From positions 1 to 37,345 of the forward strand of contig RHFB01000033.1 of assembly GCA_003724285.1 (NCBI GenBank): 37,345 bases of DNA, in the 5' to 3' direction. The notes under the pieces were generated by a model. It saw only the letters and a program-made list of their open reading frames with translations, searched no databases and was not told where the DNA came from. A program made the translations under genes and the position numbers. This stretch comes from Nitrosopumilus sp. H13. Lineage in GTDB: Archaea > Thermoproteota > Nitrososphaeria > Nitrososphaerales > Nitrosopumilaceae. Shown here one piece after another: positions 1-37,345 of the stretch (position 1 is its first letter; each line of letters starts with the position of its first letter).

Positions 1-672
1 GAATGCCGCCCCCTTGCCGTTGCCGCTGTTTACCATCAGGATCTCAGTCTCATCAAAGATAAAACAGTTCTGCGTGATCTCTGATGCCCTGATGTCGGCG
101 CCTTCCGGGATGGCCTTGTACGCCTCTGATCCTATCTGGGATGGCGGTACTAGCACCTTGACATCTAGGCCGCGGCGCGATACTGCGCGTATCTGCTCCT
201 TGCACTCGGAGAGGAGCCCGAGGCCCCACTGGTCTGCCATGATCCTCACTGATGTCTTTGAGCCCTCTATCATGGAGCGCAGCTGGCCTAGCACGTTGTT
301 TGGCCCCATGTGAAAGTACCTCTTTTCCTCAGATCCGCGCGACTTTCTGCTTGCCTCGCTTGTCTTTTTGAGGTCAGATACGAGCGAGTTCATGGCGTTT
401 ACCTTGTTTATCTGCTCGTGAATAATCCCGTCAAATGCGTCCTCTGGGGATATGGCAGTGCATGTTATGGGCTTGCCCTTTGAGATGATTACCAGTTTCT
501 TGTTTTCAAGCTTTAGCAGGGTCGGGTATATCTTGGTCCGGGGAATCTCCGAATAGTAGGCAAGCTCGCTTGCCGGGATCGTGCCCCTTGATATCAGGGA
601 TACATACGCCTGTGCCTCGTACTTGCTCAGCCCGAACTCTTCTAGGCTGACTGGAGCCTGTCCCTGTGTCAT
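1..672 (-). CDS. TrmB-family transcriptional regulator (C-terminus cut by window edge)
   Basis: This frame is absent from the ORF track because it runs off the left edge. Translating the reverse strand from the ATG at 672 gives an uninterrupted 224 residues starting MTQGQAPVSLEEFGLSKYEA. The N-terminal ~75 residues form a winged helix typical of TrmB (LSKYEAQAYVSLI, then SEIPRTKIYPTLLKLENK as recognition helix and wing). A helical linker follows (HEQINKVNAMNSLVSDLKK), and then the start of a PLD-like effector region (residues about 120 onward, SVRIMADQWG). TrmB proteins are sugar- or metabolite-responsive repressors/activators; the ligand here is unknown. A TATA-like box lies 24-31 nt upstream, so the mRNA is probably leaderless. 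It is divergent from the Cdv cluster. Family assignment is firm, function is not. Confidence 0.88.
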   Translation of the reverse strand, partial: MTQGQAPVSLEEFGLSKYEAQAYVSLISRGTIPASELAYYSEIPRTKIYPTLLKLENKKLVIISKGKPITCTAISPEDAFDGIIHEQINKVNAMNSLVSDLKKTSEASRKSRGSEEKRYFHMGPNNVLGQLRSMIEGSKTSVRIMADQWGLGLLSECKEQIRAVSRRGLDVKVLVPPSQIGSEAYKAIPEGADIRASEITQNCFIFDETEILMVNSGNGKGAAF

Positions 673-695
673 GATTCTGATGCCTACATCATTAG

Positions 696-703
696 GTAAA
701 ATT
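696..703 (-). promoter_or_regulatory. TATA-like box for the TrmB-family gene
   Basis: The reverse strand reads AATTTTAC, centred about 27 nt upstream of the ATG at 672, which fits a leaderless archaeal promoter. Confidence 0.5.
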
Positions 704-800
704 GAGAGCTAAATTCCTTTGCACAGGCGCTCAAATAAAGTCAAAACTGTACCTGCAGGCAGGTGTAGCCACGGTTACCGCCCCGGGAGTCACACCGCCC

Positions 801-808
801 TCAAATAC
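801..808 (+). promoter_or_regulatory. TATA-like box for the ESCRT-III-like gene
   Basis: TCAAATAC is centred about 26 nt before the in-frame ATG at 830. It supports a start later than the TTG at 719 used in the ORF track. Confidence 0.35.
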
Positions 809-829
809 GCAGTTTCTGATATGACATGT

Positions 830-1378
830 ATGGCCGGCACCGGCGTGCTCTGCACAGACATATCCCACACAGTGATGCTCGTACCCAGACTCAAATACTC
901 TGGCATCCTACTTGATGGCATCATTGACTCGCTACAAGAGGCGCGCGACTCGCTACATACCTCCAACAAGCGTCTGGCAGACTGTGAGGAATTGGGCAAG
1001 TGCGAGTGGGAGGCACTCAAGTCAGAGGCGGCAGTCATGTCTGCCCTAGAGGCGATTACAAAAATAAAGAGAAAGGCAGGCCAGATATCTGGCGTGATGA
1101 GCATCCCAGAGGTGCTTCCGGCGTCAATCCAGGTGGTCAGGACCGTGAGCGCCAGCCTGTATGAGATGATGCCTGACTGCAGCCAGAGGCTCTCAGAGCT
1201 CTCCGTGCATCTTGGCAGCATTGTGCTTGATTCGGCGGCAATCACGCAGGCCCGGTTTGACTTTGGCCGCTCCAATTCCGAGTCCTCTGACCTGCTTGAT
1301 GAAGCAAAGTTGATTGCAGACTCTAAATTAAAAAAGCAGTATCCTAATCTTGATTTTTCGGAAGCAGACACAGTTTGA
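830..1378 (+). CDS. ESCRT-III-like protein (CdvB paralogue)
   Basis: The protein is all-helical and looks like the archaeal ESCRT-III/Snf7 core. Helix 1 starts LVPRLKYSGILLDGIIDSL, followed by a charged second helix. The most characteristic stretch is PEVLPASIQVVRTVSASLYEMMPDCSQRLSELSVHLGSIVLDSA. It ends LLDEAKLIADSKLKKQYPNL, where the core normally stops. CdvB proteins polymerise on membranes during cell division or membrane remodelling and are disassembled by CdvC, whose gene is the next-but-one downstream. The helix-2 region is somewhat short for the family. I chose ATG 830 because of the TATA-like box at 801 and because residues encoded before it do not look ESCRT-like; TTG 719 (219 aa) is the alternative. 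Its stop overlaps the next ORF start (TTGA). No C-terminal winged helix or MIM is obvious. Confidence 0.72.
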   Translation: MAGTGVLCTDISHTVMLVPRLKYSGILLDGIIDSLQEARDSLHTSNKRLADCEELGKCEWEALKSEAAVMSALEAITKIKRKAGQISGVMSIPEVLPASIQVVRTVSASLYEMMPDCSQRLSELSVHLGSIVLDSAAITQARFDFGRSNSESSDLLDEAKLIADSKLKKQYPNLDFSEADTV

Positions 1379-1848
1379 CCAGACTGGGTTCGCGCAGCCT
1401 CGCAGGCGAGCTGAATCGCATACGATCCGTCTCTTCGAAGATCGAGGCCAGAATGTCTGAGCTGAGGCCGTCTGAGGAGGCACGAATAGACGGGCTCACA
1501 TACGAGGAGCTTCAGGATCTGGCCAAAATAGCCGGAATTGCCGATTTCATGGTCTGCAAGTATGCCGAGAGCAAGAACATGCACCGCATCCTCAAGGAAT
1601 TTGCCGCCATAATCACCAGTACTGCAGACTCGCTTGACTCGATTGATGATGAGATGTCAGAGCTGATACTGTCCGTAGAGGACTCGATTGGCAGGGTAAA
1701 GGACATGCACTCTAGCATACATGAAAAGTCAGATGTCTGCCGCAGGCACGCAGGCACGGCTGATAGTCCAATTAATTTAACCAATTCTATTACACAGATT
1801 AACCCATCTAAATACCAACAAAATCCTCAAGGACATGCCACTAGGTAA
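1375..1848 (+). CDS. Helical protein of unknown function in the Cdv cluster
   Basis: I do not recognise this 157-residue ORF. It starts at a TTG overlapping the upstream stop (TTGA), suggesting translational coupling; an in-frame ATG at 1453 is an alternative. Residues about 10-115 are strongly helical and acidic (RIRSVSSKIEARMSELR, then SLDSIDDEMSELILSVEDSI), the composition expected of a coiled coil or a divergent ESCRT-III-like bundle. The last ~25 residues are encoded by AT-rich DNA containing the putative cdvC promoter, so this tail may be under little constraint. Lying between an ESCRT-III-like gene and the Vps4-like ATPase, it may take part in the same membrane-remodelling machinery; that rests on position only. 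Confidence 0.5.
   Translation: MTRLGSRSLAGELNRIRSVSSKIEARMSELRPSEEARIDGLTYEELQDLAKIAGIADFMVCKYAESKNMHRILKEFAAIITSTADSLDSIDDEMSELILSVEDSIGRVKDMHSSIHEKSDVCRRHAGTADSPINLTNSITQINPSKYQQNPQGHATR
1808..1815 (+). promoter_or_regulatory. TATA-like box upstream of cdvC
   Basis: CTAAATAC lies inside the 3' end of the preceding ORF. It would start transcription near 1838, leaving a short leader of about 15 nt before the cdvC ATG. It suggests cdvC can be transcribed separately from the two upstream ORFs. Confidence 0.4.
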
Positions 1849-1853
1849 TAAAG

Positions 1854-3047
1854 ATGAGTTTGGCCCCGCAAGAACTAGAAAACAATGCTAGCGTATCTGC
1901 CTCTGAGGCAATCAAGTTTGACTCCCAGGGTGCCCGGGGCATGGCTATTACAAAGTACCAGCAGGCCATAGACGCTCTGGCCACGCTAATGCGGCTGTTC
2001 CCAAACGGTAAGATGAACTCCCTGTACAGGGACAGATGCAAGTCATACCATGACCGAATCCAGGCGCTCCAGCAGGCACACGGCGTGGATCCCGCGGTGG
2101 ATCCAAAGGCATCTGATGACGAGCAAAAGGCGTCAGTCAAGAGACAGGAAAACGAGAACGATTTTGAAGATCTGATCATGAAGGAAAAGCCTGACGTGAC
2201 GTGGGGGCAGGTGATAGGGCTTGATGATGCAAAAAGGGCGCTGCGCCAGTCAATCGTGTATCCTACAAAGCGGCCCGACTTGTTTCCGCTCGGATGGCCA
2301 AAGGGGATGCTGCTTTATGGCCCGCCGGGAACGGGCAAGACAATGCTGGCAGCCGCCACTGCAAACGAGATGGACGGCTATTTCATCAACGTGGATGCCT
2401 CGTCCATGATGAGCAAGTGGCTTGGCGAGGCAGAGAAGAACGTCTCAAAGCTGTTTGCCATGGCAAGGCAGTATGCAGAAAAGGAAGGCAAGCCCGTGAT
2501 ACTGTTTGTAGACGAGGTCGACTCGCTTTTGGGATCGCGCAACAGCGAGGTGGGCGGCGAAGTCAGGACCAAGAACCAGTTTCTCACAGAAATGGACGGA
2601 GTGGGCGGCAAGGGCAAGGATCTCATGATGTATGTGATCGGGGCCACAAACAAGCCCTGGAGCCTTGACATGGCGTTTTTGCGCAGGTTCCAAAAGAGAA
2701 TCTACGTGTCCCTGCCGACACAGGAGGCAAGGAAGAGCCTCTTTGAGCAGTACACTGCAGAGCTGCGCAAGGACCCCGAGGTCAGCGCGGCGGATCTGGC
2801 AAAGATATTTGACGGGTACAGTGCAAGCGACATAAAGGACATCTGCCAGGCAGCTCAGATAAAGACAGTCGACGAGATATTCAGCTCGCCAGAATACCAC
2901 GAGCCGGTAGAGGGCGAAGAGCCCATACAGCCAAGAAACCTCACCACCACTGATTTCAAGGAGATAATGGCAGTCAGAAAGCCAAGCGTCTCAACTGAGA
3001 TGATCCGGGCCTACCACAAGTGGAGCAACGAGTTCAAGGCACTCTAG
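1854..3047 (+). CDS. cdvC: Vps4/CdvC-type AAA ATPase of the ESCRT division machinery
   Basis: A 397-residue protein with the Vps4 layout. A three-helix MIT domain occupies about residues 15-75 (MAITKYQQAIDAL). A charged linker follows, then one AAA module: Walker A GPPGTGKT at 156-163, Walker B ILFVDEVD near 216-223, sensor-1 Asn in GATNKPW near 266, and the paired arginine finger FLRRF at 276-280. A C-terminal helical region ends in a Vps4-like tail. Vps4/CdvC hydrolyses ATP to remodel and recycle ESCRT-III (CdvB) filaments in archaeal cytokinesis; the MIT domain binds the CdvB C-terminus. It follows an ESCRT-III-like gene, which supports the assignment. The ATG at 1854 keeps the whole MIT domain, and AGGT lies just upstream. 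No key residue is missing. Confidence 0.95.
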   Translation: MSLAPQELENNASVSASEAIKFDSQGARGMAITKYQQAIDALATLMRLFPNGKMNSLYRDRCKSYHDRIQALQQAHGVDPAVDPKASDDEQKASVKRQENENDFEDLIMKEKPDVTWGQVIGLDDAKRALRQSIVYPTKRPDLFPLGWPKGMLLYGPPGTGKTMLAAATANEMDGYFINVDASSMMSKWLGEAEKNVSKLFAMARQYAEKEGKPVILFVDEVDSLLGSRNSEVGGEVRTKNQFLTEMDGVGGKGKDLMMYVIGATNKPWSLDMAFLRRFQKRIYVSLPTQEARKSLFEQYTAELRKDPEVSAADLAKIFDGYSASDIKDICQAAQIKTVDEIFSSPEYHEPVEGEEPIQPRNLTTTDFKEIMAVRKPSVSTEMIRAYHKWSNEFKAL

Positions 3048-3072
3048 CCCATATACGTGGGACAGGTAAAAA

Positions 3073-3080
3073 CTTAAATT
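3073..3080 (+). promoter_or_regulatory. TATA-like box for carAB
   Basis: CTTAAATT is centred about 23 nt before the carA ATG at 3099, fitting a leaderless or near-leaderless transcript. Confidence 0.5.
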
Positions 3081-3098
3081 CATTTTACAGGGGACTCT

Positions 3099-4268
3099 AT
3101 GAGGGTCAAAATAGCCACGCGAAAATCAAGCCATACAAAAAAATTCGCAAAGCTGATCCTTGATGACGGCACAGTCCTTGAAGGGCAGGGATTTGGCAGT
3201 TCTGGCACCATCTTTGGCGAGATTGTCTTTAATACGGGGATGGTCGGATATGTAGAGGCCCTCACAGACCCCTCATACAGCGGCCAGATACTCACCCTCA
3301 CATACCCGCTTGTGGGCAATTACGGCGTGCCCGACCCGGAGGCGACTGACGCTGACGGCATCTCAAAATACTTTGAATCAGACAAAATCCATGCAAGGGG
3401 GCTTGTGGTGCACGAGCTCTCGCTGACTGCAAGCCACTGGAACCTTGCAATGACCCTTGATGAGTGGATGCACAAGGAGGGGATTCCGGGGATCTCCGGC
3501 ATTGACACGAGGACCCTGACCAAAAAGCTCCGCACGGGCGGCGTCATGATGGCCGCCCTGGCAGTGTCAGATACGGAGATTGACACAGGAAGCGTAAAAA
3601 AAGAGCTTGGCTCTGCTACGGGATACTCGGCAGAGCAGTTCATGGACGAGATATCCACAAAAGAGGCGCGCGCATTTGGGGACGGGAGGGAATGCATCGC
3701 AGTAATTGACACGGGCGCAAAAAACGCAATACTGCGCAACATCCGGGATCTGGGGTACAGGGCGGTCTTGCTGCCGTGGAACTCGACATATGAGGAGGTA
3801 ATCTCGCACAATCCAAGCGGCGTGGTTATCAGCAGCGGTCCTGGGGATCCGCAAAAATGCCCGGACACGATAGAGACTACAAAAATGCTGATTGCAAACA
3901 ATGTTCCAACGCTTGGCATCTGCCTTGGCGCGCAGATAATCGGCATAGCAGGCAACACTAAAACTTACAAGCTAAAGTACGGCCACCGCGGGCAGAACAA
4001 GCCGTGCATCAACCTTGAGAACAACCAGGTGTATGTGACGAGCCAGAACCACGGATACGGCATTACCCCAGAGTCCCTTGAAGAATCGGACTTTGACTTG
4101 TGGTTTACAAACGCAGACGACAAGACAGTCGAGGGGATACGGCACAAGACGCAGCGATGCGTCGCCGTGCAGTTCCACCCAGAGGCCTCGCCGGGCCCGT
4201 ACGACTGCCGCTTCGTCTTTGAAGAGCTCAAACGCCTTGTGGAGGAGGGATCGACTGCCAAAAAATGA
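3099..4268 (+). CDS. carA: Carbamoyl-phosphate synthase small (glutaminase) subunit
   Basis: CarA hydrolyses glutamine and channels ammonia to CarB for carbamoyl phosphate, feeding pyrimidine and arginine synthesis. The 389-residue length is normal. The N-terminal CPSase small-chain domain is clear (ILDDGTVLEGQGFG; EIVFNTGMVGY). The C-terminal class I glutamine amidotransferase domain has the nucleophile elbow GICLGAQ, the conserved VTSQNHGY segment, and the His-Glu pair in QFHPEASPGP. The protein starts MRVKIATRKSSHTKKFAKLIL, with a basic N-terminal extension of about 15 residues before the usual first strand. It overlaps the inferred start of carB by 14 nt, and a GGAGGAGGGA Shine-Dalgarno-like run sits inside its 3' end. 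Confidence 0.96.
   Translation: MRVKIATRKSSHTKKFAKLILDDGTVLEGQGFGSSGTIFGEIVFNTGMVGYVEALTDPSYSGQILTLTYPLVGNYGVPDPEATDADGISKYFESDKIHARGLVVHELSLTASHWNLAMTLDEWMHKEGIPGISGIDTRTLTKKLRTGGVMMAALAVSDTEIDTGSVKKELGSATGYSAEQFMDEISTKEARAFGDGRECIAVIDTGAKNAILRNIRDLGYRAVLLPWNSTYEEVISHNPSGVVISSGPGDPQKCPDTIETTKMLIANNVPTLGICLGAQIIGIAGNTKTYKLKYGHRGQNKPCINLENNQVYVTSQNHGYGITPESLEESDFDLWFTNADDKTVEGIRHKTQRCVAVQFHPEASPGPYDCRFVFEELKRLVEEGSTAKK
4241..4250 (+). promoter_or_regulatory. Shine-Dalgarno-like site for carB, pointing to a CUG start
   Basis: GGAGGAGGGA lies within the end of carA. The expected CarB N-terminus (PKNETLKKILVLGSGAIKIG) is in frame 1, and the codon where its Met should be is CTG at 4255, about 6 nt after the GGAGG core. 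The only nearby conventional alternative is TTG 4273, about 25 nt away. The sequence therefore suggests CUG initiation or a shorter protein from TTG. Confidence 0.45.
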
Positions 4269-7200
4269 GACGTTGAAAAAAATTCTCGTGCTCGGCAGCG
4301 GGGCAATAAAAATCGGAGAAGCCGGCGAAAGCCGCTAAAACGGCCGCCAGTTTGACTACTCCGGAAGCCAGTGCCTCAAAGCCATCCGAGAAGATGGGCT
4401 CCAAAGCGTCCTTATCAACCCAAACATTGCGACAATCCAGACGGATACGAGGTTTGCAGACAGGGTATACCTTCTTCCGGTGACGCCCGAGTACGTCGAA
4501 TCGATAATCGAAAAGGAGCGGCCAGACGGAATCATGCTTGCATACGGGGGCCAGACTGCCCTTAACTGCGGCGTCAATCTAGACGGAGCAGGCGTGCTCA
4601 AAAAGTACGGAGTCGGCGTACTTGGAACCCAGATCCCGGGAATACAGAGCACAGAAGACCGGCAGCTCTTCAAGGATTCCATGAAGGAGGCAGGCGTGCC
4701 CGTGCTGAAGAGCCAGACCGTGACCAACTTTGAGGACGCAAAAAATGCAGCAGAGGCCCTCTCGTATCCTGTGATAGTCAGGGTCGCCTATACCCTTGGA
4801 GGGCGCGGCGGCGGCGTGGCATACAACGAGATAGAGCTGCACGAGATAGTAGAGCGCGGCCTCAAGGCAAGCCTCGTAGGCCAGGTATTAATTGAAGAGT
4901 ACATCGGCCACTGGAAGCAGATCGAGTACGAGGTGATGCAGGACTATGACGGCAATAATGTGATAGTGTGCAACATGGAAAACGTCCTGTCCATGAAGGT
5001 GCACACCGGTGACAACATCGTAGTGGCCCCGTCGCAGACCATAGACAACTCTGAATACCACATGCTGCGCTCCGCCGCCCTTCGCGCAACAAAGCACGTC
5101 GGAATAGTGGGCGAGTGCAACATCCAGTACGCCCTGGCCCCTGACTCTGACAAGTACGCGGCAATAGAGATAAACCCGCGCCTTTCGCGCTCCTCTGCGC
5201 TTGCAAGCAAGGCCACGGGATACCCGCTTGCATACATGTCCGCCAAGATCGGGATCGGATACGGCCTCCCGGAACTGGTAAACAGAATCACAAAAAACAC
5301 CACCGCCTGCTTTGAGCCCTCCCTTGACTATATAGTCTGCAAGCACCCGCGCTGGGACTTTGCAAAGTTTGAGCTGGTAAACCGGCGCCTCGGGCCCACC
5401 ATGAAGTCAGTCGGAGAGGTGATGGCAATAGGCCGTACGTTTGAAGAGTCGCTCCAAAAGTCGATACGCATGCTAGATATTGGCAATGACGGGCTCGTAC
5501 TAAACAGGTCTGACGGCTCCAAATACACGGAAGAAGAGATCGAAGACAAGCTTGCGCATCATGACGACATGATACTGTACTATGTGGCAGTGGCCCTGAA
5601 GATGGGGATCACAGTGGATCGGATATACCGGCTCTCCTCGATAGATCCGTGGTTTATAGAAAAGATTGCAAACATTGTCGCAGTCGAGTCCAAGCTGGCC
5701 CACTCGGAGCTTGACTCTGCCATGCTCTGGGAGGCAAAAAAGACGGGCTTTTCAGACAGGCAGATAGCCCGGGCCAAGGACAAGAGCCCTGATGAGGTGC
5801 GCAGCCTGAGAAAAAAGCTCGGCATCGTGCCTGCAGTAAAGCAGATAGACACGCTTGCAGCAGAGTGGCCTGCCGTGACTAACTATCTCTACATGACATA
5901 CGGGGGCGACTCGCACGATGTCGAGGTTCCAGACAGCAGGGGAATCGTGGTGGTGGGCGCAGGCCCGTACCGCATTGGCAGCAGCGTCGAGTTTGACTGG
6001 GGGACGGTAAACATGGTGTGGGGCCTGCAAGAAAACGGCGAGAAGAACATCACCGTGGTCAACTGCAATCCCGAGACCGTCTCTACTGACTATGACATCT
6101 GCACCCGGCTCTACTTTGAGGAGCTCACGCAGGAGCGGATACTGGACATTACAGAGTTTGAGAATCCAAAGGGCGTGATCACGTGCGTCGGGGGCCAGAC
6201 TGCAAACAACCTCACTCCCGGGCTTGCCGAGCGCGGAGTCCGCATACTGGGCACCGGGGCAGATGACGTGGACAGGGCCGAGAACCGCTCAAAGTTTAGC
6301 GCAGAGCTTGACAAGCTGCACATACAGCAGCCGCTGTGGCAGGCGTTTTCTGACCTTGCCGGCGCCAAGACCTTTGCGCACAAGGTGGGGTATCCGGTGA
6401 TTGTGAGGCCCTCGTACGTCTTGTCCGGGGCGGCCATGAAGGTCGTCTGGTCCCAGAACGAGCTCAAGAAATATGTGCAAGACGCCACCGATGTCTCGCC
6501 TGACCATCCCGTAGTGATATCAAAGTTCATGCTCGACTCGCTTGAAGTAGACGTCGACGGGGTCTGCAACGGAAAGCAGGTGATAATAGGCGCGATTGTA
6601 GAGCACATTGACAGCGCGGGAGTCCATTCCGGGGACGCAATGATGTGCATCCCGCCGTGGCGCCTCAACAACCGCATAATCGAGACCATCAACGACTATA
6701 CGCGAAAAATTGCGCTCACGTTTAACATCTGCGGCCCGTTCAACCTGCAGTTTCTAGTCCATGACTCCCATGTGTACGTGATAGAGCTCAACATCCGGGC
6801 GTCGCGCTCGATGCCGTTTGTCTCAAAGCTGGTAAGGACAAACCTCATCTCACTTGCATCCCGGGCGATTCTCGGCAGGACGCTGCCTGACATACCTGCA
6901 GACAAGTGGAAGAGGATACGCAACCACGGCATAAAGGTGCCCCAGTTCTCCTTTATGCAGCTTGACGGGGCAGACATTGCCCTGGGAGTGGAGATGCAGT
7001 CTACCGGCGAGGCCGCCTGCTTTGGAGACAGCTTTTATGACGCCCTCTCAAAGGGGCTGACCTCGGTGGGATACAACCTGCCCGAGCGCGGGACTGCGCT
7101 GGTAACGGTGGGAGGCGCTCCAAACAAGGAAAAGCTGCTGCCTGCGATAGCCCTGCTCAAGGGGCTCGGATTTGAGATACTTGCGACAGAGCACACCGCG

Positions 7201-7524
7201 GAATTCTTTGAGGAAAAGATAGGCCAGGTGAAAATAGTCCACAAGATATCAGAGCCTGAGCGAAAGCCAAACATCTCTGATCTGCTCTATGAGCGCAAGA
7301 TCGACTTTATCATCAACATTCCCAGCACCTCTACGCTTGAAAAGTACGTCGGGATGCTTGATGACGAGTACCAGATACGGCGCAAGGCGCTCGAGCTTGG
7401 CATCCCGGTGCTTACCACGATAGAGCTTGCAGACTCTTTTGTAAAGACGCTAGAGTGGCTCCGGGACAACGACACCACAAGGGAGCCGCTAGCCCCCTAT
7501 GATCCCCTAGACGACCCTGTCTAG
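4255..7524 (+). CDS. carB: Carbamoyl-phosphate synthase large subunit, interrupted by an in-frame UAA near its N-terminus
   Basis: CarB makes carbamoyl phosphate from bicarbonate, ammonia and two ATP. Both ATP-grasp halves are intact (GGQTALNCGVNLD and TLGGRGGGVAYN in the first; GGQTANNLTPGLAERG and PSYVLSGAAMKVVW in the second), as is the C-terminal MGS-like regulatory domain (ILATEHTAEFFEEKIG). The ORF track starts only at GTG 4480 (1014 aa), but homology continues in the same frame to 4255. That upstream part encodes the conserved pre-ATP-grasp segment LVLGSGAIKIGEAGE, then SR-stop-NGRQ, then FDYSGSQCLKAIRED. Removing 21 nt gives the family's usual GEAGEFDYSG. Use of GTG 4480 would lose about 75 residues of the conserved N-terminal fold. 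RNA splicing, readthrough, internal initiation, gene decay or an assembly error are all open; the rest of the gene shows no decay. Confidence 0.85.
4328..4350 (+). other. 21-nt in-frame insertion with UAA inside carB (span covers three equivalent registers)
   Basis: Deleting 4328-4348, 4329-4349 or 4330-4350 always restores Gly-Glu-Phe-Asp at a conserved site. The segment contains TAA at 4336-4338. Two competing hairpins can be drawn: CGGC-GAAA-GCCG (4323-4334, GNRA-type loop) and GCCG-CTAAAA-CGGC (4331-4344, stop codon in the loop). In the 4328-4348 register a 4-bp helix AAGC/GUUU (one G-U pair) flanked by 3-nt bulges can be drawn, reminiscent of an archaeal bulge-helix-bulge site. A convincing outer helix is missing. 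Confidence 0.6.
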
Positions 7525-8250
7525 GGCCGACTCGTCCCCGATTATCGAGCCATCAAGCGTGGTGATCCGCGCCCTGCACTCGCCTATCCTCCGTATTATG
7601 GGCGATGTTGACTTTGAGTGCTTTTTGTGCGTTGCAAAAAAATACCTGTTAAATGACGGCATGACTATTACCTCAATGCTGCCGGTCCTGCTCGGAAAGA
7701 TGTCCCCCTTTTGGGCCTGCATGGATGCCCACACCCTCTGGCCGTTTAACACGGATCCCTCCTCAATGTATGTCGGATGGGCATGGCCCATGACAATCCT
7801 GCCTACGTGTCCAAAGTTGTCAGAAGGCATTGCATGACCGTGTGTAAACAGCGTGTCTTCTTCTATCATGCCGGACGGGCCGGTCATGGTCACCGCATCT
7901 GGCACAAGCCGTTCAATATTCGAGTCGTGGTTCCCCGGGACTAGCACCACGTCGCATTTTCTGCATATCCTCTCAAAGAATGCCGGAACCTCGTCCCACT
8001 CGCTCTTTGAGATTCCCCTGACGCTGGACTTTACGTCGCCTAGCAGCACCACGGAATCCGGCTCTTGCGAGTCGATCAGACACTCAATCTCCTCTGCCGT
8101 CTGGCGCGCAGCAGAGTTCTTGCCGACAAATATCCCGTTTGCCGCAAGTCCTGCCTCAAAGCCCAGATGCAAGTCTGCCACTGCCAGGATCCTCCTCCTG
8201 CCCTCTGCTAGTAGCGCGGGGCTTGAGGGGATTATGCGGATGCGCTGCAT
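7507..8250 (-). CDS. Archaeal metallophosphoesterase (calcineurin-like, COG1407 type)
   Basis: The 247-residue protein carries the full dimetal phosphoesterase signature in order: DLHLG (Asp-x-His), LLGDVK (Gly-Asp), PGNHDSN, FTHGH and GHAHP. These residues bind two divalent metals for phosphoester hydrolysis. It most resembles the archaeal MJ0037-like group often found near DNA-repair genes; the true substrate is unknown. I place the start at ATG 8250 (MQRIRIIPSSPALLAEGRRR), not the 321-aa start in the track. The extra 74 residues are not family-like and cross the divergent promoter, and a TATA-like box lies 27 nt upstream of 8250. Its 3' end overlaps the end of carB by 18 nt in convergent orientation. 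Confidence 0.88.
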   Translation of the reverse strand: MQRIRIIPSSPALLAEGRRRILAVADLHLGFEAGLAANGIFVGKNSAARQTAEEIECLIDSQEPDSVVLLGDVKSSVRGISKSEWDEVPAFFERICRKCDVVLVPGNHDSNIERLVPDAVTMTGPSGMIEEDTLFTHGHAMPSDNFGHVGRIVMGHAHPTYIEEGSVLNGQRVWASMQAQKGDIFPSRTGSIEVIVMPSFNRYFFATHKKHSKSTSPIIRRIGECRARITTLDGSIIGDESALDRVV

Positions 8251-8255
8251 CAAAA

Positions 8256-8263
8256 GGTTATAC
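8256..8263 (+). promoter_or_regulatory. TATA-like box for the SWIM protein gene
   Basis: GGTTATAC is centred about 27 nt before GTG 8287, consistent with leaderless initiation at that GTG. Confidence 0.45.
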
Positions 8264-8274
8264 CACGCCTGTGT

Positions 8275-8282
8275 GATTAAAC
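8275..8282 (-). promoter_or_regulatory. TATA-like box for the metallophosphoesterase gene
   Basis: The reverse strand reads GTTTAATC, centred about 28 nt upstream of ATG 8250. It interleaves with the plus-strand box, so the two divergent promoters overlap. Confidence 0.45.
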
Positions 8283-8286
8283 CCTT

Positions 8287-8577
8287 GTGGGCAATGTCGA
8301 TTCTGCAGTATCTGAAAAGCGCGTAAAGATGCACGTCTTTGAGCCAAGCAGGAGGGTGCTTTGGACAGTGGTGGGCAAGGGCAGTGAGCACTGGGTTGAT
8401 CCCGACTCTGGCTACTGCTCGTGTCCGGGATTCTACTTTGGCAGGGCGCGGGGCAAAAATGAGTGCTATCACCTCGAGTCAGTCAGGCTTGCACGCAGCA
8501 AAAACCGGGTGGAACGGGTCGTCTTTGCAGACGAGGAGTTTGCCCCCTTTGTATGCGGGCTTGTGGAGGACCTGTAA
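8287..8577 (+). CDS. Small SWIM zinc-finger protein
   Basis: The 96-residue protein contains a SWIM-type zinc finger, CxCx(n)CxH, in the stretch YCSCPGFYFGRARGKNECYH. SWIM fingers bind DNA or proteins and are common in small archaeal proteins, sometimes linked to recombination mediators; no specific role can be read here. The core begins RVKMHVFEPSRRVLWTVVG, a strand-rich segment typical of this archaeal subfamily. GTG 8287 was chosen because a TATA-like box sits about 27 nt upstream and because the residues just before ATG 8329 (VSEKRVK) look conserved in type; ATG 8329 would give an 82-residue version. It is divergent from the metallophosphoesterase gene. Confidence 0.8.
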   Translation: MGNVDSAVSEKRVKMHVFEPSRRVLWTVVGKGSEHWVDPDSGYCSCPGFYFGRARGKNECYHLESVRLARSKNRVERVVFADEEFAPFVCGLVEDL

Positions 8578-8584
8578 ATCAGAA

Positions 8585-8591
8585 TTTATTA
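8585..8591 (+). promoter_or_regulatory. TATA-like box for the 83-aa ORF
   Basis: TTTATTA is centred 27 nt before ATG 8615, supporting that start against the longer ORF in the track. Confidence 0.55.
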
Positions 8592-8614
8592 GTCAGGGTG
8601 CCAGACACACACTC

Positions 8615-8866
8615 ATGGATACTGCCAGACACAACGCCGAGATTGAAAAAATTGCAAACCTGATGGTTCATGATGATATACCCACTGACGAGCAGGATGC
8701 CTCCAAGCTTCAAAAGTACAGGGATGTGATCATGCGGGACTGTAACCTGGATGATGGAGCCGCAATGGACATGGTGTACGAGACGCTCCTGTACAGAAAA
8801 CTAAAGAGCGCCGACTCTGGGGGCCTGCTTGACAAGGGCAACGAGTTCGGAGCCGGCTTTAGCTAG
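8615..8866 (+). CDS. Conserved-looking small acidic protein, unknown function
   Basis: The track merges this gene into a 175-aa ORF from 8339, but the TATA-like box at 8585 and the ATG at 8615 define an 83-residue protein starting MDTARHNAEIEKIANLMVHD. It is acidic and helical (DEQDASKLQKYRDVIMRDCN, then AAMDMVYETLLYRKL), with no signal peptide or membrane segment. I do not recognise a family. Its TAG stop shares the tetranucleotide CTAG with the stop of the convergent gene. Coding character is supported by sensible composition and the promoter placement rather than by homology. Confidence 0.7.
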   Translation: MDTARHNAEIEKIANLMVHDDIPTDEQDASKLQKYRDVIMRDCNLDDGAAMDMVYETLLYRKLKSADSGGLLDKGNEFGAGFS

Positions 8867-9159
8867 AGCGGCACCGTGTCGATGTCGTCCTTTGAGACTC
8901 CCTTCCAGAGGCCGATCATGCCCTCTGGTTCTACCGCTTCTACCTTTGTTATCTGCTGGATCTTTATGTGATCCGGGTTTGGCGGCATCCACAGCATTGC
9001 CATATATTCGCCCACATCCCCGACCTTGTCTGGCACTGCCATTACTATTTTGTCTGCTGAAAACCCCTTTGATACGAGGGCGCCAGTTGCCTTTTCGCGC
9101 AGATCCATCTTTCCGTGCAAGAACAAGTATACCGTCCTTTGAGCATCAATTTCTGCCAT
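8863..9159 (-). CDS. Small protein of unknown function
   Basis: The predicted 98-residue protein starts MAEIDAQRTVYLFLHGKMD. It appears to be a small alpha/beta domain: a hydrophobic first strand (TVYLFLHG), a helix (REKATGALVSKG), a second strand (IVMAVPD), then a strand-rich end with DHIKIQQITKVEAVEPEG. It is soluble and has no recognisable catalytic motif. ATG 9159 is preferred over ATG 9168 because the TATA-like box at 9181-9187 is centred 25 nt from it. It ends tail-to-tail with the 83-aa gene at a shared CTAG and is divergent from atpF. Confidence 0.68.
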   Translation of the reverse strand: MAEIDAQRTVYLFLHGKMDLREKATGALVSKGFSADKIVMAVPDKVGDVGEYMAMLWMPPNPDHIKIQQITKVEAVEPEGMIGLWKGVSKDDIDTVPL

Positions 9160-9180
9160 GACTCCCATGATATGGCGCGG

Positions 9181-9187
9181 CTAAATC
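9181..9187 (-). promoter_or_regulatory. TATA-like box for the 98-aa gene
   Basis: The reverse strand reads GATTTAG, centred 25 nt upstream of ATG 9159. Confidence 0.4.
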
Positions 9188-9213
9188 AACCTTTCCCACA
9201 TTGCCGGCTAGGG

Positions 9214-9220
9214 TTTAAAT
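9214..9220 (+). promoter_or_regulatory. TATA-like box for atpF
   Basis: TTTAAAT is centred 28 nt before GTG 9245, supporting that GTG as a leaderless start. Confidence 0.5.
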
Positions 9221-9244
9221 TAGAATCTGGAAGGATTACAAGCT

Positions 9245-9538
9245 GTGAAGATATTCACAGTGGGCAGCAAGTCCTTTGTAGCAAGCTTTCAGCTTGCGGG
9301 CGTTCCCGGAGTGGTGTCAGAGACTCCGCAGGGGGCGTTCGAGGAGATCAAGAGGCTCACTGACGACTCTGATGTGGGGCTCATACTAGTCAGCGACGAC
9401 ATCTCAAAGCCCATTGATGACAAGCTGACTGATCTCAGGGCGGCAAAGTCCACACTCGTGTTTGCTCTCCCCTCTGCAGGCAGTGAAAAGTCCGAGGTGG
9501 ACTATCGCGCCATGCTCAAAAAGATTCTTGGCGTGTAA
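9245..9538 (+). CDS. atpF: A-type (V-type) ATP synthase subunit F
   Basis: The 97-residue protein has the compact Rossmann-like fold of AtpF/NtpF. It starts KIFTVGSKSFVASFQLAGV, has the central strand DVGLILVSDDIS, then a loop to LVFALPSAGS, and ends in the amphipathic helix DYRAMLKKILGV that contacts the rotor stalk. Subunit F sits on the central axis of the archaeal ATP synthase with subunit D. No other ATP synthase subunit is in this window, so the gene stands alone here. The GTG start is supported by the TATA-like box 28 nt upstream and by the fold beginning immediately. The next gene starts about 30 nt after the stop with its own promoter. Confidence 0.85.
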   Translation: MKIFTVGSKSFVASFQLAGVPGVVSETPQGAFEEIKRLTDDSDVGLILVSDDISKPIDDKLTDLRAAKSTLVFALPSAGSEKSEVDYRAMLKKILGV

Positions 9539-9540
9539 CT

Positions 9541-9548
9541 CTTATAAT
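9541..9548 (+). promoter_or_regulatory. TATA-like box for the zinc-dependent dehydrogenase
   Basis: CTTATAAT is centred 24 nt before ATG 9568 and only 18 nt before ATG 9562, favouring the second ATG. Confidence 0.5.
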
Positions 9549-9567
9549 CATTTTACATACAATGCTC

Positions 9568-10608
9568 ATGAAATCTGCCACGGTGGAGGGGCCGTCATCA
9601 GTAGCAGTCGGCGAGTCAGGCGAGCCGGATCTAAAGCCTGGCGGCATCCTAGTCCGGATGCATGCGTGCGGAATCTGCGGTTCTGACGTTGAAAAGGTGT
9701 TTGGCAAGTACGGCAAGCAGTCCATGCGGCTGGGTCACGAGCCGGCAGGAGTCATAATCAGGACGGGCCCGGACGTCCCCGGGTTTGCCGCAGGAGACAG
9801 GGTGTTTACGCACCACCATGTCCCGTGCTATGACTGCCATCTGTGCAATCACAACAGCGAGACGCTGTGCGCTAGATACTCGGAGACAAACCTAGAGCCG
9901 TGCGGCCTCTCAGAGGTGTATGCGGTTCCGGCATGGAACGTCTCGCACGGGGGCGTACTCAAGCTGGCAGACTCGACGAGCTTTGAGGAGGCTGCCATGA
10001 TCGAGCCGCTTGCGTGCTGCGTGAGGGCGTGGTCAAAGCTGCCTGCCCGGAAAGGCGATACCGTCGCAGTCTTTGGAGTGGGGCCGACCGGAATGATGCA
10101 CGCAATGATTGCGCTGTCCAAAAAGTTCTCAAAGGTGCTCTGCCTTGATGTAAATGACTTTAGGCTTGACTTTGCAAGAAACCTCGGGGCCACGGACTCG
10201 ATAAGATCAGACGATGCAGACAGGGTGAAAAAGATACTGGAGCACACCGGGGGCGCGGGGGTGGATGTGGCGATAGTTGCAACTAGCAGCCTCGAGGCGC
10301 TTGCAGATGCAATCGAGATGGTGCGCAGCGGCGGCCACATAATGATGTTTGGCGTGCCGTCCCGCGGGGCGAGCATGAGCATTGACATGAGCAAGATCTA
10401 CTCCAAGGAGATCACCATGCATGCAAGCTATGCCGCCTCTGACAGGGACACAAAGGAGGCCCTTGGCATGATCGAGTCCTCTGAGATTGACGTAAAACAG
10501 CTCATCACCCACACGTATACGATATCTGACTCGCAGAGCGCCTTTGAGCATGCACGAAGCGGAGCAGACGCCATGAAGATAATAATCACAAAACAACAAA
10601 AGGCTTAA
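9568..10608 (+). CDS. Zinc-dependent medium-chain dehydrogenase (sorbitol/threonine dehydrogenase type)
   Basis: A medium-chain dehydrogenase with catalytic zinc ligands in ACGICGSD (Cys) and GHEPAG (His-Glu), and a remnant structural zinc loop CYDCHLCNHNSETLC supplying four cysteines. The GroES-like catalytic domain spans about residues 1-150. A Rossmann domain follows with the NAD(P) glycine motif FGVGPTG and an acidic residue after strand 2 (LCLDVND), suggesting NAD+ rather than NADP+. Such enzymes oxidise polyols or secondary alcohols; the substrate cannot be read. The start at ATG 9568 (MKSATVEGPSS) matches the TATA spacing and the usual MK opening. It is followed 26 nt later by an LsrF-like gene, so the two may act on related phosphorylated intermediates, but each has its own TATA-like box. 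Confidence 0.87.
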   Translation: MKSATVEGPSSVAVGESGEPDLKPGGILVRMHACGICGSDVEKVFGKYGKQSMRLGHEPAGVIIRTGPDVPGFAAGDRVFTHHHVPCYDCHLCNHNSETLCARYSETNLEPCGLSEVYAVPAWNVSHGGVLKLADSTSFEEAAMIEPLACCVRAWSKLPARKGDTVAVFGVGPTGMMHAMIALSKKFSKVLCLDVNDFRLDFARNLGATDSIRSDDADRVKKILEHTGGAGVDVAIVATSSLEALADAIEMVRSGGHIMMFGVPSRGASMSIDMSKIYSKEITMHASYAASDRDTKEALGMIESSEIDVKQLITHTYTISDSQSAFEHARSGADAMKIIITKQQKA

Positions 10609-10610
10609 AG
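10604..10610 (+). promoter_or_regulatory. TATA-like box for the LsrF-like gene
   Basis: CTTAAAG overlaps the stop of the dehydrogenase gene and is centred 28 nt before ATG 10635. Confidence 0.5.
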
Positions 10611-10634
10611 GTATTTGGCTCCAAGCCCGGTTGA

Positions 10635-11549
10635 ATGGACTGGGGTCTTCAAAACAGAATAGCAGGCATAATCAACCCGCAGAACAACCGCGCCCTCATG
10701 CTGGCAGTAGACCACGGGTATTTCCTGGGCCCGACTGAAAAACTTGAGAATCCTACAAAGGTCATAGCCCCGCTGCTCAAATACTGCGACTCGTTAATGC
10801 TTACGCGCGGAGTCCAGAGGGCATGCGTTCCAGCAGCTACTCGCACGCCGATGGTCCTCCGCGTGTCAGGCGGCTCTAGCATCATCGGCGAGGATCTCTC
10901 GCAGGAGGATATCACCGTGTCAATACAGGATGCGCTCAGGCTCAACGCGTCTGCTCTTGCAATGTCCATCTTTGTCGGCTCAAAGTACGAGCACCAGACG
11001 ATTGTAAACCTGGGCAAGCTTGTAGGCGATGCCCAGCAGTACGGCATTCCGGTGCTGGCAGTGACTGCGGTGGGAAAGGAGCTTGGCAAGGACGCAAGAT
11101 ACCTCTCGCTTGCATGCAGGATTGCCGCAGAACAGGGGGCGCACATTGTAAAGACGTACTATTGCGAGAACTTTGAAAAGGTGGCAGACTCGTGCCCCGT
11201 ACCGATCATAGTGGCAGGTGGAAAAAAGATTCCAGAGCGCGACGCGCTAGAGCTCACATACAACTCGATAAAAGGCGGGGCAGTGGGAGTGGACATGGGA
11301 CGGAACATCTGGCAGTCAGAGCACCCGGTTGCGATGATCAGGGCGGTGCGCTCTATCGTACATGGAAACTCTGACGTCGAGAGGGCGTATGAAATGTACA
11401 AAAAGCTCTCAAGTGAGCGCCCCGGAAAGAGGCCGGGCGCAAAACCGAATATACCGCGACCAATCCCCAACACGCCAGACCCGGGCAACCCGAGGCCTGA
11501 GATAAACACGGGTTCTACATCGGCTGGGTCTCCGCCGGACACGATCTAA
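10635..11549 (+). CDS. DhnA/LsrF-type class I aldolase (LsrF-like thiolase) with a proline-rich tail
   Basis: The first ~258 residues follow Escherichia coli LsrF closely as I remember it: DWGLQNRIAGIINP at the start, LMLAVDHGYFLGPT, then GKELGKDARYLSLACRIAAE, IVKTYYCENF (Schiff-base lysine strand), VAGGKKIPERDALE, and GVDMGRNIWQSE. LsrF is a (beta/alpha)8 thiolase acting on the phospho-AI-2 product; related DhnA enzymes are fructose-bisphosphate aldolases or make ADH for shikimate-type pathways. No lsr transport or kinase genes are present, so an AI-2 role is unproven and the substrate may differ. From about residue 262 there is an unusual ~43-residue Pro/Gly-rich tail (KPNIPRPIPNTPDPGNP), probably disordered. 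The stop overlaps the convergent neighbour by 4 nt. Confidence 0.85.
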   Translation: MDWGLQNRIAGIINPQNNRALMLAVDHGYFLGPTEKLENPTKVIAPLLKYCDSLMLTRGVQRACVPAATRTPMVLRVSGGSSIIGEDLSQEDITVSIQDALRLNASALAMSIFVGSKYEHQTIVNLGKLVGDAQQYGIPVLAVTAVGKELGKDARYLSLACRIAAEQGAHIVKTYYCENFEKVADSCPVPIIVAGGKKIPERDALELTYNSIKGGAVGVDMGRNIWQSEHPVAMIRAVRSIVHGNSDVERAYEMYKKLSSERPGKRPGAKPNIPRPIPNTPDPGNPRPEINTGSTSAGSPPDTI

Positions 11550-11950
11550 TTGTCTGCCTTTGAGATGTGAATGTGGGCGATCTTCCATGTGGGGCTCTTT
11601 ACCAGCACGAACGTGGCCCTGCCGCCAATGTTCACGTGCTTGCCTGTAAACGCCTTGTTGTCCACTAGCATCCCCTTTTGAACCAGCTTGAGGGCCACCA
11701 CTGCGGCATCCCCAAATATGCTGATCTTGGGCTCTTGTATCTCGTATGTATAGTCCGAGATGCTTGCAAACTTTAGCTCCTCTAGCAGTATGGTGGTCTG
11801 GTAGTCCTTTAGGTCGTACGGGGGCAGATCGCCAAAGCTTGAAAACCGCGAGTCATCAAGATGTATGTCCCGCAGCGCCGACGTATCCTTTGTGACCCCG
11901 GCCTCAAAGAGCGCCTCTATCACGTGTATTATCTCCTCGCTGTCTGACAA
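11546..11950 (-). CDS. NTF2-like (SnoaL/ketosteroid isomerase-fold) protein
   Basis: The 134-residue protein has the pattern of the NTF2-like cone fold. It opens with helices (SEEIIHVIEALFEAGVTKDT), then the characteristic early segment LRDIHLDDSRFSSFGDLPPY, then curved strands ending GGRATFVLVKSPTWKIAHIHIS, the typical last-strand Trp-Lys-Ile-x-His motif. Members range from small-molecule isomerases to stress or association domains; nothing here fixes an activity. The start is TTG 11950: no in-frame ATG exists near, and a TATA-like box is centred 27 nt upstream. It is divergent from the ilv-leu cluster and its stop overlaps the LsrF-like stop in CTAA. Confidence 0.78.
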   Translation of the reverse strand: MSDSEEIIHVIEALFEAGVTKDTSALRDIHLDDSRFSSFGDLPPYDLKDYQTTILLEELKFASISDYTYEIQEPKISIFGDAAVVALKLVQKGMLVDNKAFTGKHVNIGGRATFVLVKSPTWKIAHIHISKADN

Positions 11951-11972
11951 GCAACATTTGTGCGTTCAAATT

Positions 11973-11981
11973 GTTATAAAG
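11973..11981 (-). promoter_or_regulatory. TATA-like box for the NTF2-like gene
   Basis: The element GTTATAAAG (reverse CTTTATAAC) is centred 27 nt upstream of TTG 11950. Its near-symmetry means it could also serve the plus strand towards ilvB. Confidence 0.5.
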
Positions 11982-11990
11982 TCTTCTGAA

Positions 11991-12053
11991 ATGCCACGCC
12001 TGAACGCCTGCGAATCTTTATTAGTTGCAGCAAGGCTTTACCCCTTGGTTTGA
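11991..12053 (+). other. Possible 20-codon leader ORF upstream of ilvB
   Basis: An ATG-initiated ORF reads MPRLNACESLLVAARLYPLV and stops 81 nt before ilvB. Seven of its 20 residues are Leu or Val. This resembles bacterial ilv/leu leader peptides in composition only. No clear terminator/antiterminator pair is visible downstream; a CCTGCAGG palindrome lies in the gap. The ORF may be chance, and attenuation of this kind is not established for this lineage. Confidence 0.2.
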
Positions 12054-12134
12054 GCACAAAGACTGCCATTACAAGCGGTTACCTCCTGCAGGTTCTACTG
12101 TAGGGCGTGCTCTTGAATTTTAACCATTAAAATT

Positions 12135-13847
12135 ATGGAGATTGAAATGATTACTGAAATGCAAAGCATGACTGGTGCAAAGGCCCTGATGACTGCCATG
12201 GAAAAAGAGGGAGTCAGACAGGTGTTTGGCCTACCGGGAGGTGCAAACCTTCCAATGTACGACGAGTTTGCCAGGTGCGACATCAGGCACATACTGGTAC
12301 GGCACGAGCAGTCTGCGGCACACATGGCAGACGGATTCGGACGTGTAAGCAGAAAGCCGGGGGTGTGCTTTGCAACGTCCGGGCCGGGCGCCACGAACAT
12401 ACTTACCGGGATTGCCACTGCGCAGGCAGACTCTGCCCCGATGGTGGCAGTAACGGGACAGGTGCCTGTGGCAATGATCGGCAGGGACGCGTTCCAGGAG
12501 AGTGACATCATCGGCATGGCAAACCCCGTGGTAAAGTATGCGTTCCAGCCTAGGACCGCAGGAGAGGTTCCAGAAGCGGTAAGAAAGGGGTTTTACATTG
12601 CAGAGACTGGACGGCCGGGACCGGTACTAATCGACATTCCAAAGGACGTCCAGCAAAACGAGGAAGAGATGATATTTCCCGACGAGTTCAAGATACAGGG
12701 GTACCACCCTTGGTCTGATCCGGACATTGTGGCTGTAGAAAAGGCAGTAGACGCGCTGATGCACGCGCAAAAGCCGATAATACTTGCAGGCGGGGGCGCG
12801 ATAATCTCGTCTGCATTTGCAGAGCTTCAGGCGGTGGCAGAGACGCTGATGCTCCCGGTAGTAACGACGTTCAAGGGCAAGGGGGCGTTCCCGGAGACCC
12901 ATCCGCTTGCGCTCGGGCCCATCGGAATGCACGGGCATGCAGAGGCAAACAAGATGATGACAGAGGCAGACTGCGTGCTTGCGATAGGGACCAGGTTCTC
13001 TGACAGGTCAGTAGGCACGTTTGAGGCCTTTGAGAAGAGGCTCAAGATAATCCACATGGACGTGGATCCGGCGGAGATTGGCAAGAACCAGACGGCGCAG
13101 ATTGCAGTGGTGGGCGATGTCCGCGCATCGCTGCGCATAATGGTAAAGATACTTGCACAAAAGGCGCAAAGCAAGGCAGAAGAGACGCCGTGGATCAAAC
13201 ACGTAAAGGAGACAAAGGCGTACTGGAAGGAGAACCTAAAGCTGCATCCCGGCGAGATGGGAGCGGCAAAGATACTCCGCAAGCTCCGCGAGCTCTTGCC
13301 CCCGGAATCAATAATCACCACAGAGGTGGGCCAGCACCAGATGTGGGCGTCGCTGTTTTATGACGTGATACAGCCGGGGACGTTCTTCAGCTCGACGGGG
13401 CTTGGCACGATGGGCTGGGGATTTCCCGCGTCAATCGGGGCAAAGGTGGCAAGGCCGGACGTGCCGGTCGTAGACATTGCAGGTGATGGAAGCTTTAGCA
13501 TGACGGAAAACTCGCTTGCGACTGCCGTGCTAGAGAACATTCCGGTAATCGTATTTATTCTCAACAACTATTCACTGGGCATGGTTGCGCAGTGGCAGAG
13601 GACGTTTTATGACAGAAGGATGATAGGCGTGGACCAGGGACGGTGCCCTGACTATGTAAAGCTTGCAGAGTCGTATGGCGCGCAGGGACTAAGGGCGCAG
13701 TCCATGGACGAGCTTGACGGCGCGATAAAGACGGCGCTCAAAAGCGACATAGCTACGGTAATCGACATTCCAATCGACCCAGAAGAGGACGTGCTGCCGT
13801 TTGTGGCCCCGGGGACTTCGCTTTCGGAAATGATACTCCCGTCGTGA
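12135..13847 (+). CDS. ilvB: Acetolactate synthase large (catalytic) subunit
   Basis: The enzyme condenses two pyruvates (or pyruvate and 2-oxobutyrate) to start valine/leucine/isoleucine synthesis. The 570-residue protein has all three ThDP-enzyme domains. The PYR domain carries the activating glutamate (HEQSAAHMADGFGR, Glu near 58). The central domain starts around residue 190. The PP domain carries the ThDP/Mg motif GDGSFSMTENSLATAVLENI followed by NNYSLGMV. RDAFQESD and TGRPGPVLIDIPKDVQ are family signatures. The first ATG (12135) is used; ATG 12147, 12159 or 12168 (MTGAKALM, the usual family start) are possible, and TATA-like sequence at 12118-12125 would fit 12147. It heads a compact ilvB-ilvH-leuA cluster, followed by leuB. 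Confidence 0.95.
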   Translation: MEIEMITEMQSMTGAKALMTAMEKEGVRQVFGLPGGANLPMYDEFARCDIRHILVRHEQSAAHMADGFGRVSRKPGVCFATSGPGATNILTGIATAQADSAPMVAVTGQVPVAMIGRDAFQESDIIGMANPVVKYAFQPRTAGEVPEAVRKGFYIAETGRPGPVLIDIPKDVQQNEEEMIFPDEFKIQGYHPWSDPDIVAVEKAVDALMHAQKPIILAGGGAIISSAFAELQAVAETLMLPVVTTFKGKGAFPETHPLALGPIGMHGHAEANKMMTEADCVLAIGTRFSDRSVGTFEAFEKRLKIIHMDVDPAEIGKNQTAQIAVVGDVRASLRIMVKILAQKAQSKAEETPWIKHVKETKAYWKENLKLHPGEMGAAKILRKLRELLPPESIITTEVGQHQMWASLFYDVIQPGTFFSSTGLGTMGWGFPASIGAKVARPDVPVVDIAGDGSFSMTENSLATAVLENIPVIVFILNNYSLGMVAQWQRTFYDRRMIGVDQGRCPDYVKLAESYGAQGLRAQSMDELDGAIKTALKSDIATVIDIPIDPEEDVLPFVAPGTSLSEMILPS

Positions 13848-13853
13848 TGTGGC

Positions 13854-14336
13854 ATGTGGGCGATACTATCCATACTAGTCGAGAACAAGCCGGGAATCCT
13901 CTTCAAGGTGACGCACCTGTTCCGGTCAAGGAACTTTAACATCGACAGCATCTCAGTAGGGGTGACTGAAAACCCGGGCTATTCCAGAATGACCATAACC
14001 ACCGTGGGAGATGAAAAGCAGGTGGCCCAGATAGTAAAGCAGCTTGACAAGATGATCGACACTGTAGAGGTAAAGCACTTAGATGAGCACAAGGCCGTAT
14101 ACCGCGAGCTGAGCATCTTCAAGATACGCCTGAACAACGCAAATGACAGCATGGAGATAAACAAGCTTGCAAACGCGTACGGGGCAAAGGTGCACGATGT
14201 CAAAAAGGACTCGATAATGGTAGAGCTTACAGCCACGCCGGATCAGATAAAGGCATTTGAGGATCTTGCAAGGCCGTTTGGAATACTAGAAGTGGCGCGC
14301 ACCGGCGTTGCGGCGCTCCAGAGGAGCGGGGCATGA
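13854..14336 (+). CDS. ilvH: Acetolactate synthase small (regulatory) subunit
   Basis: The 160-residue protein has an N-terminal ACT domain (ILSILVENKPGILFKVTHLF, then NIDSISVGVTENPGYSRMTI) and the C-terminal small-subunit domain (VYRELSIFKIRLNN, later GILEVARTGVAALQR). It binds branched-chain amino acids, usually valine, and stimulates and feedback-regulates the IlvB catalytic subunit. Length is normal for the family. It starts 6 nt after the ilvB stop and its own stop overlaps leuA in ATGA, so the three are almost certainly one translationally coupled operon. Confidence 0.95.
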   Translation: MWAILSILVENKPGILFKVTHLFRSRNFNIDSISVGVTENPGYSRMTITTVGDEKQVAQIVKQLDKMIDTVEVKHLDEHKAVYRELSIFKIRLNNANDSMEINKLANAYGAKVHDVKKDSIMVELTATPDQIKAFEDLARPFGILEVARTGVAALQRSGA

Positions 14337-15841
14337 GGGTTCGCATATTTGACACGACCCTCCGGGACGGCGAGCAGACCCCCGGCGTGTCGCTCTCACC
14401 GGATCAAAAGCTTGCAATTGCCATAAAGCTTGACGAGCTGGGAGTCGATGCAATAGAGGCCGGATTCCCCGTAATATCTGAGGGGGAGCAAAAGGCAGTC
14501 AGGATGATCACATCGCAGGGGCTCTCCTGCGAGATTGCCGGGCTTGCCAGGACCAGCAAGAAAGACATTGATGCTGCAGCCGATGCCGGGCTTGACTATG
14601 TCCACACGTTCATTGCCACGTCCGACCTGCACCTAGAGCACAAGCTGCGCATGAGCCGCAAGGAGGCGCTCGACCACGCCGTAACTGCAGTAGAGCATGC
14701 AAAGTCGCGCGGGATGAGGGTAGAGTTTTCTGCAGAGGATGCGACAAGGACAGAGCGCGAATACCTCCTAGAGGTGTTTGGGGCAGTTGCAGAGGCGGGC
14801 GCAGACAGGGTGGACATACCTGACACGGTCGGGTATTCGACGCCAGAATACATGGCAGGAATAACAAGGGACGTGGTAAACGCCACAAAGCTTCCGGTAA
14901 GCGTCCACTGCCACAACGACTTTGGGCTTGCAGTGGGAAACGCGCTCGCGGGGATTCATGCGGGAGCAGAGTGCGCGCACGTCACAGTCAACGGGATAGG
15001 CGAGCGCGCAGGCAACGCGTCACTCGAGGAGCTTGCAATGGCGCTCCAGTGCCTAGAGCACGGACGGAAATACGAGACCGGCATAAACTCAAAGATGCTG
15101 TATGAGACGTCCAGATTCATATCCAAAACAGTCGGAATTCTGGTCCAGCCAAACAAGGCCATCGTGGGAAGCAACGCGTTTGGCCACGAGTCGGGAATCC
15201 ACACGCACGGTGTGCTGAACAATCCCCTCACGTACGAGCCGATAAGCCCGGAGCTTGTGGGAAGAAAGAGGTGGCTGCAGGTAGGCAAGCATGCAGGATT
15301 GCACGGGATGAACGCAATGCTCAAAGAGTACGGGATAAAGCCGACAGAGGAGCAGTCAAAGAAGATACTAGAAAAGGTAAAGGCCCTCGGAGATATGGGG
15401 ACAAAGACTACGGATGTGGAGCTGCTCTTGATTGCAAGCGAGATACTCGGCGATGCGGGGATCAAAAAAATCGTGCATCTGGCCGGATTCAAGGTATCCA
15501 CGGGGGTGGGCATAACGCCGCACGCGTTTGTAAAGCTCAACATTGACGGCAAGGACTTTGCCGGGGAAGACTCTGGGGTGGGGCCAGTAGACGCGGCCCT
15601 CAATGCGATTGAAAAGATCACGGGAGACATTGCAGAGATAAAGATACGCGACTATGGGCTTGCCGCGATATCCGGAGGCTCTGGAGCCCTCTGCGAGGTG
15701 ACCATCAGGGTGGAGGACTCGGAGGGCAACAAGGTCTCTGCAAAGTCAGTCGGCAAGGATATAGTGACTACGAGCGTAGAGGCGGTAATTGACGGCCTTA
15801 ACCGGATAATGCTCAGAAAACTAATGGATACAAAATCCTAA
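14333..15841 (+). CDS. leuA: 2-isopropylmalate synthase family enzyme
   Basis: This HMGL/DRE-TIM enzyme condenses acetyl-CoA with 2-oxoisovalerate. The signature RIFDTTLRDGEQTPGVSLS gives the catalytic Arg and metal-binding Asp at the N-terminus. The metal-binding HxH lies in PVSVHCHNDFGLAVGNALAG, and GERAGNASLEEL follows. A linker (GSNAFGHESGIHTHGVL) leads to the C-terminal LeuA dimer allosteric domain with GVGPVDAALNAIEKITG. At 502 residues it is full length. Homocitrate or citramalate synthase paralogues share these motifs, but the ilvBH-leuB context favours leucine synthesis. The start ATG overlaps the ilvH stop (ATGA). Confidence 0.9.
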   Translation: MRVRIFDTTLRDGEQTPGVSLSPDQKLAIAIKLDELGVDAIEAGFPVISEGEQKAVRMITSQGLSCEIAGLARTSKKDIDAAADAGLDYVHTFIATSDLHLEHKLRMSRKEALDHAVTAVEHAKSRGMRVEFSAEDATRTEREYLLEVFGAVAEAGADRVDIPDTVGYSTPEYMAGITRDVVNATKLPVSVHCHNDFGLAVGNALAGIHAGAECAHVTVNGIGERAGNASLEELAMALQCLEHGRKYETGINSKMLYETSRFISKTVGILVQPNKAIVGSNAFGHESGIHTHGVLNNPLTYEPISPELVGRKRWLQVGKHAGLHGMNAMLKEYGIKPTEEQSKKILEKVKALGDMGTKTTDVELLLIASEILGDAGIKKIVHLAGFKVSTGVGITPHAFVKLNIDGKDFAGEDSGVGPVDAALNAIEKITGDIAEIKIRDYGLAAISGGSGALCEVTIRVEDSEGNKVSAKSVGKDIVTTSVEAVIDGLNRIMLRKLMDTKS

Positions 15842-15845
15842 AATT
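15838..15845 (+). promoter_or_regulatory. TATA-like box for the leuB-type gene
   Basis: CTAAAATT spans the leuA stop codon and is centred 25 nt before ATG 15867, so the dehydrogenase can be transcribed on its own. Confidence 0.45.
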
Positions 15846-15866
15846 CCCTGACTCTGTGTGTATGGC

Positions 15867-16874
15867 ATGTATGAGATATCCATGATAAGGGGCGATGGGA
15901 TAGGCCCTGATCTGGCGGACTCTGCCTCGTCTGTGCTTGGAGCGATGGGCAGGCTGGGAGCAGAGTTTGAGATTGTCCCGCTTGATGCGGGAGATGGCGC
16001 GCTCAAAAAGACAGGCAAGGCGCTGCCCGATGAGACGGTATCTGCCATACGGAATTCAGATGCGTGCCTCAAGGCCCCGGTAGGCGAGAGCGCGGCAGAC
16101 GTGATAGTGGTGCTGAGGCGCATGCTGGACCTTTATGCAAACATCAGGCCGGCAAAGTCGTATCCCGGGATGAACGCCCTCCGGGACGACATTGACATGG
16201 TCATAGTCCGGGAGAACACGGAGGATCTCTATACGGGAAAAGAGTTTGACCTGGGAGACTCTGCTGTCGCCTTGAGGATAATCTCCGAGGCCGCCTCTGA
16301 GCGCATAGCAAGGCATGCCTTTGAGACTGCAGAGAGAAGGGACGGGGCAAAAAAGGTCACATGCGTGCACAAGTCAAACGTGATGAGGATTACTGACGGC
16401 CTGTTTGCCAGTACGTGCTCCCGGGTTGCAAAGGAGTATGACATACGTTTTGAGGAGATGTACGTTGATGCGTGCGCGATGAACCTGATAAGGCAGCCGG
16501 AGAAATTTGATGTCATCGTCACCACTAATCTGTTCGGGGATATACTGTCTGACGAGTCCTCGCAGGTGGTGGGCGGGCTTGGCATGGCGCCTGCTGCAAA
16601 CATCGGGGATGACTTTGCCCTCTTTGAGCCCGTGCACGGTGCCGCCTTTGACATTGCAGACTCGCACATTGCAAACCCGTCGTCGTTTCTGCTGTCGATC
16701 AAGATGATGTGCGACTGGCTTGGAGCAAAGCACAAAGATGACGCATGCACAAACGCGGGCAGGCGGCTAGAGTCAGTGATATTTGACCTTGTAAAGTCCG
16801 GGGTCAAGACCCGGGATATAGGCGGGGATCAAAATACGGCGCAGTTTACGCAGAAAATAATCGACGCGCTCTAG
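15867..16874 (+). CDS. leuB: Isopropylmalate/isocitrate-type dehydrogenase, probably 3-isopropylmalate dehydrogenase
   Basis: The protein belongs to the beta-decarboxylating dehydrogenase family: ISMIRGDGIGPDLADS at the N-terminus, LYANIRPAKSYPGM, VIVRENTEDLYTGKEF, HKSNVMRITDGLF (catalytic Lys), TNLFGDILSDESSQVVGGLG (metal-binding Asp), and FEPVHGAAFDIA. LeuB oxidatively decarboxylates 3-isopropylmalate using NAD+. The neighbours ilvB, ilvH and leuA support this; isocitrate or homoisocitrate dehydrogenase cannot be excluded from sequence alone. ATG 15867 is chosen over GTG 15858 because the TATA-like box is 25 nt upstream and the protein then opens MYEISMIRGDG. leuC and leuD are not in the window. 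Its stop shares CTAG with the convergent gene. Confidence 0.87.
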   Translation: MYEISMIRGDGIGPDLADSASSVLGAMGRLGAEFEIVPLDAGDGALKKTGKALPDETVSAIRNSDACLKAPVGESAADVIVVLRRMLDLYANIRPAKSYPGMNALRDDIDMVIVRENTEDLYTGKEFDLGDSAVALRIISEAASERIARHAFETAERRDGAKKVTCVHKSNVMRITDGLFASTCSRVAKEYDIRFEEMYVDACAMNLIRQPEKFDVIVTTNLFGDILSDESSQVVGGLGMAPAANIGDDFALFEPVHGAAFDIADSHIANPSSFLLSIKMMCDWLGAKHKDDACTNAGRRLESVIFDLVKSGVKTRDIGGDQNTAQFTQKIIDAL

Positions 16875-17227
16875 TCCCTTCCTCTCCGGGCATCAGACGT
16901 GGGAGGCGTCATGGACCAGAAGAACATTATGAGAAAGATCGGCGCCGTTATGAGCACTGCTGCAATCACGGTCACGGTATAAAATCCTGGAGCCTGTCCT
17001 GGAATAAACGGGCCGGGAAATATCGCATACAGACACAAGACGGCGGCAAACACGAGCAAGAACTTGTTTTTTAGCAGTATCCTTTTCCATCCCAGCCGCC
17101 TCCTGCCGATATGGCAGTTCTTGCAGCGGCTCCCGTCGTCTGTCATGCAGCTAGTACAGCAGGTATTGTCGCAAAAGTAGCATATCCTGTCGCCAAATGC
17201 AGATCCGCAATAGTCGCACCTGTGCAC
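16871..17227 (-). CDS. Zinc-ribbon protein with two predicted membrane helices
   Basis: The 118-residue protein begins with a cysteine-rich N-terminus of about 40 residues containing several Cys-x2-Cys pairs (CDYCGSAFGDRICYFCDN, then CTSC, CKNC), likely binding two zinc ions. A basic stretch (GRRRLGWKRILLKNK) and two hydrophobic segments follow (FLLVFAAVLCLYAIF and VTVIAAVLITAPIFLIMFF), giving a small integral membrane protein with a cytoplasmic zinc module. No function is recognised. GTG 17227 is the start, with a shared TATA-like element 24 nt upstream. It is divergent from the NDH-2-like gene, and that neighbour also combines membrane helices with a zinc finger, so a functional link is possible. 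Confidence 0.72.
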   Translation of the reverse strand: MHRCDYCGSAFGDRICYFCDNTCCTSCMTDDGSRCKNCHIGRRRLGWKRILLKNKFLLVFAAVLCLYAIFPGPFIPGQAPGFYTVTVIAAVLITAPIFLIMFFWSMTPPTSDARRGRD

Positions 17228-17246
17228 GATGTATGGTTGGTGCCCT

Positions 17247-17255
17247 GAATTTATC
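17247..17255. promoter_or_regulatory. Bidirectional TATA-like element
   Basis: GAATTTATC is centred about 24 nt upstream of GTG 17227 on the minus strand. On the plus strand it would start transcription near 17278, giving a ~30-nt leader before ATG 17307. Confidence 0.4.
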
Positions 17256-17306
17256 TATCTTGTGCCTGTAGAAAGCACTATTACCGGCATTTGCAGTATT
17301 TTGGAC

Positions 17307-19175
17307 ATGGATGGCAAGGCACAAATCGTCAATTTTTCGCTCAGAAAAGAGGTCTTTTTTATCGCGCTCGGCTCGATGCTGGGAGCGGGCGCAATGCTGC
17401 TGCCGACCCTTCTGCCAAACTCGCTTAGCAACTTGTCCATCAGCTCTGACTTTTACACGTTCTGGGTGGTGGCTGCACGGGTGCTTGGGTCAGATAACCA
17501 CATCGTGGGGGTCTTTGTACATCTGAGCATTGCCACCATTATCGGCATAGTTGTCGGACTGATTCTCTACAAGACGAGCATGCTCAACATATCAAAGCTC
17601 TCAAACGGCATCGCATTCGGGCTGCTGACTGGCGGCATAGTCACCGTGGTCTTTACGCTTCCTGCGCAGTATTTCTGGATACAGCCTACGATTGCAGAGA
17701 TAAACAACCTACCTGTACAAAACGTGGTATTCTCAGAGGTGTTTTGGATCAGGGCGCTTGTATCCCACTTTGTGTGGGGGGCGACGCTTGGAATCGTCGC
17801 ATCGATACTCACCCGCAAAAAGGGGACAAATTATAGGTGCCACAGGTGCGATATCGAGTTTGGAAAACTAGCGACGTACGAGGCGCACGAGCAGTACATA
17901 CACGGCCCGGATAACCCGGACACAAAAAAGATACTGATCCTCGGCGGCGGCTATGCGGGGGTGGGAGTGCTAAACCACATACAGGAAAAGCTGCACAACG
18001 ACGTTGCCGTGAGCATAACCCTGGTAAGCGAGTCAAACTTTTTTCTACACACGCCAATGCTGCCAGAGATGGCCACCGGCACCATAGAGCCAAGGCACAT
18101 TGCGACCCCGATACGCAACTTTTGCAGGCGGGCCCGGTTTTACCATGCGCGGGTAATGGAGGTGGATACTGTGAAAAAATCCGTATCAATACAGCGCAGC
18201 TCTGACGGCGTATCTAGCGTCTTGCACTATGACTATCTGGTTCTGGCGCTAGGCAGCAAGACCAACTTTTTTGGCAATGAAAACATTGAGAAAAACGCGT
18301 TTACGATAAAGTCACTTGATGATGCAATCCGCATAAGAAACCACATAATATCCATGCTAGAGGCGGCAGACCAAGAGTCGGATCCCATAGTCCAAGAGAG
18401 GCTGGCCACATTCATGGTGGTGGGAGGCGGATTCTCCGGGGTGGAGACTGTGGGCGAGATAAACGACTTTGTGAGGGACTCAGTAACCAAGTTTTACAGG
18501 AATATTGATCCCGGGACGCCCAGAATAATACTGGTTGCATCGGGGGAAAAGATACTGCCAGAGATTGGCAACCTGGGGGTGCATGCAAAAAAATCCCTTG
18601 AAGAATCCGGGGTTACAATGTACACAAAGACCAGGCTTGCCGACCTAGTTGAGAACGTGGCGCATCTGAATAATTCAGAGCAGATTCCGTGCCATACGGT
18701 GATATGGGCGGGCGGAAATGCCGCAGACGACGTGATTGCCCGGATTGATACAGAGCATTACAAGAACGGCAGCCTGATAGTTGATCAATACATGAGATTG
18801 AAGAACCATCCCGAGGTGTTTGCACTAGGCGACTGCTCGTATGTGACGGATCCGCGCACAGGCAAGCCGTATCCCCCAACTGCCCAGCATGCGATAAGGC
18901 AGGCGGGAACCGTGTCAGAGAACCTGCTTCATGCCGTGCGCGGGACAGACGGCGCGTCCTCGTTTGTATATGATACAAAGGGATCGATGGCAAAGATTGG
19001 GAAAAAAGACGGCGTGGCGCTACTAATGGGGCGCGAGTTCCGCGGGTTTGTCGCCTGGTTTATCTGGAAGCAGTACTATCTGTCCACCTTGCCTACCTTT
19101 GAGAAGCGGCTCCGGGTGGGTCTTGACTGGTTTATAGATCTGTTCTTTCCTCGTGATATTACGAGACTTGATTGA
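17307..19175 (+). CDS. Membrane-anchored NDH-2-like flavoprotein with an internal C2H2 zinc finger
   Basis: From ATG 17307 the protein has 622 residues in three parts. Residues ~16-170 hold about four membrane helices (VFFIALGSMLGAGAML; VHLSIATIIGIVVGLILY; GIAFGLLTGGIVTVVF; LVSHFVWGATLGIVAS). Residues 178-199, CHRCDIEFGKLATYEAHEQYIH, form a textbook C2H2 finger (C-x2-C-x12-H-x4-H). Residues ~207-622 are a type II NADH dehydrogenase-like domain: FAD motif ILGGGYAGVG, NAD motif VVGGGFSGVETVGEI, second FAD motif EVFALGDCSYV, and the C-terminal amphipathic region LDWFIDLFFPRDI. NDH-2 enzymes pass electrons from NAD(P)H to quinone. The track start at 17229 adds 26 residues overlapping the promoter region, so I rejected it. 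The N-terminal membrane domain and finger are not usual NDH-2 parts. Confidence 0.85.
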   Translation: MDGKAQIVNFSLRKEVFFIALGSMLGAGAMLLPTLLPNSLSNLSISSDFYTFWVVAARVLGSDNHIVGVFVHLSIATIIGIVVGLILYKTSMLNISKLSNGIAFGLLTGGIVTVVFTLPAQYFWIQPTIAEINNLPVQNVVFSEVFWIRALVSHFVWGATLGIVASILTRKKGTNYRCHRCDIEFGKLATYEAHEQYIHGPDNPDTKKILILGGGYAGVGVLNHIQEKLHNDVAVSITLVSESNFFLHTPMLPEMATGTIEPRHIATPIRNFCRRARFYHARVMEVDTVKKSVSIQRSSDGVSSVLHYDYLVLALGSKTNFFGNENIEKNAFTIKSLDDAIRIRNHIISMLEAADQESDPIVQERLATFMVVGGGFSGVETVGEINDFVRDSVTKFYRNIDPGTPRIILVASGEKILPEIGNLGVHAKKSLEESGVTMYTKTRLADLVENVAHLNNSEQIPCHTVIWAGGNAADDVIARIDTEHYKNGSLIVDQYMRLKNHPEVFALGDCSYVTDPRTGKPYPPTAQHAIRQAGTVSENLLHAVRGTDGASSFVYDTKGSMAKIGKKDGVALLMGREFRGFVAWFIWKQYYLSTLPTFEKRLRVGLDWFIDLFFPRDITRLD

Positions 19176-19223
19176 CCACACATTGATGCCGCCCCACAAA
19201 ATTTCCATATTTTACCACTCAGT

Positions 19224-19231
19224 TTTTATTA
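19224..19231 (+). promoter_or_regulatory. TATA-like box for the 43-aa zinc-ribbon gene
   Basis: TTTTATTA is centred 26 nt before ATG 19253. Confidence 0.5.
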
Positions 19232-19252
19232 ATCGCTCCTGCTCCATTCTAC

Positions 19253-19384
19253 ATGGCAGCATGCTGCATTTGCAAGGGTCCTGCAAACACCCTCAAGATA
19301 GCTGACGGCAACCCAAAGTACAAGGGCAAGCCCGTCTGCAAAGAGTGCCAGGGGTACCGCAAGCTGCTACTAGAGACGAAATAA
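19253..19384 (+). CDS. 43-residue zinc-ribbon protein (too short for the ORF track)
   Basis: The ORF from ATG 19253 to TAA 19384 encodes 43 residues with two Cys-x2-Cys knuckles, CCIC near the N-terminus and CKEC near the C-terminus, about 22 residues apart. This is a classic short zinc ribbon, with the basic middle part LKIADGNPKYKGKPV. A TATA-like box is exactly placed for leaderless initiation. Tiny zinc ribbons of this type are frequent in these archaea and may bind nucleic acid or ribosomes; the role is unknown. Its stop codon abuts the stop of the convergent 78-aa gene. Confidence 0.75.
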   Translation: MAACCICKGPANTLKIADGNPKYKGKPVCKECQGYRKLLLETK

Positions 19385-19621
19385 CTAGGACTTGTTTTCC
19401 TTGAGCCACTTTTCATACATGGCAATCAAAGAGTCCACATCCTCGCCGTTCTCAGAGTACGTCACTATCACCCCAAATGTCCCCTTTGTGTCATGCCCCC
19501 TTGCAAAGTATCCCCAAAACGAGTCGGGCAGTTTTGCAAAGCTGTTCGAATCATGGGACACGCCTACGAGATTGTTGCCAATTACTTCTGCGACCTTTTT
19601 TGCATCGACAGGTTCTATCAT
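19385..19621 (-). CDS. Small acidic protein of unknown function
   Basis: The 78-residue protein starts MIEPVDAKKVAEVIGNNLVG and looks like a small alpha/beta domain. It has a first helix, a short strand, SFWGYFARGHDTKGTFGVIVTYS as a strand pair, then the C-terminal helix DSLIAMYEKWLKENK. There is no recognised motif, signal or membrane segment. The ATG start is supported by a TATA-like box centred 25 nt upstream (19642-19649). It lies just downstream of aspS on the same strand but has its own promoter, and is tail-to-tail with the 43-aa zinc-ribbon gene with no spacer. Confidence 0.68.
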   Translation of the reverse strand: MIEPVDAKKVAEVIGNNLVGVSHDSNSFAKLPDSFWGYFARGHDTKGTFGVIVTYSENGEDVDSLIAMYEKWLKENKS

Positions 19622-19641
19622 GGGGTTGATTCGTCCCGTTC

Positions 19642-19649
19642 TAATAAAA
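19642..19649 (-). promoter_or_regulatory. TATA-like box for the 78-aa gene
   Basis: The reverse strand reads TTTTATTA, centred 25 nt upstream of ATG 19621. Confidence 0.5.
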
Positions 19650-19654
19650 ACATG

Positions 19655-20941
19655 CTAGGGCCCAAGCCTGTCTGGATCCCGGGGGTATAGCACCACTTCC
19701 CGCACGTTGTCAATCCCGATAAGCGTAGTCATCAGCCTGTCAAGACCCATGCCCCATCCGGAATGGGGAGGCATGCCCCAGTCAAAGGTCTTGAGATGGT
19801 CTGCAAACTGTGCAGGATCCAGGTTTTGCTCGCGCAGGCGCGACTTTAGCATCTCCGTACTGTGCAGCCTTGTCCCGCCAGAGGACAGCTCCAGATAGCC
19901 GTACTGTAAGTCAAACGAGCGCGACAGCGTTGCATCCTCGTCCTTTTCACGGATGTAAAACGGCTTTAGCTTCATGGGCCAATCAGTCAAAAAATAAAAT
20001 CCAGGATGATTCTCGCCTATTATCCTCAGGTGCGAGTCAAGCAGGTCGTCTCCAATCTCCACCTTTTGATCTGCCTTTCGGAGCTCCTCTACGCACTCGC
20101 TGTATGTAATCCTCTTAAACGGGGTCTCTGGAATTTTTACCGTGTGTCCTATCACCTCTTGCTCTTTTTTGCAGTTTTGCCCCACGTGCTCGTACACCTT
20201 CATTATCAGTGATTCTAGCACGTCCATGACGTCGTCATAGTCCATGAATGCCGCCTCTATGTCCACGCTGGTAAACTCGCTTAGGTGCCTGCCGGTATGC
20301 GAGTTCTCTGCACGATAAAAGTTTGATATCTCAAAGACCCGCTCAAGGCCGATTGTCATCTGCTCCTTGTACAGCTGCGGGCTCTGGGCAAGGTATGCGG
20401 TCTTGCCAAAGTATTCAAGCGAGAACAGATTGGCTCCCCCCTCGCTTGCACTGCCTATTATCTTTGGGGTGGTAATCTCGATGAATTTTTTTTCTGCCAG
20501 TGTGCTCCTCAATACTTGTAGCACGTGGTGCCTCATCTTGAAGATGGATGCAGTCTTTTGGTTCCTCATGTCTAGGGCACGATGGTTGAGACGCGTATCG
20601 ATGTTGCTCTCCAGCCTTCCTATCGGGTCGACAGGCAGCGGATGCACCGCCCTGCCAAGTACCTCTATCTTTTGGGCCTTTACCTCGAAATCAAAGTCCC
20701 TGGCCTTTGTCTCCTGGACTATTCCGCTCACACTTATCACGCTCTGGCGGTTTATCTCGCCGAGATTCTCGTTGAGCTCGCCCTTTACTATGATCTGGGA
20801 TATCCCCGTCACGTCGCGCAGCGTGATGAATGTCATCTTGCCCATCTTACGCAAGTCCTCGATCCATCCTCCCAAGACGACATCCTTGCCTACCAGTCCG
20901 GGACTCAGCTCTGCAATATCGTGCGTCTTTACAAAGACCAT
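19655..20941 (-). CDS. aspS: Aspartyl-tRNA synthetase, archaeal type
   Basis: A 428-residue class IIb synthetase. The N-terminal OB-fold anticodon-binding domain begins VVLGGWIEDLRKMGKMTFIT. The catalytic core has the flipping-loop region SEGGANLFSLEYFGKTAYL, motif 2 with FYRAENSHTGRHLSEFTSVD, and motif 3 GMGLDRLMTTLIGI followed by REVVLYPRDPDR at the C-terminus. Length and lack of the bacterial GAD insertion identify the archaeal/eukaryotic form. Archaeal AspRS is often non-discriminating and also charges tRNA-Asn; the sequence alone does not settle this. The ATG at 20941 is supported by a TATA-like box overlapping the end of the upstream methyltransferase gene. Confidence 0.96.
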   Translation of the reverse strand: MVFVKTHDIAELSPGLVGKDVVLGGWIEDLRKMGKMTFITLRDVTGISQIIVKGELNENLGEINRQSVISVSGIVQETKARDFDFEVKAQKIEVLGRAVHPLPVDPIGRLESNIDTRLNHRALDMRNQKTASIFKMRHHVLQVLRSTLAEKKFIEITTPKIIGSASEGGANLFSLEYFGKTAYLAQSPQLYKEQMTIGLERVFEISNFYRAENSHTGRHLSEFTSVDIEAAFMDYDDVMDVLESLIMKVYEHVGQNCKKEQEVIGHTVKIPETPFKRITYSECVEELRKADQKVEIGDDLLDSHLRIIGENHPGFYFLTDWPMKLKPFYIREKDEDATLSRSFDLQYGYLELSSGGTRLHSTEMLKSRLREQNLDPAQFADHLKTFDWGMPPHSGWGMGLDRLMTTLIGIDNVREVVLYPRDPDRLGP

Positions 20942-20962
20942 GAATGTCTCCCGGATTCTGAC

Positions 20963-21868
20963 CTATCTAAAGTCATCGTCTGTCCCAATCTTTTTCGTAG
21001 GAATTTTTTTCCACTTTGGAACCGACCCCTCTACTCTCTCAAACTCCAGCGTGATGCTCTCATCGCGTATGTGCGGTTCCTCATCCAGTCTGGATTCTGC
21101 ATACTCTGCATAGTTTTTCTGTATGTCTATGCCATAAAACTTTCTGCCAAGATATCTGGCGACCTTTGTTGTCTGCCCTGCTCCGTTGAACGGATCCAAG
21201 ACCGCATCGCCCTCGTTTGAGTACAGGTTGAGCAGTCTGTATGGTATCTCCTCTGGGTACGGGCAGGGATGATTCAGAAATCCCGGAGGCACGGGTGCTA
21301 TGTGCCATACAGAGTTTGCAATCTCTTTCCACATGACGTCCTGGTTGATGTTGGAGAATGCATACTCCATCCTTCGCAGCTTGTTTTCATCCTTTCGCAT
21401 TACCAGTATTGACTCGTGCATTATGTTTGCCCTGAAATATGACGGATACGGGTGCTGGACAAAGCTGCCGGCCCTGTTTGCCCCTCCAGTCACCTTGTGC
21501 CATACTATCTCCTCGTGCAGTGCCCAGCCCTGCTCATACAGCCTAGATGCCAGCAGTGCCGGGAGGGGCTCGAGCGTCCCCTTGTTTATCTCGTTGCCTA
21601 TTATTATGCAGCAATATCCGCTGCTTTTTGTGACCCTGTGCACCTCTTTGAAGATTTTTGCCATGTCGTCAATATAGTCAGAGACTGATATTGAGAGCTT
21701 GCCGCGATAGTTCTCCCCCTTGTTTCCTTGTCGGGCATGCATCGAATAGTCGATGGCGTTTCTGTACGGCGGAGACGTGATGGTAATGTCAAATGTGTCA
21801 GAGTCGATCCCTGAGAGGACACTTACATTGTCCCCGCATTTTATCTGGTCAAGCTCCAACTCGATCAA
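20963..21868 (-). CDS. Solitary beta-class DNA methyltransferase (N4-cytosine or N6-adenine)
   Basis: The 301-residue protein has motif IV early (ITSPPYRNAID, residues ~30-40) and the SAM-binding motif I late (VLDPFNGAGQTTKVARYLGRKFYGIDI, residues ~230-255), the circular order of beta-class amino-methyltransferases. SPPY is more typical of N4-cytosine enzymes, but N6-adenine cannot be excluded. A target-recognition region lies between them. No restriction endonuclease or specificity subunit is adjacent, so it may be regulatory or an orphan from a lost restriction system. The start is TTG 21868, with a TATA-like box 21 nt upstream; no better in-frame start is seen. It lies upstream of aspS on the same strand, 21 nt apart. 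Confidence 0.88.
   Translation of the reverse strand: MIELELDQIKCGDNVSVLSGIDSDTFDITITSPPYRNAIDYSMHARQGNKGENYRGKLSISVSDYIDDMAKIFKEVHRVTKSSGYCCIIIGNEINKGTLEPLPALLASRLYEQGWALHEEIVWHKVTGGANRAGSFVQHPYPSYFRANIMHESILVMRKDENKLRRMEYAFSNINQDVMWKEIANSVWHIAPVPPGFLNHPCPYPEEIPYRLLNLYSNEGDAVLDPFNGAGQTTKVARYLGRKFYGIDIQKNYAEYAESRLDEEPHIRDESITLEFERVEGSVPKWKKIPTKKIGTDDDFR
20964..20972 (-). promoter_or_regulatory. TATA-like box for aspS
   Basis: The reverse strand reads CTTTAGATA, centred 27 nt upstream of the aspS ATG and overlapping the methyltransferase 3' end. Confidence 0.45.
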
Positions 21869-21885
21869 GAATGCGTGGGCTCTGA

Positions 21886-21893
21886 CTTAAAAG
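21886..21893 (-). promoter_or_regulatory. TATA-like box for the methyltransferase gene
   Basis: CTTTTAAG on the reverse strand is centred about 21 nt upstream of TTG 21868, a little short of the usual spacing. Confidence 0.35.
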
Positions 21894-21970
21894 TTTGGAG
21901 TAAAATTTTGAGATTCTGACGGATCTTTTGCCATCTCATAGCAGTATTGGTGTCGGGCATGCAATGACAA

Positions 21971-21978
21971 AATAAAAA
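21971..21978 (+). promoter_or_regulatory. TATA-like box for the ABC transporter ATPase gene
   Basis: AATAAAAA is centred about 29 nt before ATG 22003. Confidence 0.4.
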
Positions 21979-22002
21979 TGCCGGCCAATCCGTCCAGAAT
22001 CC

Positions 22003-22932
22003 ATGACCTTTCTGTCTGCACGTGGCCTCAACGCCAGATACCGCTCCTCCAAGGGCCCTGTATATGCGGTAGATGATGTAGACTTTGAGCTCAAAGACGG
22101 CGAGTCGATAGGAATTGCAGGCGAGAGCGCCTGCGGCAAGAGCACGCTGGGACTTGCAGTAATCAGAATGCTACCAGGTGCTGACATTGACGGCAGAATC
22201 TCCTTTGATGGCAAATCCCTCCTCGAGATGCCAGAAGAGGAGTTTGACAGGCAGTTTAGATGGAAAAAGATATCCATGATATTCCAGGGGGCGATGAACT
22301 CACTTGACCCCGTATTCACCATACGGGACCAGTTCCTAGAGGTGCTCAAGCAGCACGGTTTTGAGGGTGATGCAGGCAAGACAATATCTGATGCCATAAA
22401 ATCAGTCAAACTTGAGGATTCTGTCCTCAAAAAATACCCCCACGAGCTTAGCGGCGGCATGAAGCAGAGGGCGGTAATTGCAATGGCCCTGCTGTTAAAG
22501 CCAAAGTTTGTCATTGCCGACGAGCCCACGACTGCCCTTGACGTGCTTATTCAGGCCCAGATCATAAACCTGTTAAAGTCACTAAAAAAAGACGGCATGT
22601 CGTTTATGCTCATCACCCACGATCTAGCCGTTCTCTCTGAAATTGCAGACAAGATTGGAATCATGTATGGCGGACAGATTGTAGAGTTTGGCACATCTGA
22701 GGAGATTTACAAAAACCCCAAGCATCCGTACACCCAGGGACTGCTTGAATCCATCCCGACACTCAAGGGCGACCCTCCAAAGTACATCAAAGGGATCCCT
22801 CCAAGCCTGCTGGATGCGCCGACACGGTGCAGGTTCATAGACAGATGCCCGCAGGCCGTGGAAAAATGCAAGCAGCTTCCGCCAAAGTTTGAGACCGACA
22901 CCGGCTATGTCAGATGCTGGCTGTACGAATGA
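22003..22932 (+). CDS. Oligopeptide/dipeptide ABC transporter ATPase (OppD/DppD type)
   Basis: The 309-residue ATPase has Walker A GESACGKST, Q-loop IFQGAMNSLDPVFT, signature LSGGMKQR, Walker B FVIADEPT, D-loop TALDV and H-loop LITHDLAV. The C-terminal extension after about residue 240 (HPYTQGLLESIPTLKG, then CRFIDRCPQAVEKC and RCWLYE) is the cysteine-bearing OppD/DppD regulatory tail, which may bind an Fe-S cluster as in characterised dipeptide importers. It would power peptide import with a permease pair, a binding protein and an OppF-type partner, none of which are in this window. Either the system is scattered or this is an orphan ATPase. ATG 22003 is leaderless by TATA spacing. Confidence 0.9.
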   Translation: MTFLSARGLNARYRSSKGPVYAVDDVDFELKDGESIGIAGESACGKSTLGLAVIRMLPGADIDGRISFDGKSLLEMPEEEFDRQFRWKKISMIFQGAMNSLDPVFTIRDQFLEVLKQHGFEGDAGKTISDAIKSVKLEDSVLKKYPHELSGGMKQRAVIAMALLLKPKFVIADEPTTALDVLIQAQIINLLKSLKKDGMSFMLITHDLAVLSEIADKIGIMYGGQIVEFGTSEEIYKNPKHPYTQGLLESIPTLKGDPPKYIKGIPPSLLDAPTRCRFIDRCPQAVEKCKQLPPKFETDTGYVRCWLYE

Positions 22933-22963
22933 TCCCGGGATCGTGCCAATCCGGGAATCCGAC

Positions 22964-23341
22964 TCATTTGGAATGTTTCTTTACAATGGGGAGACAGGAG
23001 TCTATGATCCTGAGCATCTCTGTTCTTATCACCTTTTTGTCAATTGACACCCAGACCCTGCTCTTTTTTATCGCAAACGAGATGGTCTGCACCTTTTTTC
23101 TCTCCTCCCACACAAACTCTACCTCGCCTAGGTTCTTGTCAAAGAACCCCTCCAGATCCGTCTTTATTGCAATGTGTGAGAACTGGTAGTGCGTGTTCTT
23201 TTCATTTAGCAGGGGCACAAGATCCGACCTTCTCTTGTATGCCAGGAGCTCGCCACTTGGGCCTATCACCCCGACAAACCTGATAAACGGGCTGATTGCC
23301 ACTACAGAGTTGCAGATCTTCTCAAAGTCCTTTTTCGCCAT
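22964..23341 (-). CDS. Small archaeal protein of unknown function, possibly roadblock/profilin-like
   Basis: The 125-residue protein alternates helix and strand. It starts KDFEKICNSVVAISPFIRFV, then GVIGPSGELLAYKR as a strand-turn-strand, a helix, QFSHIAIKTDLEGFFDKNLG, EVEFVWEERKKVQTISFAI, strand RVWVSI, and a final helix. The 'xxIRFVGVIxxxGEL' opening recalls small proteins common in ammonia-oxidising archaea that I believe have a DUF6659/roadblock-like appearance, but I cannot verify this. No catalytic residues are evident. Start ATG 23341 is 28 nt from a TATA-like box. Confidence 0.68.
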   Translation of the reverse strand: MAKKDFEKICNSVVAISPFIRFVGVIGPSGELLAYKRRSDLVPLLNEKNTHYQFSHIAIKTDLEGFFDKNLGEVEFVWEERKKVQTISFAIKKSRVWVSIDKKVIRTEMLRIIDSCLPIVKKHSK

Positions 23342-23364
23342 CTTGTATGCCCTGCATAATTATG

Positions 23365-23374
23365 ATATTTTAAT
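23365..23374 (-). promoter_or_regulatory. TATA-like box for the 125-aa gene
   Basis: ATATTTTAAT (reverse ATTAAAATAT) is centred about 28 nt upstream of ATG 23341. The remaining ~200 bases up to the VTT-gene promoter hold only a poor reverse ORF and nothing else recognisable. Confidence 0.45.
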
Positions 23375-23570
23375 GATCTTTTGGATAATTCCACGCCTGA
23401 TGGCCGCCTGACCTTAAATACTCTGCACAGCAGCACGCTGAACCATGCGATGATTCCAGACATGTCCCGGATATCCACCATATTGCTCATCTCCTGCAAA
23501 GCCAGTCCCGGCGCAAAATTCCGATTAATTTGAAATCTGCGGCGAGCCACATTTCCAATCCCGTGCCAAA

Positions 23571-23580
23571 ACTAAATTAA
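23571..23580 (+). promoter_or_regulatory. TATA-like box for the VTT-domain gene
   Basis: ACTAAATTAA is centred 27 nt before GTG 23603, supporting that start. Confidence 0.5.
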
Positions 23581-23602
23581 TCCCCGCCACTGCGCAAGGG
23601 TT

Positions 23603-24238
23603 GTGGATTTTGTAGACTTGTTCCCGTTTGCCCCTGAAGTGGGCTATCCGCTCCTAGCACTCGTAAACTTTTTTGGCTCGCTTGTGCCATTTGTCCCGCT
23701 TCCGGGATTCTTGCTGCTTGCAACAATGGCAGTAGGCGATCAGTTTGATCTGCACGTGATTGCAATCCTCTCTGCAGTTACGGCTACTGCGGCAAAGCAG
23801 ATAATCTTCTATGCAAGCTATGGCAGCAGAAAAATCGTAAGTGAAAAGACAAGACTGCGGCTGCGCCCCTTTGAGAGACTGGTGAAAAAATACGGGGCGG
23901 CGGCGGCATTTGTAGCGGCTGCCACCCCCATCCCAGACGACCTGGTGTATGTGCCGCTGGGACTTGCAAGATATAATCCAAGGAGGTTCTTTATTGCCAC
24001 CCTGTCAGGCAAGTTTGTACTGAGCTACGCCATTGTGTTTGTATCCCACTACCTGGGCCTCTCATTGATAGAGCCGTTCATTGAGAATATAGATGACGCC
24101 ACGCCCATATACATCGGCATAGTCGCGTTTGGAGCTGCCATGACCATAGTAGTAATACTGATGCTCAGGCTTGACTGGGAGAGGATACTGGGCCGGTTTG
24201 CTCCATGGACGCTTGATGATAATGATGACAAAAACTAG
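23603..24238 (+). CDS. VTT/DedA-family (SNARE-associated-type) membrane protein
   Basis: The 211-residue protein has about five hydrophobic segments. These include YPLLALVNFFGSLVPFVPLP at the N-terminus, AIVFVSHYLGLSLIEPF later, and IYIGIVAFGAAMTIVVILML near the C-terminus. The family's half-helix and substrate-loop features are present: GSLVPFVPLPGFLLL, and KKYGAAAAFVAAATPIPDDLVYVPLGLARYNP with the conserved Pro-x-Pro and downstream acidic pair. DedA/VTT proteins are thought to flip phospholipids or polyprenyl lipids. GTG 23603 is chosen by the promoter and because the hydrophobic part starts soon after. Its stop shares CTAG with the convergent mpg gene. Confidence 0.85.
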   Translation: MDFVDLFPFAPEVGYPLLALVNFFGSLVPFVPLPGFLLLATMAVGDQFDLHVIAILSAVTATAAKQIIFYASYGSRKIVSEKTRLRLRPFERLVKKYGAAAAFVAAATPIPDDLVYVPLGLARYNPRRFFIATLSGKFVLSYAIVFVSHYLGLSLIEPFIENIDDATPIYIGIVAFGAAMTIVVILMLRLDWERILGRFAPWTLDDNDDKN

Positions 24239-24786
24239 TCGCTCTTGAAATTCCACTGCCTGTCTGTTGCCTGTCTTATTCCTATTCTTGCAGATGCGGT
24301 GATCTTTTTGGGTCTTGGGCCGTCTGCAACGTACAACCCCGTGCAGCTGGTCAGATCCGTCCCGTAGTGGCTACTTGTAATTCCCATTGCCTGGGCAAGC
24401 TTTGCCGGTCCGTCTGCCAGATTATTCACGCCTGTCATGCCACGATTATTCTGCATCATCTTGATGCCCTTTTCTGGCCTGACTGCCCTGATGAGCACAG
24501 CGCCTGCCTCCACACCGGGGCTCCTTGCGACAATGTTAAAGCAGTAGTGCATGCCGTATGTGAAATAGACGTATGCCGTCCCTACCTCGCCGAACATGGC
24601 CCTGTTCCTGTCTGTCATGTTTCTAAACGCGTGGCTTGCGGGATCATCCCTGTGCTTGTATGCCTCTGTCTCTGTTATCACGCCGGATATGATGCCCCTT
24701 CCAACCCTGCGGATCAGCATCTTTCCCAAAAGATCCCTTGCCACCCTTGCCGTGTCCCGCCGGTAAAATCTCCTAGGAATACTCAA
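24235..24786 (-). CDS. DNA-3-methyladenine glycosylase (AAG/MPG family)
   Basis: The 183-residue protein matches the human AAG/MPG fold family: ARDLLGKMLIRRV, ITETEAYKHRDDPASHAFRN (catalytic Glu in the TEAY segment), NRAMFGEVGTAYVYFTYGMHYCFNIVAR, AVLIRAVRPEKG, and LADGPAKLAQAMGI. It removes alkylated and deaminated purines in base excision repair. The start is TTG 24786, overlapping the udg 3' end by 14 nt, so it is translated from the same message as the uracil glycosylase. Length is slightly short for bacterial members but the active site is complete. It is convergent with the VTT gene. Confidence 0.93.
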   Translation of the reverse strand: MSIPRRFYRRDTARVARDLLGKMLIRRVGRGIISGVITETEAYKHRDDPASHAFRNMTDRNRAMFGEVGTAYVYFTYGMHYCFNIVARSPGVEAGAVLIRAVRPEKGIKMMQNNRGMTGVNNLADGPAKLAQAMGITSSHYGTDLTSCTGLYVADGPRPKKITASARIGIRQATDRQWNFKSD

Positions 24787-25360
24787 TGTCTACCGGAACA
24801 TCCCTGCCGTTTTTTAATTCTCTGATCAGCGAGAACATTCTTGCAATGTCGCCGTCTAGCACCTCTACTAGGCCAGAGTTGTAGATGGTGGCAGCAGGAT
24901 GAACCGTAATAAAGTACAGCTGCCCGTCCTTTCTTGCAATCTTGCCCCTGTACTTTGTAATCTCTGCTCCGCCTAGCACCGAGCCAAACGCTGTATTTCC
25001 CAGCACGCAGACCATGCTGGGCCTGATTGCCGCAAGCTCCTCTGCCAGATATCCACTGCATGCCTCTCTCTCCTCTGTCTTTGGAACCCTGTTCCCCGGA
25101 GGCCTGCACTTTACCACGTTGGTAATGTAGACATCATCCCTTGATATGCCGGCCCTCTCCAGTGATTCGGAGAGTATCCTTCCGGCCGCCCCTACAAACG
25201 GCTCGCCGCGCTCATCCTCGTTTCTTCCCGGAGCCTCGCCTACAAACACCACGTCTGCATTGCTACTGCCCTTTCCCGGAACCGCGTTTGTCCTGGTCTT
25301 GCACAGTTCACATCTGGTACAAGAGATGACGTCCTGCCTTGTCTGCTTTAGACTCTTCAT
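24773..25360 (-). CDS. Type 4 uracil-DNA glycosylase (Fe-S)
   Basis: The 195-residue protein has the family 4 UDG hallmarks. Cluster-binding cysteines occur in ISCTRCELC (Cys 14 and 17) plus a later pair bracketing KCRPPGNRVPKTEEREAC. Motif A is GEAPGRNEDERGEPFVG, and the C-terminal motif is VHPAATIYNSG. It excises uracil from DNA, an important job in archaea whose polymerases stall at uracil. The ATG at 25360 lies one nucleotide after the TGA of the frameshifted small gene and the 3' end overlaps mpg, so all three form one operon for base excision repair. Confidence 0.94.
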   Translation of the reverse strand: MKSLKQTRQDVISCTRCELCKTRTNAVPGKGSSNADVVFVGEAPGRNEDERGEPFVGAAGRILSESLERAGISRDDVYITNVVKCRPPGNRVPKTEEREACSGYLAEELAAIRPSMVCVLGNTAFGSVLGGAEITKYRGKIARKDGQLYFITVHPAATIYNSGLVEVLDGDIARMFSLIRELKNGRDVPVDIEYS

Positions 25361-25361
25361 C

Positions 25362-25630
25362 TCATGCTCCTGACCGCCGCCAGTTGTACCGTCTCATGTC
25401 AATTGAGGCAATCTTCATGTCCGATATTAGGTATCCGCCTCTGATCATCTCTTCAGGCATGTGATCCCTGCATTCTAGCCAGATATTGCCGGCATTGTAA
25501 AATAGTACTCGTCCTCAAAGTCATAGTCGGCCCTGCCTTCCTTGCGCAAAAACTCAAAATACATAGAGCAGTCCTGGTAAAAGTCGCCGTTTCGCGGATT
25601 GGCCATGAATCCACGTGTCCGGACCTGCAT
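25362..25630 (-). pseudogene. Frameshifted ~89-residue gene at the head of the udg-mpg operon
   Basis: From ATG 25630 the reverse strand encodes MQVRTRGFMANPRNGDFYQD through DYDFEDEYYF, then runs into an early stop at 25475 (51 aa in all). In another frame the text continues naturally, YNAGNIWLECRDHMPEEMIR onward, to TGA at 25362. The join falls at a run of four T (25499-25502, minus strand). One added T gives a smooth 89-residue acidic protein. The 269-nt length is one short of 90 codons. The leaderless TATA spacing (25651-25656) and tight join to udg show it was a genuine gene. Recent mutation, a sequence error or programmed frameshifting are possible. No family is recognised, but GNIWLECRD and YLISDMKI look like folded protein. 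An alternative is two small ORFs of 51 and 32 aa. Confidence 0.62.
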
Positions 25631-25650
25631 TTTTTTGCAAGAGTGAGCAG

Positions 25651-25656
25651 TTTTAG
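25651..25656 (-). promoter_or_regulatory. TATA-like box for the small gene-udg-mpg operon
   Basis: TTTTAG on the plus strand (CTAAAA on the reverse) is centred about 24 nt upstream of ATG 25630. No separate promoter is evident for udg or mpg. Confidence 0.4.
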
Positions 25657-25694
25657 TCTTGGGTGTCTGTTTTTTTCAATCAAGCCCGGCAAAG

Positions 25695-25702
25695 TAATTT
25701 AT
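25695..25702 (+). promoter_or_regulatory. TATA-like box for the PIN-ATPase-KH gene
   Basis: TAATTTAT is centred 28 nt before ATG 25726, arguing against the track start at 25663. Confidence 0.5.
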
Positions 25703-25725
25703 GGAATCCATTCCGGGGCTCAGTC

Positions 25726-27540
25726 ATGCAGAGAATAGTGGCAGATACCAGCGTCATAATCAACGGCCAGCTGCTCTCCCAGATAGAGGCAGGCTCCATA
25801 CGCGATGCACAGATAATCATACCGCAGGCAGTCTTTGACGAGCTCCAGTCCCAGGCTGCAAGCAAAAAGGAGCAGGGCTTTGTGGGGCTGGAAAAAATCC
25901 GCAGACTAAAGGCGCTAGCAGAAAGCCACGGTCTAGAGGTGGCAATGAAGGGCTCGCACCCGTCCACTGAGGACATCAGGCTTGCAGACCGCGGCAGGAT
26001 TGACGCGCTGATCACCGACATGGCAAAGCAGGAGGATGCCACACTGTACACGTCTGACAATGTGCAGCATCTGGTGGCGCAGGCAGAGGGAATTGGAACC
26101 GTGCTTTTGCGCTCTGCGCCAAAGGAATCGGACCTTGAATTCCTAAAGTACTTTGATTCGGAGACCATGAGCATACACCTCAAGGAGCGGCAGCGTCCGC
26201 TTGCAAAAAGAGGCATGCCGGGAACATTTACACTCACAGAGGTAGGAGACGAGCCGCTATCCAAAGAGTATCTGGAGATGATTGCCTCGCAGATATTTGA
26301 CGCAGTAGAGGCAGTGGACTCGAGCACAATAGATATCTCAAAGACTGGCGCCTCTGTAATCCAGCACGACGACTATCGCATTGCAATCACGCACCCGCCG
26401 TTTTCAGAATCCTATGAGATCACAATAGTGCACCCGATAGTAAAGATGTCCCTTGAAGACTATGACGTATCTGAAAAACTAATGGAGCGGTTCTCTGATG
26501 CGGCAGAGGGGATAGTGATCTCTGGCGCCCCGGGATCCGGCAAGAGCACGCTTGCATCAGGGCTTGCCAACTTTTACCACTCCAAGAAGAGAATAGTAAA
26601 GACCTTCGAGTCTCCCCGGGACCTCCAGGTGGACCCCGGGATCACCCAGTACAGCAAGCTAGAGGGCAGCTTTGATAATGCGGCAGACATACTATTGCTT
26701 GTCCGCCCAGACTATACGATATTTGACGAGGTCCGGCGCCGCGAGGACTTTGGGACGTTTGCAGACCTGAGGCTGACCGGGGTGGGGATGGTCGGCGTAA
26801 TCCATGCAAGCTCGCCGCTTGATGCCATCCAGAGGTTCATAGGCAAGATAGAGCTGGGCATAATCCCAAGCGTGCTTGACACCGTGGTGTTTGTAAAAAA
26901 CGGCATGATTGCAAAGGTGTACGACCTAGAGCTAAAGGTAAAGGTGCCCTCTGGCATGACAGAGTCAGACCTTGCCAGGCCGGTAATCGAGATCCGGGAC
27001 TTTGCAGACGGCACGCTAGAGCACGAGATATACACGTTTGGGGAGGAGAACGTGATCGTCCCCGTCTCAAAGCTCGACAAAAAGCCGGGGCTCGAAAAAC
27101 TTGCAGAAGACAAGATCCGCGAGGTCTTCAAGAGGTATGATCCCGGGGCGACAGTCGAGGTTCTCTCTGATAACAAGGTGCGGGTGTTTGCCGACGAGGG
27201 ATGCATAGCTTCGATAATCGGCCGCGGAGGCTCCAACATCGGGGAGATTGAAAGGTCGCTTGGGGTCCGCGTGGACGTGGTACCGCGCGACTCTGTAGGT
27301 GCGGCAGAAGTCCAAGGCGTCCAGTTTACCTATTCGGAGACGCACGGCATGATATTACTTGTGGTGGGGCGCGAGTACGCGTCAATGCAAGCCGACGTGC
27401 TGATAGATGGCAGGCATGTCGCATCAAAGAGGGTGGGAAGAAAGGGACAGATAAAGATCCCAAGGCACTCGGGCGCAGGCAGGAGCATATCTGACTCGGA
27501 CTTAAAGGGCGAGATCAAGCTAGTGCTCAGAGATTCCTGA
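25726..27540 (+). CDS. PINA-type protein: PIN domain, VirB11/PilT-like ATPase and KH domain
   Basis: The 604-residue protein has a PIN nuclease-fold domain at residues 1-130 (RIVADTSVIINGQLL, later DALITDMAKQEDATLYTSD, with the acidic residues). A linker follows, then a secretion-type P-loop ATPase: Walker A GAPGSGKST at 267-275, acidic Walker B region LVRPDYTIFDEVR, and GVGMVGVIHASSPLDAI. A KH domain is near the C-terminus (CIASIIGRGGSNIGEIERSLGVRVDV). The same arrangement occurs in Sulfolobus PINA, described as a hexameric ATPase promoting Holliday-junction branch migration. It is ubiquitous in archaea. The track's 21 extra N-terminal residues precede the TATA-defined start and are dropped. 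It converges on, and overlaps by 14 nt, the DtxR-family gene. Confidence 0.9.
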   Translation: MQRIVADTSVIINGQLLSQIEAGSIRDAQIIIPQAVFDELQSQAASKKEQGFVGLEKIRRLKALAESHGLEVAMKGSHPSTEDIRLADRGRIDALITDMAKQEDATLYTSDNVQHLVAQAEGIGTVLLRSAPKESDLEFLKYFDSETMSIHLKERQRPLAKRGMPGTFTLTEVGDEPLSKEYLEMIASQIFDAVEAVDSSTIDISKTGASVIQHDDYRIAITHPPFSESYEITIVHPIVKMSLEDYDVSEKLMERFSDAAEGIVISGAPGSGKSTLASGLANFYHSKKRIVKTFESPRDLQVDPGITQYSKLEGSFDNAADILLLVRPDYTIFDEVRRREDFGTFADLRLTGVGMVGVIHASSPLDAIQRFIGKIELGIIPSVLDTVVFVKNGMIAKVYDLELKVKVPSGMTESDLARPVIEIRDFADGTLEHEIYTFGEENVIVPVSKLDKKPGLEKLAEDKIREVFKRYDPGATVEVLSDNKVRVFADEGCIASIIGRGGSNIGEIERSLGVRVDVVPRDSVGAAEVQGVQFTYSETHGMILLVVGREYASMQADVLIDGRHVASKRVGRKGQIKIPRHSGAGRSISDSDLKGEIKLVLRDS

Positions 27541-27991
27541 AATTCTCGACTATCTTGGGGTTTGCCCTGAGAAACGTAATGAACTTTCGCAGCTGCTTTA
27601 TAGTCTTTGGATCCAGATGGTGCTCTATGCCCTCTGCATCCCTGTTTGCAGTCTCGTATCCCACCCCCAGTATCTCAAAGAACTCTAGCAGTATCCCGTG
27701 CTTTTGCCTGATGCCGTCTGCAATGCGGCTCCCCTTTTCTGTGAGGTTGATTCCGTGGTACTTTTCATACTCTAAAAACCCGCCCTCGTCTAGCCTCTGG
27801 AGCATCTTTGTGACGCTCGGGGCGCTCACCTCCATGTACCTGGATATGTCCAGAGTAGTGGCATACCCCTTTAGCTCTACCAATTCTGATATCACCTCTA
27901 GATAGTCCTCCATTCTCGAGCTTGACTGGCTCCTCTCTGAACGGTGGGCCGCCTTTATCGAATCCAGCCTCCTAGAGTTTTTTGCCTTCAC
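27527..27991 (-). CDS. DtxR/MntR-family metal-dependent transcriptional regulator
   Basis: The 154-residue protein has the DtxR layout. An N-terminal winged helix has MEDYLEVISELVELKGYATT, then DISRYMEVSAPSVTKMLQRLDEGG as the helix-turn-helix and YEKYHGINLTEKG as the wing. The dimerisation/metal domain has RQKHGILLEFFEILGV and DAEGIEHHLDPKTIKQLRKFI, with the Glu-His-His metal ligands. Such repressors sense Mn2+ or Fe2+ and control metal uptake. There is no SH3-like third domain. A TATA-like box 26 nt before GTG 27991 supports the longer start with a basic N-terminal extension (KAKNSRRLDSIKAAHRSERS); ATG 27913 is the classic family start. No transporter is adjacent, so its targets are elsewhere or itself. 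Confidence 0.9.
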   Translation of the reverse strand: MKAKNSRRLDSIKAAHRSERSQSSSRMEDYLEVISELVELKGYATTLDISRYMEVSAPSVTKMLQRLDEGGFLEYEKYHGINLTEKGSRIADGIRQKHGILLEFFEILGVGYETANRDAEGIEHHLDPKTIKQLRKFITFLRANPKIVENFRNL

Positions 27992-28012
27992 TTCCTGTAT
28001 GTGGCAGGCTCC

Positions 28013-28021
28013 TAGTATAAT
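28013..28021 (-). promoter_or_regulatory. TATA-like box for the DtxR-family gene
   Basis: The reverse strand reads ATTATACTA, centred 26 nt upstream of GTG 27991. Confidence 0.5.
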
Positions 28022-28079
28022 TGGATGTCCACTTGTTATCCAATATTGACTTGCAAGTAATTACTATTGATCCTAGAGT

Positions 28080-28087
28080 CTTAACTA
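28080..28087 (+). promoter_or_regulatory. TATA-like box for the 115-aa gene
   Basis: CTTAACTA is centred 27 nt before ATG 28111, which supports that ATG over the track start at 28021. Confidence 0.45.
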
Positions 28088-28110
28088 ATCACGCCCTGAT
28101 TCCCCACAGA

Positions 28111-28458
28111 ATGGATCCTCTAAAGGCACGACTAGAGCAGATAAAAAAGTCCGCCGATTCTGCAAAGCGCAGGGCCAGCCTGTACTCGGAACTAGCGGGA
28201 ATCTCTGACAAACGCACGGCCACGTCGCTTGGGGCACTCCAAAAGGCCTCTGCTCCGGGCAAAAAGCTCCAAAAGATAGGATTCATGATGCTGTGGGTCC
28301 CAGAGCCCACGGGGGTGACGTGCGCAGTGGGAGCTCCGATGATTGTGGCGGGACGGTACCTTGACAAAAAGTACAACGGAACCACGATACACGACATTGG
28401 CCACGAGACAAAGAACACACTCTCCTCGATTAACGACTTTAAGAACACCATACTGTGA
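28111..28458 (+). CDS. Small protein of unknown function with a central hydrophobic segment
   Basis: The 115-residue protein starts MDPLKARLEQIKKSADSAKR. A basic helical N-terminal half leads to a moderately hydrophobic, Gly/Pro-containing stretch (IGFMMLWVPEPTGVTCAVGAPMIVAGRYL), which may be membrane-associated or the core of a small fold. The tail is polar (DIGHETKNTLSSINDF). No family is recognised. The 145-aa version in the track adds residues encoded by the promoter region between this gene and the DtxR gene and is not favoured. A DUF192 gene follows 35 nt downstream with its own TATA-like box. Confidence 0.62.
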   Translation: MDPLKARLEQIKKSADSAKRRASLYSELAGISDKRTATSLGALQKASAPGKKLQKIGFMMLWVPEPTGVTCAVGAPMIVAGRYLDKKYNGTTIHDIGHETKNTLSSINDFKNTIL

Positions 28459-28463
28459 CTTGG

Positions 28464-28472
28464 TTTTTAAAA
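28464..28472 (+). promoter_or_regulatory. TATA-like box for the DUF192 gene
   Basis: TTTTTAAAA is centred 26 nt before ATG 28494. Confidence 0.55.
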
Positions 28473-28493
28473 GGAACCCGTACACCACATCTC

Positions 28494-28985
28494 ATGACCA
28501 CCCGGACGCAGGTACTGGTTCCCATAATCATCGCTGCAGTAATAGTGGGCGTGGTGGGACTGTCTACCCTGCCCGGTGATGCCAAGCGCGCGTCTTCTGA
28601 GTTTCCGATAGGGACGATCAAAATAGACGACGTGGTGCTGCAGGTGCAGATTGCAGACACGGAGGCCAGGCGCGCAGGAGGGCTGATGTTCCAAGATCAG
28701 CTGCCGTATGACGAGGGAATGATATTCGTATTTGATCAGCCCGGAAACTATGGCCTATGGATGCGCAACATGCAGTTTGCGCTGGATATGATCTGGTTTG
28801 ATGCTGACGGCAGGGTGGTGGATATAATCCAGGGAGTCCCGCCGTGCATTACCGTAGAGGAGATAATAAGCTGTGATACGTACCAGCCAGAAGGCAAGGC
28901 GTCTTACATACTAGAGGTGACATCAGGGTTTGTCGAAAAATACGACATTACCCGGGATTCCATACTTACAGTAATCTCGATTTGA
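28494..28985 (+). CDS. Membrane-anchored or exported DUF192 protein
   Basis: The 163-residue protein opens with a signal anchor (VLVPIIIAAVIVGVVGLSTL) and continues as a DUF192 domain: VQIADTEARRAGGLMFQDQL, then GMIFVFDQPGNYGLWMRNMQFALDMIWFD, the family's most conserved part, and an extracytoplasmic end with two Cys (PPCITVEEIISCDTYQPEG) that could form a disulphide. DUF192 proteins are small beta-rich domains of unknown biochemical role. ATG 28494 is chosen by TATA spacing and because it places the hydrophobic helix at the N-terminus. It precedes another N-terminally anchored protein, so this stretch may be devoted to the cell envelope. Confidence 0.87.
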   Translation: MTTRTQVLVPIIIAAVIVGVVGLSTLPGDAKRASSEFPIGTIKIDDVVLQVQIADTEARRAGGLMFQDQLPYDEGMIFVFDQPGNYGLWMRNMQFALDMIWFDADGRVVDIIQGVPPCITVEEIISCDTYQPEGKASYILEVTSGFVEKYDITRDSILTVISI

Positions 28986-28995
28986 GATTGCAAAA

Positions 28996-29003
28996 GCTTA
29001 TCT
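28996..29003 (+). promoter_or_regulatory. TATA-like box for the secreted unknown
   Basis: GCTTATCT is centred 27 nt before ATG 29027. Confidence 0.4.
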
Positions 29004-29026
29004 TTGAATGACAATCCCCGGAACCC

Positions 29027-29650
29027 ATGAACATGCTGATCCTGGGACTGGCTGCAGTCGCAGCAATAACTGTTGCAAGCCTTGTCATTTTTGCACAGCC
29101 TGGAGAAGAGCCGCCTGCAAAATCATACGCAAACGACTTTACGTTCTCTGACATTATAGTGATCGAGGAGGGCCTGACCGCCTATAACCTGAGCCTTTCT
29201 GCCCCGGCTCCGATTACCGACTCGACGATAGACCAGTACTGCACGTATTTTGATGCAGACGGCAAGCAGCACTATGTCTCGTACTGTACCACCACGGCGC
29301 TAGTAGAGTCAGGTGCCACGGTGGGAAACATCAACATCGGGGGGACAGTAGACGGCGGACCGGTGTTGGCCGTGGCCCTAGTAGAGTCGGCATCCCTTGA
29401 TCCCGGGAGGGCAGAGGGCGTCTTTGAGGTGATGGCCAGGACTCTTGTGTGCGACTGCTGGGCAGATGTGCGCCCCGGCGGATTTGCATCAATCCAAGAG
29501 TGGATGGACGAGGTAAGAATGCAGTTTGCCGCCTCTGATCAGAGCCTTCCCCTAAAGTCGAGGATCTCAGGCCTTGACCAAAAGGATCTAGTGCTGGAGA
29601 TCAGCCTGACAGACAACCTGTATCTGTGGGCGCTGGTAGTGACAAAGTAG
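29027..29650 (+). CDS. Membrane-anchored extracytoplasmic protein, unknown function
   Basis: The 207-residue protein begins with a signal anchor (MLILGLAAVAAITVASLVIF) followed by an extracytoplasmic domain with two spaced cysteine pairs (QYCTYFDADGKQHYVSYCT and TLVCDCWADV). These suggest disulphides or a metal site, although two of the cysteines form a CxC. The rest is strand-rich and acidic and ends EISLTDNLYLWALVVTK. No domain is recognised. It is flanked by the anchored DUF192 protein and a TSUP permease, each with its own TATA-like box. Confidence 0.7.
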   Translation: MNMLILGLAAVAAITVASLVIFAQPGEEPPAKSYANDFTFSDIIVIEEGLTAYNLSLSAPAPITDSTIDQYCTYFDADGKQHYVSYCTTTALVESGATVGNINIGGTVDGGPVLAVALVESASLDPGRAEGVFEVMARTLVCDCWADVRPGGFASIQEWMDEVRMQFAASDQSLPLKSRISGLDQKDLVLEISLTDNLYLWALVVTK

Positions 29651-29660
29651 TCTAATATAT
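29651..29660 (+). promoter_or_regulatory. TATA-like box for the TSUP permease gene
   Basis: TCTAATATAT is centred 26 nt before ATG 29682, favouring that ATG over the upstream start in the track. Confidence 0.5.
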
Positions 29661-29681
29661 CACGGAGTGCTTGGGACTGCG

Positions 29682-30440
29682 ATGATTGATCAGCTGTGGC
29701 TTGTGCCGCTGGGGTTTGCAGCCGGAGTGCTCGGCTCTATGATCGGGCTTGGCGGCGGAATAATAATAGTGCCGGTACTGACGTTTCTGGGGTTTCCGCC
29801 GACCCTGGCTGCAAGCAACAGCCTCTTTGCCACTCTGAGCAATGCAGCCGCATCAAGCATTGCATACTCGCGACAAAAAAGAATAGAGTACCGGCTCGGG
29901 ATAAAGCTCGGACTGGTCTCTGTCCCCGGGGCCGTGATTGGCGCGCTCGTCTCTGCCGACGTGACCCCTGCAACGTTCAAGATATTGTTCGGAGTGGTAC
30001 TGGTGGCATCCGTATCCTACATGCTGCTACGGAGACGGCTTGAGGGCGACAACTCCTCGATGCCTGCATTGATGGTGGTGCTTGTCGTGTCTGCAAGCTT
30101 TTTTGCAGGCATTATATCTGCCTTTTTTGGAATCGGCGGCGGCATTGTCTTTGTGCCGCTGATGGTTGCAGGAATGGGCATGTCTATGAGGCGGGCGGCG
30201 CCGACATCACAGCTGGTGCTGCTGTTTGCGTCATTCTCCGGGGTAATCACTCACAGCATTCTGGGGCACCCGGACTTTGCGCAGGCAGGCCTGCTTGCCG
30301 CCGGAGCCTTTTTTGGGGGACTGGCAGGCTCTAGGCTTTCTGCAGGTGTTCGGGAAAAATACCTGCTATTGCTTGCATCTGCTGCAATACTGGCCGCCGC
30401 CGCAAGGCTCTTTGCAGACTCTGTCACGCCCGGCGTGTGA
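29682..30440 (+). CDS. TauE/SafE (TSUP, DUF81) family permease
   Basis: The 252-residue membrane protein shows the duplicated TSUP architecture. The first half carries AGVLGSMIGLGGGIIIVPVLTFLGFPP and the second the matching AGIISAFFGIGGGIVFVPLMVAGMGM, each a GxGGG-x2-VP signature. About seven to eight membrane segments are present. TSUP proteins export or import sulfite, sulfoacetate or related organosulfur anions; the substrate is unknown here. ATG 29682 gives MIDQLWLVPLG, a short polar cap before the first helix, and matches the TATA spacing. Confidence 0.9.
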   Translation: MIDQLWLVPLGFAAGVLGSMIGLGGGIIIVPVLTFLGFPPTLAASNSLFATLSNAAASSIAYSRQKRIEYRLGIKLGLVSVPGAVIGALVSADVTPATFKILFGVVLVASVSYMLLRRRLEGDNSSMPALMVVLVVSASFFAGIISAFFGIGGGIVFVPLMVAGMGMSMRRAAPTSQLVLLFASFSGVITHSILGHPDFAQAGLLAAGAFFGGLAGSRLSAGVREKYLLLLASAAILAAAARLFADSVTPGV

Positions 30441-30447
30441 TCGCAGG

Positions 30448-30456
30448 CTTTTATAC
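30448..30456 (+). promoter_or_regulatory. TATA-like box about 26 nt upstream of TTG 30478
   Basis: CTTTTATAC could start transcription at TTG 30478, which opens a 103-aa ORF reading through the G10 tract, or produce a leader for the 71-aa gene. Confidence 0.35.
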
Positions 30457-30542
30457 TCATTTTGAGACTGGTACTGTTTGTCAGATTGTATGATCTGGCA
30501 GCTGGGGAGACTAGTCGGCTCCTCGGTTTTATCTCCGAATGG

Positions 30543-30550
30543 TTTTTTAA
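30543..30550 (+). promoter_or_regulatory. TATA-like box immediately upstream of the G10 tract
   Basis: TTTTTTAA is centred 27 nt before ATG 30574. Ten consecutive G lie in the spacer between this box and the start codon. Confidence 0.45.
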
Positions 30551-30551
30551 C

Positions 30552-30561
30552 GGGGGGGGGG
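30552..30561 (+). repeat. Homopolymer tract of ten G
   Basis: C followed by ten G and then TATGG. It lies between a TATA-like box and ATG 30574, or inside the longer TTG-initiated ORF. It is by far the longest G run noticed in the window. Such tracts slip readily during replication. Confidence 0.9.
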
Positions 30562-30573
30562 TATGGAACTTTA

Positions 30574-30789
30574 ATGATGGACTGTCAATTCGCGATATAC
30601 TGTGACAAAGCACGCGCGTCTGAAATAAGAATACATAAAGTCACATGCGTTGACCATAAAAAGGATCAAGGGCATGATGACGAGTGGTTTTATGCTCCCA
30701 CCTATGCCAATGCAAAAATCATTGCAGATTTGCTGCACCGGGATCGCAGTCTTGATGTAAAAGATTGTGGTAACTGCCATCCTTCCTAA
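30574..30789 (+). CDS. Small Cys/His-rich protein, putative metal-binding
   Basis: The 71-residue protein starts MMDCQFAIYCDKARASEIRI. It contains HKVTCVDHKK (Cys-x2-His) and ends VKDCGNCHPS (Cys-x2-Cys-His), bracketing an aromatic strand-helix segment (EWFYAPTYANAKIIADLLHR). This arrangement recalls small zinc-binding proteins in which a first Cys/His knuckle, an aromatic strand, a helix and a last CxxC form one fold. ATG 30574 matches the TATA box next to the G tract. The ORF track extends it to TTG 30478 (103 aa), reading the G run as GGG triplets, which is also promoter-supported. Function unknown. Confidence 0.65.
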   Translation: MMDCQFAIYCDKARASEIRIHKVTCVDHKKDQGHDDEWFYAPTYANAKIIADLLHRDRSLDVKDCGNCHPS

Positions 30790-30877
30790 TCCCCCGTCTA
30801 GGATTATCTCAAATTTAAGATCTGCCGAATCTGGTAAATACATGCACTATTTTGCATTTGACTTGGCTATGTGTGGT

Positions 30878-32623
30878 CTATCTTGACTCGTCCACGCAAA
30901 AGGTGACTAGTGCAGACGAGGCGGCAGATTCAGAGACCAAAAAGTTGAGCGCATCTGCAATCTTTTTGTCATCTGGCTCTGCTCCGGACACGGTTCCCGG
31001 AAGTATGGTAAATATTCTGACCCGGGATCTCAGGACGTCGCTTAGCTCCTGGTTTACCGTGGTGGTAAACGGCCTGAGCGCCCCGCGAAACACCTCAGTC
31101 TGAGCCCTCTGCGCCCCGGTTATTTTTTTGCCAACTGGCAGATCCGGGCCTATTATCATGACTGCCCCTTTTGCATCCTTGTAGAGGCGGGGATCCCTGC
31201 CTCCTCCAGGAACAAACTGCTCTAGCGCCTTTTGTGATACCATGGACGGCGTCAGAATGAACTTTTCAACCAGCCCGTCCCATTCTGCACGTGACAGTCC
31301 TGTCAGCCTTGTATCTGCCAGGCTTCCAGTGACGTGCACCACGGCCCGAATCTGTCCAATATTCTTCCTTGCCGTATCGAGCCAGCGCCCCACCTCGTCC
31401 GGACTTGCAACATCTATCACATGGGAGTGAAATCGCGAGCTGATGTACTCTTGAACCTCTGGAGGAGCATTACTTGAGATAAAGCATGCCGCCTTGGCGC
31501 CGTTCTTCTCCACGTGCCGCGCCAGAAACTCCACCCTCTTGGCATCCCTCATGGTGCCGGCATCGACTGTAAACACGACTGCGTCCCCAAAGTCAGGCTG
31601 ATGGACTCCCGGGGTGGCGGTGCCGATGTGGGCCTTTACCGGATAAAACACCCTGTCCCCCGGAACCACCTTGCCGTTTAAAATCCTGGATATCTCCTCG
31701 TCGCACAAATTCAGGACAGATTCTGCCACCTGCTCTTGCGATAGAAACTCCCTGTTTGCAATCATGTGCGACGTGTTGTTTTGGACTTTTTCTGCAATGC
31801 TCTGAATCTTTTCTAGCAGGCTTGCAAGCGTGTCTGCGTCTGCCCCGAGCTTTTCAGCGGCCTTTGCAACGCCCTCTTTTACCACGGCCTCGCCTTCTCC
31901 AAGCAGCGGCAGCAGTTCCTTGCTTGCCGCATCCACATGCTCTGGATCGAGGCTCTCAAACCCGCTCACCCTCATAAACTCTGATGCGGCCTTTGGATAT
32001 ACGGTCTTGTAAATCCTGTCCGAATGCACCGGTCCGGGATTTGTCGCAATCGATATTATTCCCCTGTCTACTAGCTCCCACGACATGGCCTCTGCCAGAC
32101 GGTTCTTTGCCCCCTGTGAGGCCGTGTAGGGGCTTCTGAACCTGTACGGTCTCTGCTCAAGCGGTCTCTCTTCTGTAAAGAACGTAGATATCGTGATTAT
32201 CTTGCCCCCCTCCTTCATCACCTGAAGCCCCTGCACAGAGCACCAGAACGTCCCGGTGAGATGAATCTTCACCGTGCTCTTGAACTCGTCAAGCGGTGCG
32301 TTTGCAAAGCATGTTACGGGCCCGGAGACTCCTGCATTATTAATTATATAATCTACAACAATGCCGTCGTTCTTTAGAGCGGCAAACATGTCGTTTATCC
32401 CCTTTTCCTCGCTGACATCCACGCCAGAGAATATCCTCACAGTCGAGCCCGTGTTTTTTTGGGAAATTATCCCCTCTAGCATCCCTGCCGCATCCTCCAG
32501 CGGCTCTCTTCGCCTGCCAAGGATTATCACGCTTGCCCCGTTCTCTACAAACTTTTTTGCAATGGCCCTGCCAATTCCAGTGCCGCTGCCAGTTATCAAT
32601 GCCGTCTTGCCCTGAAATTTCAA
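30878..32623 (-). CDS. Double short-chain dehydrogenase resembling the N-terminal half of Chloroflexus malonyl-CoA reductase
   Basis: The 581-residue protein opens with an SDR domain: nucleotide motif ALITGSGTGIGRAI, NNAG at 95-98, catalytic-serine region IITISTFF, and the active-site segment SPYTASQGAKNRL, then NPGPVHSDRI. A helical region (residues ~230-290) leads to a second, degenerate SDR-like domain (VFTVDAGTMRDAKRV, IRAVVHVTGS, RIFTILPGTVSG). Tandem complete-plus-degenerate SDRs with GPxxSDRI resemble the ~550-residue N-terminal part of Chloroflexus malonyl-CoA reductase, which reduces malonate semialdehyde to 3-hydroxypropionate. The usual YxxxK is Y166-x3-Gln170, so the catalytic Lys is replaced, although a Lys follows at 173. 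TTG 32623 is the start, supported by TATA spacing. A role in the 3-hydroxypropionate/4-hydroxybutyrate cycle is attractive but unproven. Confidence 0.8.
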   Translation of the reverse strand: MKFQGKTALITGSGTGIGRAIAKKFVENGASVIILGRRREPLEDAAGMLEGIISQKNTGSTVRIFSGVDVSEEKGINDMFAALKNDGIVVDYIINNAGVSGPVTCFANAPLDEFKSTVKIHLTGTFWCSVQGLQVMKEGGKIITISTFFTEERPLEQRPYRFRSPYTASQGAKNRLAEAMSWELVDRGIISIATNPGPVHSDRIYKTVYPKAASEFMRVSGFESLDPEHVDAASKELLPLLGEGEAVVKEGVAKAAEKLGADADTLASLLEKIQSIAEKVQNNTSHMIANREFLSQEQVAESVLNLCDEEISRILNGKVVPGDRVFYPVKAHIGTATPGVHQPDFGDAVVFTVDAGTMRDAKRVEFLARHVEKNGAKAACFISSNAPPEVQEYISSRFHSHVIDVASPDEVGRWLDTARKNIGQIRAVVHVTGSLADTRLTGLSRAEWDGLVEKFILTPSMVSQKALEQFVPGGGRDPRLYKDAKGAVMIIGPDLPVGKKITGAQRAQTEVFRGALRPFTTTVNQELSDVLRSRVRIFTILPGTVSGAEPDDKKIADALNFLVSESAASSALVTFCVDESR

Positions 32624-32645
32624 CTATCATTCCCCTGAATCCCTT

Positions 32646-32656
32646 GTTATTTAATC
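32646..32656 (-). promoter_or_regulatory. TATA-like box for the double-SDR gene
   Basis: The reverse strand reads GATTAAATAAC, centred 28 nt upstream of TTG 32623. Confidence 0.5.
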
Positions 32657-32690
32657 AAATTGATCCCGGATTCGTGCCTCGTTATTAATG

Positions 32691-32715
32691 ACAGTATGCA
32701 CAGTATGAATACTGT
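32691..32715. repeat. Direct plus inverted heptamer repeat over a small-gene start
   Basis: ACAGTAT occurs at 32691-32697 and again at 32700-32706, and its reverse complement ATACTGT at 32709-32715. The last two form a 16-bp palindrome (2-nt centre) covering ATG 32705. It could be an operator or an RNA hairpin at the start codon. Confidence 0.5.
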
Positions 32716-32848
32716 GTTGATGATTGATAATAACCTGTCAGCAGCAAACCAGTTCATGAGCCAGAAACTCCAAAAAGGCGACTCGCTGTACCCGCGGATA
32801 ATCCGCGAGTTCGATGATGACGACGAACCGATGCTTTACCGCCACTGA
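32705..32848 (+). CDS. Small acidic protein, unknown function
   Basis: From ATG 32705 this encodes 47 residues: a hydrophobic start, then a polar helix (SAANQFMSQKLQKGDSLYPR), and an acidic end (IIREFDDDDEPMLYRH). The composition is sensible and the T-rich stretch after the stop looks like a terminator, both of which support a real gene. The exact start is uncertain: ATG 32696, 32705 and 32720 are all in frame, and a TATA-like GTTATTAA at 32681 would fit a start near 32714-32720. No family is recognised. The start region is covered by an inverted repeat. Confidence 0.5.
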   Translation: MNTVLMIDNNLSAANQFMSQKLQKGDSLYPRIIREFDDDDEPMLYRH

Positions 32849-32850
32849 TA

Positions 32851-32863
32851 TTTTTTATCTTTT
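32851..32863 (+). terminator. T-rich archaeal-type terminator
   Basis: TTTTTTATCTTTT begins 2 nt after the stop of the small acidic ORF. Archaeal RNA polymerase terminates at such T runs without needing a hairpin. Confidence 0.45.
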
Positions 32864-32891
32864 GCCATTCATGGGCGGGTCACAATCAATC

Positions 32892-32900
32892 TTTATTTTA
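32892..32900 (+). promoter_or_regulatory. TATA-like box for the two-gene unit at 32922
   Basis: TTTATTTTA is centred 26 nt before ATG 32922. Confidence 0.5.
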
Positions 32901-32921
32901 GGGTGCGGCTGACGGTATCTG

Positions 32922-33158
32922 ATGCACGACGAGGAGCCCGACACGTTTGTCTACAAGACATGGCCTGAAAAGTTCAGCGACATGCTAGGGGAGATAGGCG
33001 TGGACTCGGAGGCGATGGAGATCGGGACCGACGACGTGGAACTAGGCGACTATTACTCTAGGAACTTTGCCCAGACTCCCAGAATGATTACAAACAGGGG
33101 CTGCGTTGACGTCAAAAACTCCAATATTGACGTGGTGCAGATAATACAAAAGGGATGA
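32922..33158 (+). CDS. Small acidic protein of unknown function
   Basis: The 78-residue protein starts MHDEEPDTFVYKTWPEKFSD. A helix (KFSDMLGEIGVD) is followed by an acidic linker (EIGTDDVELGDYYSRNF) and a C-terminal strand-like end (RGCVDVKNSNIDVVQIIQKG). It has no signal peptide, membrane segment or recognised motif. The start is leaderless by TATA spacing. The stop is 4 nt before the next ATG, so it is probably co-transcribed and coupled with the 124-aa gene. Confidence 0.65.
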   Translation: MHDEEPDTFVYKTWPEKFSDMLGEIGVDSEAMEIGTDDVELGDYYSRNFAQTPRMITNRGCVDVKNSNIDVVQIIQKG

Positions 33159-33162
33159 AAAG

Positions 33163-33537
33163 ATGCAGGATCCAAATCCGATTCCATGGGGTGCTCAGGA
33201 CAGGTTTCAGGCGCATTTCATCGTGAGAAAAGATCCGGGCACTTTTAAGGACTATGTCGCAAGGACGCGCCTGACCACCAGGGGCCACTTTGCCGCAAAG
33301 ACAGTCGACAAGGTGGGCTGGAACGGGGCAGGCAAGCTGGCAGTCGCGCTTGATGCCGATTCAGAGCTCAACGCAATGATTGCAAAACAGACAGTCCATG
33401 ACGCCACTATCTACATCGAGCCCACAGAGGGGGTCGTGCGCATACGCAGCAAGTGGGATAATCATATCGCGTTTGGGATCACAAAGGATCTCTACGAGAT
33501 TTATGACCGCATCGCCGGCCACATAAAGTCCATCTAG
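33163..33537 (+). CDS. Protein of unknown function co-transcribed with the preceding ORF
   Basis: The 124-residue protein starts MQDPNPIPWGAQDRFQAHFI. It is a mixed alpha/beta chain: TFKDYVARTRLTTRGHFAAK, KLAVALDADSELNAMIAKQT as strand-helix, then a beta-rich segment TIYIEPTEGVVRIRSKWDNH and a final helix DLYEIYDRIAGHI. No catalytic motif is recognised. It lies 4 nt after the previous stop and lacks its own promoter. Its stop shares CTAG with the convergent endA stop. Confidence 0.68.
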   Translation: MQDPNPIPWGAQDRFQAHFIVRKDPGTFKDYVARTRLTTRGHFAAKTVDKVGWNGAGKLAVALDADSELNAMIAKQTVHDATIYIEPTEGVVRIRSKWDNHIAFGITKDLYEIYDRIAGHIKSI

Positions 33538-34070
33538 GCCTTCCACCAGTCAAGTGCCAGATATTCCACCCCTTTGCCGCTTGGCACGGCAAAGATAAAC
33601 TGCTTTTTAACCGTGGTTGCAAGCCTGCCTGCAAGTACCACCCCGGTGGACGTGACCGGCTCGCTCCGGTTGTAGACCCTGACCAGGTACGGCGCATGGT
33701 CTATTCCGGGCCCCTTTTCATACACTGCAAAGTCGCAGCCAAACTTTATCCCCGGATTTACAATGTACCCCTTGTCTCTAAAGTCCTTGTAGACCATGTA
33801 CTTTTTCTCAAAGTCATAGTGCTCGTTTTTGCATATCTCGCCTAATTTCTTTGCATCCATCTTTTTCTTTGCCCTGTGTATGGTGATCTTTTTGTTCTCT
33901 AGCAGGTACAGCCCTTCGATCAAATCCAGAACCAGCGGCGCGTCAATCTCCTCTACCTTTGGCTTTGGAATGCCTATCGGCTTGCCATAGTATCCCCCAC
34001 CGAACAGCTTTTTGGAATCCTCAATGTCCCATACGATGATCCTGTTCTCTATCAGCTCGCCTTTGATCAT
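33534..34070 (-). CDS. endA: tRNA-splicing endonuclease (EndA), homotetramer-type length
   Basis: The 178-residue protein matches archaeal tRNA intron endonuclease. An N-terminal domain contains LVLDLIEGLYLLENKKITIH. The C-terminal catalytic domain has GYIVNPGIKFGCDFAVYEKGPG, with catalytic Tyr (about 117), His125 in GIDHAPYLV, and Lys 155 or 156 in TTVKKQFIFA, positions close to the Methanocaldococcus jannaschii triad. It cuts bulge-helix-bulge motifs in pre-tRNA and, in some archaea, pre-rRNA and mRNA introns. The length is that of an alpha-type subunit; a partner beta subunit elsewhere cannot be excluded. The ATG at 34070 is 25 nt from a TATA-like box. It overlaps the convergent gene by 4 nt. 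Its relevance to the interrupted carB is discussed in the findings. Confidence 0.94.
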   Translation of the reverse strand: MIKGELIENRIIVWDIEDSKKLFGGGYYGKPIGIPKPKVEEIDAPLVLDLIEGLYLLENKKITIHRAKKKMDAKKLGEICKNEHYDFEKKYMVYKDFRDKGYIVNPGIKFGCDFAVYEKGPGIDHAPYLVRVYNRSEPVTSTGVVLAGRLATTVKKQFIFAVPSGKGVEYLALDWWKA

Positions 34071-34090
34071 ACAGTAAGGCGGGCCAGTCA

Positions 34091-34099
34091 GTATATGAT
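34091..34099 (-). promoter_or_regulatory. TATA-like box for endA
   Basis: The reverse strand reads ATCATATAC, centred 25 nt upstream of ATG 34070, within the short gap after the PhoU-like gene. Confidence 0.4.
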
Positions 34100-34100
34100 T

Positions 34101-34754
34101 CTAGAGGCTGAGCGCAAGCAGTATGAAAGAGTCAGAGACCCTCTGGCACTTGTCTGCCATCTCTTCAATCCCCTCTATTACGTCCTTTATGAGCATGATC
34201 TCCTTTGTGTTTGAGACCTCTGAGAGCAGCTTTATCGTCGCGTCCCTGTATTTTATGTCGATCTCCCTCTCGATGGTCTGCGTCTCTTGTGCCAGCTCTA
34301 TGGCGTTGGCAGTGTTTGTAGTCAGGCTGCGGATTATCTCGTTGAGCTTGTAGACCTGGTCTACTACCAGCTCTATCAGTACCGTGATGTCCTTGTCAAG
34401 CTTTGTACTCTTGAGGGTGCTGACCTTTACGTTTGAGAGCTTGAATGAAATGCCCGTAATGTATCCGGCGATCTCATCCATCGTATATGCGGTATTGAGC
34501 AGGTTCTCCCTGTTCATTATCAGGCCTCCCACGTCTGCAACCTCGCGCGTGATCTTTCTTCTCAGGTTCTCCACGTCCTCCTCTATGGAGGAGATCTGCT
34601 CTATGGCGTTCTTGATTCCCTTTTTGTCCTTTTTTATCATCAGCTCTGGCACGGTTGCAAGCTCCCTTGAGGCGTGCAGGATGCGGCTGATCTCGTCTTG
34701 CAGGACAGCGATAGCCTTTCGCTTTGCCTGAACTTCCAACTCCCCGCTATACAT
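34101..34754 (-). CDS. PhoU-like / DUF47-like helical protein
   Basis: The 217-residue protein is entirely helical with repeating heptad character (AVLQDEISRILHASRELATV, KNAIEQISSIEEDVENLRRK, NTAYTMDEIAGYITGISFKL). It ends with the acidic segment MLIKDVIEGIEEMADKCQRVSD, which matches the conserved last-helix motif of DUF47/PhoU-like proteins that pair with Pit-type phosphate transporters. It probably binds metal and regulates phosphate uptake. No phosphate transporter is adjacent. ATG 34754 fits the TATA-like box (34779-34787) better than GTG 34766. Confidence 0.78.
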   Translation of the reverse strand: MYSGELEVQAKRKAIAVLQDEISRILHASRELATVPELMIKKDKKGIKNAIEQISSIEEDVENLRRKITREVADVGGLIMNRENLLNTAYTMDEIAGYITGISFKLSNVKVSTLKSTKLDKDITVLIELVVDQVYKLNEIIRSLTTNTANAIELAQETQTIEREIDIKYRDATIKLLSEVSNTKEIMLIKDVIEGIEEMADKCQRVSDSFILLALSL

Positions 34755-34778
34755 AACTGAAGGCACACGCCTCCAAGG

Positions 34779-34787
34779 TAATTTAAA
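34779..34787 (-). promoter_or_regulatory. TATA-like box for the PhoU-like gene
   Basis: The reverse strand contains TTTAAATTA, centred 29 nt upstream of ATG 34754. Confidence 0.45.
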
Positions 34788-34809
34788 CCCTGTATGATCT
34801 GCCCCCGGC

Positions 34810-36576
34810 TCACATCAGGCTCTTGTCGTGCGCCACCTTTTTTTGCCCGTGGTACAGCGTGGCGACCTCTTCGTTTGTGGACGCGTCTTCTGCCCCCTTT
34901 TCATCCCTTATCTTGCCGGTAAACTTTGGAAAGCGCAGGGCAAATCCGGCGCCCTTTCGTACTGTGTCAAGACCCGCCTTGTGTATGGGGCTGAGCGTAA
35001 TCTCTGATGCGACCACCTCTATTACCAGCTCTGGCTCAAACCACACGTCTGGCTCCATCTCGCTGCGCACCCTCGGGTTCTTTTTGATCACCACCTTTGG
35101 CTTTAGAATCTGGTACAGCTGATCCAGGCTCTCATCGGAGAACCCGGTGCCCACCTTGCAGATGCTGGTAAACACGTTCCCGTCAATATCATACGTGGCA
35201 AGCAGCAGCGTCCCATAGCTGCCGGTCCTCCTGCCCCTTCCAAAAAAGCCGCCTATCACGACTAGATCCAGGCTGTCGCCAAGATCGTTTTGGTACTCGC
35301 GCTTTAGCTTGAGCCAGTTGCTGCCCCTAGAGCCTGCCTGGTACTGGCTGTCCAGCCTCTTTAGCATGAGTCCCTCGCTTCCCGCATTGATGCTGTCCTC
35401 CATAAAGTCCTGCACCTCGCCGCTGTTGCCTGCCTTTCTCATCTGAATGCACCTTGCATACTCGTCGCTCTTTACCACCCTCTCAAGCATTGCCCGCCTG
35501 TCTGTATATGGCATATCCAGACAGCTGGCCCCGTCACAGTAAAGGATGTCAAAAAAGTTCACAGTTATTGGATACTCGGCTACTGCCTTTTCTATCTTGT
35601 ACTTTCTTCTGCGGTGCATCAGCTCCTGGAACGGGAGAAACTCCCCCGTGTTCTCATTTACTGCCACCGCCTCTGCCTCTAGTATCGCATCCCCGGCATC
35701 TATTATTTCCGGGATCTTTTCAATTATGTCCGGATAGTATGCAGAAATGTCCTCAAGCCTCCTTGAGAATAATGCGACCCTGCCTCCCCCGGTGTGAATC
35801 TGCACGCGCTCGCCGTCAAGCTTGTACTCTGCTGCAAACTCGCCTCCAAATTTTTCCACCGCCTCCTCCTGGCTCTTTACCCTGTCTGCAAGCATGGGTC
35901 TGACCGGATTAAACAGCATCATCTTGAATTTTTTTACCGCATCGAGCCCGCCTGTCGCGACTGTCTCTGCCACCCTTCCAAGATCACTGGAGACGTTGTA
36001 TGCGTGCTCTAGCAGCCTCCTGTTTGCCTTGTCGCCTGTATACCTTGCCGCAAGCGCGTCCATCACAGTGTTCTCTGCCACGCCAAGCCGCATGGTTCCA
36101 AGCAGGATCTTTAGTATGTATTTGGCCTCTGGCGGACTCGCGTCATTGAGCAGGCTGGAGATGTACTTCATCTTCATGTCCTGTGAGCGCGACCCTTCCA
36201 GCCTTGCAATCTTGAAGAGCGTCTCGTATATCCGCTCGACTGTGATGTCTTGCGCCATAAACGTAGTCTGCGTCTTTTGGGACAGTATCTCAGACGCGGC
36301 ATGGCCCAGATCCCCCTCCTTTCTGTACTCGTCTTCGATGTTTTTTGCCGCAATTCCAGACGACTTTGAGATTGCGCGGATTGCGAGCTTTTCTGCGACT
36401 CCGAGCTCCACCCCCTCAAAGTCGGGTCTCAGCTTTCCCTGCATGAGGTATGTTATCCTTGCCACCACCTCATGCGGCGTCTGCTCGAACAAATCCACGA
36501 GATGCTGCGTCAGTTCCGTCCTTTTTCTTGTAGACTCCATGCGTCCAAACGCCTCTGCCAGGACTGAAAACTTCAC
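34810..36576 (-). CDS. lig: ATP-dependent DNA ligase, archaeal type
   Basis: The 588-residue ligase has an N-terminal DNA-binding helical domain (residues 1-~215). The adenylation domain has motif I EYKLDGERVQIH with the AMP-accepting Lys252, motif IIIa-like ITVNFFDILYCDG, motif IV GSEGLMLKRLDS and motif V NWLKLKREY. A C-terminal OB domain contains GGFFGRGRRTGSYGTLLLA and the final motif VVASEITLSPIH. It seals nicks in replication (Okazaki fragments) and repair. Length is standard for archaeal LigI-like enzymes. The start is GTG 36576, with a TATA-like box 25 nt upstream. It is near endA and repair genes but has its own promoter. Confidence 0.96.
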   Translation of the reverse strand: MKFSVLAEAFGRMESTRKRTELTQHLVDLFEQTPHEVVARITYLMQGKLRPDFEGVELGVAEKLAIRAISKSSGIAAKNIEDEYRKEGDLGHAASEILSQKTQTTFMAQDITVERIYETLFKIARLEGSRSQDMKMKYISSLLNDASPPEAKYILKILLGTMRLGVAENTVMDALAARYTGDKANRRLLEHAYNVSSDLGRVAETVATGGLDAVKKFKMMLFNPVRPMLADRVKSQEEAVEKFGGEFAAEYKLDGERVQIHTGGGRVALFSRRLEDISAYYPDIIEKIPEIIDAGDAILEAEAVAVNENTGEFLPFQELMHRRRKYKIEKAVAEYPITVNFFDILYCDGASCLDMPYTDRRAMLERVVKSDEYARCIQMRKAGNSGEVQDFMEDSINAGSEGLMLKRLDSQYQAGSRGSNWLKLKREYQNDLGDSLDLVVIGGFFGRGRRTGSYGTLLLATYDIDGNVFTSICKVGTGFSDESLDQLYQILKPKVVIKKNPRVRSEMEPDVWFEPELVIEVVASEITLSPIHKAGLDTVRKGAGFALRFPKFTGKIRDEKGAEDASTNEEVATLYHGQKKVAHDKSLM

Positions 36577-36596
36577 ACAATGCCTGCCTCATGCGT

Positions 36597-36605
36597 CAAT
36601 AAAAG
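36597..36605 (-). promoter_or_regulatory. TATA-like box for the DNA ligase gene
   Basis: The reverse strand reads CTTTTATTG, centred 25 nt upstream of GTG 36576, overlapping the 3' flank of the membrane-protein gene. Confidence 0.45.
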
Positions 36606-36608
36606 TAT

Positions 36609-37022
36609 CTAGATGTATCTAAAGATGGTGGGCTTTACAGACTTTGGATTATCAGATACCAGTGCAAAGTTGTTCGTAGGGTATGCACTTTTGTACTGTT
36701 TCATAAAGCTCCATGCCACGTCGTGTGTCTTAAAATCTGTCCTGATCCCGTCGATATGGCTCTTTTTCCCAAACACGTCAAAGACTACGACTGCGTATTT
36801 TTTGGGGCGGCTGTGCGGCTTTGCCTTGAGAAGCCAGGCAAGGGCAAACACAAAGACGGATCCCAGAACCACATACTCGCCTGCCACCTTGAAAAAGGCC
36901 ATGATTACCCCGGGTATTGTCTGCCCAAAGAGGACTATGATAAAGTTTGAAAACGAGATCACAGCCAGGGCAGTAAAGACATATGTCTTCCAGTCAAATA
37001 CCCTGAGAATCCCCTTTTGCAT
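36609..37022 (-). CDS. Two-helix membrane protein with a C-terminal cytoplasmic domain
   Basis: The 137-residue protein starts with a short basic cap (MQKGILRVFDWK). Two or possibly three hydrophobic segments follow (TYVFTALAVISFSNFIIVLF, then VIMAFFKVAGEYVVLGSVFVFALAWLL), and then a basic soluble domain of ~65 residues (KKYAVVVFDVFGKKSHIDGI, then HDVAWSFMKQYKSAYPTNNFALV). The soluble part looks like a small alpha/beta module. The positive-inside rule places it in the cytoplasm. No family is recognised. ATG 37022 lies 25 nt from a TATA-like box. Confidence 0.68.
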   Translation of the reverse strand: MQKGILRVFDWKTYVFTALAVISFSNFIIVLFGQTIPGVIMAFFKVAGEYVVLGSVFVFALAWLLKAKPHSRPKKYAVVVFDVFGKKSHIDGIRTDFKTHDVAWSFMKQYKSAYPTNNFALVSDNPKSVKPTIFRYI

Positions 37023-37042
37023 CTGTTTTTGTAATTCCTTTT

Positions 37043-37050
37043 TTAATTTA
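37043..37050 (-). promoter_or_regulatory. TATA-like box for the membrane-protein gene
   Basis: TTAATTTA (reverse TAAATTAA) is centred 25 nt upstream of ATG 37022. Confidence 0.5.
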
Positions 37051-37082
37051 ACTATTTCCTATGAAAAATCCATGCCATCAGA

Positions 37083-37337
37083 TCAGTCTGGATCCTCGTA
37101 TTTTTCCTTCTTTTGGCCGCCAGTGGCTCCCTCCATTGGCTTCATTTTGCTCTCTAGCACCTCCATCCTTGCCCGGTACCCCTCTGCGTACTCGAGCTCA
37201 GATGGCACGAGCGTTGCGGGGTGTATGAATCCCTGGCTCCTGATGGCCATGGCGCGCTTTGTTGCGATCTCCCTGATGTAATCCCAGTCCGGCGTGGAGA
37301 ACCCGTCAAAGGGCCCGGTAAACTTGCCCCCGTGCAT
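37083..37337 (-). CDS. Small acidic/basic protein of unknown function, possibly 5'-incomplete
   Basis: The ORF encodes 84 residues from ATG 37337: HGGKFTGPFDGFSTPDWDYI, a helix (REIATKRAMAIRSQGF), a short Pro-containing turn (IHPATLVPSELEYAEG), then a long polar helix and a charged tail (GGQKKEKYEDPD). The frame stays open through the last 8 bases of the window, so the real start may lie outside. No family is recognised. The lack of a visible promoter is due to the window edge. Confidence 0.6.
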   Translation of the reverse strand: MHGGKFTGPFDGFSTPDWDYIREIATKRAMAIRSQGFIHPATLVPSELEYAEGYRARMEVLESKMKPMEGATGGQKKEKYEDPD

Positions 37338-37345
37338 GCTAAAGA

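Follow-up and report, generated by a model that had tools for sequence, protein, structure and literature searches.

The carB gene of Nitrosopumilus sp. H13 raises a question: how can a full-length CarB be produced from a reading frame that is interrupted by a stop codon? We analyzed a stretch of 37,345 nt (the window) from the draft genome of this archaeon (1.18 Mb, 92 contigs, 84% complete). The genome holds one full-length carB, encoding the carbamoyl-phosphate synthase large chain (E = 0), with one TAA. The nearest named relatives of this CarB are Nitrosopumilus MAGs, with 85–87% identity. Frame 1 from position 4255 was translated as LPKNETLKKILVLGSGAIKIGEAGE-SR*NGRQ-FDYSGSQ... and is open thereafter to 7524. 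The insert, AGCCGCTAAAACGGCCGCCAG, occupies 21 nt (4330–4350) between ...GEAGE and FDYSG... and carries an in-frame TAA at 4336–4338. When the insert was removed, the CarB N-terminus aligned gapless over the junction with solved CPSases, E. coli CarB and human CPS1 among them. Exact removal restored the conserved frame, as expected of an archaeal BHB pre-mRNA intron. Standard ORF calling placed the carB start at GTG 4480. Judged from its position and an upstream GGAGG, the start codon is probably CTG 4255–4257.

A sequence-only reading of this DNA had described the 21-nt interruption with its UAA, the intact remainder of carB, and three equivalent registers within 4328–4350 that each restore Glu-Phe. 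All of this was confirmed, and the BHB rule, under which each bulge is cut after its second nucleotide (PMC2738675), selects 4330–4350 among the registers. That reading listed RNA excision, stop readthrough, translational bypassing, internal initiation and a strain-specific lesion without choosing one, and the BHB motif was unnamed in it. RNA excision is now strongly supported by BHB geometry, covariation and exon codon constraint, and the other four options did not stand. The features of the locus are collected in Table 1.

Table 1. Features of the carB locus and the predicted cleaving enzyme in the window; a slash within a bulge marks the predicted cut
Feature	Position	Strand	Basis or remark
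carA (carbamoyl-phosphate synthase small chain)	3099–4268	+	ORF; Pfam CPSase_sm_chain, GATase; 3' end overlaps carB start
carB exon 1	4255–4329	+	Codes LPKNETLKKILVLGSGAIKIGEAGE; translation, conserved in relatives
Outer helix 5' strand CGGAG (exon 1)	4314–4318	+	Pairs with CUCCG 4359–4363
Central 4-bp helix 5' strand GGCG (exon 1)	4324–4327	+	Conserved geometry, covariation
Bulge 1, AA/A	4328–4330	+	Predicted 5' splice site 4329/4330; A[AG]/[AU] in 52/52 segments
Predicted 21-nt BHB intron AGCCGCUAAAACGGCCGCCAG	4330–4350	+	In-frame UAA 4336–4338; translation, relatives, fold, covariance model
Inner hairpin GCCG-CUAAAA-CGGC of intron	4331–4344	+	Covariation, helix 3: double-sided changes at 3/4 pairs, 100% of cells paired
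Central helix 3' strand CGCC (intron 3' end)	4345–4348	+	Pairs with exon GGCG; covariation
Bulge 2, AG/U	4349–4351	+	Predicted 3' splice site 4350/4351; A[AGU]/U in 52/52 segments
carB exon 2 (remainder of large chain)	4351–7524	+	ORF, translation, Pfam
Outer helix 3' strand CUCCG (exon 2)	4359–4363	+	Pairs with CGGAG 4314–4318
EndA catalytic subunit (tRNA-splicing endonuclease), predicted cleaving enzyme	33534–34070	-	PF01974, PF02778

To compare relatives, carB was collected from the same genus, family and order and from named GTDB records; 229 loci were parsed, giving 185 distinct genes. The alignment with relatives that the sequence-only reading had proposed revealed an insert at exactly the same junction in 93 of the 185 distinct genes of the order Nitrososphaerales (111 loci fetched) and none in the other 92. 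The inserts are 20–40 nt long, mostly 21 or 22, and always lie at the same Glu/Phe junction. A length divisible by three, which had been taken as telling, proved incidental, as relatives have inserts of 20, 22, 23, 26 nt and so on. Insert-bearing genes were found in families f1, f3, f5, f8, f10, f11 and f12 of the order, and named carriers include Ca. Nitrosotenuis chungbukensis MY2 (L101), Nitrosarchaeum sp. BD3 (L082) and Nitrosopumilus sp. b1 (L094).

Several records in this collection were unusual. L051, a MAG labelled Candidatus Anammoxibacter (Planctomycetota), has a carB of Nitrosopumilus type and was probably misbinned. L079 and L081 are labelled Nitrososphaeraceae, yet they fall within Nitrosopumilaceae on the CarB tree. 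L233 (G069, family f13) is a carB without insert that has two point nonsense codons (IN*DF and II*KE), from a sequencing error or in a decaying copy. The draft genome G043 (family f3) has two carB-like genes, on C49 and C32; the C49 copy (L160) has the intron, and the other is L234.

Structure statistics were calculated with 52 distinct insert-bearing BHB segments and 72 insert-free ones. A 4-bp exon–intron helix was found with a 3-nt bulge at either splice site, in relaxed form. In relatives, GGCG of exon 1 pairs with CGYY or a similar sequence at the 3' end of the insert; the outermost (fourth) pair of this central helix is G.A rather than standard in 10 of the 52 segments. By geometry alone, cuts placed after the second nucleotide of each bulge excise the insert exactly and give Glu-Phe in all 52. 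All five pairs of the outer helix are standard in 50/52 insert-bearing segments vs 10/72 insert-free ones; two f12 sequences are without a complete outer helix. The outer side of the central helix is an asymmetric loop, with about 5 unpaired nt on the 3' side vs 1 nt on the 5' side. As this side lacks a clean 3-nt bulge, the carB motif is a relaxed BHB.

Three elements appear in the MFE fold of the window RNA: the inner hairpin, the central helix and the 5' bulge of 3 nt. MFE folds were only moderately better than those of shuffled sequences (z from -0.8 to -2.1), and the fold of L006 is locally unlike a BHB. A generic BHB-hairpin scan of the window gave 42 and 60 matches per strand vs 54–64 in Markov shuffles, no excess, and it missed the carB motif, in which an internal loop displaces the outer helix. 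Geometry by itself is therefore a weak argument, and the case depends on the comparison of relatives. The carB site was the sole match of a covariance model for this motif in the window, at 79 bits. Among 398 genomes of the phylum, matches of at least 58 bits occurred only within the order. The weaker matches outside it were mostly 34 nt long, the size of an uninterrupted carB, and a few of 32–47 nt with about 20–23 bits were taken as chance. Rfam models gave zero matches in the window or in 4150–4550. A group I or group II self-splicing intron was rejected: the insert is 20–40 nt long vs a catalytic core of hundreds of nucleotides, and it has no Rfam match.

The letters of the inner hairpin vary freely while its pairing persists, and apart from the pairing the insert is hypervariable. 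Standard pairs made up 98.3% of inner-helix cells vs 80% after shuffling of the 3' arms, with a maximum of 86% in 5000 shuffles. Among 38 distinct aligned sequences, 36 cells had compensatory changes on both sides vs 11.1 in shuffled data, and 0 of 500 shuffles were as high; slid registers fell far short of the compensatory count of the true register. In L207, exon and intron changed together, giving GGUG paired with CACC.

The codons of the exon flanks were constrained as well. Compared with expectations from each gene's own usage, insert-bearing segments used TCC for Ser in 40/52 (6.4 expected), GGC for Gly in 51/52 (13.3 expected), GGA for Gly in 49/52 (17.3 expected) and ATC for Ile in 47/51 (16.0 expected). 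This helix codon preference is gone in insert-free genes, with TCC in 7/72 vs 7.3 expected. On these counts, synonymous sites of the exon flanks are frozen in insert-bearing genes, apparently to keep the outer helix, and drift elsewhere. Covariation and exon codon constraint together indicated that the structure is under selection. An RNA structure spanning two exons predicts such codon constraint; neither selection on the protein nor a mechanism at the level of translation does so.

These data were used to weigh other explanations. A pseudogene, a strain-specific lesion or an assembly error might be suspected in a draft genome of 92 contigs and 84% completeness. The rest of carB is intact, however, and independent assemblies, including single-contig genomes and isolates, have the same site with compensatory changes. 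With half of the order's sampled carB genes bearing an insert at the same Glu/Phe junction, the insert is neither a lesion nor an assembly error, and the probability of this explanation is negligible. Just as negligible is stop-codon readthrough, in which the seven codons would be translated to give a CarB with seven extra residues. It would suit the window insert, which is in frame with one UAA. The length is not a multiple of three in 24 of the 52 segments, however, and the others have in-frame stops at varying places; the hypervariability outside the pairing also speaks against it. In programmed translational bypassing, the ribosome would hop over the insert, with the hairpin and the stop codon as hop signals, as in T4 gene 60 and the mitochondrial byp elements of certain yeasts. 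As a short insert that has a hairpin and, in many cases, a stop close to the take-off codon, it superficially resembles known hops. In known hops, the peptidyl-tRNA re-pairs with a matching landing codon. Here the take-off codon is GAA or GAG, whereas the codon before UUY is CAA, UAA, CAG, AAA, CAU, UAU, AAG, AAU or UAG, never one for Glu, so hopping by the known re-pairing rule is impossible. In none of the 52 segments could one tRNA read both the take-off and the landing codon, and bypassing predicts neither exon–intron pairing nor the strict 3-4-3 geometry. We consider bypassing very improbable.

Internal initiation at GTG 4480 or a similar downstream codon, with exon 1 as relic DNA, would agree with the start from standard ORF calling. 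Against it, exon 1 has no internal stop, its KILVLGSGAIKIGEAGE core hardly varies, and a protein shortened in this way would be without the N-terminus present in solved CPSases. The nonsynonymous/synonymous ratio of exon 1 is 0.58 in insert-bearing genes vs 0.55 in insert-free ones. As it evolves like exon 1 of insert-free genes, exon 1 is still translated, and a start downstream is extremely improbable. The hairpin could instead be a regulatory element of the mRNA, such as an RNase site or an attenuator, that is cleaved and left unligated or is spliced conditionally, the unspliced message being a regulated off-state. The retention of a stop in every in-frame insert, through different codons, would fit this, as would the CTG or other weak codon at the start position of most insert-bearing genes. 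The exact frame-restoring geometry argues instead that ligation yields a functional mRNA, and the link with the start codon is not significant after tree correction. We give this explanation, too, an extremely small probability.

The insert is thus very likely an archaeal BHB intron in the carB pre-mRNA, the splicing itself being deduced from comparative sequence data. The carB transcript would fold into the GGCG/CGCC central helix with bulges AA/A and AG/U, the inner hairpin and the outer CGGAG/CUCCG helix. EndA, predicted to be of the alpha2-beta2 type, would cut between nucleotides 2 and 3 of each bulge and release 21 nt. A ligase, most likely RtcB, would then join ...GAA/UUU.... The spliced message would be translated to full-length CarB with Glu-Phe at the junction and a spanning peptide ...IGEAGEFDYSGSQ..., and the unspliced message would give a peptide of about 27 residues. 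EndA cleavage, joining by RtcB or another ligase and CarB synthesis from spliced mRNA are all probable steps. If retained, the inserts always disrupt translation, by a stop in 28/52 segments and a frameshift in 24/52. All 28 segments with a multiple-of-three insert have their in-frame stop via different codons and in different places, as if selected to block translation.

The genome encodes the expected machinery. The closest solved relatives of the EndA catalytic subunit are 3p1z_B, 2cv8_A and 3ajv_B, and its HAPYLV and TTVKKQ segments align to solved crenarchaeal enzymes. Its gene lies about 26 kb from carB on the same contig. A second EndA paralogue, without the HAPYLV and TTVKKQ segments, is on another contig. 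The two subunit genes are consistent with the alpha2-beta2 EndA reported for Thaumarchaeota (PMC4090602), a type reported to accept relaxed BHBs (PMC6379350). RtcB ligase is also encoded. Tested by gene content, the host thus has EndA alpha, a second paralogue and RtcB, and acceptance of non-tRNA or relaxed BHBs by its EndA is predicted. tRNA-Met(CAU) and tRNA-Tyr(GUA) have anticodon-loop introns of 40 and 32 nt, respectively.

A CarB tree of 139 genes requires at least 14 changes of intron state, of which 9 or more fall on well-supported branches. The insert-free genes L111 and L159 are nested within insert-bearing groups. This nesting, together with presence across several families, suggests an old intron with many losses, most obvious in marine Nitrosopumilus and Nitrosopelagicus, although the tree method alone cannot separate gain from loss.

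The codon at the carB start position differed between the two classes of genes. In insert-bearing genes it is CTG in 36 of 65, or CTA, ATA, TCG and others, and these carB genes often overlap carA; in insert-free genes it is ATG, TTG or GTG in 69 of 72. By raw counts, the start is non-canonical in 48/65 insert-bearing vs 3/72 insert-free genes, and after tree correction the association with intron presence was not significant (median p 0.22). The carB intron might be a control point, where EndA and RtcB, by splicing, would gate carbamoyl-phosphate synthesis. Weak or non-canonical starts (CTG, perhaps AUA or AUC) and the retained stop would keep ribosomes off the unspliced message, and repeated losses would mark lineages that dropped the control. 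We regard this idea as speculative and rather unlikely.

If splicing is confirmed, carB would be the second archaeal protein-coding gene with a conserved BHB intron, after cbf5, and a central biosynthetic gene would carry a short intron across a large archaeal order that includes ammonia oxidisers. The intron would have been overlooked since annotation pipelines report such a carB as truncated or as a pseudogene, and many of these genomes probably have a wrong carB annotation. Natural carB genes with and without the intron, and introns that differ in length and sequence, could serve to examine how introns are gained and lost and how specific EndA is in mesophiles. The gene also offers a case for how splicing outpaces coupled translation in a nucleus-free cell.

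Our literature search on carbamoyl/carB with introns, BHB and Thaumarchaeota found no prior report; subscription papers and sequence-record annotations lay outside it, and an earlier mention is possible. Archaeal mRNA introns have been described as "confined" to cbf5 in some Crenarchaeota (PMC4810243). In the literature searched, the described mRNA BHB cases are only cbf5 and one haloarchaeal 5'UTR, and carB looks like a new, widespread case of a very rare kind. The cbf5 pre-mRNA BHB introns of Crenarchaeota are 16–44 nt long (Watanabe 2002; Yokobori 2009, PMC2738675), and no cbf5 intron is listed there for Nitrosopumilus or Cenarchaeum (PMC2738675). The carB introns, of 20–40 nt, are in another gene, one of pyrimidine and arginine synthesis, and in another group, the Nitrososphaerales, including mesophilic ammonia oxidisers. 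A further difference is that cbf5 splicing was verified by cDNA, whereas carB splicing is predicted here from sequence. The mRNA BHB of HVO_1309 from Haloferax volcanii (PMC7714728) is, as predicted for carB, an EndA substrate outside tRNA and rRNA; it lies in the 5'UTR, whereas the carB insert is within the coding frame. Archaeal pre-tRNA introns at position 37/38, of which this genome has at least two, share the motif geometry and the presumed enzymes with carB. The carB site, however, has no tRNA body, and its exon helix is made of the codons for GEAGE and FDYSG. Bypass elements of T4 gene 60 and the mitochondrial byps are likewise short hairpin inserts with a stop inside a conserved frame. 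Unlike them, carB is without matching take-off and landing codons, and it has exon–insert pairing and BHB geometry.
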